From NCBI RefSeq assembly GCF_002855575.1, contig NZ_PKRQ01000001.1, forward strand, positions 620,001 to 684,000: 64,000 nt of DNA, written 5' to 3'. The translations under genes were made by a program, and so were the position numbers. Positions 1 to 64,000 of this stretch are shown piece after piece. Origin of the DNA: Tabrizicola sp. TH137. Lineage in GTDB: Bacteria; Pseudomonadota; Alphaproteobacteria; Rhodobacterales; Rhodobacteraceae. Numbering within the stretch: the stretch's first letter is position 1; the number at the start of each line of letters is the position of its first letter. The notes beneath the pieces are model-generated. The model saw only the letters and a list, made by a program, of their open reading frames with translations. It ran no database searches and had not been told where the DNA came from.

Positions 1-1004
1 TCATCGCCATGCACCCCTTCGCCGACATGGCCCGCTTCTGCCGCACCGGCGGCGAGGCGAATGCCGTCGCCGTCCGCATCGCCCGCGCCGCCTCGGGCCG
101 CGACAAGGTGGCATTCTGCGGCTATCACGGCTGGCATGACTGGTATCTCGCCGCCAATCTCGCGCAGGGCGAGATGCTGGCGGGCCACCTCCTGCCCGGC
201 CTCGAACCGAATGGCGTGCCGAAGGATCTGGCCGGCTCCGTCCGCCCCTTCCCCTATAACGACATCGCCGCCTTCGACGAAGCCGTCTCCGACCCCGAGG
301 TCGGCGTGATCTTCATGGAAGTTTCCCGCAACGCGGGCCCCGCGCCCGGCTATCTCGAACACATCCGCGAGACGGCCACCCGCAAGGGCATCGTCCTGAT
401 CTTCGACGAATGCACCAGCGGCTTCCGCGAAACCTTCGGCGGGCTCTACCTGAAACACGGCGTGGAACCCGACATGGCCGTTTTCGGCAAGACGATCGGC
501 AATGGCTATGCGATCACCGCGATCCTCGGCCGCCGCGCCGTGATGGAGGCGGCGCAGACCACCTTCATCTCCTCCACCTTCTGGACCGAACGCATCGGCC
601 CCGCCGCCGCCCTGGCCACGCTCGAGGTGATGGAACGCGAAAGGTCATGGGAGCGCATCACCGCAACCGGCACCGCGATCCGCGCCCGCTGGACCCAACT
701 CGCCGCCGAGGTGGGCATCACGCTGGATCACTGGGGCCTGCCCGCCCTCTGCGGCTTCACCATCCGTAGCCCCCATGCCCAGGTCTACAAGACCCTGATC
801 ACGCAGGAGATGCTCCGAAAAGGCTGGCTCGCCGGGAATTCGGTCTATGCCTCCCTCGCCCATGACGAGGCCACGGTGAACCGCTACTTCGCCGATCTCG
901 CTGGGGTCTGGCAGACCATCGCCCGCTGCGAATCCGAAGGGACCGATCCCGCCACCCTGCTGGAAGGCCCGGTCGCCCATAGCGGCTTCCGCCGCCTGAA
1001 CTGA
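1..1004 (+). CDS. Class III PLP aminotransferase (GSA-aminomutase-like), 5' partial
   Basis: PLP-dependent class III aminotransferase related to glutamate-1-semialdehyde aminomutase. The reading frame is open to the left edge, so the N-terminus (roughly the first 100 residues of a ~430-residue family) lies outside the window. Counting from the ATG at 9, the visible part has the GGEAN segment (residues 14-18), the FDECTSGFR cofactor-binding segment and the Schiff-base lysine at about residue 161 in FGKTIGNGYA. Its stop is 5 bases before a PseG-like gene. Such aminotransferases recur in nonulosonic-acid loci, so a role in making an amino sugar for that pathway is inferred rather than haem synthesis; the real substrate is unknown. 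Confidence 0.85.
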   Translation, partial: IAMHPFADMARFCRTGGEANAVAVRIARAASGRDKVAFCGYHGWHDWYLAANLAQGEMLAGHLLPGLEPNGVPKDLAGSVRPFPYNDIAAFDEAVSDPEVGVIFMEVSRNAGPAPGYLEHIRETATRKGIVLIFDECTSGFRETFGGLYLKHGVEPDMAVFGKTIGNGYAITAILGRRAVMEAAQTTFISSTFWTERIGPAAALATLEVMERERSWERITATGTAIRARWTQLAAEVGITLDHWGLPALCGFTIRSPHAQVYKTLITQEMLRKGWLAGNSVYASLAHDEATVNRYFADLAGVWQTIARCESEGTDPATLLEGPVAHSGFRRLN

Positions 1005-1009
1005 CCGCG

Positions 1010-2089
1010 ATGCGCGCGGCCTTCCGCGCCGATGGCGCCGCCTACATGGGCGGGGGGCACATCATGCGCTGCCTGGCGCTGGCCAATGCACTGTCGGCGC
1101 GGGGCGCATCCTGCCATTTAATCGCCCGTCATCTGACCGATGCGCTGGCGGGCCGCATTCGCAGCGCAGGGCATGACTTGACACTGCTCCCCCCACGACC
1201 CCATTCTGTGGAAACCGGCCCGCTGGCCCCGGCACATGCCGATTGGCTCGGCACCTTCTGGGCTGACGACGCGGCTGACAGCGCCGCCGCTCTCGGCCCC
1301 GGCTGCGACTGGCTGATCGTCGATCACTATGCCCTCGATGCCCGCTGGCACGCCGCGCTTCGCCCGAAAGCCCGGCGTATCCTCGTCATCGACGATCTCG
1401 CCGACCGCCCCCTCGCATGCGACGCGCTGCTTGATCCGAACTATCGACGCCCCGGCGAGGATCCCTTCGCAGAACGCGTTCCCCCGGAATGCCACCGCTT
1501 CTCCAGCCCCCAGATGGCGCTTCTCGATCCGGCCTTCGCCGCCGCCCATGCCCGCGCCCGCGTGAGGACCAGCGCCCGCCACGCCTTCCTCTATCTCGGC
1601 ACCGCGACAGCCGACCACCATCTTCCCGTCCTCGACGCGCTGGCCGCAACCGACCTCACCGCCGACCTCGTCAGCAGCGCAACCGTCATCACCGACAGCC
1701 GCCTGACCACCCATCCCGCCATCCGCTCCGGTCGCATCCGGTTGCACGGCCCCCAACCCTCCCTCCTCCCCTTCATGGAACGCGCCGACCTTGCCATCGG
1801 GCCCATTGGCTCCAGCACATGGGAAAGGTTCGCTATGGCCCTTCCCACCCTCGCCGTAACCATAGCGACCAATCAGGAGCGGATCGCCCACGACCTTGCC
1901 ACCGACCGTCTGACCCTACTCCTCGGTAGGCTGGACAGCGTCACCGCCGCCACCGCCAGCGCCGCACTGACCGCCCTGATGTCCCCCGACATGCTGGTCG
2001 ACATGTCCCGGCGCACCCACGCCCTCTGCGACGGTCGCGGCGCAGCCCGGCTTGCCGATGCTCTTGTTGCAGGCACCCCCACCGATTAA
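1010..2089 (+). CDS. pseG: PseG-like UDP-sugar hydrolase (nonulosonate pathway)
   Basis: 359 residues. It begins with FRADG..MGGGHIMRCLALA, the N-terminal glycine-rich/histidine motif of PseG, the GT-B-fold hydrolase that removes UDP from UDP-2,4-diacetamido-2,4,6-trideoxy-L-altrose. The C-terminal half has a nucleotide-binding GPIGSSTWERFA segment typical of PseG/SpsG proteins. It starts 5 bases after the aminotransferase stop and is followed within about 700-2700 bases by metallophosphoesterase, ATP-grasp and PseI-like genes. Pseudaminic acid is the most likely product of the pathway, but a legionaminic-type or other variant nonulosonate cannot be excluded from this gene alone. Confidence 0.8.
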   Translation: MRAAFRADGAAYMGGGHIMRCLALANALSARGASCHLIARHLTDALAGRIRSAGHDLTLLPPRPHSVETGPLAPAHADWLGTFWADDAADSAAALGPGCDWLIVDHYALDARWHAALRPKARRILVIDDLADRPLACDALLDPNYRRPGEDPFAERVPPECHRFSSPQMALLDPAFAAAHARARVRTSARHAFLYLGTATADHHLPVLDALAATDLTADLVSSATVITDSRLTTHPAIRSGRIRLHGPQPSLLPFMERADLAIGPIGSSTWERFAMALPTLAVTIATNQERIAHDLATDRLTLLLGRLDSVTAATASAALTALMSPDMLVDMSRRTHALCDGRGAARLADALVAGTPTD

Positions 2090-2132
2090 CGTCCACGCCG
2101 ACGGGACACCGCTAGGCGAAGGAATAAACGCG

Positions 2133-3038
2133 ATGAGCTGGAGCAATGCGGAATTTGCCGGTCTCGTTCCAGAAAGCTTGGAACGCACCGAAGACGGCTA
2201 TTGGCGCATCCGCACTCCGCCCTCGCCAGCAGAACTGTCCGAGTACTACGCCCGGCGCTACTACCAAGAGGCACGCGGCAGCTATGAACACAGCTACGGT
2301 GCCGACGAGTTGCGACATATCCGGGGCAAGATCGCGCTGCGCTGGTCGCTGGCAACAGATGGCCAAGCCGGGTCCGGCCACCTGCTGGACGTCGGCTGCG
2401 GAGAAGGCTTCGTCCTTGCACATGGGGCAGAGGCGGGTTGGTCGGTGCGCGGCATTGATTTCAGCGATGCTGGTCTCCGAGGCCAGAATCCGCAGCTCTT
2501 GCACAGTCTCGTCACCGGAGATCTCTTCGCTTGCCTTGACAGGGAAATTGCGCAGGGCACGGGATATGACGTGGTCTGGTTGCAGAATGTCCTCGAACAC
2601 GTGATTGACCCCGTCGCCCTTCTGCGGCAGCTCAGGGCGCTTACACGGCCGGGCGGCCGCCTCGTCTTAACCGTTCCCAACGATTTCTCGCGCCTTCAGC
2701 ACATCGCCCTTACCTCGGGGCGTATCGACCGCAGCTTCTGGATCGCCCCGCCCGATCATCTCAGCTATTTCTCTGCCGACAGCCTTCGGCGCGTCACCGC
2801 TCGCACCGGGTGGACCTGCCGCAACTTGCTGGCGGATTTCCCGGTCGACTGGTTCCTTTTCAACGCACAGGCGAACTACATAGCTGACCCGACGAAGGGA
2901 AAACCCGCTCATCACGCCCGCATCGCGCTCGAAAACATGATCCTCGACGAAGACCGCACAAAGGTCGTGACCTTCTTCGAAAGCCTTGCCGCATTGGGCA
3001 TGGGGCGCGATTTGACCGTTATCCTCGAACCATCGTGA
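2133..3038 (+). CDS. Class I SAM-dependent methyltransferase
   Basis: 301 residues from ATG 2133, chosen because GCGAAGGAA lies just upstream; an in-frame ATG at 2052 would overlap pseG and lacks such a site. The SAM-binding motif LLDVGCGEGF lies near residue 90, followed by an acidic residue at the end of the next strand (RGIDFSD) and the QNVLEHV and LTRPGGRLVLTVPN segments of the Methyltransf_23/11 group. The C-terminal third has the DHLSYFS element common in sugar or glycan methyltransferases. It sits inside the pse-type operon, so methylation of a glycan or sugar intermediate is a reasonable inference; the acceptor is unknown. Confidence 0.8.
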   Translation: MSWSNAEFAGLVPESLERTEDGYWRIRTPPSPAELSEYYARRYYQEARGSYEHSYGADELRHIRGKIALRWSLATDGQAGSGHLLDVGCGEGFVLAHGAEAGWSVRGIDFSDAGLRGQNPQLLHSLVTGDLFACLDREIAQGTGYDVVWLQNVLEHVIDPVALLRQLRALTRPGGRLVLTVPNDFSRLQHIALTSGRIDRSFWIAPPDHLSYFSADSLRRVTARTGWTCRNLLADFPVDWFLFNAQANYIADPTKGKPAHHARIALENMILDEDRTKVVTFFESLAALGMGRDLTVILEPS

Positions 3039-3048
3039 CCAATAAAGG

Positions 3049-3756
3049 ATGAAGGTTCTCGTCCTTTCGGACATCCACGGGAATGCCACGGCCCTTGAAG
3101 CGGTTTTGTCTGCCGCTGCCTGCGCCGGGGCCGAACGGATCGTGAATGCAGGTGATCTGATCGGCTACTACTCCCAGCCCGCCCGCGTCCTGTCATTGCT
3201 CGCGGACTGGCCGATGGATTGCGTGCGCGGCAACCACGAAGACATGCTCCGCCGGGCCCGCCATGACCGCGCGTTTCTTGATGCCTGCACCGCGCGCTAT
3301 GGTCATGGTCTTGCGCATGCGCTGTCAGACCTCCACTCCGACCAGATCGACTGGCTCTGTGACCTGCCAAGAACCCTGCGCCTTGATCTTGGCGGCGTTC
3401 ACATGCGCCTTGCCCATGGCCTTCCTCATGACACCGACGCCTATCTCTACCCAGATGCCGACGAAGACCGGCTCATCTTGACCGAAGCCTCCTGCGCCGC
3501 AGACGAGATGCTTCTGATCCTTGGGCACACGCACTACCAGCATCTCTGGAACCGGCCAACGCGGCGGATCCTTAACCCGGGATCGGTCGGTCAGCCGCGT
3601 GATCGGAAGCCCGGAGCGGCTTGGGCGCTTCTCGATACGGAAAGCGGGATGATTGACTTGCGCCGAGAAGCCTACGATAGCCTCCCAGTTGCCGAAGAGG
3701 CACGCCGGCTTGATCCCGCTCTACCTTACCTCTGGACGGTTCTGGAACGTCGATGA
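3049..3756 (+). CDS. Calcineurin-like metallophosphoesterase (YfcE/MJ0936 type)
   Basis: 235 residues with the full metal-binding set: SDIHGN at residues 7-12, NAGDLIGY, VRGNHED, and C-terminal GHTHY followed by NPGSVGQPRD. The compact layout matches the small YfcE/MJ0936-like phosphodiesterases and phosphatases. The start codon directly follows AATAAAGG, so translation may depend partly on the upstream gene. The stop overlaps the ATP-grasp start by 4 bases. In this operon it could dephosphorylate a sugar-phosphate intermediate, such as the 9-phosphate stage seen in some nonulosonate pathways, but PseI normally yields free acid and this role is speculative. Confidence 0.85.
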   Translation: MKVLVLSDIHGNATALEAVLSAAACAGAERIVNAGDLIGYYSQPARVLSLLADWPMDCVRGNHEDMLRRARHDRAFLDACTARYGHGLAHALSDLHSDQIDWLCDLPRTLRLDLGGVHMRLAHGLPHDTDAYLYPDADEDRLILTEASCAADEMLLILGHTHYQHLWNRPTRRILNPGSVGQPRDRKPGAAWALLDTESGMIDLRREAYDSLPVAEEARRLDPALPYLWTVLERR

Positions 3757-4712
3757 CAACTGTTTTCATCACAGCCATCGGCGGCGATGTCGCCCAAGGC
3801 GTGGCCCGCGTGATCCGCGAGGCGCGGCCAGACTGGCGCATCGTCGGTTCTGACATCGGCGATCGACACGCCGGGGGCCATTTCGTCGACCGCCTGCTAC
3901 TCGCCCCCGCAGCCAACGATCCGGCTTATCCCAACTGGCTCGCCGACCGTTTGGCTGAAGAGCGAGCCGAGTTCTGCATCCCTATGAATGAGGCCGAGAT
4001 TGCTCGTCTCGTGACCCTTCCATCAACCCTTCCCTCCAGTACCCGGCTTGTCACTGCCGGGGCCGCTGCGGTGACCGTCGCGGGCGACAAGGTGGAGACT
4101 GCCCGCTTTCTGTCTCACATCGGCCTTCCGGCCCCATGGGTGGCCGAAGGCATCGAAGATATCCCGACAGACGGGCTGCCATGCATCTGCAAGCCGCGCT
4201 CTGGGGCAGGCTCGCGGTCCGTTTATGTCTGCACGACTTTGGACGAGGCGCGCTTTCTCGCACAGCGCCATCCCGGCGCGATGTTTCAGGAACTCCTCTT
4301 GCCCGACGACGCCGAGGTGACGGTGGCAGTCTTCCGCGACGCCAAAGGTCGCACGGCGCTGCTGCAAATGCAGCGGCGGCTTTTCGGCGGGGCCACCGGC
4401 TGGGCCGAGGTGATCGACGACCCAGCGGTGACCAAACAATGTCACAGTATCGCCGAAGCCCTCGGCCTGCGCGGCGCGCTCAACGTGCAGTTGCGCCGAA
4501 CTGCGCATGGCCCCCGCGTCTTCGAAATCAACGCCCGCTTCTCCTCCACTGCGCTAATGCGGCACCGTCTTGGTTTTTCCGACGTAATCTGGACGCTGGA
4601 TGATCTCGACGGCCTCCCAGTAGTGGTGACCGCACCCGCACCGGGTCAGCGCATCGCGCGCATTCAGGACGCCGTGATCCTTCCCCCGGCCCTTTTCGAA
4701 AGCACGACATGA
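3753..4712 (+). CDS. ATP-grasp domain enzyme
   Basis: 319 residues. The N-terminal pre-ATP-grasp fold opens with VFITAIGGDVAQGVARVI. A central ATP-grasp region has CICKPRSGAGSRSVY (glycine-rich loop with ATP-contacting lysine), FQELL, and a C-terminal FEINARFSS metal-binding element (E and N). It resembles carbamoyl-phosphate-synthase-like ligases found in capsule, flagellin-glycan and nonulosonate clusters. It overlaps both neighbours by 4 bases (ATGA), indicating translational coupling with the metallophosphoesterase and PseI-like genes. A ligase that adds an amino-acid or acyl group to the sugar is inferred; the substrates are unknown. Confidence 0.8.
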   Translation: MTTVFITAIGGDVAQGVARVIREARPDWRIVGSDIGDRHAGGHFVDRLLLAPAANDPAYPNWLADRLAEERAEFCIPMNEAEIARLVTLPSTLPSSTRLVTAGAAAVTVAGDKVETARFLSHIGLPAPWVAEGIEDIPTDGLPCICKPRSGAGSRSVYVCTTLDEARFLAQRHPGAMFQELLLPDDAEVTVAVFRDAKGRTALLQMQRRLFGGATGWAEVIDDPAVTKQCHSIAEALGLRGALNVQLRRTAHGPRVFEINARFSSTALMRHRLGFSDVIWTLDDLDGLPVVVTAPAPGQRIARIQDAVILPPALFESTT

Positions 4713-5758
4713 CCATCACCATCGGCCCCCATTCCATCGGCCCCGGACACCGCCCCTTCATCATCGCCGAGATGTCGGGAAACCATAACCAGTCGCTCGA
4801 CCGTGCGCTGGCCATTGTCGATGCCGCCGCCGCCGCAGGGGCGCAGGCGCTGAAGCTGCAAACCTATACCGCCGACACGATCACCCTCGACGTGCGCGGC
4901 GGCGCGTTCGACATTTCCGATGCGGGCAGCCTCTGGAAGGGCCGCAACCTGCATGATCTCTACCGCGAAGCCTCCACCCCCTGGGACTGGCACGCCCCGA
5001 TCATGGACCGCGCCCGCAGCCACGGCATGGCCTGCTTCAGTTCGCCCTTCGACGAGACGGCCGTCGATTTCCTCGAATCCCTCGACGTGCCCGCCTACAA
5101 GATCGCCTCCTTCGAAAACATCCACCTTCCCCTGATCCGCAAGGCCGCCGCCACCGGCAAGCCGCTCATCATGTCCACCGGCATGGCCAGCCTCGCCGAA
5201 CTGGACGAAGCCGTCACCGCCGCCCGTCAGGCCGGGTGCCGCGACCTGATCCTGCTGAAGTGCACCTCCACCTATCCGGCGACCCCGGCCAATACCAACA
5301 TCGCCACCATCCCCAACATGCGCGATGTCTTCGGCTGCCAAATCGGCCTGTCGGATCATACGATGGGCGTGGGCGTGGCCGTCGCCGCCGTGGCACTGGG
5401 GGCGACGGTGGTGGAGAAACACTTCACCCTTTCCCGCGCCGATGGTGGCGTGGACAGCACCTTCTCGCTCGAACCTGCCGAACTGGCGGCGCTGGTCACG
5501 GAAACCGAACGCGCCTGGCAGTCGCTCGGCCAGATCACCTACGGCCCGACCGAGGCCGAGAAGAAATCGCTGGTCTTCCGCCGCTCCATCTACGTGGCCG
5601 AAGACATGAAGGCGGGCGACATCTTCGACAGCCGCAACCTCCGCATTGTGCGGCCGGGATTGGGCCTGCCGCCGAAACTGATCGACAGCCTCCTCGGCAA
5701 GCGCATCACCCGCGACGCCCCCAAGGGCACGCCGCTGGCCTGGGACCTGATCGGATGA
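4709..5758 (+). CDS. pseI: PseI/NeuB-family nonulosonate synthase
   Basis: 349 residues. The NeuB-type TIM barrel (about 1-275) carries FIIAEMSGNHNQ, QALKLQTY, YKIASFE, STGMAS, LKCTSTYP, GLSDHT and VEKHFTL, and is followed by a C-terminal SAF domain (about 285-345). The segment LWKGRNLHDLYREASTPWDWH is the form seen in pseudaminic acid synthase rather than NeuB proper. The enzyme condenses phosphoenolpyruvate with a 6-deoxy-diacetamido hexose to make the 9-carbon acid. It overlaps the genes on both sides by 4 bases. With PseG upstream and a GNAT gene downstream, it anchors the call of a pseudaminic-acid-type pathway. Confidence 0.88.
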   Translation: MTITIGPHSIGPGHRPFIIAEMSGNHNQSLDRALAIVDAAAAAGAQALKLQTYTADTITLDVRGGAFDISDAGSLWKGRNLHDLYREASTPWDWHAPIMDRARSHGMACFSSPFDETAVDFLESLDVPAYKIASFENIHLPLIRKAAATGKPLIMSTGMASLAELDEAVTAARQAGCRDLILLKCTSTYPATPANTNIATIPNMRDVFGCQIGLSDHTMGVGVAVAAVALGATVVEKHFTLSRADGGVDSTFSLEPAELAALVTETERAWQSLGQITYGPTEAEKKSLVFRRSIYVAEDMKAGDIFDSRNLRIVRPGLGLPPKLIDSLLGKRITRDAPKGTPLAWDLIG

Positions 5759-6291
5759 CGGGCGGCCCCTGGGCGGATGTCCGCATCCGCTCCACCCGGT
5801 TCGACCTGCGCCCGATCACCGAAACCGATGTGACACCGCGCTATCTCGGCTGGTTCGCCAGCCGCGGCGCAAGCAACATCACCCAGCATCCCGCCTCGCT
5901 CGACGATCTGCGCACCTATGTCCGCGACAGGTCGGATCGCACCGACATCCTCTTCCTCGCCATCCGCAGCGCCGACACCGGCCAGCATATCGGCAACCTC
6001 AAGCTGGAACCGATCGACAGGGCACTCAGCGGGGCCATCCTCGGCATCTTCATCGGGGAAGAAGCCTGGCATGGCAAAGGTGTCGCCACGGAAACCATAG
6101 GCGCGACGGCGCAGTGGCTTCAGGCCGAACTCGGCCTCCGCCACCTCTGGCTGGGCGTGACGGAAGACAACCATGCCGCCCGCCGCGCCTATGAAAAATC
6201 GGGTTTCGTCCTTGCCCCCTGCCCCCTGATCCCTGCCCGCCCCGGCATCCTGACCATGGCGCTGGACCTTGTGCCGCAAAAGCGCGCATGA
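5755..6291 (+). CDS. GNAT acetyltransferase, possibly PseH-like
   Basis: 178 residues from ATG 5755, which overlaps the pseI stop by 4 bases; the open frame extends far upstream inside pseI but that part is a shadow. RimJ/RimL-type GNAT fold: L.PITETD, a central strand ILGIFIGE, the acetyl-CoA loop HGKGVATE, and the ending NHAARRAYEKSGF. PseH acetylates the C4 amine of UDP-4-amino-sugar in the pseudaminate pathway, and the position next to pseI fits. The alternative is N- or O-acylation of a different amino sugar. Members of this family are hard to separate by motif alone. Confidence 0.75.
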   Translation: MTGGPWADVRIRSTRFDLRPITETDVTPRYLGWFASRGASNITQHPASLDDLRTYVRDRSDRTDILFLAIRSADTGQHIGNLKLEPIDRALSGAILGIFIGEEAWHGKGVATETIGATAQWLQAELGLRHLWLGVTEDNHAARRAYEKSGFVLAPCPLIPARPGILTMALDLVPQKRA

Positions 6292-6378
6292 TCCTCTCCG
6301 GGGGTTGAATTTCCGCCACTCTGCGGGCATGGACCAAGCACGGGGCGCGTAGCCCGTGCAAGCCGGATCGGAGGAAGC

Positions 6379-7263
6379 GTGACCACGGACAAGATCGTCG
6401 AAGTCGGCTATGGCAAAGTGGCCCGCGTCCGCATCGGCAAGGGGCTGCCCCTCGCCTATATCGGCGGTCCCTGCGCCATCGAGTCGCGCGACCACACCTT
6501 CCGCATGGCCGAAGCCATCGGCGAAATCTGCCGCAAGCTCGACATGCCCTGGATCTTCAAGGCCTGCTACGACAAGGACTGCCGCTCCGCCGCCGACAGC
6601 TTCCACGGCGTCGGCCTGGAAGAAGGGCTTCGCATCCTCGCCGATGTGCGCGATGCCTTCGGCGTGCCCGTCGTGTCGGACTTCTCCGATCCCGCCTGGG
6701 GCCCCGCCACGGGCGAGGTCTGCGATCTGGTGCAGGTCCCCGCCTATCTCTGCCGCCAGACCTCGGTCCTGCGCGCGGCGGCCAAGACCGGGCGCCCCGT
6801 GCATCTGAAGAAGGGGCAGTTCATGTCCCCCTGGAACATGAAGAACTCCGTCCGCAAGCTGGAATCCTTCGGCTGCGTGGGGACGATCCTCGCCGACCGC
6901 GGCACCTTCTTCGGCTACAACATGCTGGTCAACGACATGACCTGCTTCCCGATCATGGCCCGCACCGGCTGCCCGGTCTGCTTCGACGCCACCCATTCGA
7001 TCCAGATGCCCACCTCCATGGGCAATGTCTCGGGCGGCCAGCGCGAATTCATCCCCGCCCTGGTCCGCGCCGCCGTGGCCTGCGGCATCCAGGCGCTGTT
7101 CATGGAAACCCATGACAACCCGCCCAAGGCCCTGTCCGACCCCAACACCGTTCTGGACCTGAAGCATCTGGAATTCGTCCTCGCCCAGGCCAAGCGCGTG
7201 CACGAAACCCGGCTCAGCCTCCTTCAGGAATTCGGAGAAGACAATGTCCACACCGGCCACTGA
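6379..7263 (+). CDS. kdsA: KdsA-family 3-deoxy-ulosonate phosphate synthase, divergent paralogue
   Basis: 294 residues with a GTG start at 6379, preceded by a strong GGAGGAA site. The family condenses phosphoenolpyruvate with arabinose 5-phosphate to Kdo-8-phosphate. All four ligands of the metal-dependent class are visible: C32 in GGPCAIES, H206 in DATHS, E243 in FMETH and D254 in KALSD, as in Aquifex KdsA. The hallmark KANRSS loop is instead KDCRSA (residues 66-71), and the conserved D-[VI]-H-E segment is DFSDP (101-105). These are substrate-contact regions, so the aldose acceptor may differ from arabinose 5-phosphate. It overlaps the CBS gene by 20 bases. Family assignment is firm; the exact reaction is not. 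Confidence 0.82.
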   Translation: MTTDKIVEVGYGKVARVRIGKGLPLAYIGGPCAIESRDHTFRMAEAIGEICRKLDMPWIFKACYDKDCRSAADSFHGVGLEEGLRILADVRDAFGVPVVSDFSDPAWGPATGEVCDLVQVPAYLCRQTSVLRAAAKTGRPVHLKKGQFMSPWNMKNSVRKLESFGCVGTILADRGTFFGYNMLVNDMTCFPIMARTGCPVCFDATHSIQMPTSMGNVSGGQREFIPALVRAAVACGIQALFMETHDNPPKALSDPNTVLDLKHLEFVLAQAKRVHETRLSLLQEFGEDNVHTGH

Positions 7264-7675
7264 GTCCCGCCGCGTCGCCGATGTCGCGCTCGGGCTCGAC
7301 CGCTTCCCCGTCCTGCGCCCGAACGACCTGCTCAAGACCGCGCTGGAGCAGATGACAGCCAAACGGCTCGGCATCGTCTGCATCACCGATGAGGCGGGCC
7401 AGCTTCAGGGCATCTTCACCGACGGCGATATCCGCCGCCATCTGCTGACCGTGCAACGCCCCTTCGCCGCCTTCTTCTCGGACGACATCATCGACCATGC
7501 CCAGCGCAAGCCGACGACCGTCTCGGGAGAAAGCTCCCTGCGCGAGGCGCTCGACATCATGGCCCGCCTCCAGATCTGGGACCTTCCCGTCGTCGATGGC
7601 AGCGGCCGCCTGATCGGCCTGCTCCACCTTCATCCTCTGGTCGAGGCGGTGCTTGCCGCCCCCGGCCGCGCCTGA
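7244..7675 (+). CDS. Stand-alone CBS-pair protein (KpsF/KdsD C-terminus-like)
   Basis: 143 residues forming two CBS motifs (about 20-75 and 85-140). The first ends in QGIFTDGDIRRHL, the second in IWDLPVVDGSGRLIGLLHLH, closely resembling the CBS tail of arabinose-5-phosphate isomerases (KdsD/KpsF). The SIS isomerase domain that normally precedes it is absent, and the start at 7244 inside the end of kdsA leaves no room for one. GGAG precedes the start. Likely a regulatory nucleotide- or sugar-phosphate-binding subunit for the neighbouring synthase or for a separate SIS protein; this role is inference. Confidence 0.8.
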   Translation: MSTPATESRRVADVALGLDRFPVLRPNDLLKTALEQMTAKRLGIVCITDEAGQLQGIFTDGDIRRHLLTVQRPFAAFFSDDIIDHAQRKPTTVSGESSLREALDIMARLQIWDLPVVDGSGRLIGLLHLHPLVEAVLAAPGRA

Positions 7676-7716
7676 CACCGCATTCAGACTGACATCGCAT
7701 TACAGGAGAGACAGAG

Positions 7717-8658
7717 ATGCTGAACGAAGCGCTTGAAGTCCTCGGCCGCCTTGGCCGCTCCGCCGATGCCGCCCGCATCGCCGCCGACGAAACCCGGCAA
7801 AAGCTCGACCATCTCCGCGAACATGGCTATGTGATCTTCGATCATCTGGTCGGGACAGAGCGTCTCGCCAAGTTGCAGGCGGATTACCGCGACCGGCTGG
7901 AAACCCGGCTGGACTTCGACACGCCGACCCTCGCCCAGTCCAAGATCGACCCGCAGCGAGACGCCGACCTGATCAAGTCGAACTTCTTCGGCACCCCGGC
8001 GCAACTCGCCGCCCGCGGCCTGACCTTCGACAAGGGCGACATCCAGTCCTATGAACAGGCCGTCCGCGATTTCCGTCCCTCCACCCTCACCACCCGGATG
8101 CCGGACACGGCAGAATGGTTCGGCCTCTGGCTCGATCCCCGGATGCTGCCAGTCATCGAAGGCTATCTCGGCTTCGTCCCCGTTCTGGAAGAGGCCTTCA
8201 TCCGCCGCAACTACCCCTCGGATTTCGTGGTCATGAACCACGCCTGGCATCGTGACACGAACCACAGCCGCCACCTGCTCAAGGCCTTCTTCTTCCTCAA
8301 CGACTGCACCCTCAGCAATGGGCCTCACCATTACATCGCCGGCACCGTGCAGGACCGCCGCCTCGATGGCGGCCGCTACTTCAGCGAAGAGGAAGTGCGC
8401 GCGCTCTACCCTGCCGGTTCTGCCCGCGACATCATCAGCGTGGTGCCCGCCGGCACGATCATCCTCGAAGATACGCGCGGGCTGCACAAGGCGGGCATCC
8501 CCGAGGAAGGCTATCGCGACCTCGGCTTCGCCACCTTTCTGCCGCCCATCGCGCTGCGCCGCCGTCCGGCGCTCTACCGCATGTCGCGCGGCACCTATGC
8601 CGGCCTTTCCGAGGAACAGCGCCGCTACATCCCGCCGCAGGTCGTCCCCGCCTCCTAG
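7717..8658 (+). CDS. Phytanoyl-CoA dioxygenase (PhyH) family protein
   Basis: 313 residues; AGGAG lies 9 bases before the start. A 2-oxoglutarate/Fe(II) dioxygenase of the PhyH superfamily. The iron ligands appear as H178-x-D180 in WHRDTN and H257 in RGLHKAG, with the double-stranded beta-helix between them. An N-terminal helical stretch (about 1-60) includes HLREHGYVIFDHLV, the usual PhyH opening. In a sugar-biosynthesis neighbourhood it may hydroxylate a sugar, lipid or glycan component, possibly making the 3-hydroxy form of a Kdo-like sugar as KdoO enzymes do; the substrate cannot be told from sequence. It is 41 bases after the CBS gene in the same direction. Confidence 0.8.
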   Translation: MLNEALEVLGRLGRSADAARIAADETRQKLDHLREHGYVIFDHLVGTERLAKLQADYRDRLETRLDFDTPTLAQSKIDPQRDADLIKSNFFGTPAQLAARGLTFDKGDIQSYEQAVRDFRPSTLTTRMPDTAEWFGLWLDPRMLPVIEGYLGFVPVLEEAFIRRNYPSDFVVMNHAWHRDTNHSRHLLKAFFFLNDCTLSNGPHHYIAGTVQDRRLDGGRYFSEEEVRALYPAGSARDIISVVPAGTIILEDTRGLHKAGIPEEGYRDLGFATFLPPIALRRRPALYRMSRGTYAGLSEEQRRYIPPQVVPAS

Positions 8659-8681
8659 GCGGGGAACAGGCACCCACCGGA

Positions 8682-9026
8682 ATGGCAGGCAACCTCTTCA
8701 ACCGACTGGCACGCCGCTTCGCACGGATCACTTTCCCGTTCTTCGAACGCGCGCTCAACCTGCACGTCCCCCCGAACGACTACTCTTCGCCGATCCCCTC
8801 CGTGAAGGACCTGCCTCCCGACATCTTCGACCGCCACATCGGCCTTTCGGGGATCGACATGAACGAGGGCGGGCAGTCGGCCCTGCTCCGGGATGTGCTG
8901 CCCCTCTACCTTGCCGAATTCACGCCACAGCCGAATGCCGGGCTCTCCCTTGCCGAAACCCGGCCCTTCCTGCAACCCGGCCACCGCCTGACCTCGTTCT
9001 GGGCGGAACGGAAACCCACTCGGTAG
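8682..9026 (+). pseudogene. Truncated N-terminal fragment of a SAM methyltransferase
   Basis: 114 codons. Residues about 20-75 (FFERALNLHVPPNDYSSPIP, then DRHIGLSGIDMNEGGQ) match the N-terminal lead-in of a family of ~250-residue class I methyltransferases in glycan loci. The methyltransferase fold itself, including the glycine-rich SAM motif, is missing: after LAEFTPQP the sequence drifts into unrelated residues and stops at 9026. The next gene is an intact but different (FkbM) methyltransferase. This looks like a remnant left by deletion or replacement. It could still be translated as a short protein. The resemblance comes from memory of the family. Confidence 0.6.
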
Positions 9027-9036
9027 AATCCTGAAC

Positions 9037-9906
9037 ATGCGTCAACTGCTCCGAAGCATCCTCATGCTTGTGCCGACAGTGCTTCTCGGCACGCTTCGCC
9101 TCTACAGTCTGGCACTGTCGAAGCTTACCGGACGGGACTTTGCGATGATGGTTCGTGAGAGGATCATGGACGAGGCCGTTGCTCAAAAACAAACCGCATC
9201 GCACGTAAACGGGTCCGGCAGCAGCGTCGATCTGATCATCCACACGCCAAACAGCATGTGCAAGATGCGCGCGGACACTTTTTCAACCAAAGAGCCGGAA
9301 ATCTTGCGCTGGATCGACAGCCGGGGGGGCGCAGGCACCTTCTGGGATATCGGCGCGAATGTGGGGCTGTATTCACTATACTATGCCAAGACGCATCCCG
9401 GCCGGGTCGTATGCTTTGAACCATCGGTCTTCAACCTGCGCCAACTAGCCAAGAACATTTCGGTGAACGGCCTATCCCAGAAGATCGACGTCGTTCCCTT
9501 CGCATTGTCCGACCGGCAGGGCTTCCAATCCTTCCGCCTGTCCAGCGAAACCGAAGGCGGTGCATTGAACGCCTTCGGGGTCGATTATGGTTTCGACGGC
9601 AAGAAGATCGCTTCCCTGGTCGAGTACCGCACTTTCGGAATGTCAGCGGACCAACTGGTTTCCCTCTCACTGATTGAAGGTATTCCCTCCATGATCAAGA
9701 TTGACGTGGACGGGATCGAACACCTCATTCTTTCGGGAATGACGACGGTTCTCGCGCATCCCGACTGCCAATCCGTCTATGTCGAAGTCAACGAAGGCTT
9801 CAGCGAACAGGCTGACCAGGTGAACGATGTTCTCGGACGTTCGGGTTTCAGGCTCGTGGAGCGTACGCGGGAAGAGTTCACCAGCAATCAGATATGGGTC
9901 AAGTGA
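9037..9906 (+). CDS. FkbM family methyltransferase
   Basis: 289 residues. An N-terminal hydrophobic stretch (about 8-28) may be a membrane anchor. The SAM site FWDIGANVGLYSLYY lies near residue 107, followed by VVCFEPSVFNLRQLAKNI and the IKIDVDGIEHLIL motif typical of FkbM proteins. These usually O-methylate sugars in polysaccharides or natural products. Base use differs from its neighbours: codons are less GC-biased, with runs such as AAAAACAAACC and TTTTTC, suggesting acquisition from elsewhere. It begins 10 bases after the truncated methyltransferase and probably closes the sugar locus. Confidence 0.82.
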   Translation: MRQLLRSILMLVPTVLLGTLRLYSLALSKLTGRDFAMMVRERIMDEAVAQKQTASHVNGSGSSVDLIIHTPNSMCKMRADTFSTKEPEILRWIDSRGGAGTFWDIGANVGLYSLYYAKTHPGRVVCFEPSVFNLRQLAKNISVNGLSQKIDVVPFALSDRQGFQSFRLSSETEGGALNAFGVDYGFDGKKIASLVEYRTFGMSADQLVSLSLIEGIPSMIKIDVDGIEHLILSGMTTVLAHPDCQSVYVEVNEGFSEQADQVNDVLGRSGFRLVERTREEFTSNQIWVK

Positions 9907-10026
9907 ACCGCCAGGCCGACGGGATCCTCCCGTTACAGGCATCCCCGGATCGAGCAGGCGGTCACACCTGAACCTTTGGGATCAGCGAAAGATCAACCGT
10001 CGCCGGGGTCTCGATCCGGAACCCGC

Positions 10027-11472
10027 TCACTCCGCCGCCACATCCCACCCCGAAATCGCCTTGACCTCCAGGAACTCCTCGATCCCCCAGACGCCGCCCT
10101 CGCGCGCCCGGCCGGAGGCCTTCACCCCGCCGAAGGGCGACCCGGCCCCGCGCGACTTGCCGTTCATCTCCACCATCCCGGCCCGCAACTGCCGTGCCAG
10201 ACGGTTCCGTCGCGCGCCATCCTGCGACTGGACGTAATTCGTCAGGCCATAGGGCGTGTCATTGGCGATCCGCACCGCCTCTTCTTCCGTGTCAAAGGGG
10301 ATGATCGACAACACCGGTCCGAAAATCTCCTCCTTCTCGATGGTCATCCCCGGCTTCACATCGGCAAATACCGTGGGCCGCACGAAATAGCCCTTGTTCA
10401 TCCCCTCGGGCAGGCCCAGACCCCCCGCCACCAGACGCGCGCCCTCCTCGATGCCCTTCTGGATATAGCCCTGGATCTGATCCCACTGCCGCTTGTTCAC
10501 CACCGGCCCGATATGCCGCCCGGGTTCATGGGCCGAGGCGACCTTCGTCCCCTCCGCCACTTTCGCCGCAATCTCCACCGCGCGGTCATAGACCGGGCGC
10601 TCCACCAGCATCCGGGTGGGCGCGTTGCAGCTCTGCCCCGAATTGTTGAAACAGTGCCGCACCCCGCGCTCCACCGCCCGCTCGTCCGCATCGGCGAAGA
10701 TCAGGTTCGCACCCTTGCCGCCCAGTTCCAGCGTCACCCGCTTCAACGTCTCCGCCGCCGCCTTGGAAATCGCCTTGCCGGCACGGGTGGACCCGGTGAA
10801 GGAGATCATCTCCACATCCGGATGCTCCGACAGCCGCGCGCCGACCCCCATCCCGTCGCCATTCACAAGGTTGAACACCCCCGCCGGAACCCCCGCATCA
10901 TGCACGAATTCCGCAAAGAGCAGCGAGGACAGCGGGGATTCCTCCGACGGCTTCAGAACACAGGTGCAGCCCGCCAGCAGCGCGGGGATCACCTTCAGCG
11001 TCACCTGATTCATCGGCCAGTTCCACGGCGTGATCAACCCCACCACCCCGATGGGTTCCAGCGCGATCCGGTCATTCGGCGCATGGGGCCCGAGCGGGCG
11101 GATCCATTCGACATGATCGAAAGCCGTCAGGAAATTCTTCAGATGCCAGGGCAGGCAGGGCGCCTGATCGGACCGCGACATGTCGATGGGCGCGCCCATC
11201 TCCATGCTGATCGCCTGCGCCATCTCCTCGGCCCGCGCCTCGTATTGCGCCAGAATCGCCTCGACATAGCGCTTCCGCTCTGCCGGCGGCGTGGCCGCCC
11301 AGGCCGGAAAGGCCCGCTTCGCCGCCGCCACCGCCGCATCGGTATCCGCCGCCGACCCCAGCGAGATCACCGCGCAGGGCTCTTCGGTCGAAGGGTCGAT
11401 CACGTCGCAGTCACGCGGCGCAAGGGGGGCCGTCCAACGGCCGTCGATATAGAAGTCGCGCTTGTTCAGCAT
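10027..11472 (-). CDS. NAD(P)-dependent aldehyde dehydrogenase
   Basis: 481 residues from ATG 11472, preceded by GGAGGTGCCCC; the open frame continues far upstream but has no family similarity there. Aldehyde dehydrogenase superfamily: PWNWPMNQ, the FTGSTRAGK nucleotide-binding loop, LELGGKG with the general-base glutamate, and the catalytic cysteine C282 in NNSGQSCNAP; EEIFGPVLSI lies toward the C-terminus. Oxidises an aldehyde to a carboxylic acid with NAD(P)+. It is convergent with the FkbM gene and diverges from the peroxiredoxin gene. The substrate is not evident. Confidence 0.9.
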   Translation of the reverse strand: MLNKRDFYIDGRWTAPLAPRDCDVIDPSTEEPCAVISLGSAADTDAAVAAAKRAFPAWAATPPAERKRYVEAILAQYEARAEEMAQAISMEMGAPIDMSRSDQAPCLPWHLKNFLTAFDHVEWIRPLGPHAPNDRIALEPIGVVGLITPWNWPMNQVTLKVIPALLAGCTCVLKPSEESPLSSLLFAEFVHDAGVPAGVFNLVNGDGMGVGARLSEHPDVEMISFTGSTRAGKAISKAAAETLKRVTLELGGKGANLIFADADERAVERGVRHCFNNSGQSCNAPTRMLVERPVYDRAVEIAAKVAEGTKVASAHEPGRHIGPVVNKRQWDQIQGYIQKGIEEGARLVAGGLGLPEGMNKGYFVRPTVFADVKPGMTIEKEEIFGPVLSIIPFDTEEEAVRIANDTPYGLTNYVQSQDGARRNRLARQLRAGMVEMNGKSRGAGSPFGGVKASGRAREGGVWGIEEFLEVKAISGWDVAAE

Positions 11473-11763
11473 GGGGCACCTCCGGGGTTGGCGGCACCAA
11501 AGCAGGGCCACCCCCCTCTGGCAAGTGACGAAGCGACATCTCCTGTCGCAGACGGCCACCCACCGCCAGGGAACGCCGGAACGGCCCCACTGCCAGCGGC
11601 AGCAAACACGGCCTGCCACCCCCGGCCCTTCCGGGAAATCCTTCCACCCTTGGGCGCAGGACAAGATGACCTTTCTCTTTTGCACCACCAAACCGCCGAG
11701 GGGATGAAACCCCGTTCCGATTGGCGTATGTAAAGCCCAACGGATCAGAGACAGGAGAATTCC
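11473..11763. other. Divergent intergenic region between aldehyde dehydrogenase and peroxiredoxin
   Basis: 291 bases without a supported gene. It must hold the promoters of both neighbours. The part near 11660-11740 is relatively AT-rich (CTTTCTCTTTTGC, GTATGTAAAG) and probably contains the peroxiredoxin promoter. A ribosome site ACAGGAGAA precedes the peroxiredoxin start. No clear operator was recognised. Confidence 0.4.
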
Positions 11764-12423
11764 ATGGCCGTCCGCATCAACGACACAGCCCCCGATTTCA
11801 CCGCCGAGTCCACGGCGGGCACCATCCACTTCCACGATTGGCTGGGTGACAGCTACGGCATCATCTTCAGCCACCCGCGCGATTTCACCCCCGTCTGCAC
11901 CACGGAATTCGGCGCGGTGGCGCAACTTGCCCCCGAATGGGCCAAGCGGAACACCAAGGTTCTGGGCGTCTCGGTCGACTCGGTCGGCGATCACCAGAAA
12001 TGGAAGCGGGATATCGAAGCCTTCGGCGGCGCCCCCGCCGATTTCCCGATCATCGACGACAGCTCGCTCACCGTGGCCAAGGCCTATGACATGCTGCCCG
12101 CCGATTACTACCTGCCGACCGAAGGCCGTACCCCGGCCCATTCGGCCACGGTCCGCACCGTCTATATCATCGGTCCGGACAAGAAGGTCCGCCTGACCAT
12201 GACCTATCCTATGAGCGTGGGCCGCAACTTCGCCGAAATCCTCCGCGCGCTGGATGCGGTGCGGGCCACCGACGGCGTGCCGCTGGCCGCCCCCGCCAAC
12301 TGGGTGCCGGGACAGGACATGATCGTCGCGCTGGCGCTGAACAACGAACAGGCGACCGAACGCTTCGGCGAACTGGACATCAAGCTGCCCTATCTGCGCT
12401 TTGCCAAGGTTCCGGCAAAGTAA
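11764..12423 (+). CDS. 1-Cys peroxiredoxin (Prx6/AhpC-TSA family)
   Basis: 219 residues. The peroxidatic cysteine C45 sits in FTPVCTTEFG, with the conserved preceding SHPRDFTP. There is no second conserved resolving Cys, and the long C-terminal extension (about 150-219, with TYPMSVGRNF and NWVPGQD) is that of the Prx6 group. It reduces hydrogen or organic peroxides. An ACAGGAGAA ribosome site precedes the start. It lies as a single gene between a divergent aldehyde dehydrogenase and a glycan methyltransferase, followed by a strong hairpin. Confidence 0.92.
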   Translation: MAVRINDTAPDFTAESTAGTIHFHDWLGDSYGIIFSHPRDFTPVCTTEFGAVAQLAPEWAKRNTKVLGVSVDSVGDHQKWKRDIEAFGGAPADFPIIDDSSLTVAKAYDMLPADYYLPTEGRTPAHSATVRTVYIIGPDKKVRLTMTYPMSVGRNFAEILRALDAVRATDGVPLAAPANWVPGQDMIVALALNNEQATERFGELDIKLPYLRFAKVPAK

Positions 12424-12429
12424 TCGCGC

Positions 12430-12462
12430 CGCCCATCCCCGCCGTCGCGGCGGGGATGGGCG
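12430..12462 (+). terminator. 14-bp perfect hairpin after peroxiredoxin gene
   Basis: Inverted repeat CGCCCATCCCCGCC (12430-12443) / GGCGGGGATGGGCG (12449-12462) with a 5-base loop, starting 7 bases after the stop codon. A T-run is lacking, so it may act as a weak or Rho-assisted terminator or as an mRNA-end stabiliser. Confidence 0.6.
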
Positions 12463-12537
12463 AATTCCCGCATCCCGCCCTTGGCATCCGCCCCCATTTG
12501 CCGCCATAGGGGTAAGGGACAAGCGAACGGGGCAAAG

Positions 12538-13389
12538 ATGCAAGGCACTTGGCGCAAGGTGACAGAGGGCGAATCCGGCGTGGCGGCCATAGCGGGCCAG
12601 CCCCCCTATGGCTCCTTCGCCCCCAACGCTCTCCAGCGTGCCCTTATCGCCCTGTCGCAAAAGACCATCCTGCGCCGCGGCGCCTTCCGGTCAAGGATGA
12701 CCCGCCTGATCCTCGCCCTCGGCCAAGGCAAGCTCGACATCCGCTTCCGCGGCGCGGCCTTCCGCATCCATGGCGAAAGGAACCTGATCGAATACGGCCT
12801 CCTCCTCGTCCCCGAATACAACCGCACCGATATCGACTTCCTGCTGGCCGATGCCCCCGCCGATGCGAATTTCGTCGATATCGGCTGCAACATCGGCCTC
12901 TACGCCCTGCCCCTCGCCGCCGCCCGGCCCAAGGGCCGCGTCCTCGGCATCGACGCCAATCCCCGCATGATCGCCCAGATCGGCTGGAACGCCGCCGCCG
13001 GGGCGCAGACCAACCTCACCCTCACCCATGCCGCCGTCAGCGACCGCGACGGCAGCGCCGACCTCGTGATCCGCAAGGATGACGTGGCCATCGTCGCCAT
13101 CGAGGAAAGCGACAGCGGCACCATGCCCGTCCGCACCCTCGCCGCGCTGGTGGCCGAGGCCGGGATCACCCGCATCCACGGCCTGAAGATCGACATCGAA
13201 GGGCACGAGGATCGCGCCCTCGTCCCCTTCCTCGACGGCTGCCCGCCCGACCTCCTGCCCCGCCGCATCGTCATCGAACATCCCGAACCCGATGCCGATT
13301 ACCCGGGTTGCACCGCCGCCTTCGCCCGCCACGGCTACCGCCTGCAAACCCGCACGCGGAACAATTCGCTCTACCTCCTCGCGCGCTGA
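12538..13389 (+). CDS. FkbM family methyltransferase
   Basis: 283 residues if ATG 12538 is used; a TTG at 12481 would add 19 residues without family features. SAM motif FVDIGCNIGLYALPL near residue 105, then VLGIDANPRMIAQI, and GLKIDIEGHEDRAL, the FkbM signature with the conserved IEGHE. The C-terminus has RIVIEHPEPDADYPGC. Likely a sugar O-methyltransferase acting on an exported polysaccharide. It is followed by a glycosyltransferase and an O-antigen-ligase-like gene, which supports a surface-glycan role. No strong ribosome site was seen. Confidence 0.8.
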   Translation: MQGTWRKVTEGESGVAAIAGQPPYGSFAPNALQRALIALSQKTILRRGAFRSRMTRLILALGQGKLDIRFRGAAFRIHGERNLIEYGLLLVPEYNRTDIDFLLADAPADANFVDIGCNIGLYALPLAAARPKGRVLGIDANPRMIAQIGWNAAAGAQTNLTLTHAAVSDRDGSADLVIRKDDVAIVAIEESDSGTMPVRTLAALVAEAGITRIHGLKIDIEGHEDRALVPFLDGCPPDLLPRRIVIEHPEPDADYPGCTAAFARHGYRLQTRTRNNSLYLLAR

Positions 13390-13495
13390 TCTGACCAAGC
13401 CCTCCCCCGGGCCGCGCCGGACGATTGATCCCGAAGGAGAAGCCGCGTAATCCCCTGAAACGCGCCGCCACCGATGGCGGCAGACAGGGCCGGGC

Positions 13496-14392
13496 ATGCA
13501 GACACCCCACGCAGCAGATGACGGCACCGCCTCGGCGCTGGCCACAGCACTCGATCGCGTCACGCCCATCATCGTGACCTATAACAGCGCCCATTGCCTG
13601 CCCGCGCTGGTGCCGCTCCTCTCGCGCTGCCCGCATGTGATCCTGTCCGACAATGCCTCCGAAGACGGCACGGCAGACGAAACCCGCCACCTCCTGCCCC
13701 ATGCCACGATCCTGCGCCATCCCCGCAACCTCGGCTTCGGCGCGGCGAACAACCGCGCGCTTGACCGGGTGGAAACGGATTTCGCCCTGCTGCTGAACCC
13801 CGACTGCACCCTGACCGAAGCCGCCCTGTCCCGGCTCGTCGCCACCGCCGACCAATTCCCCGAGGCAGTGATGATCGCCCCCCGGATTGTCGATGGCGAG
13901 GGGCGGGTGGACCTTGGCCACCGCTGGGTGAACGACCTCTGGGCCTCGAAAGGCCCCGCTGCCGAAGGCCCGGCCTGCGTCGGTTTCGTCACCGGCGCGG
14001 CCATGCTGATCCGCATGTCCGTCGCCGCCCGCCACGGCTTCTTCGATGAACGCTTCTTCCTCTATTACGAGGATGACGATCTCTGCCGGCAATGGTTCAA
14101 CGCCCGCCTGCCCCTCATCATCGACCCTTCCGCGCAGGCCATCCACCTCTCCCGACGCTCGGTCAAGGGCAAGGCCCCCCTGCGCGGCGAATACTGGCGC
14201 GGCTTCCACCATGCCCAGTCCAAGCTGATCTACACCGCCAAATACCAGGACGCCGCTGCCGCCCGCCGCCTGCGCCGCCGCCTCATCTGGCAGACCGCCG
14301 CCGCCCTGCCCCTGCGCGCTCTCGCCTTCTCCCCGCGCCTTTTGGCGCGGATGTGGGGGCGGATGCGCGGCGTGATCGCATGGCAAGCCTGA
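13496..14392 (+). CDS. Family 2 glycosyltransferase (rhamnosyltransferase-like)
   Basis: 298 residues of GT-A fold. VTPIIVTYNSA opens the nucleotide-sugar domain, with LSDNASEDGT, RNLGFGAANNRAL and the LLLNPDC metal-binding segment; later GAAMLIR and FDERFFLYYEDDDLCRQ follow. This is the WbbL/rhamnosyltransferase-like branch of GT2. The C-terminal 50 residues are basic with a hydrophobic patch, possibly for membrane contact. It lies between an FkbM methyltransferase and a WaaL-like protein; the rfbC-rfbB pair at the window's right end could supply dTDP-rhamnose, though that donor is inferred. Confidence 0.85.
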   Translation: MQTPHAADDGTASALATALDRVTPIIVTYNSAHCLPALVPLLSRCPHVILSDNASEDGTADETRHLLPHATILRHPRNLGFGAANNRALDRVETDFALLLNPDCTLTEAALSRLVATADQFPEAVMIAPRIVDGEGRVDLGHRWVNDLWASKGPAAEGPACVGFVTGAAMLIRMSVAARHGFFDERFFLYYEDDDLCRQWFNARLPLIIDPSAQAIHLSRRSVKGKAPLRGEYWRGFHHAQSKLIYTAKYQDAAAARRLRRRLIWQTAAALPLRALAFSPRLLARMWGRMRGVIAWQA

Positions 14393-14480
14393 CAAACTTT
14401 ATTGACAAGCGGTGCGGCAGGACCGAAGCCAGCCGAAGCAAGACGATCGCAGCCCGCAACGAGACAGCAGAACCCCACCG

Positions 14481-15731
14481 ATGAAGCGCCTTTGGCATGG
14501 CCTTTTCCTGCTCGGCACGGCGCTGCTTCTGGTCGTCCCGGACATCTACTTCGCGGCCCCGGCCCTGCTGTCCCTTGCAGGCCTCTTCCTCGCCCGTTCC
14601 GTCCGGGCCTCCGCCCCCATCACCGACCCGGCGCTGCGCGCCTCATGGTCCACCCTCCTCGGGGGGTTCTTCGCCTTCGCCGGCTGTGGCCTGCTGCTGA
14701 ACCTTCTGCATGGCGAAACGGACCCCGGCGCTTATGAGCGTCTCTTCCCCTTCCTTCTCTTCCCCGCAATGGCCAGGACGATCCGCGCCGGAGACTGGTC
14801 TGCCCATCCATGGCTGGCTGCCCTCGGCCTCGCCGCCCTTCTTGCCGGGGCGCATGCCGCCTGGGAGTTCCTCACCGATCCCGCAATCCGCGCCACGGGG
14901 GCCACAGGCAATGCGATCAAGTTCGGCCACAGCGCCGTGATCCTCGCCGCCTTCTGCACGCTCGCCGCCCTCCTCTGGCCCTTTCCGAACCGCCCCGCCC
15001 TCTGGCGCGCGGGCCTGCTCGCCGCCGCCCTGGCGGCTGCCCAGGCCTCGCTGCTCAGCGGATCAAAGGGCGGCTGGCCGGTGCTGCTCCTCGTCATCCT
15101 GCTCGCGGCCTATACTCTCGCCCGCAGGCGCAGCCTCTGGCAACGCCATGCCTTCGCCGCCATGACCCTCGCCGCGCTGGTTGTCCTGGGGCTTCTCGCC
15201 CCCGCCTCCATGGTGCGCGACCGCATCGCCTCGGGCGTCAACGGTGCCATCCACTGGGTCCAGTCGGGCGGCGAAGTCACCGAAGGCTCGGTCAGCCTCC
15301 GCTTCGAACTCTGGTCGCTCGGCCTGCGCATCTTCGGCGAACACCCGTTGGTCGGTGCCGGGATCGCAGGCAAGGATGCCCGCTGGGCCGAACTCGTGGC
15401 CACGGAACCGCGCTACGCCGTGATCGGCCCGCTCACCTCTGCCGACAATGACATGATCGACGCGCTGGCGAATGGCGGCGTGGTCGGCGGGCTGAGCCTT
15501 CTCCTCTGCCTCTGCTGCACCTGGCTTGCCTTCTGGCGATGGCGCCATCACGCGGATGCGCAGGTCCTCACCCTCTCCCGCATGGGACTGATCCTTGTCG
15601 CGGCCTATGCGCTTTTCGGCCTGTCCGTCTCGGTCTTCGGCATCAACATCTTCCGCGCGATCTTCGTCGCCTTTGCGGTCACGCTCCTCGCCTTCATCTC
15701 CGTGCGTCTGCGCAAGCTCGCCGCCACCTGA
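14481..15731 (+). CDS. O-antigen ligase/polymerase-like membrane protein
   Basis: 416 residues from ATG 14481. About 10 or more hydrophobic segments occur through the protein, with a larger periplasmic loop (about 255-320) containing SVSLRFELWSLGLRIFGEHPLVGAGI, the pattern of the Wzy_C/WaaL ligase family (RxxxW..al and hPLhGsG). It would transfer an undecaprenyl-linked glycan to lipid A core or polymerise repeat units. It follows the GT2 gene by 88 bases. Ligase and polymerase cannot be separated here. Small hydrophobic residues dominate, typical of integral membrane enzymes. Confidence 0.78.
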   Translation: MKRLWHGLFLLGTALLLVVPDIYFAAPALLSLAGLFLARSVRASAPITDPALRASWSTLLGGFFAFAGCGLLLNLLHGETDPGAYERLFPFLLFPAMARTIRAGDWSAHPWLAALGLAALLAGAHAAWEFLTDPAIRATGATGNAIKFGHSAVILAAFCTLAALLWPFPNRPALWRAGLLAAALAAAQASLLSGSKGGWPVLLLVILLAAYTLARRRSLWQRHAFAAMTLAALVVLGLLAPASMVRDRIASGVNGAIHWVQSGGEVTEGSVSLRFELWSLGLRIFGEHPLVGAGIAGKDARWAELVATEPRYAVIGPLTSADNDMIDALANGGVVGGLSLLLCLCCTWLAFWRWRHHADAQVLTLSRMGLILVAAYALFGLSVSVFGINIFRAIFVAFAVTLLAFISVRLRKLAAT

Positions 15732-15768
15732 CCCTGTCCGCGCCTCATCACTCCAGAACAACCCGCCC

Positions 15769-15786
15769 CTGTTCCCTTCGGAACAG
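15769..15786 (+). terminator. Short hairpin downstream of ligase-like gene
   Basis: CTGTTCC (15769-15775) / GGAACAG (15780-15786) with a 4-base loop CTTC, 38 bases after the ligase-like stop. Only 7 bp and without a T-run, so termination is possible but unproven. Confidence 0.35.
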
Positions 15787-15869
15787 ACGGCCGGCGCATC
15801 CCAGTCCACTTTGCCCCTGTCCCGGCAATCCCGGGAAGAAACCACAGCAATCAGACAGGAACCTGAACC

Positions 15870-16037
15870 ATGAAGCACAGCCTCCTCGCCCTCACGCTGC
15901 TCGCGCTCGCCCCCGCCGCCGCCATGGCGGGCAACAGCTTTGCGGGCAATGAGGGACGGGCCGCCACCGCCGACAAGACCTGCGCCTTCCATCAGTCGGA
16001 CTGCGCCCCCGTCGAACGCCGCAAGGCGATCGACTGA
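15870..16037 (+). CDS. Small secreted protein with two cysteines
   Basis: 55 residues. A clear Sec signal peptide (MKHSLLALTLLALAPAAAMA, residues 1-20) ends in AMA, predicting cleavage to a 35-residue product with C38 and C45, which could form a disulfide. ACAGGA lies upstream and a strong terminator follows. The mature part is hydrophilic (DKTCAFHQSDCAPVERRKAID) and is not a recognised domain. Similar short exported proteins of unknown function are seen in Rhodobacteraceae. The signal peptide plus the terminator support a real gene. Confidence 0.7.
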   Translation: MKHSLLALTLLALAPAAAMAGNSFAGNEGRAATADKTCAFHQSDCAPVERRKAID

Positions 16038-16058
16038 ACCTCCGGCCCAATGAAAAAG

Positions 16059-16084
16059 GGGCCGACCGGGTGACCGGTCGGCCC
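16059..16084. terminator. Strong terminator between convergent genes
   Basis: Perfect 11-bp stem GGGCCGACCGG (16059-16069) / CCGGTCGGCCC (16074-16084), loop GTGA. Followed on + by TTTCCCTTT and preceded by AAAAAG, so it can serve both the small secreted-protein gene (+) and the VWA-protein gene (-) that converge here. Confidence 0.85.
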
Positions 16085-16109
16085 TTTCCCTTTGCCATCA
16101 GGCCGGCCC

Positions 16110-16892
16110 CTACATGCGCCGCTTCATCCGCAGGTCGCCCGCTGTCCCCGCCGTCAGCTCAAGCCGCAGCTTCGCCGCAATCGCCTCGGCGAAATCGCGC
16201 ATCGTCGCAGCGCGCATGACAAAGGCATCATGCCCGACCATCACATGCTGCCGGAAATACTCCGCCATCCCGGGGTCGCGCGTCTCGATGGCCAGCGCGT
16301 TGATCGTCACCCCCATCGCCTCGGCCCGCGCCCGCACCCCGGGCAGGGTCGCCTGCATGTGGCGGCTGCGGAAATACACCTGCCGCCCGTCTCCGGACAG
16401 ATCGACGATCCGCCGTTCCGCACAGACTTCCGGGGCCGCCAGCAGGTCAAGCGCGGTATCCAGCGCCCGCGCCAGCCCCGTATTGCCCCAGCCCGCCGCG
16501 CGCGGGAACCGCTCCAGGGCCGCCGCAAGGGCCGTCGCATCCTCCACCCCCGCCAGACGGCGGAAGGGCACGATCTCGGACCGCGCCGCACTGTCGCCCC
16601 AGACCACGACAGCCACATCCACCCGCCCCGCCGACCGCAGCGCCGCATGCACCGCGCCATCCCGGAACGCCGCGGCATAGCCCTGCATCTGCAAGGCGAA
16701 ATCGCCATCATCTATGCTGCCCGACGCATCAATCGCCAAAACCAGCGCCACATCCGCGCAGGCCGGACGCTCCGGCCGCGCCTCGGACGCTGCCACCGCT
16801 TCACCACCAAGCACCGCCGCACAGAACAGGCACAGGGCCCGCAGCACCCGACCCGGCGCCGCCTGACCCTGCCAGCCAGAAAGCCCAGCCAT
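16110..16892 (-). CDS. DUF1194 von Willebrand factor A-like secreted protein
   Basis: 260 residues. An N-terminal hydrophobic signal (about 14-35, ending in AVA) precedes a VWA-type domain. VLAIDASGSIDD carries the DxSxS metal-ion adhesion motif, followed by ALQMQGYAAAFRD and a late IVDLSGDGRQ strand, the arrangement of DUF1194 proteins. These are periplasmic or secreted and of unknown function. Its ATG begins two bases after the stop of the small gene upstream (TGA-TC-ATG), so the two are probably co-translated. Confidence 0.85.
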   Translation of the reverse strand: MAGLSGWQGQAAPGRVLRALCLFCAAVLGGEAVAASEARPERPACADVALVLAIDASGSIDDGDFALQMQGYAAAFRDGAVHAALRSAGRVDVAVVVWGDSAARSEIVPFRRLAGVEDATALAAALERFPRAAGWGNTGLARALDTALDLLAAPEVCAERRIVDLSGDGRQVYFRSRHMQATLPGVRARAEAMGVTINALAIETRDPGMAEYFRQHVMVGHDAFVMRAATMRDFAEAIAAKLRLELTAGTAGDLRMKRRM

Positions 16893-16894
16893 GA

Positions 16895-17092
16895 TCAGAG
16901 GGCGCGACCGGTTTCAGCCTTCATCGCAACCAGGCCATCCGCCAGAACGGCCCGCTGCTGCCCGAAGACCGCCCGCAGCCTCTGCCACATCCCGACAGGG
17001 GCCACGCCGCCCGCCGCATCCCGGTCGGGATGATCTGCGCCCGTGCTTTCGACCCAAGCCACAACCACCCGTGCCATCGCGAGATTGACCAT
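16895..17092 (-). CDS. Hypothetical 65-residue protein
   Basis: Starts at ATG 17092 behind a strong AGGGAGGA site, which decides the start against longer frames. The product begins MVNLAMARVVVAWVEST and is otherwise rich in Ala, Val and Arg with no cysteine pair or clear signal peptide; a weakly hydrophobic N-terminus could associate with membrane. Its stop lies two bases before the DUF1194 start, suggesting a two-gene unit. Not recognised; support is the ribosome site and coupling only. Confidence 0.5.
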   Translation of the reverse strand: MVNLAMARVVVAWVESTGADHPDRDAAGGVAPVGMWQRLRAVFGQQRAVLADGLVAMKAETGRAL

Positions 17093-17228
17093 CGTTCCAT
17101 CCTCCCTGCGGGCCGCCCGATTGCGGCCTCCTGTCAGGAAGAATGCGCCCCGCCCTTGCGTCGCGCTGTTCCCCAGGGAACGCGGGGGCAGGTTTTTCAC
17201 CCTGCCCCGATCCCCGGCCATGGCCCGT

Positions 17229-20200
17229 TCAACCGTCGGCCAGCCGCTCCAGCTGGGCAAGGATCGACGGGAACACATCCCGCGCCGCGTTTCGCCCGAT
17301 CAGGCAATCCAGATGGCCATAGCCCGCAAAGACCTCGCGCGTGAACTTCGCCGCGCTTTTCGGCAAGGCCTCCTGCAACCAGCGCTGGCTGCGCAGCGTC
17401 GTCTCCGGCAGCACAAGCTGGTTCAGCGCGCCCGAAATGAAATGGATCGGGAAATCCATCCGCTGCGGCACCCCGAAATAGACATCCCGCCCCGCGGCAT
17501 CCAGCGCCCGCCCCGCCTGCATGATCCGGGCAAGCTGATCGAAGGGCAGCGTCGCCACCGGCCCCGCAATGTCGTTCAGCGCATCATGCGTCGCCTCGGT
17601 CAGTTGCGCATGGGCATAGACCGGGCCGAAGACGCCGAACACCCGATGGCAGGTCGGGTTATAGCAGCTTTCCCCCGGCGGAAAGGGCACCGACCAGAGC
17701 GCGGTATTGATCAGCAGATCCAGCGCCTCTGCATCCGTGGGCTTCCCCTGAGGCGGCACCGTTGTCCGCAGGTCGAAGACCGGCGTCCCCTCCAGCAGCT
17801 TCGTCAGCGCCGGATTGCCCATCTCGTTCCCGATGACCCCGGCCAGCGTCTTGCCAATCCCGTCATGGATGTAATGCGACAGGCCCAGATCGGCCTTCAT
17901 CTGGTTGAACCATCCCGCCACCGGCTGCGTGGTGAACTGGCTCACGATCATCTGCCGCACGCCCGAGGCATGGCCCGCCTGAAGCGCCATCATCGCCGTC
18001 AGCCCGCCAAGGCAATGCGCCAGAAGCTGCACGTTCTCTGCGGCAAGCCCGTCGCTGCTGCGCTGCTTGCGGACGAAGTCGATGGCCCAGGGCCAGTCCA
18101 CCGCAGCGATGTCGTCCATCGTATAGTCGATGTTCACCTGTCCCAGCGCATCCATATTGGCCGGACTCGCCCGATGATCGAAGATCCAGACATCGAACCC
18201 CTTCCCGACCAGCAGCGCGACAAGCGACGGGTCCGGGGCATTCGTATCGGCGGCAAAGGCCATCCCGCGGAACCCGAATCCGTTGGCCAGGATGACCGGC
18301 CCCTTCGTCCCCCCGAAGAACCGCGTCAGCTGCACCCGCGCGCCATCCGTCATCACTGCCGGATAGGTCTTTGCCACCGTCCCGGGCGGATCGGGCATCG
18401 GGTCCTTCGTCGGATTCAGCGCCGGGAAGTTGTTCAGATAGGCCGCGATCCCCCCATAGGTGCGGAAGACCTGATTGGCAAAGAACTGCGCCCCCTCCAT
18501 CTCGCGCAGACCCAGAAGCGCGGCAAGGCCTTCCGCCCCGGAGGTGGCCGCATAGGACGAATTCAGCAGCCGCCGCACCACCGCATTCAGGAAATCGGGA
18601 TCGGCCACCAGCGCCTTGAACTCGCCCAGCGCCACCTTCCGCAACACCAGCATGACCAGAGAGAACAGCGTCCGGTCCGCTGTCACCTCGCCCTTCACCG
18701 TCAGCACCTGCTGAACGAAATCCTCCACCCCCAGCCGGATCTGCCCCTTCATCGGCGCCTGTCCCGGCAGGGTCAGCGTGGTGGCCAGCACCGTCAGATC
18801 CGTCCACCAATTGCTGCCCTCCCGCCGTTCCAGGGTCTTGTAACCATGGAACTTCCCGCCCCCAGGCAAGTCGGCATCATAGACCATCAGGAACCGGTCC
18901 ACCGCTGCCCCGTCCTCCCGCAAAAGCTGGAACGTGCCTCCGGCGAAATGCAGGATCTCCGGCTGCGCCTGCCCCGGCAGCGACAGGGTCAAGACCCCCG
19001 AAAGCTGCGCCTTGTGGTCGGGGTCCTTGACCAGCCGGTTCATATCCGCCGTCGTGACCATGAAGACGCCATCCAGCGCCCGCCCCTCGGCCCGCCCCCG
19101 CGCCTCCGCCACCACATAGGGGTCCGATATGGCCGCGCCCCGCCCGGGCAAGGGGGTGCTGACGAAACCCTTCATCGTCTCGGTGAAGCTCAGCCCCGAG
19201 GACAGGTCGCCGACGATCCCTGTCAGCACCTTCTCCAGACGCGGCAGCTTTTCGGAATCCGGCCCACCCGTCTCCAGCGCCGCGATGACCTGCGCGATAT
19301 CCGCCGCCAGTTCGCCCAGCGCCGGGCCGATATCCGTCTGCATCCGGGCCGTCAGCTCCGCCGCATCAAGCGCGGCCTCAAGCGCCAGCCAATCCCGGCC
19401 CTTGAACGTATCCACATAGCCTTGCAGCAGGGCAACGATCTCTTCCTTCACCGCCTCCGCCTGCGCCGGGCCAAGGGCGATGCGCTCGACGCGATCCATC
19501 AGCCAGGCCTGCCCCGCCTTCGCCATCGGCAGGATCGCCGTCAGGGGATCGGCCGCCTGCATCGGCGGCCCCTGCATCGCCGTGGACGAGGCCGCCGGTT
19601 TCAGCCCCGTCACCTTCCTCCACCCCTTGCGCGCAATCAGCCGGTCCATCGCCCGGATCGTCACCGCCGAAATCGTCAACAGCGGATTGACCCCCAGCGA
19701 TCCGGGGATCACTGCCCCGTCGCAGACCATCAACCCGTCATGCACCGCCGTCCCGCTGCCGGTGAAAACCTGGCAATCGCTGTTCACCACCCCGCTGGCC
19801 GGATCGTCGGCCATCCGGCAGCCCCCGATGGGATGCGTTGTGATGACCTTCCAGCCGAAAGCCTCCGACCACATCGGATTGGCAAGGTAATCCGCCCAGA
19901 TCGCGTCGCTCGCCGCCTGAAGCAGCGCATTGTCCCGCGCAAAGGGCGCGCCCGCGCCCACCCCCGGCCATTCCACCTTCACCGCATCTGTGGCCGCGTC
20001 ATAGACGATCTGCCCCGCCGCATCGTCATGCGACATCAGAAGATAGGACTGCATCTGCGCCATCGGCGTCGTATAGGCCAGGCTCTCGACCCCCACCCCG
20101 GAAAGGAGCGTGTTGCCCAGCCCCGCCAGCGCCTGCAACCGCCGCGCGGCATCGGGGAACCGCAGTTGCGACCCGTTCACCGCATCATCGCCAAAGAAGA

Positions 20201-21467
20201 TCGCCGGATAGGCCATGGATAGCGGCCCCGGCCCCACCCCATCCTCGATCACCACACCCTTGCGGACGGGATGACCCTCGCCCCAGGTCACCTTGATCAT
20301 CCCCGCGATACAGGGCCCCGGCGAGTAAGGCCCCGCCATATAGGGATAGGCCGATGGCGGTGTCACCGGCTCCGGCGTGTTCGTCCCCGCCCCGATGCTG
20401 AAGATCGGCGCGGCAGTGCCATCGCCCGCCTGTGTCCAGTTCGCGTTGAAGCCAAAACCCAGCACATCGCCATTGCCCGAAAACCCCTTGCCCAGCCAGC
20501 CCGTCGCCACCTGCACCTTGCCCAGATGAACCGACCGGCTCAGGATCTCCGTCGATCCCAGCGTTCCGGCCGCCAGCACCACCAGCGTCGCGGACAGGTC
20601 TATCCCCTCGTCCGCCGCTTGCCCGAAACTGGCCACCCGCACCGACCAGTTTCCATCCGACCCCGCCACCCAATGCACCTGCGCCTCGGTCAGGAGGATC
20701 GCCCCATTCGCCTTGGCATAGGGCAGGTAATTCATCAGCGTCGTGTTCTTCGCCCCGTAATTGCAGCCCGAACAGCAATCCCCGCACAGGGTGCAGGCCG
20801 CCTGGTAATTCCCGAAATGGTTCGGCCCATCCTCGAACCGCACGTTGATCGGCATCCGGTGGACCTTGTGCCCCATCGCCTTGGCCGAAACCTCCAGCGA
20901 CTCCAGCTTGGGCAGCACGATCGCCTCGGGCATCGGCACGGAATCCAGCGTCCGGATCGCCTCGGCATATTCCGCATCCAGCATCGTCGCCGCCCCCGGT
21001 GGCAGCGGCCCGCGCAGCGCCGCCGGCCAGACCGGGCGCGGCTTGCCATCCGGCCCTTCCTCCATCTCCTCGAACAGCCGCGTATCGGGCTCCAGCGCCA
21101 CATTGGCGTTGATCAGCGACGTTCCCCCCAGACCGCAGCCCAGAACCACGCTCATGTCCTTGTGGATGCGCAGGTCCAGCATCCCGTTGGCCGTGGTCAG
21201 TCGTCCCGCCTCGGCCGTCGTGATCTGCGTCTCTGCCGCGGCCTGGGCCAGCGACCGGGGATAGTCCCCCGGCAAAATCTCGCGCCCCCGTTCCAGCAGC
21301 AGGACCTTCCGCCCCGTCTCGGCCAGCTTGGCCGCGGCAATCGCCCCGCCATAGCCCGATCCCACCACGATGGCATCGAAGGTCGTCCCCAGATCAAGGC
21401 CGGGCGGCGGCGCCTTCCGCGCCTCGGCCAGGGAAACGGAAATCCGCGTCATCCGCACCGCCATCAC
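17229..21467 (-). CDS. GMC oxidoreductase - central domain - alpha/beta hydrolase fusion (cholesterol-oxidase-like)
   Basis: 1412 residues. Domain 1 (about 28-620) is a GMC flavin oxidoreductase: AIVVGSGYGGAIAAAKL binds FAD, VVLGCGLGGTSLINANV and a cysteine-rich CTLCGDCCSGCNYGAKNT follow, and the end has HPIGGCRMADDP and GVNPLLTISAVTIR, as in cholesterol-oxidase relatives. Domain 2 (about 640-1000) is a beta-rich region of unknown role. Domain 3 (about 1050-1412) is an alpha/beta hydrolase (LANGFGFRG, VWIFDHR, GYGHLDCLIG for the catalytic His) whose nucleophile elbow reads AHCLGG, giving Cys1152 where Ser is usual. It overlaps the upstream metallophosphoesterase by 4 bases. Oxidation and hydrolysis of a steroid- or lipid-like substrate is inferred. 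No signal peptide is evident. Confidence 0.82.
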   Translation of the reverse strand: MMAVRMTRISVSLAEARKAPPPGLDLGTTFDAIVVGSGYGGAIAAAKLAETGRKVLLLERGREILPGDYPRSLAQAAAETQITTAEAGRLTTANGMLDLRIHKDMSVVLGCGLGGTSLINANVALEPDTRLFEEMEEGPDGKPRPVWPAALRGPLPPGAATMLDAEYAEAIRTLDSVPMPEAIVLPKLESLEVSAKAMGHKVHRMPINVRFEDGPNHFGNYQAACTLCGDCCSGCNYGAKNTTLMNYLPYAKANGAILLTEAQVHWVAGSDGNWSVRVASFGQAADEGIDLSATLVVLAAGTLGSTEILSRSVHLGKVQVATGWLGKGFSGNGDVLGFGFNANWTQAGDGTAAPIFSIGAGTNTPEPVTPPSAYPYMAGPYSPGPCIAGMIKVTWGEGHPVRKGVVIEDGVGPGPLSMAYPAIFFGDDAVNGSQLRFPDAARRLQALAGLGNTLLSGVGVESLAYTTPMAQMQSYLLMSHDDAAGQIVYDAATDAVKVEWPGVGAGAPFARDNALLQAASDAIWADYLANPMWSEAFGWKVITTHPIGGCRMADDPASGVVNSDCQVFTGSGTAVHDGLMVCDGAVIPGSLGVNPLLTISAVTIRAMDRLIARKGWRKVTGLKPAASSTAMQGPPMQAADPLTAILPMAKAGQAWLMDRVERIALGPAQAEAVKEEIVALLQGYVDTFKGRDWLALEAALDAAELTARMQTDIGPALGELAADIAQVIAALETGGPDSEKLPRLEKVLTGIVGDLSSGLSFTETMKGFVSTPLPGRGAAISDPYVVAEARGRAEGRALDGVFMVTTADMNRLVKDPDHKAQLSGVLTLSLPGQAQPEILHFAGGTFQLLREDGAAVDRFLMVYDADLPGGGKFHGYKTLERREGSNWWTDLTVLATTLTLPGQAPMKGQIRLGVEDFVQQVLTVKGEVTADRTLFSLVMLVLRKVALGEFKALVADPDFLNAVVRRLLNSSYAATSGAEGLAALLGLREMEGAQFFANQVFRTYGGIAAYLNNFPALNPTKDPMPDPPGTVAKTYPAVMTDGARVQLTRFFGGTKGPVILANGFGFRGMAFAADTNAPDPSLVALLVGKGFDVWIFDHRASPANMDALGQVNIDYTMDDIAAVDWPWAIDFVRKQRSSDGLAAENVQLLAHCLGGLTAMMALQAGHASGVRQMIVSQFTTQPVAGWFNQMKADLGLSHYIHDGIGKTLAGVIGNEMGNPALTKLLEGTPVFDLRTTVPPQGKPTDAEALDLLINTALWSVPFPPGESCYNPTCHRVFGVFGPVYAHAQLTEATHDALNDIAGPVATLPFDQLARIMQAGRALDAAGRDVYFGVPQRMDFPIHFISGALNQLVLPETTLRSQRWLQEALPKSAAKFTREVFAGYGHLDCLIGRNAARDVFPSILAQLERLADG

Positions 21468-22939
21468 GCCACTCCCGGCTTGCGCGCAGCACGGGCTTCC
21501 ACCCGGTCCCCCAGCGCCATGTAGAAATCCTGCTTCTTCCTCAGCTCCGCCGCGACCGTTGTGGAAAACGTCCCCCAGGCCGCCGCATTGGCCGTCACCG
21601 CCTTCTGCACCGCCTGAAACAGCGGGTTGCGCTCATCCGGCTGCGGATCGGCGCTGATCACCTGCGCGGGATGCACCGCTTCGCCCCCGGTCAGGCCATA
21701 GACCTGCACCATCGCGCTGTTCAGCGCATCGTCGAGGAACACCACCCCCGCGCCCTCCACCGTGCTCAGATCGGCCGTGTCCAGAACCCATCCGCCGCTG
21801 TTGTAAACGCTCACCGGCGCGGTGAACCCCTCCACCACCAGCGCATCGGCAAAAGCCTTGTGCGTATGCCCGAAGATGAAGGTCAGATGGTCCCCCGGCC
21901 CGTGATCCGGCACCTCCTCGGCAAGCTGCGCCGCCACCACCTGCGTCAGATAGGACTGCAACCCGTCCACCGAGGCGGAGGACAGATAGCTCTCGTAATC
22001 GAACCGCTCCAGATCGGCATAGGACCCCAGAACCGCATCCACCACACCCCGGCAAACCCGGTTCGTCCAGGTCTCCACCAGCCCCGAAACCGGCAGCCCC
22101 AGCCCGGCCTGAACCTGCCGCGCCAGCATCCCCGCCACCTGCCCCTGAAGGGCATAGGAGGCGCCACCGGTCACCATCAGCTCCTCTGCCAGCGTGACCT
22201 CCGCCCCCACCCGCCCGTCATCACCCAGCGTGGACCAGACAAAATCAATCCAACTGCCGTTTTCCTTCTCGATGCGTTCCGCCGTCATCGGCACCACCGC
22301 CTTGTCGCGCATCGCCGCCAGCAATGAGGACATCGCCGAATAGGCGCTTTCGATGAAATGCCCGTGATGCAGCACCGCCAGACGCCGCGCCGCACCTGCC
22401 TCCGCCGTCTGCGGCAAGAGTCCCATATTGGGATAATAGGTCGCCACCTTCGCGCTCACCCCGCCCGCAGCGAGGATCGCATTCAGCAGCGTCGTTGTCC
22501 CCATCGCGGTCGGCGGCTTGAAGGCGGGCGAGCTATGCGCCCAGAAGGCCGCATCGCCCGGGCCCTTCGCCGCGCCCGCCGTCGCGCCATAGCGCTCTGC
22601 CGTCCACAGCGCATGGTCATGGTTCCCCGGCACGAAGGCGATGGTCCCGAACAGCCCCCCCACCCCGATCGCCTTGACGAAACCCGCGAAAATGCGCGCC
22701 GCATCCTCGGGCCGCCCAAGCGACAGGTCCAGCACATCCCCCAGCAGCACGAGGTCCGGTTTCCCATAGCGCGAGGCCAGCGCCTTGATCGTCGGCACGA
22801 AGGCCGCCGCAAAGGCCTGTGTCGTGGGGCTGACCTGCGCCGGATCGGGCCGGTAGGAGGCATCCAGCACCGTCAGCAGGCTTTCCGCCGCCCCCGCATG
22901 AAAATCCGACAGAACGACAGTCAGCCCCACGGTCCCCAC
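21464..22939 (-). CDS. Large calcineurin-like metallophosphoesterase
   Basis: 491 residues, GTG start at 22939 with GGAAG just upstream. Metallophosphoesterase motifs: VVLSDFHAG, LVLLGDVLDL, FVPGNHDHALW, a mid-protein LHHGHF, and FGHTHKAFADAL. It is about twice the length of minimal family members, with extra segments around 110-200 and a C-terminal tail after the GHTH motif (about 400-491) of unknown fold. Its stop overlaps the start of the GMC-hydrolase fusion (ATGA), so the two are co-expressed. The substrate is unknown; the pairing suggests a shared substrate or signal. Confidence 0.82.
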   Translation of the reverse strand: MGTVGLTVVLSDFHAGAAESLLTVLDASYRPDPAQVSPTTQAFAAAFVPTIKALASRYGKPDLVLLGDVLDLSLGRPEDAARIFAGFVKAIGVGGLFGTIAFVPGNHDHALWTAERYGATAGAAKGPGDAAFWAHSSPAFKPPTAMGTTTLLNAILAAGGVSAKVATYYPNMGLLPQTAEAGAARRLAVLHHGHFIESAYSAMSSLLAAMRDKAVVPMTAERIEKENGSWIDFVWSTLGDDGRVGAEVTLAEELMVTGGASYALQGQVAGMLARQVQAGLGLPVSGLVETWTNRVCRGVVDAVLGSYADLERFDYESYLSSASVDGLQSYLTQVVAAQLAEEVPDHGPGDHLTFIFGHTHKAFADALVVEGFTAPVSVYNSGGWVLDTADLSTVEGAGVVFLDDALNSAMVQVYGLTGGEAVHPAQVISADPQPDERNPLFQAVQKAVTANAAAWGTFSTTVAAELRKKQDFYMALGDRVEARAARKPGVA

Positions 22940-22961
22940 CCCACTTCCGCGTTAGCAATCG

Positions 22962-22990
22962 TTGACAATCTCAATCTGATGCAAAACTAT
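22962..22990 (+). promoter_or_regulatory. Candidate sigma-70 promoter for cyclase gene
   Basis: A perfect -35 TTGACA (22962-22967) and AACTAT (22985-22990) at 17-base spacing lie in a locally AT-rich stretch between the divergent metallophosphoesterase and cyclase genes. The -10 matches only 3 of 6 consensus bases. Transcription would start near 22997, about 75 bases before the TTG start codon. Confidence 0.5.
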
Positions 22991-23040
22991 TGAACTCGCT
23001 ACGTTCTTTCGTTCCAAACCCGTTTTCCGAACCACCCGAG

Positions 23041-23056
23041 ATGTCCGATCGGACAT
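23041..23056. promoter_or_regulatory. 16-bp perfect palindrome, candidate operator
   Basis: ATGTCCGATCGGACAT equals its own reverse complement. It lies 15 bases before the TTG start of the cyclase-ATPase gene and downstream of the candidate promoter, so a dimeric repressor bound here would block transcription. It could also fold as an RNA hairpin just before the AGGAG ribosome site. No second copy was noticed in the window. Confidence 0.55.
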
Positions 23057-23071
23057 AGGAGCAAGGCCCCC

Positions 23072-26000
23072 TTGACCCAGGACATCGCCAGCGAGATGCG
23101 CTGGGTCGCCACCATGATGGTGGACCTTGTCGACTCCACGGCCCTGACCGAATCCCTGGGTGCCGAAAAAGCCTTCAACCTTGTCCAATCCGTCCTGAAG
23201 CGCGCCGTCTCGGTGATCGAATCAGAAGGCGGCCATTTCGTCGGTTACGCAGGTGACAGCGTCTTCGCGATTTTCGGCGCCCCCGTCGCGATCGAGAATG
23301 CCGCAGTCTGTGCCGCCCGCGCCGCGCTCGCGATCCAGCAGGATCACGCGGCGCAGGGGCCGGACCTGCTCGCCCGCTTCGGCACCACGCCGCAACTCCG
23401 CATCGGGCTGGCTGGCGGCAAGGTCATGGTCGCGATGCTCGACATGGCGCAGGACCGCAGGCTCAACGCCCTCGGCACCGCCGTGAACCTTGCCGCACGG
23501 GTGCAGGCGCTGGCCGGCGCGGGCGACATTCTCTGCGCCCAGGCCATGGCCGACGAACTCGAAGGCTATGCCCTGCTCGAATCCATCGGCACCCGTGAGG
23601 TCAAGGGGATGGCCCAGCCCCAGACCCTCCACCGCCTGAAGGGGCTCAGCAATGACCCGTCCACCCTGACAGGCCGCATGGCCCGCGGCGCAAAGCTGCA
23701 TGTCGGTCGCGACGATCTGGTCGCCCGGCTGGACGCATGGCTCGCCACCCCACCCGGCAGCAGCGGGCAGATGGTCATCCACGGCCCCCCCGGCATCGGC
23801 AAGTCGCGCCTCCTCCGCCATGTCCTTGACCGTCGCAACACTGGCGCACTCCTGGCGATGGCCTATTGCACGCCATCCGACGCCGCCTCTTCCCTCGAAC
23901 CCGTGCTGAACCTGCTGCGCGCCGCCGCCCGCGCCGCCGGGGCGCAGACCGTTCCCGCCCAGGATCGCTGGCTGCGCGCCCTCATCGGCCCGGATGGCCA
24001 TCCCGGCCCCAGCCTTCTCGCCCTGCTCTCCGGCTCGGCCCGCGAACCCGGCATTCTGACCGACGAAGGCGCCCGCGACGCACTCGAAACCCGCCAGAAC
24101 ATCGGCCAGGCGCTGGCCCGTCTCGCCCAGGATTCCGGCTGGCTGCTCGTCGTCGAAGATGCCCACTGGCTCGACCCGATCAGCCGCGACATCCTCTCCG
24201 ATCTGGTGGCCCGCCCTGCCACCCGCCTTCTCCTCACCAGCCGGACGCCCGCCCCGCTCCATGTCATCCCCGCTGCCGATGGCCGCATCGACGTCACCCC
24301 CCTGCGCGAAGCCGATATCGCCATCCTCTGCGCCCAGGCCCGCCCCGAAGCCGGCGCGGCCGCCGAACTCACGCGGGTCATCTACCAGAAATCCGAAGGC
24401 AATCCCCTCTTCGCCGAGGAACTGCTGCGCCACATCGCCACCTCGGGCTCGGGCCAACCCCTGGCCGATGTCACCGCCGGCACGATCGGCGCGATCCAGA
24501 ACCTGATCTTCAGCCGCTTCGACAGGCTGGGTCCGGCCGACAAGGCCGCGCTCAAGCTTGCCGCCCTGATCGGCCGGGACGTGCGCCGATCCCATCTCGA
24601 CCTGCCCTCCGACGAGGCGGACGCCATCCTGAACCGGGCCATGCGGCAGGGCCTGCTGGAGCGGCAGGAAGAGGCCGACAGATGGCAATTCAGCCATGTC
24701 CTGATTCAGGAAGCCATCGCCAATTCCATCCCCGAAACCGAGGCCGCGCCGCTCCACCTCGCCGCCACCCGCATCCTCCAGGCCGAAGCCCGCGACCTCG
24801 GGGGCGACCTCTCCCAGCGCCTCGCCCTCCATTTCGAAAAGGCGGGGCTCCCCGCCCGCGCCACGCCCCACCACCTTGCCGCCGCTCAGGGCGCATGGCG
24901 CATCTACGCGCTCGATCTCTGCCTCCACCATCTCGAACGCGCCACCGCCCAGATCGAAACCCCCGAGGTCGCCGCCGATGACCGCCTCGTCGCCGATATC
25001 CTGACCAGCTACCTTCGCGTCCTCGATGTCGTCGGTCACTGGGTCAAACTCTGCACCATCGCCGATCGGCACATGCACCGCCTGCGCGCGCTGTCCGACC
25101 CGGCCCCCCTGATCTTCGCCCTCACCATCCGCGCCAAGGGTGCCAACCAATGCGTGGATTTCGTCACCGCCCGCGCCCGGATCGCCGAAGCCCTCACGCT
25201 TGCCGAAGCCACTGGCGACGGCAACAGCATCGCCGTGGTGAAAAGCGTCAAGATGGACATCGTCAATGATCACGCCGACTGGAAGATCGACGATGTCCCC
25301 CGGCTCTTTGAAGAGACCCGCGCCTATGCAGATCACGGCAACGACCCGCATCTCGCGCAGCTTCGTCTCTACGAGATGGCCTCGCATTACCGCCAGACCG
25401 GCGACATCCCGCAGGCCTTGGCCATGTCGGACGAACTGATCCACCTCGGCGCCACCCGCAACGACAGCCGCGCGCTGGCCTTCGGCTGGTGGGTCCGCGC
25501 TTCGATCAGCGCCATGATCGAAAACTACCCGTTGGCAGAGCAGGAGGCGCTGGAAAGCATGCGCAATGCGCTGCCGGGCACGATGGACTACAGCACGGCG
25601 AACATGTTCCGTATCAGCGCCCGCATCATGGCAGGCGACCGCTCCATCACCACGATCTTCCTCAAGGACCTCTCGGCCCAGCGCGCGGCGCATGGCGACA
25701 GCTCCGTCGCGATCATCGCCTCCTTCTTCGCCGCCGTCGTGCATCTGGCGCGTGGCGAGGTCCGCGCGGGCCTAGCCCAGCTCGGGCAGACCGACGCGAT
25801 GGTCTATGCCGGGGCGGAACGCGGCCTCGTGCAGCACTACCTCATCAAGAAGGCCGAAATCTTCATGACGGTGGCGGGGCTCTTCCCCAATCCCCTGCCG
25901 CAGGCGCGGCTTTCGCTGGCCGAGCTTCCCACCGCCATCGGCCTGCGCCTCACCGCCCGCCGCCGCGCCAAGGAAACCTATGCCGACCTGCGCGCCCGCA

Positions 26001-26173
26001 TCGCCGTCACCGATGGCTTCCACATGGCCCGCATCCAGTTGGGCGAAGGCCGCATCGCCCTGGCCGAACGCCGCCGTGCCGAGGCGGATCAGTTGCTCAC
26101 CCGCGCGGAAACCGTCTTCCGCGCCCAGGGCGTCCAGCACTTCCTCGACATCCTGGAAACCTTCCCGCGCTGA
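23072..26173 (+). CDS. Class III cyclase-ATPase-helical-repeat signalling protein
   Basis: 1033 residues, TTG start behind ATAGGAGCAAGG. Domain 1 (about 8-180) is a class III adenylate/guanylate cyclase: metal aspartates in MMVDLVDST and YAGDSVFAIFGAP, and the transition-state Asn/Arg in GTAVNLAARVQ. Domain 2 (about 205-560) is an AAA/NACHT-like ATPase with Walker A IHGPPGIGKSRL and Walker B LLVVEDAHWLD. The remainder (about 600-1033) is alpha-helical repeat of TPR type. This architecture is widespread in proteobacteria and actinobacteria as a large signal integrator; the cyclase may be degenerate because the substrate lysine before GD is not visible. It diverges from the metallophosphoesterase-oxidase operon, which it may control. 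Confidence 0.85.
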   Translation: MTQDIASEMRWVATMMVDLVDSTALTESLGAEKAFNLVQSVLKRAVSVIESEGGHFVGYAGDSVFAIFGAPVAIENAAVCAARAALAIQQDHAAQGPDLLARFGTTPQLRIGLAGGKVMVAMLDMAQDRRLNALGTAVNLAARVQALAGAGDILCAQAMADELEGYALLESIGTREVKGMAQPQTLHRLKGLSNDPSTLTGRMARGAKLHVGRDDLVARLDAWLATPPGSSGQMVIHGPPGIGKSRLLRHVLDRRNTGALLAMAYCTPSDAASSLEPVLNLLRAAARAAGAQTVPAQDRWLRALIGPDGHPGPSLLALLSGSAREPGILTDEGARDALETRQNIGQALARLAQDSGWLLVVEDAHWLDPISRDILSDLVARPATRLLLTSRTPAPLHVIPAADGRIDVTPLREADIAILCAQARPEAGAAAELTRVIYQKSEGNPLFAEELLRHIATSGSGQPLADVTAGTIGAIQNLIFSRFDRLGPADKAALKLAALIGRDVRRSHLDLPSDEADAILNRAMRQGLLERQEEADRWQFSHVLIQEAIANSIPETEAAPLHLAATRILQAEARDLGGDLSQRLALHFEKAGLPARATPHHLAAAQGAWRIYALDLCLHHLERATAQIETPEVAADDRLVADILTSYLRVLDVVGHWVKLCTIADRHMHRLRALSDPAPLIFALTIRAKGANQCVDFVTARARIAEALTLAEATGDGNSIAVVKSVKMDIVNDHADWKIDDVPRLFEETRAYADHGNDPHLAQLRLYEMASHYRQTGDIPQALAMSDELIHLGATRNDSRALAFGWWVRASISAMIENYPLAEQEALESMRNALPGTMDYSTANMFRISARIMAGDRSITTIFLKDLSAQRAAHGDSSVAIIASFFAAVVHLARGEVRAGLAQLGQTDAMVYAGAERGLVQHYLIKKAEIFMTVAGLFPNPLPQARLSLAELPTAIGLRLTARRRAKETYADLRARIAVTDGFHMARIQLGEGRIALAERRRAEADQLLTRAETVFRAQGVQHFLDILETFPR

Positions 26174-26275
26174 CCCCATCATGGCGCGGACCGGCGCTCT
26201 TCTGTCGCCGCCGCCCCTCACACCCCGTCCCCCGCCCGCGCTAGGCTATCCCCGACGCATCGAGGATCGCCAGCG

Positions 26276-28258
26276 ATGACCCGCAACCAACACCCCCACC
26301 TCACCTCGCCCATCACGCTGCGCGGCACCACGCTGCGCAACCGCATCGTCTTCGGCGCGCATACCAACAACATGTCCGACATGGGCCTCCCCGGCCCCCG
26401 CACGCTCGGCTACATCGCCGAACGCGCCAAGGGCGGCGCGGGGATGATCGTGATGGAACCGGTCCCCGTCCACCGCACCGGCGTCCTCACCCGCGGTAAC
26501 TACCTCCACGGCACCGACGACATCATCCCCGCCTTCCGCAAGGTGACCGACGCCGCCCGCTCCGAAGGCGCCGTCATCCTGCAACAGCTCTACCACATCG
26601 GCGCGCATGGCGATTCCGATCTCAGCTTCCAGCCGCACTGGTCCCCCTCGGGCCACGCCAGCTATCACGACAGCGACGGCTCCCACCGCATGACGGAGGC
26701 CGAGATCGAGGAACTCATCGACGCCCACATCGCCGCCGCCATCCGCTGCCACAAGGCCGGCTTTCAGGGGGTGGAGGTCTGGGCCGCCTACCACTCCCTC
26801 CTCGATCAGTTCTGGACCCCGTGGTCCAACACCCGCGACGATCAATGGGGCGGCTCCCTCGAAAACCGCACCCGCTTTTCCCGCCGCATCATCGACGGTA
26901 TCCGCCGCGCCTGCGGCGAGGATTTCATCATCGGCCTCGCCGTCTCCACCTCCGACGCGCATGATGTGACCCTGTCGGTCGAGGCGCTCACCGAAATCGT
27001 CGCCCTCCACGACGCGACAGGCCAGATCGACTATGTCACCTGCGGCCATGGCGGCTATCTCGATTTCGAACGCCTTATGCCCACCTTCCTCTTCGCCGAA
27101 AAGCTCACCGCCCCGGTCACGGAACTCCTCAAGGGCGCGGTGAAACACGCCAAGGTCACGTCCGAGGCGCATGTCAGAACCCCCGACAATGCCGAAACCA
27201 TCATCGCCTCGGGGCAGGCCGACATGGTCTCCATCGTGCGCGGCCAGATCGCCGACCCCCACCTCGCCGCAAAAACCATGGCAGGCCGCGCCGATGACAT
27301 CCGCGCCTGCATCTCCTGCAACCAGATGTGCTGGGGCCGCCGCTCCCGCGATTACTGGATCTCCTGCCTCATCAACCCAAGCGCGGGCCGCGAATGGGAA
27401 TGGGGCGGCGACCGCTTCACCCCCGCCGCGCAGCCCCGCCATATCCTCATCGTTGGCGCCGGCCCCGCGGGGCTCGAGGCCGCCCGCGCCGCCGCCGAAC
27501 GCGGCCACAGGGTGGACATCGCCGAGGCCGCCCCCCAGATCGGCGGCCAGTTCCGCCTCGCCGGACTGCAACCCCGCCGCGCCCAGATCCTCGACCTCCT
27601 CGACTGGTACGAACGGCAATTCACCAAACTCGGCGTCACCCTCCACCTCAACACCTTCCTCGACACAGAGGACATCGCCGCCCATCCCGCCGACACCGTC
27701 ATCCTCGCCACCGGCTCCCTGCCGGACCTCGACGCCAAACAGCGCTGGCTCCCCGCGCTTCCCCGCCTTCCCGGCCTCGAAAACGGCAATGTCTGGTCCG
27801 CCGAAGACGTGATGCGCCGCGAGGCGAAACTGGGCGACACTGTCCTCCTCTATGATGAAGGCGGCAACTGGCGCGGCGTGGGAACCGCCTGGCACATGGC
27901 CGAACAAGGCAAGAAGGTGATCCTCGTCACCCCCGACCCTTATGTGGGCAAAGAGATCACCCGCACCTCCGCCGACGCCCCCGCCCGCCAGCGGCTCGCC
28001 CGCCTCGGCGCGCAATTCGTCACCGAACATGTCATCACCCGCTGGCACGGCAATGGCGCAACCCTCCGCTCCGGCCTCACGGGCGAGGAAACCACCCTCC
28101 CCGCCTCCGCCCTCGTCATGGCGACAACCAACATCGCCTTCGACCCCTTCCCCGAAACCTTCGCGGGCAAGCACACCCACCGCATCGGCGATTGCGCCGC
28201 GCCACGTCAGGCCCCTTACGCCTTCCACGAAGGTCGGAAACTCGCCCTTACCCTCTGA
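26276..28258 (+). CDS. OYE-type NADH:flavin oxidoreductase with FeS and FAD domains (TMADH/DgcA-like)
   Basis: 660 residues. The N-terminal TIM-barrel flavin domain (about 1-345) has LRNRIVFGAHTN, LYHIGAHG and WTPWSNTRDDQWGGSLENR. A four-cysteine cluster site C-x2-C-x3-C-x11-C lies in the segment beginning CISCNQMC, followed by a dinucleotide-binding domain starting HILIVGAGPAGLEAAR (about 385). This is the layout of trimethylamine and dimethylglycine dehydrogenases, N-methylproline demethylases and 2,4-dienoyl-CoA reductase. The WTPWSN(T)RDD form favours an N-demethylase over dienoyl-CoA reductase, but the substrate is uncertain. Single gene, 102 bases after the cyclase gene. Confidence 0.85.
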   Translation: MTRNQHPHLTSPITLRGTTLRNRIVFGAHTNNMSDMGLPGPRTLGYIAERAKGGAGMIVMEPVPVHRTGVLTRGNYLHGTDDIIPAFRKVTDAARSEGAVILQQLYHIGAHGDSDLSFQPHWSPSGHASYHDSDGSHRMTEAEIEELIDAHIAAAIRCHKAGFQGVEVWAAYHSLLDQFWTPWSNTRDDQWGGSLENRTRFSRRIIDGIRRACGEDFIIGLAVSTSDAHDVTLSVEALTEIVALHDATGQIDYVTCGHGGYLDFERLMPTFLFAEKLTAPVTELLKGAVKHAKVTSEAHVRTPDNAETIIASGQADMVSIVRGQIADPHLAAKTMAGRADDIRACISCNQMCWGRRSRDYWISCLINPSAGREWEWGGDRFTPAAQPRHILIVGAGPAGLEAARAAAERGHRVDIAEAAPQIGGQFRLAGLQPRRAQILDLLDWYERQFTKLGVTLHLNTFLDTEDIAAHPADTVILATGSLPDLDAKQRWLPALPRLPGLENGNVWSAEDVMRREAKLGDTVLLYDEGGNWRGVGTAWHMAEQGKKVILVTPDPYVGKEITRTSADAPARQRLARLGAQFVTEHVITRWHGNGATLRSGLTGEETTLPASALVMATTNIAFDPFPETFAGKHTHRIGDCAAPRQAPYAFHEGRKLALTL

Positions 28259-28292
28259 TCTTCATCTGTTTGAAAATATCCTCGGGGGGTTC

Positions 28293-28311
28293 GGGGGGCA
28301 GACAGCCCCCC
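28293..28311. terminator. GC hairpin in a TTTGAAAATATCCTCGG-type element
   Basis: GGGGGGC (28293-28299) / GCCCCCC (28305-28311), loop AGACA, preceded by TGTTTGAAAATATCCTCGG (28267-28285). It lies between the convergent flavoenzyme and pseudouridine synthase genes. The upstream tract with a G-rich hairpin resembles an intergenic element I recall as frequent in Rhodobacteraceae genomes, probably a terminator or transcript-end structure. Confidence 0.6.
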
Positions 28312-28338
28312 GTCAACGCCGGCCACCCCGCGCCAGCG

Positions 28339-28998
28339 TCAGAACGGACAGGCCGCCCGAAACTCCACCCATTCCCCACTGCCGGGATGATGCAGCCCCA
28401 GCCTCTCCGCATGCAGCATCAGCCGCGCATGATCCCGCGCCGCGCCCTCCGCATAGATCGGGTCGCCCAGGATCGGATGCCCCAGCGACAGCATATGCAC
28501 CCTGAGCTGATGGCTCCGCCCGGTCAGAGGGAACATCCGCACCCGCGTCTCCCCCTCGCCCCGCGACAGCACTTCCCACTCCGTCACCGCCGGACGCCCG
28601 CGCGCGTGGTCAACCTTCTGGCGCGGCCGATACTCCCAATCCGCACAAAGCGGCAGGTCCACCCGGCCCCGATCCGGCCCCATCACCCCGGCCACCCGCG
28701 CGACATAGCTCTTCTTCGCCCGCCGCTTTTCGAATTCCTGCCCCAGAAACCCCTGCGCCGCCTTGTCCCGCGCAAAGATCATCACCCCCGACGTGTCGCA
28801 ATCCAGCCGATGCACCAGCAGCGCGCCCGGCCGGAACGCCTCCAGCCGCGCCATCAGGCAATCCTCCCGCCCCTCCAGCTTTCCCGGCACCGACAGCAGC
28901 CCCGAAGGCTTGTCCACCACGATGATCCGGTCATCCTCGAACAGGATCACCGGGTCGCCCGCAGGCGGGTCATAGCTGAACTCGGGCAGCAGGCTCAC
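28339..28998 (-). CDS. rluA: RluA-type pseudouridine synthase
   Basis: 219 residues. The catalytic aspartate is D66 in the RluA motif HRLDCDTSGV; other family segments are VVDKPSGLLSVPG, KSYVARV and LTGRSHQLRVHM, with LGDPIY near the end. No S4 domain precedes the catalytic domain, and the short length fits RluA (dual-specificity 23S rRNA U746 and tRNA U32) rather than RluC/D. It overlaps the homocysteine methyltransferase start region by 4 bases and is last in that leftward unit. Confidence 0.85.
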   Translation of the reverse strand: MSLLPEFSYDPPAGDPVILFEDDRIIVVDKPSGLLSVPGKLEGREDCLMARLEAFRPGALLVHRLDCDTSGVMIFARDKAAQGFLGQEFEKRRAKKSYVARVAGVMGPDRGRVDLPLCADWEYRPRQKVDHARGRPAVTEWEVLSRGEGETRVRMFPLTGRSHQLRVHMLSLGHPILGDPIYAEGAARDHARLMLHAERLGLHHPGSGEWVEFRAACPF

Positions 28999-29891
28999 AC
29001 GATCACATGCCCCGCCGCGCGCAAGGCATCGGCCAGCGCGGTGATATGCGCAGGCCCCACCTCGCAGCAGCCCCCGACCATCGTCGCCCCCATCTCCACC
29101 CAGGACATGGCAAAGGCCACATAGCGCTCCGGCGAAAGGTCATGCCGCGCGCAATAGGCAGGCGCGCCGCCATCCTCCGGCAAGGGCAGGTGCGAGATTT
29201 CCGAAAACCCGTTCGCATAGGCCCCGAAAGGCAAGCCCAGCCCCTTCAACTCCGCCAGCGCCGCCGCCATCGCCTCGGGCATCGAACAATTGGCTAGCAC
29301 CGCCGCCGCGGGCGCGGCCTTCAGCACCTCCGCCAGCCCCGCCACCGGCTCCCCGGACCGCAGCTTCGTCCCGTCCCGGTCATGCACCGACACCGAAAGC
29401 CAGACCGGCTTGCCCGCCACCTGCGCCCCGATCAGCGCCCCCCGCGCCAGATCGAGCGAGGACATCGTCTCGATCAGCACCACATCCACATGCGGCGCCA
29501 TGATCCGCGCCTTCTCGGCATATTGCGCCGCCGACACCTCCACCGGCGGCGTCAGGTCGGGGCGATAGCTTTCGCCCAAAGGCCCCATCGACCCGGCGAT
29601 GATCCCCCGCCCGGCCCGGGCGCGGGCCTCATGCGCCTCCATCAGCGCCCGCAGATGCAGCGCATGGAACTGCTCATCCATCCCCACCCGCTGCAACCGG
29701 TCATGCAGGATGTTGTAGGTGTTGGTCGTCGCCACCGACGCGCCCGCCGCGAAATAATCGTCATGGATCTGCGCCACCAGCCCCGGATGGTCGATCATCA
29801 CCCGCGTCGCCCAAAGCTGCGTCGGCTCATCCCCCGACCGCGCCACCAGTTCCTGCCCCATGCCCCCGTCCAGAAGCGTGATCTCGGCCAT
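28995..29891 (-). CDS. Homocysteine S-methyltransferase family protein
   Basis: 298 residues, cobalamin-independent Hcy-binding domain only. LLDGGMGQEL is the N-terminal signature; TTNTYNI and IAGSMGPLGESY are typical, and the zinc ligands are visible in VLANCS and GGCCEVGP. It transfers a methyl group from a donor such as betaine, S-methylmethionine or dimethylsulfoniopropionate to homocysteine. It overlaps the downstream rluA by 4 bases and sits 3 bases after the LysE-type exporter gene. The donor cannot be read from the sequence. Confidence 0.88.
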   Translation of the reverse strand: MAEITLLDGGMGQELVARSGDEPTQLWATRVMIDHPGLVAQIHDDYFAAGASVATTNTYNILHDRLQRVGMDEQFHALHLRALMEAHEARARAGRGIIAGSMGPLGESYRPDLTPPVEVSAAQYAEKARIMAPHVDVVLIETMSSLDLARGALIGAQVAGKPVWLSVSVHDRDGTKLRSGEPVAGLAEVLKAAPAAAVLANCSMPEAMAAALAELKGLGLPFGAYANGFSEISHLPLPEDGGAPAYCARHDLSPERYVAFAMSWVEMGATMVGGCCEVGPAHITALADALRAAGHVIV

Positions 29892-29894
29892 CTC

Positions 29895-30527
29895 TCACCC
29901 CCAAGCCATCCGCAGCGCCAATGCCAGCAGCATCCCCGCCGCAACCTTGTTCATCAATCCCATCCGGGCCGCCAATCTTTGGCCAGCCAACCCCGCCAGG
30001 GCGCCATAGCCGCAGGTGATCACCGTCCCCGTCAGGGTGAACAGCGCCCCCAGAACCACGATCTGCGCCCAGACCGGCCCCCGCGCGGCATCGGTGAATT
30101 GCGGCAGGAAGGCAAGCACGAAAAGCGCCACCTTCGGGTTCAGCGCATTGGTCACGAAGCCCCGCCACAGCGCCACGCGCGCCCGCACCTCGCCCCGTCC
30201 CGCCTCACCCGCGCCCGCCCGCCAACTCGCCCGCCAAGTCGCCCAGGCCAGCCACAGCAGATAGCCCGCCCCCGCCAGCTTCAGCAGCATCAGCGCCGCA
30301 GGATGCGCCGCGATCACCGCGCTCACCCCCACCGCCGCAAGCCCCACATGGAACAGCCCGCCGAAGCCCACGCCCAGACCCGCCACCGCGCCCACGCGCG
30401 GCCCGCCCGCCACGCCGCAGGCCGTGGCAAAGATCACATCCGCCCCCGGCGTCAGGTTCAGAACGATCCCCGCCGCCAGAAAGGCCAGCAGGTCCGCCAT
30501 CGGGATCAGGGCGAACAGCGCATCCAT
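29895..30527 (-). CDS. LysE/RhtB family amino-acid exporter
   Basis: 210 residues from ATG 30527; a TTG at 30548 would add 7 residues. About six hydrophobic segments, with LNLTPGADVIFATACGVAGG near the N-terminus (the LysE-family G-x-x-x-x-P-G-P/A region) and the mid-protein GFVTNALNPKVALFVLAFLPQF signature. Likely exports an amino acid or derivative such as homoserine, threonine or a methionine-related compound; the adjacent homocysteine methyltransferase hints at the last, as inference. Its upstream neighbour ends 55 bases away. Confidence 0.85.
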   Translation of the reverse strand: MDALFALIPMADLLAFLAAGIVLNLTPGADVIFATACGVAGGPRVGAVAGLGVGFGGLFHVGLAAVGVSAVIAAHPAALMLLKLAGAGYLLWLAWATWRASWRAGAGEAGRGEVRARVALWRGFVTNALNPKVALFVLAFLPQFTDAARGPVWAQIVVLGALFTLTGTVITCGYGALAGLAGQRLAARMGLMNKVAAGMLLALALRMAWG

Positions 30528-30582
30528 CCGCCCTGCCTGCCCCCGCAAGCCCCGCTTGTCAAAGGCTCAGATGTCGGGGGGG

Positions 30583-31278
30583 TCACAGCGACGCCAGCCA
30601 GGCCATCCGCGCCGCAAGGTCCGGCGCGCCAAAGGCCAGCGATCCCAGAACCACCGTCTCCGCCCCCGCCGCGCGCAGCACCGGCACCGTCGTCTCCCGG
30701 ATACCGCCATCGGCGGCCAGGACGATCCGCCGCCCGCTCGCCGCGATCAGGGCGCCCGCCTCGCGCAGCCGCGCCGGCGCCGCCTCGTTCAACCCCTGCC
30801 CCTTCACCCCGATCGCCGTGCCCAGAAGCGTCACCATGTCCAGCCGGGGCAGCCACTCCGCCACCCCCGCCACCGGCGTCTCCACCCGCAGCACCATCCC
30901 CGCCTTCATCCCATGCGCGGCGATCCGGTCCAGCGCCGCCCCCGCCACGGCCGCGTTTTCCAGATGAATGCTGATCAGATCGGTCCCCGCCTCGGCGAAC
31001 TGGTCGATCTGCGACAGCAACACCGCGTCATCCACCATCAGATGCACATGGATCGGCCTGTCCGACACGTTCCGCACCGCCGCCACCAGATCGGGAAAGA
31101 ACAGGAAGGCCGGCGCAAAGACCCCATCCGCCACGTCGATATGCAGGATATCCGCATGGGGCGCGATCCGCGCCATGTCATCGGCCAGCCGCACCAGATC
31201 GGCCGACCAGACCGAAAACTCCGCGATCAGCCGATCCTTCGGCAACCGCTCCATCCATCCCGCCTCGGGTCGTCCCAT
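30583..31278 (-). CDS. Ribulose-phosphate 3-epimerase family protein
   Basis: 231 residues from ATG 31278, 5 bases after the hydrolase stop. TIM-barrel motifs of the epimerase family: LIAEFSVWSADL at the N-terminus (canonical I.PSIL.AD), ILHIDVADGVFAPAF (canonical H.DVMDG.F.PN), IHVHLMVDD, ISIHLEN and VLAADGGI. The altered N-terminal motif (S in place of the usual PSIL) and FAP instead of FVPN mark it as a divergent member, perhaps acting on a different ketose phosphate such as allulose 6-phosphate. Last gene of the sugar operon. Confidence 0.8.
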   Translation of the reverse strand: MGRPEAGWMERLPKDRLIAEFSVWSADLVRLADDMARIAPHADILHIDVADGVFAPAFLFFPDLVAAVRNVSDRPIHVHLMVDDAVLLSQIDQFAEAGTDLISIHLENAAVAGAALDRIAAHGMKAGMVLRVETPVAGVAEWLPRLDMVTLLGTAIGVKGQGLNEAAPARLREAGALIAASGRRIVLAADGGIRETTVPVLRAAGAETVVLGSLAFGAPDLAARMAWLASL

Positions 31279-31283
31279 ATCCG

Positions 31284-32084
31284 TCACTCCGTCAGAAACC
31301 CAGAAATCGCCGCCTGCAACGCCGCCAGATGCGCCGCCTTGTCCCGCCCCTTGGGGGGCAGGTCCACATATCTCGCGCCGGGGATAGCCGTCGCCAGCTC
31401 CCGCGCCAGCGCCACCGGATGAATCGCATCCTCCGCCGTCCCGCACACCAGCACCGGCAGCCGCAGCGCCGCCGCCTGCGCTGCACTCACCCCCAGCCCC
31501 TCGCGCGACAGCGCGGTCAGCAGCACCGCCGTCCGCGACACCGGCTCGCGCGCAAAGAACCCGCTCAACGAGGCAAGGTTGTCCGGTGCCTCCACCCGCA
31601 GCCGCGCCGCCATCTCCGATCCCAGAAACGCCTCCCGCGCCTCCGCGACCGGAAAACGGTAAAGCGCCATCCCCACCTCGACATTCGGCGCCAGATTGTC
31701 CGGCGCCTCGATGCCAAGCCCCCAGGCAGGCCGCACAAGGATCAGATGCGACACCAGATCGGGCCGCGCAACCGCCAGCCGCAGCGCCAGCGCCGCCCCC
31801 ATCGAAATGCCGCCCACCGGCACCGGCCCGCCAAGGCCATCTGCCACCGCCACCAGATCCTCGGTGAACTTGGCCAGCCCCGGCGCAGGATCAAATTCCG
31901 ATGCGCCATGTCCCCGGCAGTCCAGCGTCACCCGCCGCAGCCCCGCATCCGCCGGAAAGGCCTCCGCCGTCTGCCGCGCATCGCCGCACAGCCCGTGCTG
32001 GAACAGCACCACACGCCCCGGCCCGCCCGCATCATGCAGCGCCAGCCGGAACCCGTCCCGCATGATCCAGCCGGACGGCGTCAC
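31284..32084 (-). CDS. Alpha/beta hydrolase
   Basis: 266 residues from GTG 32084, which overlaps the isomerase stop by 4 bases and has GGGAGG upstream. An alternative ATG lies at 32063. Motifs: VVLFQHGLCGDARQ oxyanion region, LDCRGHGAS, the nucleophile elbow VGGISMGAALA (serine), and a C-terminal KAAHLAAL that may hold the catalytic histidine. Family: small esterases, lactonases and haloperoxidase-like hydrolases. In this operon a lactonase hydrolysing a sugar lactone made by the Gfo/Idh/MocA dehydrogenase is an attractive inference. Confidence 0.8.
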   Translation of the reverse strand: MTPSGWIMRDGFRLALHDAGGPGRVVLFQHGLCGDARQTAEAFPADAGLRRVTLDCRGHGASEFDPAPGLAKFTEDLVAVADGLGGPVPVGGISMGAALALRLAVARPDLVSHLILVRPAWGLGIEAPDNLAPNVEVGMALYRFPVAEAREAFLGSEMAARLRVEAPDNLASLSGFFAREPVSRTAVLLTALSREGLGVSAAQAAALRLPVLVCGTAEDAIHPVALARELATAIPGARYVDLPPKGRDKAAHLAALQAAISGFLTE

Positions 32085-32902
32085 GCCCCCGCCTCCCGCA
32101 GAAAGGCCGCCACCCCGGCGGCCTCTTCGGCGGCCAGCCCATGCGTCACCAGATCCCCGTCGAACCCCGCCCCGCGCAGCACGGCAAGGAAATGGGCAAA
32201 GTCGATCACCCCTTTCCCCGCCGTGGCAAAGCGCCCGTCGGCATGGCGGTCCTTGGCATGGGCCATGGCGATCCGGTCGCCCAGCAAATCCACCGCCTCC
32301 TCCACCAGCCGCCGCCGTTCCGCCCCGTCCGCAACCTCGAACAGGTTCGCCGGGTCCAGCACGATCACCAGCGCGGAACTCGCCACCTCGTCCAGCATCC
32401 GCCGCGCCGCCGCCGCGCCATTCACCACATTGGCCAGTTCCGGCTCCACCCCCAGCACGACCCCCCGCGCCTCGGCCAGGGCGCAGGCCTTCCCCATCTC
32501 CTCCAGCAGATCGCGCCACGCCTCGGGCGAGGCATTGTCGGGATGATGCCGCCACTGGTCCTCGGCATCCCGCGTCCCGGTGCAAAGGGTGACCATTCCG
32601 GTCCCCATCCCCGCCGCATGGTCGATCAGCAGCGACAGCCGCCGCAGCCCCACCGCCCGGTTGCCCGGATCGGGATGGATCATGTTATAGGTTCCCGACA
32701 CCGCCGCGACCGCCACCCCCGTCGCCCGCGACGCCGCCGCCACCGCCGCCACCTGCGCCGCCGTCAGGTCATCCGGCATCGCCGCCAAGCCCGAACAGGC
32801 CATGTTGTATTGCACCGCGTCAAACCCCGCCGCCCGCGCCGCGCCCATCACCGTGGCCGGATCGCTCCCCGCAAAGGTCTTGGCGAAAACGCCCAGCCGC
32901 AT
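32081..32902 (-). CDS. AP-endonuclease-2-fold sugar isomerase/epimerase
   Basis: 273 residues; its ATG shares one base with the preceding stop (TGATG). TIM barrel of the xylose-isomerase-like/AP_endonuc_2 family: RLGVFAKTF start, GVEPELANV, VLDPANLF and the AHAKDR metal-binding region, matching ketose 3-epimerase and isomerase relatives. The glutamate of GVEPE and aspartate/histidine near the C-terminus are expected metal ligands. It may interconvert ketoses such as tagatose and sorbose, or act on a keto-sugar made by the dehydrogenase; the actual substrate is unknown. Confidence 0.8.
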   Translation of the reverse strand: MRLGVFAKTFAGSDPATVMGAARAAGFDAVQYNMACSGLAAMPDDLTAAQVAAVAAASRATGVAVAAVSGTYNMIHPDPGNRAVGLRRLSLLIDHAAGMGTGMVTLCTGTRDAEDQWRHHPDNASPEAWRDLLEEMGKACALAEARGVVLGVEPELANVVNGAAAARRMLDEVASSALVIVLDPANLFEVADGAERRRLVEEAVDLLGDRIAMAHAKDRHADGRFATAGKGVIDFAHFLAVLRGAGFDGDLVTHGLAAEEAAGVAAFLREAGA

Positions 32903-33978
32903 CACACCGGCCCCGCCACCTGATCCAGCCGCACTGGCCGCCCCGTCCGCACCGACTCCGCGATGGCCACCATCGCCCGCACCGATGCGATGCCATCCTC
33001 CAGATCGGCCCCCTCCATCGGCCCGCCCTTCAGGATGACATCCGCGAAGCCTTCCAACTGCCGCCGATAGAAATGCCCATCCGCCCCCAGCACCCGATGC
33101 GTCGCCCCATCCGCCTCGCGGAAAATGTCCACCTCGGAGGATTTGTAATACCACGGGTTATAGGTCTTCCCGATCACCGACCCATGCTCGCCATAGATCT
33201 GGAACCCCTCATGCCAATCCATCCGCACCGCCACTGTCAGGTCCAGATGGCCCAGCACGCCATTGGCGAATTCCACATCCACGAACCAGCAGCGGATGCC
33301 CGCCCGGTTCGACAGCCGCGCATCGACGGCGACAATCGGCCCGGCAAAGTGGCGGGCCACATCCACCAGATGGCTGCCATGCGCCAGCATGTAATAGCGG
33401 TCCAGATCGGCCTTCGGGTTCTCCGCCGGTTTGCGGGCATGTTTCGACGTCACCATCAGGGGCTGCACCGCATCGGTCATCGGATAGCGATGCGTGCTGT
33501 CGCAATACCAGGCCTTCAGCGCGACCATCGCCCCCATCTCATCCGTGATGAACCGCTTCGCCGCCTGCAACCCGGCATCGAAGCGCTTCATATGGCCCAC
33601 TTGCAGCACCACGCCGTTCGCCGCCGCCACGCCCCGCAGGCTCTCGGCCTCCTCCACCGACACGGCCAAGGGCTTCTCGCACAGAACATGCTTGCCCGCC
33701 TCCATCGCCCGCCGCGCGGCCGGGACATGGAACGCATCCGACGTGGCGATGATCACCGCCTCCAGATCGGGGTCCGCCAGCATCGCATCGTAATCCGCAA
33801 ACTGCTTCTCCGGCGCATGGGTCGCCGCCATCCGCTCCCGCAGGTCATCCGCCACATCGCAAATCGCCCAAAGCGTTGCATTCCGCGCCTTGGTGCAGCT
33901 TTCGAAATGCGCCGCCTGCGCGATCGGCCCGCAGCCCAGCACCCCCACCCGCAGCAGGCGGTCTTCCTTCACCGGCAT
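32902..33978 (-). CDS. Gfo/Idh/MocA family NAD(P)-dependent sugar dehydrogenase
   Basis: 358 residues from ATG 33978 with GGGAGAGTGAG before it. Rossmann fold GVLGCGPIAQAAH binds NAD(P); the AIIATSDAFHVPAARRAMEAGKHVLCEKPLA block gives the EKP motif with the catalytic lysine, and the C-terminal domain has HGSHLVDVARHF with the conserved His/Asp. It oxidises a sugar or inositol-type hydroxyl, or reduces the keto form. It lies between the GatZ/KbaZ-like and isomerase genes with almost no gaps. Product and substrate are inferred to be in the same ketose or polyol pathway. Confidence 0.87.
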   Translation of the reverse strand: MPVKEDRLLRVGVLGCGPIAQAAHFESCTKARNATLWAICDVADDLRERMAATHAPEKQFADYDAMLADPDLEAVIIATSDAFHVPAARRAMEAGKHVLCEKPLAVSVEEAESLRGVAAANGVVLQVGHMKRFDAGLQAAKRFITDEMGAMVALKAWYCDSTHRYPMTDAVQPLMVTSKHARKPAENPKADLDRYYMLAHGSHLVDVARHFAGPIVAVDARLSNRAGIRCWFVDVEFANGVLGHLDLTVAVRMDWHEGFQIYGEHGSVIGKTYNPWYYKSSEVDIFREADGATHRVLGADGHFYRRQLEGFADVILKGGPMEGADLEDGIASVRAMVAIAESVRTGRPVRLDQVAGPV

Positions 33979-33979
33979 C

Positions 33980-35218
33980 TCACTCTCCCGTCGCCTGGCG
34001 ATAGCGGGCGACCACATCGCCCACCATCCGCCGAATGATCGTTTCGGGCAGCCGCGCCGCATCCACCGGCCCGACCCTGCCCCCCGTCACCTGCGCCACC
34101 AGCCCCGGCGCCGGGTCCGCCGCGCGGATCGCCGCAAACAGCGCCCGCAGCGCCGCCTGCACCCCCGGCTTCGGCCAGTAATAGCGCACCCGGTCCGACA
34201 GACCGTAAATCATCATCCGCGCCTCTTCCGGCCCCGGCTCCACATAGGCGCGCCAATCCGCAGGCTCCGCCCGCATCGCCGCAACCAGTGCTGCCTCCAC
34301 GCCCGAAGGCAGGCCCATCAGCCCCGCCAACCGCTCCAGCGCAAACACCGCCTGCCGGAAGGCGAAGGTCAGTTCCGGCCCTACCTTCAGGATGCCGAAA
34401 TGCCCCTGGACCAGCGCCCGCAGCGCCGCGCCCTCCTGATAATCCGTCGAATGCGCCTCATAGACCGGCCCGCCCAGCCCCGGCACCGCCGCGCGCAACC
34501 CCTGCGCCCGCGCCGGATCGAACCCCACCACCTGCGCATTGCCGAAATCCACCCCGGGCTGCACCACCACCGCCGCGACCCGCTCCATCACCGATCCCAG
34601 CCCGCGCCGCGCAAAGGCCGCGCGGTGCAACTCCACCACCCGCGCCACCGCCGCAGGCGCCGTCACCGCCAGATGATCCACCACCGCCGTCTCGCCCCCC
34701 GGCACCGGCACCTCCGTCCCGATGACATAGGCCAGCGCCCGCCCGCCCGCCGCCCGCTCGGCCACCAGCGCCAGATCCGCCGCCCGTTCGGCCATCACCT
34801 CTTCCGGCAGCACCTCGCCGCCGCAGGGCATCGACGCGTCCAGATGGATCTTGGAAAACCCCGCCTCCACATAGGCCGCCACCATCGCCCGCGCCCGGTC
34901 CATCGCCTGCTCCGCAGCCATGGCCCGCCACGGGTTCGGCCCCAGATGATCCCCGCCCAGGATGATCCGCCCCGCCGCCACCCCTTCCGCCGCCGCGATC
35001 CCCTCCAGGAACCGCCGAAACCCCGCCGGGGTCATCCCGGTATAGCCGCCCTCCTGATTCACCTGATTGCAGGTCGCCTCTACCAGAACCGGCGCCGCAT
35101 CCCCGCGATAGCAGGACAGGACAGCGGCCAGCGTCTCGGGATGCGCCGTGCACCAGGCCGGCAGGCCGACACCCGCGCCCGCCCGGTTGCGCGCCAGGAT
35201 CTCCATCAGCGCGCTCAT
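33980..35218 (-). CDS. GatZ/KbaZ-family protein, probable tagatose-6-phosphate 4-epimerase
   Basis: 412 residues from ATG 35218, overlapping the kinase stop by 4 bases. PF08013-type TIM barrel: SVLVEATCNQVNQEGGYTGM in form, GGDHLGPNPW, KIHLDASMPC, YVIGTEVPVPGG, YEAHSTDYQ and KVGPELTFAFR. GatZ and KbaZ were described as non-catalytic partners of class II tagatose-bisphosphate aldolases, but no such class II aldolase (KbaY/GatY) is nearby. A family member in Agrobacterium was shown to epimerise D-tagatose 6-phosphate to fructose 6-phosphate, working with a PfkB tagatose kinase. The same kinase-plus-PF08013 pairing here supports that reaction. Confidence 0.8.
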   Translation of the reverse strand: MSALMEILARNRAGAGVGLPAWCTAHPETLAAVLSCYRGDAAPVLVEATCNQVNQEGGYTGMTPAGFRRFLEGIAAAEGVAAGRIILGGDHLGPNPWRAMAAEQAMDRARAMVAAYVEAGFSKIHLDASMPCGGEVLPEEVMAERAADLALVAERAAGGRALAYVIGTEVPVPGGETAVVDHLAVTAPAAVARVVELHRAAFARRGLGSVMERVAAVVVQPGVDFGNAQVVGFDPARAQGLRAAVPGLGGPVYEAHSTDYQEGAALRALVQGHFGILKVGPELTFAFRQAVFALERLAGLMGLPSGVEAALVAAMRAEPADWRAYVEPGPEEARMMIYGLSDRVRYYWPKPGVQAALRALFAAIRAADPAPGLVAQVTGGRVGPVDAARLPETIIRRMVGDVVARYRQATGE

Positions 35219-36150
35219 CCCGCCAGCAACCCCTCGACCCGCGCCAGATCGCTGTTCCCCTCCATCGGACCCAGCGCCGTCACCGCCAGCGCCCCGGCCG
35301 CCACCGCCCGCCGCAACGCGCCGGACAGGTCCATCCCCCCGGCCAGCAGCGTGACGAACGTCCCGCAAAAGCAATCCCCCGCCCCTGTCGGATCGACCAC
35401 CTCCACCGCGTAGGCGGGCACTTCCACCACCGCGCCCCCGGCCCGCGCCACCGCGCCCTTGTCCCCCCGCTTCAACGCCACCACCCGCGCGGGCAGCGTC
35501 CCCGCCCAATCGGCAAACCCCACCCCCGGCCACAGCAACGCAGCATCCGCATCCGACGGCAGCACATAGTCCGCGATCCCGATCAACCGCCGCACCACCG
35601 CCAGATAACCCGCATCCGCCATCAGTTCCGTGCGGATGTTGGGGTCGATGGAAAGTGCCACCCCCGCCCCATGCAGCCCCTCGCAGACCTCGGCAATCGC
35701 CGCCCGCATCTCCGGGTCGCCCAGCGCCGATCCAGACACATGCAGAACCTGCACCCCGGCCCGCAGAAACCCTTCCACCGCCTCCCGCCCCTTGGGGAAA
35801 TGCGCCGCCGCCGATGGCGCCATGTTGAAGACGAAATCCCGGCTCCCGTCGCTGTTGTAACTCACATGCGCCGTCCCCGTGGGCAGCGCCACCCGCCGGA
35901 TCATCGCGTCAGACACCCCATCCGCCACCAGCCGATCCAGCACCACCTGGCCAAAGGCATCCGTCCCCACCGCCCCGGCAAACACCGCCCGCGCCCCGGT
36001 CCGCGCCGCCTGGTCGATAAAGATGCCCGGCGCCCCGCTCGGGAAAGGTCCGCGATAGGTGGCCGGGCGCAGGTTGCGCCCGTCCTTCTCCATGCAGACG
36101 AATTCCACCAGAAGCTCGCCCAGCGATCCGATGACCGGACCCGCCGCCAT
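35215..36150 (-). CDS. PfkB-family sugar kinase, probable tagatose kinase
   Basis: 311 residues. PfkB signatures: GSLGELLVEF start, FAGAVGTDAFGQ, LSIDPNIR, and the ATP/anion-hole motif VVDPTGAGDCFCG with catalytic base D259. It lies 3 bases after the ABC ATPase gene and overlaps the GatZ/KbaZ-like gene by 4. Phosphorylation of imported D-tagatose (or fructose-like ketose) at C6 is inferred from the gene pair. It could instead be a fructokinase or sulfo-sugar kinase, which look similar by motif. Confidence 0.82.
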   Translation of the reverse strand: MAAGPVIGSLGELLVEFVCMEKDGRNLRPATYRGPFPSGAPGIFIDQAARTGARAVFAGAVGTDAFGQVVLDRLVADGVSDAMIRRVALPTGTAHVSYNSDGSRDFVFNMAPSAAAHFPKGREAVEGFLRAGVQVLHVSGSALGDPEMRAAIAEVCEGLHGAGVALSIDPNIRTELMADAGYLAVVRRLIGIADYVLPSDADAALLWPGVGFADWAGTLPARVVALKRGDKGAVARAGGAVVEVPAYAVEVVDPTGAGDCFCGTFVTLLAGGMDLSGALRRAVAAGALAVTALGPMEGNSDLARVEGLLAG

Positions 36151-36153
36151 GGC

Positions 36154-36891
36154 TCAGCCCCCGACCATCAGCTTCACCACCTCGTCATGCGTGGTTTCCG
36201 CGATGCGCCGCTCCCCGGCCATCACGCCCCGCCGCAGCACGACGATCCGGTCCGACACGGCGAAGATGTCCTGAAGATTGTGACTGATGAAGATCACCCC
36301 GCGCCCCTGCGCCTTCAACTGGTGAATCAGGCTGATCACCTTGCGCTGTTCCGGCACGCCCAGCGCGGCGGTGGGTTCGTCCATGATCAGGATGCGCGCA
36401 TTCCAATACACCGCCCGCCCGATCGCCACCGCCTGCCGCTGCCCGCCCGAAAAGTTCGACACCGGCGCATCCAGCCGGTTCACATGGAAATCCAAGAGCG
36501 CCATGGTCTCGCGCGCCGCATCCGCCATCTTCTTGCGGTCCAGCACCGGCAGGAACCCCCAGCGCTTCGTCATCGGCTCGCGGCCAAGGAAGATATTCGC
36601 CCCGATGCTCAGGTTATCGGCCAGCGCAAGGTCCTGATAGATCGTCTCGATCCCGCGTTCCCGCGCCTCCTGCGGAGAGGAAAAGTTCACCTCCTGCCCC
36701 TCCAGCAGCACCTTGCCCGAGGTCGGCTTGTAAACGCCCGAAATCGCCTTGATCAGCGTCGTCTTGCCCGCGCCATTGTCTCCGGCCAGCGCCACAACCT
36801 CGCCCGCCGCCACCTGCATCGTCAGATCGCGCAAAGCCTGCACCGCCCCGAAACTCTTCGACAGGTTCCGCACTTCCAGAAGGGGGGTCAT
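36154..36891 (-). CDS. Sugar ABC transporter ATP-binding protein (FrcA-like)
   Basis: 245 residues from ATG 36891; a GTG at 36900 would overlap the permease end by 8 bases and add 3 residues. One nucleotide-binding domain: Walker A ALAGDNGAGKTT, Q-loop YQDLALA, signature NFSGGQRQAV, Walker B ILIMDEPT and switch FISHN. A single domain of ~245 residues fits FrcA-type fructose or ribose-family importers rather than the two-domain RbsA/XylG form. Energises uptake with the permease and binding protein encoded upstream. Confidence 0.9.
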   Translation of the reverse strand: MTPLLEVRNLSKSFGAVQALRDLTMQVAAGEVVALAGDNGAGKTTLIKAISGVYKPTSGKVLLEGQEVNFSSPQEARERGIETIYQDLALADNLSIGANIFLGREPMTKRWGFLPVLDRKKMADAARETMALLDFHVNRLDAPVSNFSGGQRQAVAIGRAVYWNARILIMDEPTAALGVPEQRKVISLIHQLKAQGRGVIFISHNLQDIFAVSDRIVVLRRGVMAGERRIAETTHDEVVKLMVGG

Positions 36892-36892
36892 G

Positions 36893-37963
36893 TCACTCAC
36901 TCTGCCGCCCCCCGCTGATACGCCGCTGCGCCTGGTCGATCAGGACCGAAATGATGATCACCACGCCGACCGAAATGAACTGCCAGAACGGCTCCACATT
37001 GATGAAGACCAACCCATACTGGATCACCGCGATGACAAAGGCCCCCGCAACCGTGCCAAGGATCGTTCCCGATCCGCCGAACAGGCTCGCCCCGCCGATC
37101 ACCACCGCCGCGACGGAATCCAGCAACAGCGGCTCCCCCGCCTGCGCCGCCCCCGCGCTGAACCGCGCGGCATAAAGGAACCCCGCCAGACCCGCGCACA
37201 TCCCCGACAGGATATACAGCTTCAGAAGATGCGCCTTGATGTCGATGCCCGCCCGCCGCGCCGCCTGTTCATTCGCCCCGATGGCATAGTTGTGCTGGCC
37301 AAACCGCGTCTGGCTCAGGATGTAATGCATCACCAGAACGAAGACCGCCGTGATGATGACGATCCACGGGATGCCCCAGATGCGGCCATTGCCCAGCGCC
37401 GCGAAGAACGAATTCTGCACCGGCACCGTCGTCCCGCCCGCCAGCAGGAAGGCCACGCCCCGCGCCACGCCGAACATGCCCAGCGTGCCGATGAAGGGCG
37501 GCACCCGCAGCCGCGAGACCAGGATGCCGTTGATGAAACCGGGGATCATCGCCACCCCGATGGCCACCAGCGCCCCGAACAGCACCGCCAGCGGCATGCC
37601 CATGCCCGGCGTCGCCCAATTGATGACATGTGCCGCCACCACGGCGGCCAGCCCCATGATGAACCCCATCGACAGGTCGATCCCCCCCGTGATGATCACG
37701 AAGGTCTGCCCCGTCGCCAGCAGCAGCGGCGCCACCGCGAAGATGGCGATGGAGGTGATGTTGAACGGGTTGAAGATGAAGGTCCCGCCAAAGGAAAGGC
37801 GGCTCCAGACCTCGAAACCCACGATCAGCGCCGCAAGGAACAGCCAGGCCCGCAGGTCCGCGATGCGCTGGATGGTGGTCTTTGCCGTCTCGGCATGGTC
37901 CGCGGGCGGCGAGACATGCCCCCCCGGCGGCTTTTCCGTCTCGTTCCTGGCATCGGTCGTCAT
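36893..37963 (-). CDS. Sugar ABC transporter permease (FrcC/RbsC-like)
   Basis: 356 residues. A hydrophilic N-terminal tail (about 1-35) precedes 8-10 membrane segments. The BPD_transp_2 region has GGIDLSMGFIMGL and the cytoplasmic coupling segment GANEQAARRAGI. It fits the RbsC/FrcC branch of sugar permeases. It lies 109 bases after the binding-protein gene, separated by a stable hairpin, and one base separates it from the ATPase start. Confidence 0.9.
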   Translation of the reverse strand: MTTDARNETEKPPGGHVSPPADHAETAKTTIQRIADLRAWLFLAALIVGFEVWSRLSFGGTFIFNPFNITSIAIFAVAPLLLATGQTFVIITGGIDLSMGFIMGLAAVVAAHVINWATPGMGMPLAVLFGALVAIGVAMIPGFINGILVSRLRVPPFIGTLGMFGVARGVAFLLAGGTTVPVQNSFFAALGNGRIWGIPWIVIITAVFVLVMHYILSQTRFGQHNYAIGANEQAARRAGIDIKAHLLKLYILSGMCAGLAGFLYAARFSAGAAQAGEPLLLDSVAAVVIGGASLFGGSGTILGTVAGAFVIAVIQYGLVFINVEPFWQFISVGVVIIISVLIDQAQRRISGGRQSE

Positions 37964-38004
37964 GCTTCAGCCCCGCATTCGGCCTCATGGCCCTTTTGGT
38001 GGAA

Positions 38005-38031
38005 CGCCCCGAGGACAAGGCCCTCGGGGCG
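38005..38031 (-). terminator. 10-bp hairpin between binding-protein and permease genes
   Basis: CGCCCCGAGG (38005-38014) / CCTCGGGGCG (38022-38031), loop 7 bases, in the 108-base gap. Such structures commonly stabilise or partly terminate the mRNA so that the binding protein is made in excess over membrane components. No T-run on the - strand, so full termination is unlikely. Confidence 0.6.
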
Positions 38032-38071
38032 CGCATCGTCGCATCCATCCCGCGCTGCGGGGCGGGTCAGA

Positions 38072-39055
38072 TCACTCGGAATAGATGTATTTCGCGACCT
38101 CCGGGTCGCTCACATTGTCCTTGGTGATGATGGTGAAACCCGTCCCGATGCTGACCGGGATCGAGTTTCCGGTCAGATGCGCATAGGCCGACACCACGCC
38201 GAAATAGCCGATCTCCGCCGGATGCTGGGCAATCGCCACATCCACCAGACCGGTGTTCAGGTTGTCCACGATGGACCCCGGCGCATCGAAGGCCACGACC
38301 TTGACCACGCCCGACTGCCCGGCCTGCTGCACGCCATTCGCAGCCCCCAGGGCCGAGAACAGGTTCGCCCCGAACACGCCCTTCAGATCGGGCTCGCGCG
38401 CCAGCACGCCCTGCAACTGCGACGCCGCCTTGTTCGCGTCATTGTCGTTGAACTGCGTCTCCAGCACGGTGATGCCGGGGAATTCCTCCGCCATCGCCTG
38501 CTTGAACCCGGCCTCGCGCTGGTCGGTGGTGGAAATGCCCGGCTTCACATTCGACACGAAGACCTTGCCTTCGCCGCCGATGGCCGCCGCCAGGGCCCGC
38601 GCCGCGATCTTGCCGCCCAGCACGTTGTCCGACGCGATATAGGCCAGCGGGAAATCCGCATCGCCCGCGCCCGTCTGATACTGGCCCGTCCCGATGAACG
38701 TATCCACCGTGATGACCGGGATGCCCGCATCATGCGCCTTGCGCAGCGGCTCGATCAACTGGGTCGTGTCGGTCGGCGCGATCAGGATCGCGTCCGGCTG
38801 GCGGGCAATCACCGCATCCAGCACCGGGACCTGCGTCACCGGGTTGAAGTCCGGCGCCCCCTGGAACACCAGTTCCACCCCCAGAGCATCGGCCGCGGCC
38901 TGCGCGCCCTTCTGCATGGTGATGTAGAAGGCGTCCGTCGTCAGCCCCGGAATGAGGGCGATGGTCATCTTGTCCTGCGCCTGCGCAGCCCCCACGCCCA
39001 TCGTCAGGGCGACAGAGGCGGCCGCGGCCGCGCTCAGAATCGAACGGCGTTTCAT
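38072..39055 (-). CDS. Periplasmic sugar-binding protein (FrcB/RbsB-like)
   Basis: 327 residues from ATG 39055, with GGGAGGAG upstream deciding this start over a longer frame. A signal peptide spans residues 1-26 (ends AQA before QDK). Type I periplasmic-binding fold: IALIPGLTTDAFYITMQKGAQAAADAL, PDAILIAPTDT, VITVDTF, ASDN and the late VVAFDAPGS strands as in ribose, allose and fructose binding proteins. It captures the sugar for the permease-ATPase pair. First gene of the operon, preceded by a candidate regulator site. Confidence 0.92.
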   Translation of the reverse strand: MKRRSILSAAAAASVALTMGVGAAQAQDKMTIALIPGLTTDAFYITMQKGAQAAADALGVELVFQGAPDFNPVTQVPVLDAVIARQPDAILIAPTDTTQLIEPLRKAHDAGIPVITVDTFIGTGQYQTGAGDADFPLAYIASDNVLGGKIAARALAAAIGGEGKVFVSNVKPGISTTDQREAGFKQAMAEEFPGITVLETQFNDNDANKAASQLQGVLAREPDLKGVFGANLFSALGAANGVQQAGQSGVVKVVAFDAPGSIVDNLNTGLVDVAIAQHPAEIGYFGVVSAYAHLTGNSIPVSIGTGFTIITKDNVSDPEVAKYIYSE

Positions 39056-39165
39056 GCTATCTCCTCCCGGTAAGGCGTGCGGGACCGCTTCTCGGTCGGT
39101 CCGCCACCTTCGTTTCAAGTAAGCTAACTGAAAGCCGGAAGGCTGTTTCCGTCAAGAGCAATTTT

Positions 39166-39186
39166 TTGCAGAAAGATTTTGCTGCA
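39166..39186. promoter_or_regulatory. Candidate SorC-regulator operator before sugar operon
   Basis: TTGCAGAAAGATTTTGCTGCA in the gap upstream of the binding-protein gene, with TGCAG/CTGCA half-sites. It shares TTGCAGAAAG-NNN-TTGC with a site upstream of the regulator gene (40152-40170, opposite strand). A nearby TTGACG on - (plus-strand bases 39150-39155) may be the -35 of this operon. Confidence 0.55.
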
Positions 39187-39199
39187 CCTGCAAACGTTT

Positions 39200-40105
39200 T
39201 CAGACAGGCGCCGCCACCCGCTCCAGGATGGCCTGCGCCGTCGCGGCATCCGTCACCAGCGCATTGATCAGCCGGGCGCGTGCCGCCCCGATCACCGAAA
39301 TCGCCTTCGCCTCCCCCGCGGCGACGCCGATCACCAGCCTCGCCCTGTGCAACTGGTCGGGCGACACGGCAATCAGCCGATCCGCCCCGTCCCATTCGAT
39401 CGGATTGCCCCGCACGTCGAAATAGTGTCGCACGACATCCCCGGCCGCATCTACAAGCATCTGCTCATCCGGGGTCGCCACGCTTGCATCCGGCGCGTTC
39501 AGCGCATGGGGAAGCCCCACGCCCACCACCGCCACGTCGATCCGGTCCCACAGCGCCACCGCCTGCGCGATCCCCGGATCGGCCAGGAAACTCTCGCGCG
39601 CAGCGGCACTGGGCAGCACTGGCGCATGAATGAAAAACGCTGTCCCGCCAATCTGTTCCGCCGCCACCCGCGCGAATTCGTTGATCTGGAAATGCGCCTG
39701 GTGCTGCGACATCCCCCCCGTTGCCGGCACCACCTGAACCCCCGGCATCGGCGGCAGCCCCGCCTCCAGCACCCCGCCGATGGTCCGCCCCCAGCCCAGC
39801 GCCAGAACCGACCCCGGCGCCATGTTCGCGGTCTTCAGCATCGTGCCCAAAGGCCCCGCCAGCGCCATCCCGCCACCACCGGTGGGCGATTCGATCACCG
39901 CCACCCGCCTCAGCCCCAGCGCCCGCTCCAGTTCCGCGCCCAGCGCATCCGGCACCACCAGATCCCGCACCTCGATCCGCACGATCCCCTCTGCCCGCGC
40001 CCGTTGCAGCAGGCGCGAGATCGTCGCCGTCGAAACGCCAAGCTGCCGGGCGATCTGCACCTGAGGCAAGTCCGCCTCGTAATGCATCTTCGCCACCATA
40101 TGCAT
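39200..40105 (-). CDS. SorC/DeoR-family sugar-responsive regulator
   Basis: 301 residues from ATG 40105. An N-terminal helix-turn-helix (about 12-40: QVQIARQLGVSTATISRLLQRA) and a sugar-phosphate-binding domain (about 50-301) with LALGWGRTI and GGMSQHQ. SorC-type proteins bind a sugar phosphate and usually act as activator or repressor for a nearby sugar operon. Upstream in-frame codons reach a CTG at 40150 preceded by AGAAAGGA, so the true N-terminus may be about 15 residues longer. It precedes the transport operon and diverges from the aldolase gene. Confidence 0.85.
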   Translation of the reverse strand: MHMVAKMHYEADLPQVQIARQLGVSTATISRLLQRARAEGIVRIEVRDLVVPDALGAELERALGLRRVAVIESPTGGGGMALAGPLGTMLKTANMAPGSVLALGWGRTIGGVLEAGLPPMPGVQVVPATGGMSQHQAHFQINEFARVAAEQIGGTAFFIHAPVLPSAAARESFLADPGIAQAVALWDRIDVAVVGVGLPHALNAPDASVATPDEQMLVDAAGDVVRHYFDVRGNPIEWDGADRLIAVSPDQLHRARLVIGVAAGEAKAISVIGAARARLINALVTDAATAQAILERVAAPV

Positions 40106-40151
40106 CAGCGCACGGGTTTCGCTGGCCTCGGAGGTCAGGGTCTGAGACAGA

Positions 40152-40170
40152 TTGCAATTCCTTTCTGCAA
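40152..40170. promoter_or_regulatory. Candidate SorC-regulator operator, regulator/aldolase side
   Basis: Plus strand TTGCAATTCCTTTCTGCAA; on - it reads TTGCAGAAAGGAATTGCAA with TTGCA/TGCAA half-sites. Shares the TTGCAGAAAG core with 39166-39182. It lies between the divergent regulator and aldolase genes, so it could serve autoregulation and control of the aldolase-kinase pair. Confidence 0.5.
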
Positions 40171-40315
40171 CGTGTTACATGCCCTTGTCACCATAGCACC
40201 TCCGTGCCTTCTGGCAATCGGGATGATAGGGCCGGGCAATCGGGGCGGGGACAGGCAGGCGACGCAATACTCCCGCGCCCGATCCGGCGCAACGCAAAGG
40301 AAAAGGGCAGCCCCC

Positions 40316-41218
40316 ATGGCACGGATGACGACGGCGGAACGTCGCGGATACCAGATGATCTGCGGCGACGAGGGGGCGATGATGGTCATCGCCTGCGATC
40401 AGCGCGGCGGGATGCGCACCCTCCTCGCCGCCACGCCGGAAGATCAGGCGAAGATCGGCACCGACATCCTCGGCGATACCAAGATCGACATCGCCGCCCA
40501 TCTCGCCCGCCACGCCACCGCCGTTCTGGTCGATCCCCTCTGCGCCCTGCCGCAGATGATCGACGACGGCCATCTCCACCGCTCCACCGCCCTCCTCATC
40601 GGGCTGGACGATTCCGGCTACGACACCACCCCCGAAGGCTGGCGCATCTCGAAACTGGTCCCCGGCATCACCGCCCGCCGCGTGCGCGAACTGGGCGGCA
40701 CCGGCGGCAAGATCATGGTCTATCTCCGCTCCGACACGCCCGCCGCGAATTTCCGCAACCTCCAGACGCTGGAACATGTGATCCAGGATTTCGCCAGCGA
40801 AGACCTGCTCCTCGTCACCGAATTCCTCACCTATGCCCTGCCGGGCGAAGACAAGGCCGCCTTCGCCGCCGCCACCCCCGGCCTGATCGAGGGCGGCACC
40901 CGGCTCTGCCTCGACCTCGGCGCGAAACTGCTCAAGATTCCCTATCCCGGCACGCCCGAAGCCTGCGCCAACATCACCGCCATGGCGGGCGAGGTGCCCT
41001 GGGCCGTCCTCTCCGCAGGGGTGGACCATGCCACCTTCCTCGGCCAGGTCGAAACCGCCATGGCCAACGGCGCCTCGGGCGTGATCGCCGGTCGCTCCCT
41101 CTGGAAGGACTGCATCTCGCTCGACCGCGCGGTCACCCGCGACCGCCTCGCCACGATCGCCGTCCCCCGCCTGCGCGAGCTTCAGGCCGTCATCGCGCGG
41201 CACATGCCACGGCCCTGA
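40316..41218 (+). CDS. Class I LacD/YihT-like ketose-phosphate aldolase
   Basis: 300 residues from ATG 40316, with AAAGGAAAAGGG upstream. TIM-barrel aldolase of the DeoC/LacD superfamily: MMVIACDQRGGMR (LacD-type LA.DQR), LLVTEFLTYALP, the probable Schiff-base lysine in LLKIPYPG, and WAVLSAGVDHATFLGQVETA with GASGVIAGRSLW. LacD cleaves tagatose 1,6-bisphosphate and YihT cleaves sulfofructose 1-phosphate; which phosphorylated ketose is used here is unknown. It is 4 bases before the ROK-fusion gene and diverges from the SorC regulator. Confidence 0.83.
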   Translation: MARMTTAERRGYQMICGDEGAMMVIACDQRGGMRTLLAATPEDQAKIGTDILGDTKIDIAAHLARHATAVLVDPLCALPQMIDDGHLHRSTALLIGLDDSGYDTTPEGWRISKLVPGITARRVRELGGTGGKIMVYLRSDTPAANFRNLQTLEHVIQDFASEDLLLVTEFLTYALPGEDKAAFAAATPGLIEGGTRLCLDLGAKLLKIPYPGTPEACANITAMAGEVPWAVLSAGVDHATFLGQVETAMANGASGVIAGRSLWKDCISLDRAVTRDRLATIAVPRLRELQAVIARHMPRP

Positions 41219-41222
41219 TGCC

Positions 41223-42620
41223 ATGGCCCGCAACGCCATCGGCATCGACATCGGCGGCACCCATATCCGCGCCGCCCGGATCGCGGGCGACGGCACGATC
41301 CTCGACCGCCGCGCCATCGCCACCAACCGCAACGCCGCCGCCTGCCTGCAAAGCTGCCGCGACCTTGTCGCCGCCCTGCGCGACGGTGGCACCGCCGCCA
41401 TCGGCGTGGGCGTCCCCGGCCAGGTCGACGTCGCCACCCAGCGCGCGCTTTCGGGCGGCTATGTCGATCTCTCCACCCTTCCCTTCGCGGCAGAGCTTGG
41501 CGCGGCAACCGGCCTGCCCGTCACCATCGACAATGATGCCAGCATGGCCCTTCTGGGCGAGGCGCGGGTCGGCGCGGCGCGGGGCCTGTCCCATGCCGTC
41601 CTCCTGACCATCGGCACGGGGATCGGCGGCGCCATCCTCGACTCCGGCCGCCTCCTGCGCGGGCGCGGCACGGCGGGGCAACTCGGCCACCTCACCGTTG
41701 TCCCCGACGGTCGCCCCTGCGTCTGCGGCCGTCGCGGCTGCGTTGAAACCGAAAGCTCCGGCACCGCCTTCGCCACCCATCTGGCCGAGGCGGGGCTTTC
41801 CCCCGACCTGCGGGCCGAAGATCTGCTGGCCCGCAGCGACCCCGCTGCCGCAGAGGTGCTGCACCGCTGGGCCGCCCCCCTGCGCCGCGCCATCGACACG
41901 CTGATCACCACCCTCGCCCCCGAGGCCGTGCTGATCGGCGGCGGCGCGGGCCAGGTCGCGCTTTCCGCGCTGGCCCGCGTGCCACCGGCGCAAAGCTGGT
42001 TCTCCGCCCCTGTCCTGCCCGCTGCCCTGGGCGATGATGCGGGCGTCACCGGCGCCGCGCTGGCCGCCCTGACCGCGGGCCGCCGCGCGGTGCTGGTCAA
42101 TGGCGTTCCGGCCTCCGGCAAGTCCGGCATCGCCGCCGCGCTTTCCGCCCGCACCGGTTGGCCCATCCTGTCGCTCGACACGATGAAGAACCCCTTCCTT
42201 CTGCAATTCGCCCCGGTCGATCGCCCGACCAACCGACGCTTCGGCACCGCCGCCTATGACGCGATCTTCGACATGGTCGCCCAGCACGCCCCCGATGCCA
42301 CCGTCATCATCGACGCCTGGTTCGGCTTCCAGCCGCCCGAAGTGCTGCATGCGGGCCTCGCCCGCGCGGGCATCACCCAGACCGCGCAGGTCTGGTGCCA
42401 CGCCCGCCCCGACACCATCGCCGCCCGCTATGCCGCCCGCGTCTCCAGCCGCCCGGCAGGCCATCCCGGCCTCGATTACGTGCCGGAACTCCAGGCGCTC
42501 GCCGGTCGCGCCCGGCCGCTCGACGGTATTCCGGTGATCCAGGCCGATACCGAAACCGCGCTCGATCTTGACAGCCTCACCCGCGACCTGCGCACCCTTC
42601 TGGACCGCCCCACCGATTGA
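41223..42620 (+). CDS. ROK sugar kinase fused to P-loop kinase domain
   Basis: 465 residues. N-terminal ROK kinase (1-290): IGIDIGGTH phosphate-binding loop (D9-H14), VTIDNDASMA with the catalytic aspartate, TIGTGIGGAIL, and the zinc site CVCGRRGC. The sugar-contact motif usually written ExGH reads GQLGH, with Gln in place of Glu. The C-terminal part (about 290-465) is a separate P-loop domain: Walker A GVPASGKS at 294-301, then DTMKNPF and VIIDAWFGF, resembling AAA_33-type small-molecule kinases. The coding sequence is continuous with no frameshift. Substrates are unknown; two phosphorylation steps on one chain are possible. Confidence 0.82.
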   Translation: MARNAIGIDIGGTHIRAARIAGDGTILDRRAIATNRNAAACLQSCRDLVAALRDGGTAAIGVGVPGQVDVATQRALSGGYVDLSTLPFAAELGAATGLPVTIDNDASMALLGEARVGAARGLSHAVLLTIGTGIGGAILDSGRLLRGRGTAGQLGHLTVVPDGRPCVCGRRGCVETESSGTAFATHLAEAGLSPDLRAEDLLARSDPAAAEVLHRWAAPLRRAIDTLITTLAPEAVLIGGGAGQVALSALARVPPAQSWFSAPVLPAALGDDAGVTGAALAALTAGRRAVLVNGVPASGKSGIAAALSARTGWPILSLDTMKNPFLLQFAPVDRPTNRRFGTAAYDAIFDMVAQHAPDATVIIDAWFGFQPPEVLHAGLARAGITQTAQVWCHARPDTIAARYAARVSSRPAGHPGLDYVPELQALAGRARPLDGIPVIQADTETALDLDSLTRDLRTLLDRPTD

Positions 42621-42664
42621 CAGGGGCAAAAGGGTCAGCCAAGCTGACCTGAACAGAGGTTGCC

Positions 42665-43090
42665 ATGGATTACGATTCCCTGCCCGCGCCCGAACTCGGC
42701 CACGCCCTGCGCGCCGTGACGGTCAACCTTCTGGTCCGCGACGTGATGGATCAGGTCGCCTTCCTCACCGCCTGTTTCGGCATGACCGCCCATCAGGCCA
42801 GCGCCGATTTCGCGCTGATGCTGCATGCGGGCCAGCCGATCCAGCTCCATGCCGATGCCACCTATGCCGCCCATCCGCTGCATGCGCTGCTGCCCGAAAC
42901 CCCGCCCCGCGGCGCAGGGATCGAACTGCGCCTGCACGAGGCAGACCCCGATCAGGCCGCCACCGCCGCCGCCGCCTTCCCGCTGGCCACTGTCCTGCAA
43001 GCCCCGACCGACAAGCCCAACCACGGCCTGCGCGAGGCCGTCATCCTCTGCCCCAACGGGTATGCCTGGGTGCCCAGCCGTCGCATCTGA
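42665..43090 (+). CDS. VOC-superfamily protein (glyoxalase/bleomycin-resistance fold)
   Basis: 141 residues. Paired beta-alpha-beta-beta-beta modules: LRAVTVNLLVRDVMDQVAFLTACFGMTAH, FALMLHAGQPIQLHAD, then GIELRLHEADPDQA and a late NHGLREAVILCPNGYAW. The closing NGYAW is typical of VOC proteins (DPDGN/NGY.W). The His and Glu in these strands could bind metal. Enzyme or binding role unknown. It starts 44 bases after the ROK-fusion gene with GAACAGAGG upstream and converges with the GFA gene 3 bases from its end. Confidence 0.8.
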   Translation: MDYDSLPAPELGHALRAVTVNLLVRDVMDQVAFLTACFGMTAHQASADFALMLHAGQPIQLHADATYAAHPLHALLPETPPRGAGIELRLHEADPDQAATAAAAFPLATVLQAPTDKPNHGLREAVILCPNGYAWVPSRRI

Positions 43091-43093
43091 CCG

Positions 43094-43903
43094 CTATTCC
43101 CAGCCGGGAACCTGCGGCAGCCCGTCGTCGATTGCGTAGTAACGGCCCTTCTCGGCCACGAAGATATGGCCCGCCAGCCGCCCCCCCGTCGGCCCATCCA
43201 CCGCCCCCGCCTCGACCGAAAATCCCCCATCCGCCGCGCGGAACCACAGGCTGCTGCCGCAGCCGTTGCAGAACCCCCGCACCCCGCCCCCCTTGGTGCG
43301 ATATTCCGCCAGACCGTCGCGCGACAGCCATTCCACCGCCGCCTCCTCCACATCGAAGGACGCCGAGTAATGCCCCGAAAGGCTCCGGCACTGGTGGCAA
43401 TGGCAGGCCGTGATCTCGCCCGCAGGCCCCGGCAGGGTGAACCGGCACGCCCCGCAGAGGCAGGACGCCGCCAACCGCGCCGGCGCTGGCCCCGCCTCGA
43501 GCGGCGGCCCCTCTGGCGCATAGTAATCCCCCGCATCCGCCTTGTAGATATGTTCCGAAACCCGGATGCCCGTCTCCCCCTCCAAAGCGCCGGGGGAAAA
43601 GCTCACCGCATGCTCCTCCACCGTCCCCCAGTCAAAGACCGCATCCGCCTCGGGCAGCCAGAACAGCGTCGCCCCGCATTCTCCGCAGAACCCCCGCTGC
43701 GCGACAGGCGACGACCGATACCACCGCAGCCCCCGCCCCTCCGTCACCCGCCACCGCGCCACGGGGACCGAGGCCGCCGCCCAGTAATGCCCGCTCACCT
43801 TGCGGCATTGCCTGCAATGGCAGGCCAGCGCATCGCGGATCGGCCCCTCCACCTCGAACCGCACCGCCCCGCAATGGCACCCGCCGCGGAAGACCTGCCC
43901 CAT
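43094..43903 (-). CDS. Tandem GFA-domain zinc protein
   Basis: 269 residues from ATG 43903, whose first base overlaps the upstream TGA. Two glutathione-dependent formaldehyde-activating-type (GFA/CENP-V) domains in tandem: GGCHCGAVRF, ACHCRQCRK and GFCGECGATLF in the first (about 1-130), and SCLCGACRF, ACHCHQCRS and GFCNGCGSSLW in the second (about 140-269). Each keeps the CxCG...CHCxxC...CxxCG zinc-ligand set. GFA proteins bind zinc and may act on glutathione adducts, but most are uncharacterised. The neighbouring fRMsr and gamma-glutamyltransferase suggest thiol metabolism. Confidence 0.88.
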   Translation of the reverse strand: MGQVFRGGCHCGAVRFEVEGPIRDALACHCRQCRKVSGHYWAAASVPVARWRVTEGRGLRWYRSSPVAQRGFCGECGATLFWLPEADAVFDWGTVEEHAVSFSPGALEGETGIRVSEHIYKADAGDYYAPEGPPLEAGPAPARLAASCLCGACRFTLPGPAGEITACHCHQCRSLSGHYSASFDVEEAAVEWLSRDGLAEYRTKGGGVRGFCNGCGSSLWFRAADGGFSVEAGAVDGPTGGRLAGHIFVAEKGRYYAIDDGLPQVPGWE

Positions 43904-44373
43904 CACGCCGCCTCCCGGAACACCTCGGCCAGCAGCGGCACCAGCCAATCCTCATCCGCCTGGGTAAAGGCCGCAGGCGTGTCGCTGTCCAGATCCAGCA
44001 CCCCCAGCAACACCCCCGCCCCGTTCCACACCGGCAGCACCAGCTCCGACTTGGTCGAGGAAGAACAGGCGATGTGATCCGGAAACGCCTCCACATCCGG
44101 CACGTTCTGCACCCGCCCCGTCCGCGCCGCCGCCCCGCAGACCCCGCGGCTGAACGGGATGACCAGACAGCCGTGCCCCCCCTGATACGGCCCGATCTTC
44201 AAAAGCTCCGGCCCCACCACCCGGTAGAACCCCGTCCAGTCACAAAAGGGATGCCCATGGTGGATTTCGCAGACCACCGTCGCCATCAACGCCACGGCAT
44301 CCGTCTCGCCCTCGCACAGCGCCCGGATGCGCGCCGTGATCCCGTCATAATCCACCTTCTGTCCGTCCAGCAT
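43903..44373 (-). CDS. msrC: GAF-domain free methionine-(R)-sulfoxide reductase
   Basis: 156 residues from ATG 44373. A GAF fold with GPYQGGHGC, SRGVCGAA and HIACSSSTKSELVLP. The three cysteines C69, C79 and C103 keep the 10- and 24-residue spacing of the E. coli enzyme (C84, C94, C118). Reduces free methionine R-sulfoxide using thioredoxin. The gene lies 11 bases after the gamma-glutamyltransferase and overlaps the tandem-GFA gene by one base, so these three form an operon. Confidence 0.9.
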   Translation of the reverse strand: MLDGQKVDYDGITARIRALCEGETDAVALMATVVCEIHHGHPFCDWTGFYRVVGPELLKIGPYQGGHGCLVIPFSRGVCGAAARTGRVQNVPDVEAFPDHIACSSSTKSELVLPVWNGAGVLLGVLDLDSDTPAAFTQADEDWLVPLLAEVFREAA

Positions 44374-44384
44374 CGAAGCCCCCG

Positions 44385-45962
44385 TCAATATCCCAGCGCG
44401 CAGCCATCCTTGCGCGGGTCCGATGCCCCCACCAGAACCCCGTCCTCGCCGATCACGATCGCCTGGCATCCCCCGATCGGCTCATCGGGGATCGACACGT
44501 CATGCCCCATCTCCGCCAGCCGCGCCCGCACGGCCTCGGAATAGCCGCGTTCCACCTTCATCCCCTCCGGCCCGGTAAAGCAGCGCGGCGCATCATTCGC
44601 CGCCTGCACTTCCATCCCGTAATCCACCAGATTCGTCACCAGCCGCGCATGGCCGCAGGGCTGATAGGCCCCGCCCATCACGCCGAAGGGCATCGTCACC
44701 CGGCCATTCTGGCGCAGCATCCCGGGAATGATCGTATGCATCGGCCGCTTGCCCGGCCCCGCCTCGTTCGGATGGCCCTCGGCCAGCGTGAACCCCGCGC
44801 CCCGGTTCTGGAAGTTGATCCCGTACTTCTCCGACGCCAGCCCCGCGCCAAAGCCCCAGAAGATCGAATAGATCAGGCTCACCGCCATTCGGTCCTTGTC
44901 CACCACGGTGATATAGACCGTGTCCTTGTGCACCGCTTCCGTCAGGGGCGCCGCCGCCGCCATCGCGCGCCCGGGGTCGATCAGCGCCGCCAGCTTCGCC
45001 GCCGTCTCGGGCGCCAGCATATGCTCCAGCCGCGCCACATGATCCGGGTCCGCGATGAACCGGTTGCGCGCATCATAGGCCAGCTTCGTCGCCTCCGCCT
45101 CGATATGCGCCCGCTCTGCCCCGAAAGGGTCCATCCCGGCCAGATCGAAATGGCCCAGGATGTTCAGCATCAGGATCGCCGTCGCCCCCTGCCCGTTCGG
45201 CGGATGCTCCAGCAAGTCCACCCCCTTGTAGCTGCCCCCGACAGGCGTGGTGTAGTCGCAGGCCACGCCCGCGAAATCCTCCATCTCATGCGTCCCGCCC
45301 AGCGCGCGCAGCGAGGCAACCATGTCCTCCGCCACCTCGCCTTCGTAGAACCCCTTGCGCCCCTCCTTCGCGATCCGGCGCAGCACCTCGGCCTGCCCCG
45401 GCGCGCGGAAGATCTCGCCCACCTTCGGCACCCGCCCATTCACCAGATAATGCCGCCGCGCCGCGCCCTGCAAATGCTCCGCATCCCCGGCCCAGTCAAA
45501 GGCCACGCGCGGCGCGACCGGCACGCCCTCTTCGGCATAGCGGATCGCGGGCGCCAGCACCGCATCAAGGCCCAGCTTTCCCCAATCCGCCGACAACCGG
45601 CAGAAAGCATCCACCGCGCCGGGCAGCGTGACCGCCTCCACCCCGTGCAGCGGCACTGCCGTCAGTCCCCGGTCGCGCATCACCTGCGCTGAATAGCCCG
45701 CCGGGGCCCGCCCCGATCCGTTCAGCGCGATCACATCCTCGCGCCCCGCGGGTTTCAGCAGGACAAAGCAATCCCCCCCGATCCCCGTCATCTGTGGCTC
45801 GCAAATGCCCAGCAGCACCGCCCCGGCAATCGCCGCATCCACCGCATTGCCGCCGCGTTCCATCACCTCCACCGCCACTTTCGCGGCCAAGGGGTGCGAG
45901 GTCGCGCAAATCCCGTTGGTCGCATGGATGGCCGAACGGCCGGGCATGTGGAAATCGCGCAT
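44385..45962 (-). CDS. ggt: Gamma-glutamyltransferase family protein (Ntn hydrolase)
   Basis: 525 residues with GGGAGA before the ATG. Family motifs: CATSHPLAAKVAVEVMERGGNAVDAAIA, MTGIGGDCF, ALNGSGRAP and HPPNGQG. The autocatalytic nucleophile is T348 in KDTVYITVVD, followed by MAVSLI and the FGVMGG loop. There is no signal peptide, so the product appears cytoplasmic, unlike periplasmic Ggt of enterics. It hydrolyses or transfers gamma-glutamyl groups of glutathione or related amides; cephalosporin-acylase-like members share the motifs. Confidence 0.88.
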   Translation of the reverse strand: MRDFHMPGRSAIHATNGICATSHPLAAKVAVEVMERGGNAVDAAIAGAVLLGICEPQMTGIGGDCFVLLKPAGREDVIALNGSGRAPAGYSAQVMRDRGLTAVPLHGVEAVTLPGAVDAFCRLSADWGKLGLDAVLAPAIRYAEEGVPVAPRVAFDWAGDAEHLQGAARRHYLVNGRVPKVGEIFRAPGQAEVLRRIAKEGRKGFYEGEVAEDMVASLRALGGTHEMEDFAGVACDYTTPVGGSYKGVDLLEHPPNGQGATAILMLNILGHFDLAGMDPFGAERAHIEAEATKLAYDARNRFIADPDHVARLEHMLAPETAAKLAALIDPGRAMAAAAPLTEAVHKDTVYITVVDKDRMAVSLIYSIFWGFGAGLASEKYGINFQNRGAGFTLAEGHPNEAGPGKRPMHTIIPGMLRQNGRVTMPFGVMGGAYQPCGHARLVTNLVDYGMEVQAANDAPRCFTGPEGMKVERGYSEAVRARLAEMGHDVSIPDEPIGGCQAIVIGEDGVLVGASDPRKDGCALGY

Positions 45963-46357
45963 CGTGGTTCTCCCTGTCCTGACAGGGGCAACCTAGGCGG
46001 CTTCGGGGGCATTTCCAAGAAAGCCCGTCAGCCGATCCCCCCGGACCGCCACCATCCCGCCATCACCGCGACGACAGCCGACAGGACCCGCCCGAAGGGA
46101 AATCCCGCGCGAGCTGCGCTTTCAAGGAAGGGGGGGAATACCCCCGGTGCCAGGAATGGGTGGGGGCAGAACTCTCGGCACCGGGGGGCAGCTCGCACAA
46201 CAGCTACGTGCAGGGTAACGGCCACCGCGCACAGAAGTTTAGCCCGAACCCCGACTCCTCCCGGAAACGCACCGCCCACCGCAATCCGACCGCATCGGAC
46301 AGGTGAACCGGCCCCCGGCCAGCCGCACCCTCCGCCCTCCCCGCGCAGGCGCCCATC
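45963..46357. other. Gene-free structured region
   Basis: 395 bases between the Ggt and anti-sigma genes. No supported gene. It contains a nested inverted repeat: GCGAGCTGC (46109-46117) with GCAGCTCGC (46188-46196), enclosing CCCCCGGTGCC (46141-46151) with GGCACCGGGGG (46177-46187). The right arms are contiguous. A stable folded RNA or terminator complex is possible. No 4.5S, 6S, tmRNA or RNase P signature was recognised. Confidence 0.4.
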
Positions 46358-46783
46358 TCAAACCGCGCTGCAATCGGAACGCACTTCCACCGTCAGGATG
46401 TTCAGTCCCCGCTTGCGTCGCAGGGCCAGCCGGTCGGTCAGCGCCCGGATCAGCGGGATGCCGAACCCGCCTTCCGCAGCCACCAGCGGCATGTCGCGCA
46501 TCAGGGCGAGGGGCGCAGGCCCCTGCCCGGCACGATCCACGATCCGCCATCCCAGCCCCGGCCGCCCCGGCAGCGGCGTCAACCCGATCCATCCCGGCGT
46601 GCCGCCATAGCCATGTTCCACCACATTGTTCAGAACCTCGGCCAGAACCAGAAGCGTGCAGTCGCGCTCCTCCGCGCTCAGCCGCGCCAGCGCCGGGTGC
46701 CGTTCCAGCCGTTCCAGCAGGCTGCGCACTTCTGCCGGATCGGCGGCAATCACATGCCGTTCACGCCGTTTCGCGCAGGGCAT
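46358..46783 (-). CDS. Anti-sigma regulatory factor (RsbW/SpoIIAB-like HATPase)
   Basis: 141 residues. A HATPase_c_2 serine-kinase fold: the N-box reads LVLAEVLNNVVEHGYG and the G2 loop GGFGIPLIRALTD. The N-terminal half is helical, with DPAEVRSLLERLERHPALARL. Such proteins phosphorylate or sequester anti-anti-sigma or sigma factors. It overlaps the STAS gene by 23 bases, so the pair forms a partner-switch module. No sigma factor gene is adjacent, so its target lies elsewhere. Confidence 0.85.
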   Translation of the reverse strand: MPCAKRRERHVIAADPAEVRSLLERLERHPALARLSAEERDCTLLVLAEVLNNVVEHGYGGTPGWIGLTPLPGRPGLGWRIVDRAGQGPAPLALMRDMPLVAAEGGFGIPLIRALTDRLALRRKRGLNILTVEVRSDCSAV

Positions 46784-47096
46784 CGGCCACCTCTGGATGA
46801 ATGGCGAAAAGCATGTCCATCCGCGTCAGCCGGAACACCCGCCCCACCGGCCCCGTCAGCCCGGCCAGATCCATCGCCTGCCCCTCGCGCAGGAAGCGCC
46901 GCGCCGCAACCACCGCGCCCAGCCCGCTCGAGTCAATGAAACCGACCCCTGACAGGTCCAGCACCACCCGCCCCGGCGCCGCCTCGATCACCGCCTTCAT
47001 CCGGTCCTTGAAGGCCACCGCGCCTAGCGCATCCAGCCGCGCCTCTGCCGGACGAACCACTGTCACCGCACCCCGCCCTTCGACCTGCAATTCCAT
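46761..47096 (-). CDS. STAS-domain anti-anti-sigma factor (RsbV/SpoIIAA-like)
   Basis: 111 residues from ATG 47096 with an excellent AAGGAGGT site 5-6 bases upstream. STAS fold with the conserved LDLSGVGFIDSSGLGAVV segment, whose serine is the usual phosphorylation site, and VFRLTRMDMLF near the end. Works with the downstream RsbW-like kinase to release a sigma factor or another regulator. It lies 60 bases downstream of hspQ in the same direction, hinting at a stress-linked unit. Confidence 0.88.
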   Translation of the reverse strand: MELQVEGRGAVTVVRPAEARLDALGAVAFKDRMKAVIEAAPGRVVLDLSGVGFIDSSGLGAVVAARRFLREGQAMDLAGLTGPVGRVFRLTRMDMLFAIHPEVADALRETA

Positions 47097-47156
47097 GCCC
47101 AACCTCCTTGCCTGCAAGAACCAGCCTCGCAGCAAAGGATGAAGGCGCGGTTAGCG

Positions 47157-47483
47157 TCAGTTCAGTTGGAATTGCAGCGGATAGCGGCCATCCTCGAAAT
47201 CGCCGAACAGGTCCGGCAGATCGGGATGCCCCACCGGCTCGCCGGTCTCGTCGGGCAAGAGGTTCTGCTCCGACACATAGGCCACGTAATAGGATTGGTC
47301 ATTCTCGGCCAGCAGGTGGTAGAACGGCTGATCCTTCGACGGACGGCTGTCCTCCGGGATCGCGTCATACCATTCCTCGGTATTCGAAAACCGCGGGTCC
47401 ACATCGAAGATCACGCCGCGGAACGGGTGCTTCCGGTGGCGGACGACCTGTCCGATGTGAAATTTGGCCTGCGCGGTAAACAT
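47157..47483 (-). CDS. hspQ: Heat-shock protein HspQ
   Basis: 108 residues from ATG 47483, with AAAGGA upstream. HspQ/YccV domain: AKFHIGQVVRHRKHPFRGVIFDVDPRF, QPFYHLLAEND, YVSEQNLL and DETGEPV are highly characteristic. In E. coli it binds hemimethylated DNA and modulates Lon-dependent proteolysis. A Lon-type substrate-binding protein gene lies in the same window at 60464-61108. HspQ may share regulation with the downstream anti-sigma pair. The gene diverges from the AEC transporter. Confidence 0.92.
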   Translation of the reverse strand: MFTAQAKFHIGQVVRHRKHPFRGVIFDVDPRFSNTEEWYDAIPEDSRPSKDQPFYHLLAENDQSYYVAYVSEQNLLPDETGEPVGHPDLPDLFGDFEDGRYPLQFQLN

Positions 47484-47567
47484 GACATTGCATCCTTTGA
47501 ATTGATTTACTAATCCCTCGCGCCGTCCCTTGTCCATCGGGCAGGTGCAACAGCGGGGAAACAGTCT

Positions 47568-48449
47568 GTGAACCTCATCCCTACAGTGCTGGAGATTGTG
47601 GCCCCTGTCGGCCTGCTCGGTCTGGTTGGGTTCCTCTGGGCGCGCGGCGGGTTCGACTACCGGATGGAGTTCATCACCCGCCTCTGCATGACGCTCTCCG
47701 TCCCCGCCCTCGTCTTCACCGCCCTGATGAAGACCGAGATCGACCCCACCGCCCTCACCACCCTGTCCATCGCCGCCGCCGCCGCCTACGGGGCGCTGAC
47801 GATCCTCTTCTGGGGCCTCACCCGCCTCCTGCGGCTGGACCTGCGCACCTATCTCGCGCCGCTGATCTTCGGCAATACCGGCAATGTCGGCCTCCCCCTC
47901 GCCCTCTTCGCCTTCGGGCAGGAAGGGCTGGGCTACGCCATCGTCGTCTTCGCCGTGATGATCCTCTGGAGCTTCACCTTCGGCCTCTGGATCGTCGCCG
48001 GCGGCGGGTCGCCCTCCCGACTGGTGAAGGAACCGATCATGGGCGCCACGCTCCTCGGCGCGCTCTTCCTCTGGCAGGGCTGGCAGACGCCGCGCTGGCT
48101 CACCAATTCGCTCGATCTCATCGGCCAGATCGCCATTCCGCTCATGCTCATCACCCTCGGCGTCGCCGTGGCCCGGCTGAACGCCGGCCACCTCGGCCGC
48201 GCCTTCGCGCTCTCGCTCCTGCGCGCGGTCCTCTGCCTCGCCGCCGCCCTCGGCGCGGGCCTCGCCCTGAACCTGCCCCCCGTCGCCCTCGCCGTCCTCA
48301 TCCTTCAGGTCACCACCCCCGTCGCCGTCACCTCCTACATGATGGCCGAGAAATACGGCGCCGATTCCGATGCCGTCGCGGGCCTCGTCATCGCCTCCAC
48401 CCTCCTGTCGGTGATCACACTTCCGCTCACTCTCGCCTTTCTGATCTGA
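47568..48449 (+). CDS. AEC family transporter
   Basis: 293 residues with a GTG start at 47568 following GCGGGGAAAC. About 10 hydrophobic segments; family segments LIFGNTGNVGLPLALFAFGQEGLGYA and the C-terminal VTTPVAVTSYMMAEKYGADSDAVAG match the auxin-efflux-carrier family (malonate, malate or related acid transporters in bacteria). Inner-membrane transporter. It is divergent from hspQ. Substrate and direction cannot be told from sequence. Confidence 0.87.
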   Translation: MNLIPTVLEIVAPVGLLGLVGFLWARGGFDYRMEFITRLCMTLSVPALVFTALMKTEIDPTALTTLSIAAAAAYGALTILFWGLTRLLRLDLRTYLAPLIFGNTGNVGLPLALFAFGQEGLGYAIVVFAVMILWSFTFGLWIVAGGGSPSRLVKEPIMGATLLGALFLWQGWQTPRWLTNSLDLIGQIAIPLMLITLGVAVARLNAGHLGRAFALSLLRAVLCLAAALGAGLALNLPPVALAVLILQVTTPVAVTSYMMAEKYGADSDAVAGLVIASTLLSVITLPLTLAFLI

Positions 48450-48527
48450 CGCGACCCGATCCCCCATTTCCCCCGGCGCGCTTTTGCCCTATCCTGCCCG
48501 GCAAAACAAAAATCGTGCGAGGGGCTT

Positions 48528-49112
48528 ATGAGCAGACTTCTCCGCGCGTCGATCCTCTTGATGTTGCTGGCCTCCTGCGGGGGTGGCAAATATTCGGCGC
48601 CACGCAATCTCGACAACGCCTGCGCCCTCGCGGCCGAGCGTCCGCAGTATTTCCGCGCCATGCAGGCGACCGAACGGCGCTGGGGCGTGCCGATCCATGT
48701 CCAGATGGCCACCTTCCATCAGGAATCCAAATTCATCGGCAATGCCCGCACCCCCCACCGCTATGCCCTGGGCATCATCCCGATGGGCCGCCAATCCTCG
48801 GCCTATGGCTACAGCCAGGCCCTCGACGGCACATGGGAAGAATATGAAGAGGCCGTCGGTCGCTGGGGCGCGCGCCGCGACCGCATCGACGACGCGGCCG
48901 ATTTCATGGGCTGGTACATGGACATCTCGACCCAGCGCCTCGGCATCTCCAAATGGGACGCGCAGGCGCAATACCTGGCCTATCACGAAGGCCGCACCGG
49001 CTATGCCAACCAGTCCTATCTGGGCAAGCCCTGGCTGATGGACGTTTCCGCCAAGGTCGCCGAACGGGCCGAGATGTATCGCGCCCAGCTCGCTTCCTGC
49101 GGCCGCATCTGA
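48528..49112 (+). CDS. Transglycosylase-like lipoprotein
   Basis: 194 residues. The N-terminal signal has a lipobox ending LASC with lipidated C17, so the product is probably a periplasmic or outer-membrane lipoprotein. The domain has VPIHVQMATFHQESKF with the probable catalytic glutamate of soluble lytic transglycosylases, then YGYSQALDGTWEEY and LAYHEGRTGY, as in SLT-type muramidases. Likely cleaves peptidoglycan. GCGAGGGGC lies just before the start. It converges with lolA 19 bases away. Confidence 0.85.
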   Translation: MSRLLRASILLMLLASCGGGKYSAPRNLDNACALAAERPQYFRAMQATERRWGVPIHVQMATFHQESKFIGNARTPHRYALGIIPMGRQSSAYGYSQALDGTWEEYEEAVGRWGARRDRIDDAADFMGWYMDISTQRLGISKWDAQAQYLAYHEGRTGYANQSYLGKPWLMDVSAKVAERAEMYRAQLASCGRI

Positions 49113-49131
49113 TCGGGGGGAAGGGGCGGGA

Positions 49132-49734
49132 TCACCCGCCCCGCTTCTCCACTTCCTGCGTGATGTTGAACAAGGACGCGGGCAGGTTCACCCCCGTCAC
49201 CATCCGGTCCAGCACGATGGTCGTCCGGTTGCCCAGATCATCCGTGATGACCCAGGACGTCAGCGCCACGGGATCGCGCGAAAACACCAGCTCGATCGTC
49301 CCGTATTCCGGCGCCTCCGGGTCCTGCGCCACGACCCGCGTCGTGTCCTGCGCCTCGTAATGGCCCACCACCATCTTCGCCGTGCCCAGATCCACCCGCT
49401 CCGCCAGGATCAGGTTCAGCGGCGTCCGCCGCAGCGGATATTGCTCGGGCGGCTGGTTCGACTTCGCATCGAAGATCGCCACTTGCCCACCCCCGGCCAT
49501 CACCAGGCTGCGGTCGGGCGGCGCATATTCGAACCGCACCCGCCCCGGACGGCGGATATAAAGCCGCCCGTTCGAAATGCTGCCATCCGCATTGATCTGG
49601 GTGAAATCCGCCTCCGCCGTGGTCAGCCCGTTCAGATAGGCGGACAGGTCGGCCAGTGGAACCAGTTCCGCCCGCGCGGGCAGGGCGAAGACAAGCGCAA
49701 GGAGCGGGGCCATCAGGGCGGTGCGTCTGTTCAT
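49132..49734 (-). CDS. lolA: Outer-membrane lipoprotein carrier LolA
   Basis: 200 residues from ATG 49734; the longer upstream frame is unrelated. A signal peptide (about 1-22, ending ARA) then LSAYLNGLTTAEADFTQINADGS, GRLYIRRPGRVRFEYAPPD, VAIFDAKSNQPPEQYPLRRTPLNLIL, typical of LolA. A periplasmic chaperone that ferries lipoproteins from the inner to the outer membrane. In many Rhodobacteraceae it is close to ftsK; here about 3.5 kb with dadA, kamA-like and ccdAB genes separate the two. Confidence 0.9.
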   Translation of the reverse strand: MNRRTALMAPLLALVFALPARAELVPLADLSAYLNGLTTAEADFTQINADGSISNGRLYIRRPGRVRFEYAPPDRSLVMAGGGQVAIFDAKSNQPPEQYPLRRTPLNLILAERVDLGTAKMVVGHYEAQDTTRVVAQDPEAPEYGTIELVFSRDPVALTSWVITDDLGNRTTIVLDRMVTGVNLPASLFNITQEVEKRGG

Positions 49735-50082
49735 GCCTGCAATATACCCCCTCCCCCGCGCGCTTGCATCCCCGCCTCCCGCAATGTTGCAAGCTTGTGC
49801 CGATGCCGTGATCCCACGCCCGCCCCCACGACAGCAGACCGCCGAAGGAATCGCCCAATCCTTGGGCAAACTGCGAAGAAAGAAACCGGCGGAAATCCAC
49901 ACTGCAGCAAGGATTTCTGCGCCATAAAATCTCAATGACGCAAGTTTCTTCGGTCAAACAGATGTTATCAGAAGATTCCTCCCGTCTCTACCCTCTCCAC
50001 ACCCCATCATCGCAAACACCTTCACCCGGAAATCCGGCATCTTTCGCCCATCCCATGCAACCCTCTGGCAAGGCAGGCAAAG
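49735..50082. other. Divergent gap before lolA and dadA
   Basis: 348 bases without a supported gene. It includes a locally AT-rich tract (about 49915-49985: AAAATCTC, AAGTTTCTTCGG, GATGTTATCAGAAGATTCC) that probably holds the dadA promoter and any Lrp-type control site. No confident operator or RNA element was identified. The start of lolA and the start of dadA point away from each other. Confidence 0.4.
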
Positions 50083-51384
50083 ATGAAGATCGTGGTTCTC
50101 GGCGCAGGCGTGATCGGTGTCACCTCGGCCTGGTATCTGGCCAAGGCGGGGCATGAGGTCACGGTCATCGACCGCCAGCCCGGCCCTTCGCTCGAAACCT
50201 CCTTCGCCAATGCGGGCGAAATCTCGCCCGGCTATTCCTCCCCCTGGGCGGCCCCCGGCATCCCGCAGAAGGCGATCAAGTGGATGTTCATGAAACATGC
50301 GCCGCTGATCATCCAGCCGCGCCCGGATCTCGCCAAACTCGGCTGGATGGCGAAGATGCTGTCGAACTGCACGACCGCCGCCTACCAGACCAACAAGCGC
50401 CGCATGGTCCGCCTGGCCGAATATTCCCGTGACTGCCTGATGGAGCTGCGCGCGGAAACCGGCATCGCCTATGACGAACGCACCCAGGGCACGCTGCAAC
50501 TCTTCCGCACCCAGAAACAGGTGGACGGTGCCGCGAAGGATATCGAGGTTCTGCGCGCCGACGGCGTCCCCTTCGAAGTGCTGGACCGCGACGCCTGCCT
50601 CGCCGCCGAACCGGGCCTTGCCGGGGCGCGCGACAAGATCGCGGGCGGCCTGCGCCTGCCCGGCGATGAAACCGGCGACTGCTTCAAGTTCACCAACCGC
50701 CTTGCCGAAATGGCCGAAGCGCTCGGCGTCACCTTCCGCTACGGCGTCGGCATCGACGGGCTGGAATCGGATGGCACCCGCATCACCGCCGCCCGCACCT
50801 CCGAAGGCCGCGTCACCGCCGATGCCTTCGTCGTGGCCCTGGGCAGCTATTCGCCCTTCCTCGTCGCGCCCTTCGGCATGAAACTCCCGGTCTATCCGGT
50901 GAAGGGCTATTCCATCACTGTCCCGATCGTGAACGAAGACCGCGCCCCCGTCTCCACCGTGATGGACGAAACCCACAAGATCGCCATCACCCGTCTGGGC
51001 GACCGCATCCGCGTCGGCGGCATGGCCGAGATTGCGGGCTTCGACCTGTCCTTGAACCCCAAGCGCCGCGCCACGCTGGAACATTCGGTCGAAGACCTGT
51101 TCGGTGGCGCGGGTGACCAGTCCAAGGCCAGCTTCTGGACAGGCCTGCGCCCGATGACGCCCGATGGCACCCCCGTCGTCGGCCGCTCCACCGTGCCGAA
51201 CCTGTTCCTGAACACCGGCCACGGCACGCTGGGCTGGACCATGGCCGCAGGCTCGGGCCGCGTGCTGGCCGACATCGTCTCGGGCCGCAAGACCGAGATC
51301 GAAAGCGCCGACCTCGGCTATGCCCGCTACCTCAAGCCGCGCGCCGCCCGCGCGCAGGGCTTCGGCGCCGCACAACCCGCCTGA
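50083..51384 (+). CDS. dadA: D-amino-acid dehydrogenase (DadA)
   Basis: 433 residues. An N-terminal FAD-binding [20 protein letters not shown] (dinucleotide fold), then [20 protein letters not shown] and GYSITV, and a C-terminal [16 protein letters not shown] plus [15 protein letters not shown], all close to DadA of proteobacteria (DAO family). It oxidises D-alanine and other D-amino acids to 2-oxo acids and passes electrons to the respiratory chain. No racemase gene follows; two hairpins and a lysine-aminomutase-like gene, in the opposite direction, come next. Confidence 0.93.
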
Positions 51385-51388
51385 GGCC

Positions 51389-51414
51389 TAGGATGGGCAG
51401 TATTGCCCATCCTA
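51389..51414. terminator. Hairpin 1 between dadA and the aminomutase gene
   Basis: TAGGATGGGCA (51389-51399) / TGCCCATCCTA (51404-51414), 11 bp with a GTAT loop, right after the dadA stop. No T-run follows, so it may stabilise the transcript or help termination. Confidence 0.6.
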
Positions 51415-51436
51415 CCCATCTGGCCCTATCCCCCGA

Positions 51437-51463
51437 AAATCTGGCGCCATCCGCGCCAGATTT
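51437..51463. terminator. Hairpin 2, probable bidirectional terminator
   Basis: AAATCTGGCGC (51437-51447) / GCGCCAGATTT (51453-51463), 11 bp, 5-base loop. The A-run on the left and T-run on the right give a terminator in both directions, fitting the convergent dadA and aminomutase genes. Confidence 0.75.
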
Positions 51464-51500
51464 CCTTAACCAATCCCTGCACCAGCGCCCGCGGCGTGGC

Positions 51501-51536
51501 CACAGTTTGCGGCACAGTTTGCGGCACAAGATACGG
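51501..51536. repeat. Three 12-bp tandem units
   Basis: CACAGTTTGCGG twice, then CACAAGATACGG (51501-51512, 51513-51524, 51525-51536). Located between the convergent terminator hairpin and the end of the aminomutase gene. The first two copies are exact; the third differs at 4 positions. No function recognised. Confidence 0.7.
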
Positions 51537-51576
51537 CACAGCCGTTTTCACCGGAAAATTCCCGATCCGATACCGC

Positions 51577-52614
51577 CTAGCGCTCCGGATCGCGGTAAAG
51601 ATGCTGGCCACCCTGCCAGTCGGTGATCCGCCACAGCCCGCCGCCCAGCGGTTCCGCATGATCCCGCACCAATGGCACCTTCCCGAAACCGCCCGGAATA
51701 TCAAGCACATAGGTCGGGATCAGTGGCCCGCTGATCCGCCCCCGCAGCCCGGCCATCAGGGCCTGCCCTTCCGCAATCGTGGTGCGGAAATGCCCCGTCC
51801 CCTTCGCCAGGTCGCAATGATGCAGGTAATAGGGCTTCACCCGGCAGGCCATCAGCCGCCGGAACAATGCCTCCAGCGCCGCCACGCTATCATTGATATC
51901 GCGCAGCAGAACCGATTGGGAAAGCAGGGGAATTCCCGCCTCCACCAGCCGCGCCAGTGCCGCCTCCGCTGCCGCCCCGATCTCCTGCGCATGGTTCGTA
52001 TGCACCACCACCCAGACCCGCGCAGCCCGCAGCGCCGCCACCATCTCCGCCGTCACCTTCTCGGGCGCCACCACCGGGATGCGGGTATGGATGCGCACCT
52101 GATCGACATGCGCTATCGCTGATAGCCTTTCCATCAACCCCTTGATCCTGCGCGCAGAAAGCACCAAGGGATCGCCCCCCGTCAGGATCACTTCGCGGAT
52201 CGCGGGGTTAACCGCGATGTAATCCAGCGCGGCCACAAGGTCTTTCTCCGGCAGCGATCCCTCTTCCCCAACCGCCTCGCGCCGGAAACAGAAGCGGCAA
52301 TAGACCTCGCAGGTTTTCGTCACATGCAGGATGACCCGATCCGGATAGCGATGCGTCAACCCCGTCACCGGGGAATGGGCCTCATCCCCGATGGGATCGC
52401 CCAATTCCTCCTCGCGGATTATCATTTCGGCAGCCTCCGGCACGAACTGCCTCGCCACCGCATCCCCCACCCCCAAAACCCGCCCCCGCATCGCGGCGGT
52501 CATGCGGATGCGGAACGCCTCCTCCACCGGGGCCAGCGCAGGCGCAGCCTCCGGGGCCACCAGCCCCGCCGCCACCATCTCTGCCAATCCGTTGATCGCC
52601 CGCTGTTCAGTCAT
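51577..52614 (-). CDS. Lysine-2,3-aminomutase-like radical SAM protein
   Basis: 345 residues from ATG 52614. Radical SAM cluster CxxxCxxC at C102, C106 and C109 (KTCEVYCRFCF), then ILTGGDPLVLS, VRIHTRIP, VHTNHAQEI and YYLHHCDLAKGTGHF, with a late PTYVLDIPGG, as in KamA/EpmB enzymes. PLP lysine lies in the C-terminal GGFGKVP region. EpmB makes (R)-beta-lysine for elongation factor P; KamA starts lysine fermentation. The 345-residue length is nearer EpmB, but no epmA or efp gene is in the window, so the biological role is open. Confidence 0.87.
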   Translation of the reverse strand: MTEQRAINGLAEMVAAGLVAPEAAPALAPVEEAFRIRMTAAMRGRVLGVGDAVARQFVPEAAEMIIREEELGDPIGDEAHSPVTGLTHRYPDRVILHVTKTCEVYCRFCFRREAVGEEGSLPEKDLVAALDYIAVNPAIREVILTGGDPLVLSARRIKGLMERLSAIAHVDQVRIHTRIPVVAPEKVTAEMVAALRAARVWVVVHTNHAQEIGAAAEAALARLVEAGIPLLSQSVLLRDINDSVAALEALFRRLMACRVKPYYLHHCDLAKGTGHFRTTIAEGQALMAGLRGRISGPLIPTYVLDIPGGFGKVPLVRDHAEPLGGGLWRITDWQGGQHLYRDPER

Positions 52615-52728
52615 GCCTGCCCCTTCCGTCCGGGCGCGGCACCTATCAAGGGGTTGGACCAGGCGCAAGCCTTGCTTTCCAACAAGATCATGCGCATATT
52701 TCATGCGCGTCCAGCAAAGGGGTGCATC

Positions 52729-52959
52729 ATGCAGCCACCCATACGCAAAGCCACCAACCTAACCCTCGATGCGGCCCTTCTGGCCGAGGCACGGGCGCAT
52801 GACGTGAACCTGTCCCGCGCGGCAGAAGATGGCCTCCGCGCGGCCCTGCGCGCCGCAAAGGCGGCCCGCTGGCAGGAAGAGAACGCCAAAGCTCTCGCGG
52901 ATTCAAATAGTTGGGTGGAAGAGAACGGCCTGCCGCTGGCCAGCTTCCGGCCCTTCTGA
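52729..52959 (+). CDS. ccdA: CcdA-family antitoxin
   Basis: 76 residues from ATG 52729 behind AAAGGGG. CcdA family: NLTLDAALLAEARAHDVNLSRAAEDGLRAAL forms the ribbon-helix-helix DNA-binding part, and the C-terminal WQEENAKALADSNSWVEENGLPLASFRPF is the toxin-binding tail, close to the consensus EENGLPL...RF. It binds and neutralises CcdB and represses its own operon. One base of overlap (TGATG) with ccdB. Confidence 0.92.
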   Translation: MQPPIRKATNLTLDAALLAEARAHDVNLSRAAEDGLRAALRAAKAARWQEENAKALADSNSWVEENGLPLASFRPF

Positions 52960-53258
52960 TGGCCCGGTTCGACGTCTATCCAGCCCCGGATGGGCGCGGT
53001 TACTGGCTGGACGTGCAGGCCGATCTTCTGGGTGCATTGAACACGCGCCTTATCGTGCCGCTCATCCCCCTGGATCAGGCACCCATTCCAGCGCGGCGCC
53101 TGAACCCCGTCTTCCGGATCGACGGGCAAGACGTGGTCATGACCACGCAATTCCTCTCTGCCGTTCTGTCCAGCGGCCTGACGCGCCCTGTCACTTCTCT
53201 CGCCGATCAGTCCGAAACCGTCATGGCCGCATTGGACATGGCACTCATCGGCTTCTGA
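52959..53258 (+). CDS. ccdB: CcdB-family gyrase toxin
   Basis: 99 residues. ARFDVYP.P start, WLDVQADLLGALNTRLIVPLIP, LNPVFRIDGQDVVMTTQFLSAV and SLADQSETVMAALDMALIGF match the CcdB fold. F-plasmid CcdB ends in a Trp-Gly-Ile needed for gyrase poisoning; here the end is IGF with no Trp, as in many chromosomal homologues, so killing activity is not certain. Ends 3 bases before the convergent ftsK stop. Confidence 0.9.
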   Translation: MARFDVYPAPDGRGYWLDVQADLLGALNTRLIVPLIPLDQAPIPARRLNPVFRIDGQDVVMTTQFLSAVLSSGLTRPVTSLADQSETVMAALDMALIGF

Positions 53259-53261
53259 TCC

Positions 53262-56200
53262 TCACGCCTCCGGCACAAGGATCTCGCGCTTGCCCACATG
53301 GTTGGCGCGGGTCACGACACCCTCTTCCTCCATCTGCTCCACCAGACGCGCGGCCTTGTTATATCCGATGCCCAGCTTCCGCTGGATGTAGGAGGTCGAA
53401 CATTTCCGATCCCGCGCCACGATGGCAACCGCCTGGTCATATAGCGCCTCGTCGCTCCCCTCGGCCCCGCCGCCGCCCAGACCCAGCACAAGGTCGATGT
53501 CGTCGGCCTTGTCATCCTCCGGCCCCTCGACCACGCCCGACATATAGGCCGGCGGACCAAAGCTCTTGAGGTGATTGACGATTTCCTCAACCTCTTCATC
53601 GCTGACGAAAGGCCCATGGATACGGGTGATCTTCGCCCCACCCGCCATATACAGCATGTCACCCATGCCCAGCAGTTGCTCCGCCCCCTGCTCGCCCAGG
53701 ATCGTCCGGCTGTCGATCTTGCTGGTGACCTGGAAGGAAATCCGCGTCGGGAAGTTCGCCTTGATCGTCCCGGTGATCACATCCACCGAAGGCCGCTGCG
53801 TCGCCATGATCAGATGGATGCCCGAGGCCCGCGCCATCTGTGCCAGACGCTGGATGCAGGCCTCGATCTCCTTGCCCGCCACCATCATCAGATCGGCCAT
53901 TTCGTCAACGATCACAACGATATAGGGCAGCGCGACGGGGGCGAATTCCTCCGTCTCGAAGACCGGCTCCCCGGTATCCTCGTCAAACCCCGTCTGGATC
54001 GTGCGCTTGAACAGCTCACCCTTCGCCAGCGCCTCGCGCACCCGGCCGTTATAGCCTTCGATGTTCCGCACGCCCATCTTGGACATCTTGCGGTAACGCT
54101 CCTCCATCTCGCCCACCACCCATTTCAGGGCGACGACGGCCTTCTTCGGGTCCGTCACGACGGGGCTCAGAAGATGCGGAATCCCGTCATAGACCGACAG
54201 TTCCAGCATCTTCGGGTCGATCATGATCAACCGGCATTCCTCGGGCGTCAGCTTGTAGAGAAGCGACAGGATCATGGTGTTGATGGCAACCGACTTGCCC
54301 GAACCCGTGGTCCCCGCGATCAGAAGGTGGGGCATCTTGGCAAGGTTCGCCACCACCGGCTCGCCGCCGATATCCTTGCCCAGCGCCAGCGGCAGCCGCA
54401 TGTTGCTGTCGCCAAAGTCGCGCGCCGAAAGGATTTCCCGCAGCACCACCTTTTCCCGATGCGCGTTCGGCAATTCGATCCCGATCACCGTCCGCCCCGG
54501 CACCGTGGACACCCGCGCCGACAGGGCCGACATGCTGCGCGCGATGTCATCCGCAAGCCCGATCACCCGGCTCGCCTTCAGCCCCGGCGCAGGTTCCAGT
54601 TCATACATCGTGACCACCGGGCCGGGACGAACCGAAACGATCTCCCCCTTCACCCCGTAATCATCCAGCACATTCTCCAGCATCCGCGCATTCTCTTCCA
54701 GCGCCTCGTCCGAAAGCGTGTGACGCGTCACCGTCGAAGGCGCTGCCAGCAGGGACAGCGGCGGAAGCTCGTATTCCGGCTGCATCTCTTCGAACCGCAG
54801 GCGCGGCTGCGCCTCGGCCATGGCCTGACGCGACGGGGCGCTCGGCTTCTTGGCCACGTGCTGCACCACCGGGCGCCGGTCGGCCATCAGGGGGCGCGCG
54901 GCGGCCGGGGCGTAATCCTCATCCTCGTCATCCTCAACCTCAGGCATCCAGCCATCGGCGCGGAACATGTTCTCGCCGGTTTCCCAATCCTCCTCGGCCT
55001 CGGGCAGGACGGGCTCTTCCGGCATCGCCACAGGCTGGCGCGACAGCGCGCTCAGGGGCGGCACAATGGCAGAGGCGGCAGGGGCGGCAACGCTCATTCC
55101 CGCCATCAGCGGCGGCTCTACCGGCATCTGTCGCGCCACCGGCGTAAGGTCGGCGACCAAGGGCTGCGGCCCGCGCCGCAAGGCCGGTTCACGCCGCTGC
55201 ACTGCCGCCTGAACCACATTGACCGGCCCACCCGGATTGCGGATGCGCGACTTGATCGCATCCGAGATGCGGGCACGGATGCGGTCCTCATCCGGGCGCA
55301 TCCCGTCGTCATAATGCGGCTGCATCGGCTCCACCAGTTCCGGCTCCGGGTCCGACAATCGCCGCATCAACCCCGGCATCCGGGCCAGCAGGCCCAGCTT
55401 TTCCTTGGGCGGCGCGTAATGCGGTGCCTCGGCCAGGGGCGCGGCATAGCGCGGCTCGGCCCGCAGCTGCGCCGGACGGCCCCATTCCGCAGCCCCCTGC
55501 GCCGGGGAAACCGCCGGTTCGCTCAATGGCCGGCGTATCACGCCACGCCCTGCCGCTGCCGGCATCGGCTCTGCCTCCCAGGCGGCCGACCGGCGCATTG
55601 CCGCGGCCTCTGCCCGATGCGCCTGTGCCATGCGGCGGCGGTCCTGCATCGCCAGCGCCGCCCGCGCCGTGCCCTGCGCACCCTTGCCAGCAAGGGCCAT
55701 GGCCTGCGAATAGGCGATGACAGACCCCACCATCAGGAACCGCCCGATCTGCCGCAGTTCCGCACGGTCAAAACCCGTCACGAAAAGCAGCATCGCCAGC
55801 ACGCCCAGGCCCAGCAGGAGCGACACGAGTTTCAGGCTGAACCCGGCACTGCCCGGCACGATCCCGATCAGCGCGCCCAGCACCGTATCGCCGAACAGCC
55901 CGCCCAGACCGAAGGAATGCCCCCAGGCCGCCCCCGGCACCAGCGTCGCCGCATAGACCGAACACATGGCCACCGCGATCACGGCAAAGACGATCCGGCC
56001 CAGCGCCCGTTCCGCCCCCCGATGGGTCAGGAACCGCACGCCCCAGACCAGCAGGATGAGCGGAATCGACCACGCCCCCTTGCCACCGATAATGATCAGC
56101 GTCGAAGACAGCGCCGCGCCGAACCGGCCCAGCGCGTTCTTCGCAGGCTCATCCGTCGCGACCATCCAGCCGGGATCTTCCGGCGAATAGGTCCAGAGCA

Positions 56201-56327
56201 TCGCCACGAAGGCAATCGCCACCGCCACCAGCACAAGCCCCAGAAGCTCGCGCCCGCGCCGTTCCAGCATCGCCTGCATGTTCTGATCCAGAAGCGGATC
56301 CCGTTGCCGTGCCTGATAGGATGCCAT
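53262..56327 (-). CDS. ftsK: FtsK DNA translocase
   Basis: 1021 residues from ATG 56327; GAGGAA lies upstream. Four or so N-terminal membrane segments (about 25-240), a long proline- and acid-rich linker (about 260-530) with little fold, then the alpha/beta motor with Walker [16 protein letters not shown] and Walker [13 protein letters not shown], and a C-terminal winged-helix gamma domain (about 955-1021, [21 protein letters not shown]) that reads KOPS sequences. Moves chromosome ends during division and activates dimer resolution. It follows the aminotransferase gene by 11 bases. Confidence 0.96.
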
Positions 56328-56338
56328 GCTGCCGTTCC

Positions 56339-57517
56339 TCACCCGTAGATGCAGTCGCGAAGCCGGATCAGCCCGCGCTGCATTTCGTCCCTTGGGGCCA
56401 CCATGGCGACCCGGATATATCCCTTGCCGGGGTTCTGCCCCCCGGCCTCGCGCGACAGATAGGCGCCGGGCAGAACCCGCACCCCCGTCTGCGTCCAAAG
56501 CTTCAGCGCCGCCTCTTCCCCATCCTCGACCGGAAGCCAGAGGAAGAATCCGCCCTCGGGGTTGGAAAACCCCTGCACGCCCGCAAACACCTCATCGGCG
56601 ATGCGGAACTTCTCCTGATAAAGCGCAAGGTTGGCCGCCACATGCGCCTCATCCGCCCAGGCCCGCTCGCTCACCTTCTGCACGGGCAGGGGCAGGGGGG
56701 CACCGGCGAAGGCCCTCAATTGGCGGATGCGGGCAATGCCCTGCGCGCCACCCGCAACAAAGCCCGACCGCAGCCCCGGCAGATTCGACCGCTTCGACAG
56801 CGAATGGAAAACAAAGATCCGCTCAGGGTCCGCCCCGATCTCTGCCGCCACCTCCAGCGCGCCGGGGGGCGGCGCGTCGCGCCAGATCTCGGAATAGCAT
56901 TCGTCGGAAAAGACGCGGAAATCATGGGTCTCCGCCAGCCGCAGCAGCCCCGCCAGATAGTCGCGCGACGCAATCGCCCCCTGCGGATTTGCGGGCGAAC
57001 AGAGATAGGCAATCGCCACCCGGTCCAGCACATCCTTGGGCAGGGCCGCATAATCCGGCAGGAACCCCGTCGCCGCCGTGGCAGGCACATAGACAGGCTC
57101 TGCCCCCATCGCCAGCGCGGCAACCGCATAGACCTGATAGAAGGGATTGGGCATCAGGACGACCGGCTTCCTGCCGCCCTTCACCTCGGGGCACAGGGCG
57201 ACGGCCGCGTTGAACAGCCCTTCGCGCGTGCCGTTCAGCACCATCAGCCGCTCTTCGCCCAGATCGACGCCATAGCGCCGCTTCAGCCAGCCCGCGATCG
57301 CCGCCAGCAATTCGGGCGTCCCGTCATTCGGCGGATAGACACCAAAGCCCGCAACATTATCCGCCAGAACCTGACCCACGAAATCCGGCATCGGATGGCG
57401 CGGTTCGCCGATGGTCATGGCAATCGGCTCGGCCCCCGGCTTGTGGGGGTCGAGCAACTTCCGCAAACGCGGAAATGCGTAATCTGGCAGGCTCGAGAAC
57501 CGCTCAGGAAACTGCAT
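56339..57517 (-). CDS. Class I/II PLP aminotransferase (DapC-like)
   Basis: 392 residues. Fold type I PLP enzyme: [76 protein letters not shown] and the Schiff-base lysine in [17 protein letters not shown]. Resembles N-succinyldiaminopimelate transaminase (DapC) of alphaproteobacteria, a lysine/peptidoglycan precursor step, though motif reading cannot exclude another specificity. Its stop is 11 bases before ftsK. Confidence 0.87.
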
Positions 57518-57647
57518 TCATGCCTCAATACCGGGGTCGTGGTGCCCCGTTTTGCCGCACGATAGCCAACCCGCGCGCAGCGGTCCAGAAAAAGGCAACG
57601 CCCGCCGTCACTTGGCCGCCGATGCTGTGTCTTTTCCGACTCTGCCC

Positions 57648-58979
57648 CTAGCGCAGCGCCTTGGCCGCCGCCGCGCCCACACGCAAAAGCCGCTCTTCCT
57701 GATGCGGGGCGCCGAGGAAACTGATCCCGCAGGAGGGCTGCATCGTGGGAAGGGTCAGACCGCACAGACCCATCAGATTTCCGATCCGCGTGTTGCGCAG
57801 GGCCAGCAGGTTTTCGGTCACGTAATAGGGATCATCCGTCATCAACCGCCCGGCCTGCGGCGGAAGGATCGGCGAGGTGGGAAGGATCACCGCATCATAC
57901 CCGGCGGTCTTCTCCAGCCACACCCGGCGCAACACCTCCAGCCGCCGCCAGGCTGCCACGTAATCCGACGCGGCAAAGGATGCCCCTGACCGGAACCGTT
58001 CCAGGATGCGCGGAAACATCTTCTGCGGTGCCGCCTCGATCCGGTCACGCCAGATGCCATAGGCCTCGGCGGTGAAGATGAGCGCGGCCAGACCCATCGC
58101 CTCGGCCACTTCCGGCACCTTCCCATGGGTGATCTGCGCCCCCGCCGCCGCAAGCCGCGCCACCGCATCCTCGAATCCCTGCGCGGGTCTTTCGCGCAGA
58201 TCATCCAGCGCCACGGTCTCCAGCACCAGGAAGCGCATACCCGACAGGCTCGCCCCGCCCAGATCGGTGGGCCGCCCCCCTTCCATCGCCGCCAGCAGCA
58301 GCGCGCAATCCTCTACCGTCTTGGCAATGGGTCCGATCGTATCGAAACGCTCGCACAACGGCACCGTCCCCGTCAGCGGGATGCGCCCCGCCGTCGTCTT
58401 CAACCCGACCAGATCATTCCAGGCCGCGGGAATCCGCACCGATCCGCCCGTATCCGATCCGATGGCCGCCGGGGCCAGACCATAGGCCACCGAGGCCGCC
58501 GCCCCCGAGGAAGACCCGCCCGGCACAGCACTTTCGTCATTGATGCAAGGCGGCGTGGCGGTGATCGGGTTCAGGCCCAGCCCGGAAAAGGCCAGTTCCG
58601 ACATATGCGTCTTGCCAAGGCAGACCAGCCCGCCCTGCGTGGCAACTTCCAGAACCTCGGCATCGCGTTCGGGGATGCGGCCCTTCAGAAGGGCCGATCC
58701 GGCCTCCGTCGCCACGCCGACCGTATCGAAAAGATCCTTCCAGCTTATCGGCACACCATCCAGCAGCCCGCGGCGGAAGCCCCGTCGCGCCCGGCCATGC
58801 GCAGCCATCGCCTCGGCCCGCGCGCGGGCCGGGGTCAGGCGCGCATAGATACGCTCGGCCAGCGGATGTTTGGCAATGGCATCCAGATGCTGTTCGGCCA
58901 GATCGACAGGGTTGATCCGCCCTGCCCCAATCTCGCGCCCCAGTTCTGCCGCCGTCAGGTTCTGCCAGTTCTTCGCCAT
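57648..58979 (-). CDS. Amidase-signature family hydrolase
   Basis: 443 residues. Amidase signature Ser-cisSer-Lys: the lysine in GVPISWKDLFD, and the serines in the PGGSSSGAAASVAYGLAP glycine-serine block with GSDTGGSVRIPAAWNDLVGLK. Later a ILPTSPILPP segment and a C-terminal LTLPTMQP. Hydrolyses amides such as indoleacetamide, urea carboxylate products or peptides; GatA is less likely because no gatB/C neighbours are seen. It lies 130 bases before the aminotransferase gene, same direction. Confidence 0.86.
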   Translation of the reverse strand: MAKNWQNLTAAELGREIGAGRINPVDLAEQHLDAIAKHPLAERIYARLTPARARAEAMAAHGRARRGFRRGLLDGVPISWKDLFDTVGVATEAGSALLKGRIPERDAEVLEVATQGGLVCLGKTHMSELAFSGLGLNPITATPPCINDESAVPGGSSSGAAASVAYGLAPAAIGSDTGGSVRIPAAWNDLVGLKTTAGRIPLTGTVPLCERFDTIGPIAKTVEDCALLLAAMEGGRPTDLGGASLSGMRFLVLETVALDDLRERPAQGFEDAVARLAAAGAQITHGKVPEVAEAMGLAALIFTAEAYGIWRDRIEAAPQKMFPRILERFRSGASFAASDYVAAWRRLEVLRRVWLEKTAGYDAVILPTSPILPPQAGRLMTDDPYYVTENLLALRNTRIGNLMGLCGLTLPTMQPSCGISFLGAPHQEERLLRVGAAAAKALR

Positions 58980-59058
58980 GCCCGCCCCCTATTCCAACAT
59001 GAACGGTAGCGGCACAGCGGCGCATGGACAATCCCGCCCCGCCCGCCATATTCGGCCC

Positions 59059-60288
59059 ATGATGCATGACGCCGATATCCTGATCGCCGGGGGCGGGCTG
59101 AACGGCCCCGCCCTTGCCTTGGCCCTCGCCCAGGGCGGGTTGCGTGTGACCGTGATCGACAGCCGCCCGGCCCCCGCCCGCGCCGAAGCCGGTTTCGACG
59201 GCCGCGCCTATGCGCTGGCCATCGCCTCGCGCCGCCTGCTGACCATGATCGGCATCTGGCAGAAGGTCGGCGATCTGGCCCAGCCCATCCATCGGATCAA
59301 GGCCAGCGACGGCCTTGCCGGCCAAGGCCCGGCGCCCTTTTTCCTCACCTTCGATGCGGCAGAGATCGAGGAAGGCCCGATGGGCTTTCTGCTGGAGGAC
59401 CGGCATCTTTATGCCGCCTTCCTTGCCGCGATGACCGCCCATCCGAATGTGACGCTGCTTTCAGGCGAAACCGTCACCGGGCAGGAGGTGGCGCCAAATG
59501 CCGTTGCCGCCACACTCGCCAGTGGCCGCCGCCTGACGGCACGCCTTCTGGTCGGTTGCGACGGGCGCGGCAGCGGCACTGCCACGCGGGCGGGCATCCG
59601 CCGTGTCGGCTGGGGCTATGGCCAGACAGCCCTCGTCACCGCCATCCACCATGAAAAAGATCACAATGGCACCGCGCATCAGTTCTTCATGCCCGAAGGC
59701 CCCCTCGCCATCCTGCCCCTGAAAGGCGGCCATCACTCCAGCATCGTCTGGAGCGAGACGGAAGAAAATGCCGCCCGCATCCAGGCCCTGCCGGATGACC
59801 AATATCTGGAGGCGCTCCGCCCCCGCTTTGGCGATTTTCTGGGGGAGATTGCGCTTGCAGGCGACCGGTTCACCTATCCCCTTTCGCTGTCGCTTGCCGA
59901 ACGGTTCGTCGCGCCGCGCGTTGCGCTGGTGGGGGATGCGGCCCATGGCGTGCATCCAATCGCCGGACAGGGCCTGAACCTCGGACTACGCGATGTCGCA
60001 GCGCTGGCCCAGACCGTGATCGAAGCCCATCGCCGAGGCGAGGATATCGGCAGCCAGACCACGCTGGAGGCCTATCAGCGCTGGCGGCGCTTCGATTCCA
60101 CAGCGCTGGCCCTTGGGATGGATACGGTCAATCGGCTGTTTTCCAACGACAACCCAATTCTCCGCGCAGGGCGTGATCTCGGTCTCGGGATCGTCAACGC
60201 CCTGCCCGGCCTGCGCCGGCGGTTCATCCGGCAGGCGGCCGGATTGCAGGGGGATCTGCCCCGGCTTCTCGCCGGAAAGCCGATCTAA
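59059..60288 (+). CDS. UbiH/COQ6-family FAD monooxygenase
   Basis: 409 residues from ATG 59059 (ATG-ATG; the second is equally possible). FAD site [21 protein letters not shown] near the start; [18 protein letters not shown] is the DG motif, and [25 protein letters not shown] is the UbiH/COQ6 signature with the GD motif. Hydroxylates a benzoquinone ring in ubiquinone synthesis, at C4, C5 or C6, which motifs do not settle. No strong ribosome site is visible. It ends 4 bases into the convergent Trm112 gene. Confidence 0.9.
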
Positions 60289-60467
60289 TCCAGCGCCCGC
60301 GCTTCGCTGACCAGCATGATCGGAATGCCGTCACGGATCGGAAAGGCCAGATGTGCCGCCTTCGAGATCAGCTCCTGCCGCTCTGCATCATAGGTAAGCA
60401 CGGCCTGAGTAACCGGGCAGACCAGCGCATCCAGCATCCGGCGGTCGAACACCGTCTCTTCTGTCAC
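60285..60467 (-). CDS. Trm112-family small protein
   Basis: 60 residues. The family opening [25 protein letters not shown] and the conserved [12 protein letters not shown] near the end are characteristic of bacterial Trm112p/YcaR (UPF0434) proteins. Such proteins activate methyltransferases or are of unknown role. Its start overlaps the stop of the upstream LON-domain gene by 4 bases (ATGA), so it belongs to that operon. The stop overlaps ubiH-like stop by 4 bases. Confidence 0.92.
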
Positions 60468-61108
60468 TGCATCACCTCATCGGACGATCCGCCGCGCATG
60501 GCGAATTCGATCAGCGTGACCAGTGTCTCCCGCCGGGTCGTCAAGGAAGGCGCCTCAAGCAGGGCCTGCTTGTCCTCGGGGCTGAAGGGACAGAGCATGG
60601 ACAGCGAATTGATCAGCAACTCCGTCTCGGCCTCCTTCATGCTCGACCAGTCGGTCGAAAGGTTCATCGCCGCGAAATAGCGGCCAAGCAGCGCAAGGAA
60701 TTCCTCACGCCGGAAACCCGCATCCTCTTCCACCGGGCCCATATCGCGCTGGAAACCACCCCAATCCACCGAACAGCGACGATAGGGGGTGAAGCCGGAC
60801 ACCTCTTCCTTGACGCGGAACCGGGAAATGCCGGACAGGGTGATCATATAGCGACCATCCTCGGTTTCCGAAAACCCGGTCAGCCGCCCGGCACAGCCGA
60901 TGGCATTCAACCGCTTTTCACCGGTTCCCGGCACGTCGCGCGGCTGGATCATTCCGATCAGCCGATGCTTGGTCTTCAGGCAATCCTCGATCATCGCCAG
61001 ATAGCGCGGCTCGAAGATATGCAGCGGCAACCGCCCGCGTGGCAGAAGCAGCGCACCGGGCAACGGAAATACAGGGATCGTCTCGGGCAGGTCGGCGGCG
61101 TTCATCAT
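60464..61108 (-). CDS. LON-substrate-binding-domain protein
   Basis: 214 residues. LonN-type domain: [70 protein letters not shown], and a helical C-terminal half. Without an ATPase or protease part, this is the small PUA-like LonN protein family, usually 200-220 residues. Function unclear, perhaps substrate recruitment to proteases. The gene is 26 bases after the thioredoxin gene and overlaps the Trm112 gene. Confidence 0.92.
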
Positions 61109-61134
61109 CTGCCTCAGTTAGCCCTGCCGGACCA

Positions 61135-62037
61135 TCAGGCAAATATCATCGACGAAAGGCGGCGGCGGCCTTTCAAAACGATAGGGTCGGTCGGCTTCAA
61201 CGCATCGAAGATCGTCAGCAACTGCGTCTTCGCCGCCCCCTCGTTCCACTCCCGATCCAGCCGGAACAGATCAAGCAGGACATCGACAGCCTCTTCCACC
61301 TTCCCTGCCGCATGCAGCGCCGTGGCGAGGTCGAACCGCGCCTGCCGGTTGGTCGGATCGGCCTCGACCGCCGCGCGCAACTCCCGCTCAGGCCCGGCAT
61401 TTGCAGCCTGCCTTGCCAGTTCGAGCTGCGCCCGCGCCGCCTCCACGTCCTTCGCCTTCGCAATGGCGGCCGGGGCGGCGTTCAGCATCGCTTCGGCCTG
61501 ATCCAGTTGCCCAAGGGCCAAATGGCAGCGCACCAACCCTGAATAGGCGGCCGGGTTTTCCGGCTCTTCTCCCAAAATGGCAGCGAAGGTTTCCGCCGCA
61601 TCCGTCACCGCGCCCTCAGCCAGCATCTGCTCTGCCGCTTCGATCGCCTCGGCCAGACCGCCGTCACCGGCAAGACCGGAAAGCTTGTCGATGAATTTCT
61701 TGATCTCAGACGCGGGAATGGCGCCCTGGAAGCCATCCACCGGCTGGCCCTGCCAGAAGGCATAGACCGTAGGGATGGACTGGATGCGCAACTGCCCGGC
61801 GATCATTTGGTTCTGGTCCACGTCGATCTTGACCAGCTTCACCTTGCCCTTCGCCGCGAGAACCGCCGCCTCCAGCGCGGGGCCGAGTGTGCGGCAAGGG
61901 CCGCACCAGGTGGCCCAGAAGTCCACGATCACCGGCACCTGCCGGCTTGCCTCGATCACGTCCTTCATGAAGGTCGCCTCAGTGGTGTCCTTGATCAGAT
62001 CACCCTGCGGCGCTGTCTTTTCGTCGAACCCGAACAT
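61135..62037 (-). CDS. Thioredoxin-TPR co-chaperone (CnoX/YbbN-like)
   Basis: 300 residues if ATG 62037 is used (GAGGA 6 bases upstream); an in-frame ATG 12 bases earlier is the alternative. The N-terminal thioredoxin domain (about 10-120) keeps W44-C45-G46-P47-C48 (FWATWCGPC) and LRIQSIPTVYAF. The C-terminal half (about 135-300) is a tetratricopeptide-like helical array. This is the CnoX/YbbN family; retention of the WCGPC pair suggests redox activity, whereas E. coli CnoX has lost it. First in an operon with the LON and Trm112 genes. Confidence 0.9.
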   Translation of the reverse strand: MFGFDEKTAPQGDLIKDTTEATFMKDVIEASRQVPVIVDFWATWCGPCRTLGPALEAAVLAAKGKVKLVKIDVDQNQMIAGQLRIQSIPTVYAFWQGQPVDGFQGAIPASEIKKFIDKLSGLAGDGGLAEAIEAAEQMLAEGAVTDAAETFAAILGEEPENPAAYSGLVRCHLALGQLDQAEAMLNAAPAAIAKAKDVEAARAQLELARQAANAGPERELRAAVEADPTNRQARFDLATALHAAGKVEEAVDVLLDLFRLDREWNEGAAKTQLLTIFDALKPTDPIVLKGRRRLSSMIFA

Positions 62038-62168
62038 CGCATTCCTCATGCAGCATGTCTTTGCGCCCTATATGCGCGCGAGGGCGGCAAAGGCCAAGGG
62101 GGCAAAGCGGCTTTACCTGCCCGCGCGCAGGCCCTAGCCTCCGCCCCAAGGCAGCGCAAGGATGACAC

Positions 62169-62807
62169 ATGCCCGTTCTTCTGACCTTCGGCGACAGCAA
62201 CACCCATGGCACGCCCCCGATCATCGACCGGGCCGAATACCGCCGCTTTCCCAAGGGCATACGCTGGCCGACCATCACCCATGCCGCGCTTGGCCCCGCA
62301 TGGGAACTGGTGGAGGAAGGGCTTCCGGGGCGCACCGCGCAGTTCGATGATCCGGTGATGGGCGATTACATGAACGCCCGGCCTGCGCTGCGCATGGCCC
62401 TGCAATCGCACGGTCCCATCGACGTTATGACCCTGATGCTGGGCACCAATGACGTGAAGACGCGCTTTGCCACCACGCCCGAACAAGTGACGGCGGGGGT
62501 GGCCGGGCTGCTGGACGTGGCGCTTTCGCTTGACTACCAGGCGCGGCATGGGGGGTTCCGCATCCTTCTGATCTGCCCGCCGCCGGTGGTGGAAACCGGC
62601 CCGATCAAGACGGAATTCTGGGGAGGTGCCGCCCGGTCCCGCGCCTTGGCCCCGCTCTACCAAGCCCTTGCCGCATCGCGCGGGATCGGTTTTCTCGATG
62701 CCGGGCAGGTGATCGAGGTCAGCCCCATCGACGGCGTCCATTTCGACGAGGCCGCCCATGCGGCCTTGGGGCAAGCCGTGGCCGAGGCGGTTGAGAAACT
62801 GATCTGA
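62169..62807 (+). CDS. SGNH/GDSL hydrolase
   Basis: 212 residues. Block I TFGDSNTHG (nucleophile S10), block III MLGTNDVK with the oxyanion-hole Asn, and block V DGVHFDEAAH with the catalytic Asp/His. Intact esterase or acyl-hydrolase fold. No signal peptide, so cytoplasmic. Similar to arylesterase and acyl-CoA thioesterase-type SGNH proteins. It diverges from the thioredoxin gene and lies 40 bases before rfbC; it could act on an acylated sugar, as speculation. Confidence 0.87.
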   Translation: MPVLLTFGDSNTHGTPPIIDRAEYRRFPKGIRWPTITHAALGPAWELVEEGLPGRTAQFDDPVMGDYMNARPALRMALQSHGPIDVMTLMLGTNDVKTRFATTPEQVTAGVAGLLDVALSLDYQARHGGFRILLICPPPVVETGPIKTEFWGGAARSRALAPLYQALAASRGIGFLDAGQVIEVSPIDGVHFDEAAHAALGQAVAEAVEKLI

Positions 62808-62847
62808 CGGCTTTACCCCGTGCGGCAGGTGTGAGACGAGTTTTCCC

Positions 62848-63408
62848 ATGCAGATAGAACCGACAGCCCTCCCCGATGTGGTGATCCTGACGCCCCAGCG
62901 CTTTGGCGATGCGCGCGGCTGGTTCACCGAGACCTGGAATGCCGAACGGCTGCGTGCTGCAGGGCATGATTTGGCCTTCGTGCAGGACAACCACTCCTTC
63001 TCGGCGCAGAAGGGCACGTTGCGCGGGCTGCATTACCAGTCACCCCCCCGGGCGCAGGACAAGCTTGTTCGCTGTTCGCGCGGAGCGATCCTTGATGTGG
63101 CGGTGGATGCCCGACGCGGCTCTCCCGCCTATGGCCACTGGGTCGCCGTCGAACTGACTGCCGAGAATGGACGGCAACTTCTTGTTCCCAAGGGGTTTCT
63201 GCACGGTTTCGTGACCCTGACGCCGGATTGCGAGGTGCAATACAAATGCACCGACGTCTATTCCCCCGCCCATGACGGTGCCGTGCGTTGGGATTCCGTC
63301 GGCATCGACTGGGGCCTGTCGGGTGACCCGGTCCTGTCGGCAAAGGATATCGCAGCCCCCGCCTTCGCCGATTGGCAAAGCCCGTTCACCTATGGAGAGA
63401 CGGCATGA
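62848..63408 (+). CDS. rfbC: dTDP-4-dehydrorhamnose 3,5-epimerase
   Basis: 186 residues. RmlC cupin fold: [32 protein letters not shown] with the catalytic His H62, [21 protein letters not shown] and [11 protein letters not shown]. Epimerises C3 and C5 of dTDP-4-keto-6-deoxyglucose in dTDP-L-rhamnose synthesis. The stop overlaps the rfbB start by 4 bases, and downstream members (rfbA, rfbD) would lie beyond the window. May feed the glycosyltransferase and ligase genes at 13496-15731. Confidence 0.96.
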
Positions 63409-64000
63409 AACTCCTGATCACGGGCGGCGCGGGCTTCATCGGCTCTGCCGTCGTCCGGCTTGCGATCGCGCAGGGGCATTCGGTGGTGAATGTCGATGCC
63501 CTGACCTATGCTGCCTGCCTTGAAAACGTGGCTGCGGTCGGCAATTCCCCCCGCTATGTCTTTGAAAAGGCGGATATCCGCGACCGCGCTGCGATGGACC
63601 GCATCCTTGCCGTGCATGATCCCGACGCCGTGATGCATCTGGCTGCCGAAAGCCATGTGGACCGGTCGATCGACGGCCCCGGCACCTTCATCGAAACCAA
63701 TATCACCGGCACCTTCACCCTGCTGGAGGCCGCCCGCGCCCATTGGATGGGCAAGGGACGGCCGGATGGCTTCCGCTTCCACCATATCTCCACCGATGAG
63801 GTCTTCGGTTCCCTCGGCCCGACGGGCAAGTTCACCGAAGACACGCCCTATGATCCGCGCAGCCCTTATTCGGCCTCCAAGGCCGCGTCCGACCATCTGG
63901 TCCGCGCCTGGCACGAAACCTATGGGCTGCCCGTCGTCCTGACGAATTGCTCCAACAATTACGGCCCCTTCCACTTTCCCGAAAAGCTGATCCCTGTCGT
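63405..64000 (+). CDS. rfbB: dTDP-glucose 4,6-dehydratase, 3' partial
   Basis: At least 198 residues, cut by the right edge. Short-chain dehydrogenase-type NAD fold: [13 protein letters not shown] (G7-G13), [31 protein letters not shown] with the catalytic Asp/Glu, and YSASKAASD with Y155 and K159. Converts dTDP-glucose to dTDP-4-keto-6-deoxyglucose, the step before RfbC. The order rfbC-rfbB is one of the common arrangements in Rhodobacteraceae. Confidence 0.96.

Follow-up and report, generated by a model that had tools for sequence, protein, structure and literature searches.

Though the gene at positions 6379 to 7263 of the window (the whole stretch of 64,000 nucleotides from Tabrizicola sp. 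TH137 that was analysed) encodes a KdsA-like protein, the motifs that define KdsA are altered in it, which raises the question of whether this protein, P0001, makes the same product as KdsA or a different one. A sequence-only reading had taken it for a paralogue making another 3-deoxy-ulosonic acid, and had set it beside a pse-type locus, an orphan CBS protein and a PhyH dioxygenase. The genes concerned are as follows, with bit scores and cut-offs in brackets:

1010 to 2089, forward strand: PseG-type UDP-sugar hydrolase, not core (TIGR03590, 188.6 against 153.55)
4709 to 5758, forward strand: PseI-type nonulosonic acid synthase, not core (TIGR03586, 493.7 against 340.25)
5755 to 6291, forward strand: GNAT acetyltransferase, weakly PseH-like, not core (TIGR03585, 27.0 against 93.1)
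6379 to 7263, forward strand: KdsA-like synthase P0001 of the KDCRSS/DFS subfamily (NCBIfam KdsA models, fold, alignment and tree)
7244 to 7675, forward strand: CBS-pair protein lacking a SIS domain, its gene sharing 20 nt with that of the synthase (Pfam CBS, 65.6)
7717 to 8658, forward strand: PhyH-like protein, cluster c20, a variable tailoring gene (Pfam PhyH, 20.9 against 22)
9037 to 9906, forward strand: FkbM-type methyltransferase, cluster c14, a variable tailoring gene (Pfam Methyltransf_21, 33.3 against 22.7)

Active-site residues of the synthase

P0001 has 294 residues, with a GTG start at 6379 preceded by ggagga and a stop at 7263. Its frame, coordinates and motifs, as first described, were all borne out when the sequence was read again, with KDCRSA at residues 66–71 in place of KANRSS and DFSDP at 101–105 in place of D[VI]H. 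It passes PRK05198 (330.2, cut-off 242) and, narrowly, the KdsA equivalog model TIGR01362 (318.2, cut-off 314), below which some of its relatives fall (306–313 bits); with PRK12457 it scores 257.7, below the cut-off of 457. The structure model is a (beta/alpha)8 fold with a mean pLDDT of 90.1, the beta7–alpha7 loop (211–220) being the sole part below 50, and its best fold matches are KdsA structures, with TM-scores of 0.80–0.88 by query length to the listed KdsA chains. We rejected a reading of P0001 as a type I-beta DAHP synthase (109.6 bits against a cut-off of 335, with the DAHP-type rows L164 and L165 distant in the tree), and no NeuB model is among its profile matches.

Residues C32, H206, E243 and D254 align with Cys11, His185, Glu222 and Asp233 of A. 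aeolicus KdsA (PDB ID: 1fwn), which we take to be the metal ligands of that enzyme. Positions 66–70, 101–103 and 126 align with A. aeolicus 46–50, 81–83 and 106, sites that in KdsA are taken to hold the acceptor and PEP. The metal ligand types Cys, His, Glu and Asp are given in an excerpt of PMC3052366, and for the N. meningitidis enzyme an excerpt of PMC6650799 describes contacts of Asn57 and Arg58 with intermediate mimics, as well as the importance of loop L7 for binding arabinose 5-phosphate.

We aligned 77 subfamily proteins with 72 canonical ones, the two groups being set by percent identity with P0001 (58% or more against 40–58%) and not by motif. Every subfamily protein has Cys at position 63, Asp at 67, Ser at 103 and Tyr at 123 (77/77 each), where every canonical protein has Ser, Ala, His and Phe (72/72 each). 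Position 68 is Cys in 72 of the 77, Ser in four and Gly in one, against Asn in all 72, and the beta7–alpha7 loop has Thr212-Ser213 throughout the subfamily (77/77) where the canonical proteins have Gly-Gly (71/72 and 70/72). The usual subfamily motif is KDCRSS, Ala71 of P0001 being a minority form (9/77), and DFS gives way to DYS once and to DIS once. Invariant in both groups are C32, K61, K66, R69, D101, R126, K144, R174, H206, E243 and D254, the metal-binding Cys, His, Glu and Asp being present in 77/77 subfamily proteins at each position. The motif changes of P0001 are thus no local drift; they are fixed across its relatives.

Five rows were dropped from this alignment, namely L051 (on the same contig as the copy of genome G154, which was kept as L004), L103 (internal stop), L111 (split frame), L113 (gene cut by the contig start) and L112 (truncated, residues 9–178 alone matching though 10 kb follow). 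A further six rows, below 40% identity, were treated separately: L160, L161 and L162, which share the canonical Ala, Asn, His and Phe at 67, 68, 103 and 123; L164 and L165, low scorers taken as DAHP-type; and L089, a spurious row left out of the tree. All 72 canonical proteins belong to the Cys (metal) class, Asn at position 32 occurring in L162 alone.

When the positions that discriminate the two groups are placed on the model, 16 of 22 lie in beta–alpha loops on the catalytic face, where 8.0 would be expected (p 0.0003, with strands taken from the structure model). By distance along the sequence, 17 of the 22 are within six residues of catalytic residues (p 0.011) and 10 within three (p 0.083), both weaker signals than the loop test. 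The first reading, that acceptor-side motifs are altered while metal ligands are kept, is confirmed over the 77 and 72 sequences, and the PEP ligands prove to be unchanged as well; Arg69, Ser70 and Arg126 are probably the phosphate-binding residues and are also kept. Compared with metal-dependent KdsA (PDB IDs: 1fwn, A. aeolicus; 3fs2, Brucella), the subfamily shares the fold, the metal and PEP ligands and the phosphate-binding Arg and Ser, but has KD[C/S/G]RS[S/A] for KANRSS, DFS for D[VI]H, PAY for PAF and Thr-Ser for the beta7–alpha7 Gly-Gly, besides forming a separate clade and having a CBS partner that nearly always adjoins.

Distribution and the Kdo genes of the hosts

When 84,980 species genomes were scanned by pattern, at least 80 loci encoding a relative were found, from 102 stretches; 79 belong to this type, whole or in pieces, and one (L109) is canonical by motif. 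By record title the 79 loci spread over ten phyla (Pseudomonadota 53, Bacteroidota 10, Cyanobacteriota 8, Nitrospirota 2 and one in each of six others), and these phyla are intermixed in the synthase tree, which argues for transfer between lineages, with the proviso that bins may be misassigned. The 77 subfamily proteins form one clade (SH-aLRT 100) on a stem of 1.07 changes per site; the tree was made by a quick method from 154 rows, and the join of the clade to a single canonical row, L156, is a long-branch placement not to be trusted. Within the window's family, 27 of 394 genomes match at E 1e-80 or better; three carry this type, namely the window's own and two whose copies are 96% and 74% identical, and the 24 others have proteins of 47–52% identity that are canonical by motif. 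In a sample of 150 genomes from the phylum, 139 match TIGR01362 at 1e-40, and five genomes of the sample have a copy of at least 372 bits plus a second at 309–330 bits, the range of this type; one is the window's genome, three coincide in contig position with the genomes of L086, L088 and L098, and the fifth is G443.

The proposal of a paralogue had been made to depend on a second kdsA in the genome, and such a copy exists: a canonical KdsA is encoded at G000:C22:372489–373238, 47% identical to P0001 and with the motifs KANRTS and TDIHD. The proposal is thus supported in part, P0001 falling within a separate KdsA-like clade and the same genome having a canonical kdsA.

A phage or plasmid origin of the subfamily was considered and rejected, since all phage (4/4) and plasmid (37/37) records with a match are below 60% identity and a pattern-based scan of viral contigs found no relative. 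The cyanophage Synechococcus phage S-SCSM2R has genes annotated KdsA and KdsB (L186:2980–4401), its KdsA being canonical (KANRSS, DVHE). The gene order pyrG-kdsA-eno is typical of bacterial chromosomes, and the match in a record titled Acinetobacter phage MD-2021a (L187) lies within this order, so that the record probably holds bacterial DNA. A 16-kb plasmid of Bacillus velezensis (H17; NZ_CP061939.1, 6043–6840) carries a kdsA relative 47% identical to P0001, unexpected in a Gram-positive species and perhaps a contaminant.

We ran TIGR01362 on 80 genomes and searched 37 for KdsD, 29 in which only this synthase type had been found and eight others; G609 and G614 (this type only, the G614 copy being truncated) lay outside the KdsD search. 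All 37 match the CBS part of KdsD, and 14 have a full KdsD over the cut-off. Among the 29 genomes with this type only, KdsD is over the cut-off in eight, and 21 have the CBS-type match alone. Most loci come from MAGs or SAGs, which may be incomplete, so that single absences of KdsA or KdsD are weak evidence.

In Prochlorococcus, canonical KdsA and full KdsD were looked for in eight genomes, mostly single-cell by record title, and neither was found in any (8/8), a result that gaps can hardly explain. Each has at most one KdsB-type match, and six of the eight have one. The models do detect cyanobacterial genes, since the control Synechococcus elongatus is over the cut-offs for KdsA and KdsB; it matches KdsD at E 1e-12, and of the six genomes matching there three are over the cut-off. 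A search for the Kdo transferase PF04413 was positive in 17 of 38 genomes and gave no match in the eight Prochlorococcus, a weak negative because S. elongatus, which has KdsA and KdsB, is also without a match, so that a missing transferase says little about cyanobacteria.

These results bear on the alternative that P0001 is a Kdo 8-phosphate synthase isozyme, carrying out the same arabinose 5-phosphate reaction for capsule or O-antigen Kdo with a KdsB and a CBS regulator of its own, which we consider rather unlikely. The KdsA-like fold and the kept PEP ligands are consistent with it, and several further findings count against a different acceptor: the score of P0001 is over the equivalog cut-off, if narrowly, the probable phosphate-binding residues are kept, and KdsD is present in 8 of the 29 genomes with this type only and in the window's own (C11:1040007–1040804). 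Against an isozyme, the canonical Asn68 and His103 occur in none of the 77 subfamily proteins but in all 72 canonical ones, and 21 of the 29 genomes lack a KdsD over the cut-off. Retention of the metal, PEP and phosphate ligands suggests that the reaction follows KdsA chemistry, and the altered acceptor residues, along with the missing KdsD, speak for a different acceptor.

The cassette around the synthase

The gene neighbourhood was surveyed by tblastn with reference proteins at 80 loci (the 79 and the window; L051 lies on the contig of G154). Seventy-eight of these loci extend at least 500 bases downstream of the synthase, and in 76 of them a CBS gene on the same strand begins inside that interval. 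The two exceptions are L112, where the synthase copy is truncated, and L110, whose CBS gene belongs to the same cluster but sits 3.2 kb upstream. The window's CBS protein, first described as an orphan, is a genuine CBS protein by its Pfam score but no orphan, being the fixed partner of the synthase. It matches the C-terminal part of KpsF/KdsD alone (kpsF from about 155 to 268), and its nearest solved chain, of 130 residues, is named arabinose 5-phosphate isomerase (PDB ID: 4o9k). We take 4o9k to be a CBS pair with CMP-Kdo, and by analogy propose the CBS protein as a candidate CMP-sugar sensor of the synthase. The arabinose 5-phosphate isomerase KdsD/KpsF is described in an excerpt of PMC10448790 as a SIS domain plus a CBS pair; the cassette protein resembles its CBS tail, but the SIS isomerase domain, and hence the isomerase active site, is absent. 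The partnership also bears on whether P0001 is a catalytically dead or drifting paralogue, which seems to us very improbable: the KdsA-defining motifs are altered and other genomes hold broken copies (L103, L111, L112), whereas every metal and PEP ligand is present in 77/77, the changed residues are themselves fixed, and the CBS partner is kept.

Within 10.5 kb of the synthase, the 80 loci have CBS in 78, a KdsB-like gene in 65, HpcH in 45, SDRa in 43, SDRb in 37, c5 in 33 and a KdsC-like gene in 18, counts that are lower bounds, as many contigs end within that distance. In the window's genome the remaining cassette genes, among them a second SDR and a c5 gene, lie about 25 kb upstream of the synthase:

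C11:598340–599131: HpcH aldolase
C11:599083–599904: SDR
G000:C11:600713–601435: KdsB-like CMP-transferase
C11:602965–603489: KdsC-like phosphatase

The cassette CMP-transferases match KdsB (CMP-Kdo synthetase), those scored lying around or below curated cut-offs, and the L035 copy has 1gq9 as its best solved chain. They differ from KdsB in that 53 of 67 cassette rows, including that of the window's genome, form a clade of their own (group A); the other 14 (group B) lie near canonical KdsB, which fits a product close to Kdo and is also consistent with an isozyme. A 68th row labelled as cassette, L057_6085, is the canonical KdsB of that genome. An excerpt of PMC3149649 gives Asp95 and Asp219 as ligands of Mg-A in A. 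aeolicus KdsB. The position of Asp95, as we placed it on the alignment, is kept in 86/86 rows, and position 219 is Asn in 51/53 of group A (two gaps), 1/14 of group B and 4/19 canonical KdsB, the last of which weakens the change from Asp to Asn as a diagnostic of the KdsB-like clade. The four canonical proteins with Asn at this site (L176, L177, L178 and L181) group together in the KdsB tree, and three are from the window's family.

The c5 protein has no Pfam or NCBIfam match at 0.001. Its model (pLDDT 89.6) matches GT-B-fold enzymes with E down to 1.7e-10 and TM of about 0.37–0.47 by query length, the matches being glycosyltransferases mixed with UDP-GlcNAc 2-epimerases, with a polysialyltransferase at rank 26; our guess is that c5 is the transferase of the new sugar. 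In HpcH, at least 97% of 41 sequences keep E52, H53, R78, Q154, E156 and D182, which presumably match the known catalytic residues, so that the cassette HpcH is probably a working aldolase.

The frequency of HpcH and the SDRs near the synthase, and the kept putative catalytic residues of HpcH, would agree with an acceptor made inside the cassette, the aldolase and SDRs either building or epimerising the aldose for the synthase or reworking its product. We regard this as improbable; short cassettes made up of synthase, CBS and KdsB-like genes exist with no HpcH nearby (for instance L063, L068 and L087), so the aldolase is dispensable beside the synthase. In loci of Rhodospirillales type (L083, L087, L092, L095 and L102) the short cassette is followed by radical SAM (c21) and TPR (c23) proteins, perhaps another tailoring route. 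A PFTS-motif polysaccharide protein (c13; L035:5073–6728 and relatives) also recurs beside the cassette, the L035 copy scoring 299.6 with TIGR04417 against a cut-off of 100.

The other neighbours named in the sequence-only reading lie outside the conserved core. The pse-type genes are real but variable neighbours, matched by TIGR03586 and TIGR03590, and their presence suggests a nonulosonic acid in the same glycan. PseI/NeuB pathways make CMP-ulosonic acids through PEP condensation; PseI itself, which ends 620 bases upstream of P0001, belongs to another synthase family. The PhyH assignment holds as a likeness, the score being just below the Pfam cut-off, and cluster c20 is variable, found in 9/81 loci by a clustering that missed genes in GC-rich loci, where long antisense frames won. 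At 8682–9026, just before the FkbM gene at 9037, the window has a 114-residue ORF that looks truncated, a relative in G369 (L032:2701–3558) having 286 residues.

A proposed pathway and its meaning

The subfamily is real, well conserved and undescribed within the literature searched, and no paper on this cassette was found in the open-access literature searched. P0001 falls outside KdsA in the strict sense, as two motif tests fail, and yet most likely works like KdsA. On the sequence evidence we lean towards a stand-alone CMP-ulosonic-acid pathway, in which the synthase would join PEP to a phosphorylated aldose other than the arabinose 5-phosphate made by KdsD.

P0001 would be the entry enzyme of this horizontally mobile pathway, leading to a CMP-activated 3-deoxy-2-ulosonic acid destined for surface polysaccharide. 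As the conserved ligands suggest, it would add PEP to the aldose phosphate at a KdsA-like, metal-dependent (beta/alpha)8 site. The acceptor side is rebuilt (Ala-Asn becomes Asp-Cys at 67–68, Ser103 replaces His, Tyr123 replaces Phe and Thr-Ser replaces Gly-Gly in the beta7–alpha7 loop), so that in place of arabinose 5-phosphate the enzyme probably accepts some aldose phosphate whose supply does not depend on KdsD. Our guess at the best fit would be ribose 5-phosphate, because it needs no isomerase; the product would then be 5-epi-Kdo 8-phosphate (D-altro or D-allo configuration). The KdsC-like phosphatase would strip the phosphate and the KdsB-like enzyme would then make the CMP-sugar, which the CBS protein, resembling the tail of KdsD, would sense so as to control the synthase; c5 may be the transferase, and in the long form of the cassette HpcH and the two SDRs would tailor the sugar or its acceptor.

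A more specific proposal, possible if on balance doubtful, is that the product is an undescribed octulosonic acid, a Kdo epimer whose precursor is ribose 5-phosphate or some other common aldose phosphate, with no arabinose 5-phosphate isomerase and with feedback through a detached CBS sensor, and that it is a widespread surface sugar in the ocean. The CBS protein would be a clean case for studying CMP-sugar feedback uncoupled from the isomerase. Because P0001 and many of its relatives pass KdsA models, the gene may be scored as kdsA when Kdo and LPS are predicted for marine bacteria. According to an excerpt of PMC11247762, Pelagibacter genomes differ in the genes assigned to KDO synthesis, and one might guess that some of these are this cassette. 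If the proposal is true, a Kdo-epimer sugar, its gene now read as kdsA, would be widespread in ocean bacteria (Prochlorococcus, SAR11, SAR116 and Flavobacteria by record titles) and in other phyla. A distinct CMP-ulosonic acid pathway common to Prochlorococcus, SAR11 and Bacteroidota would mean a new surface building block met by phages and grazers.
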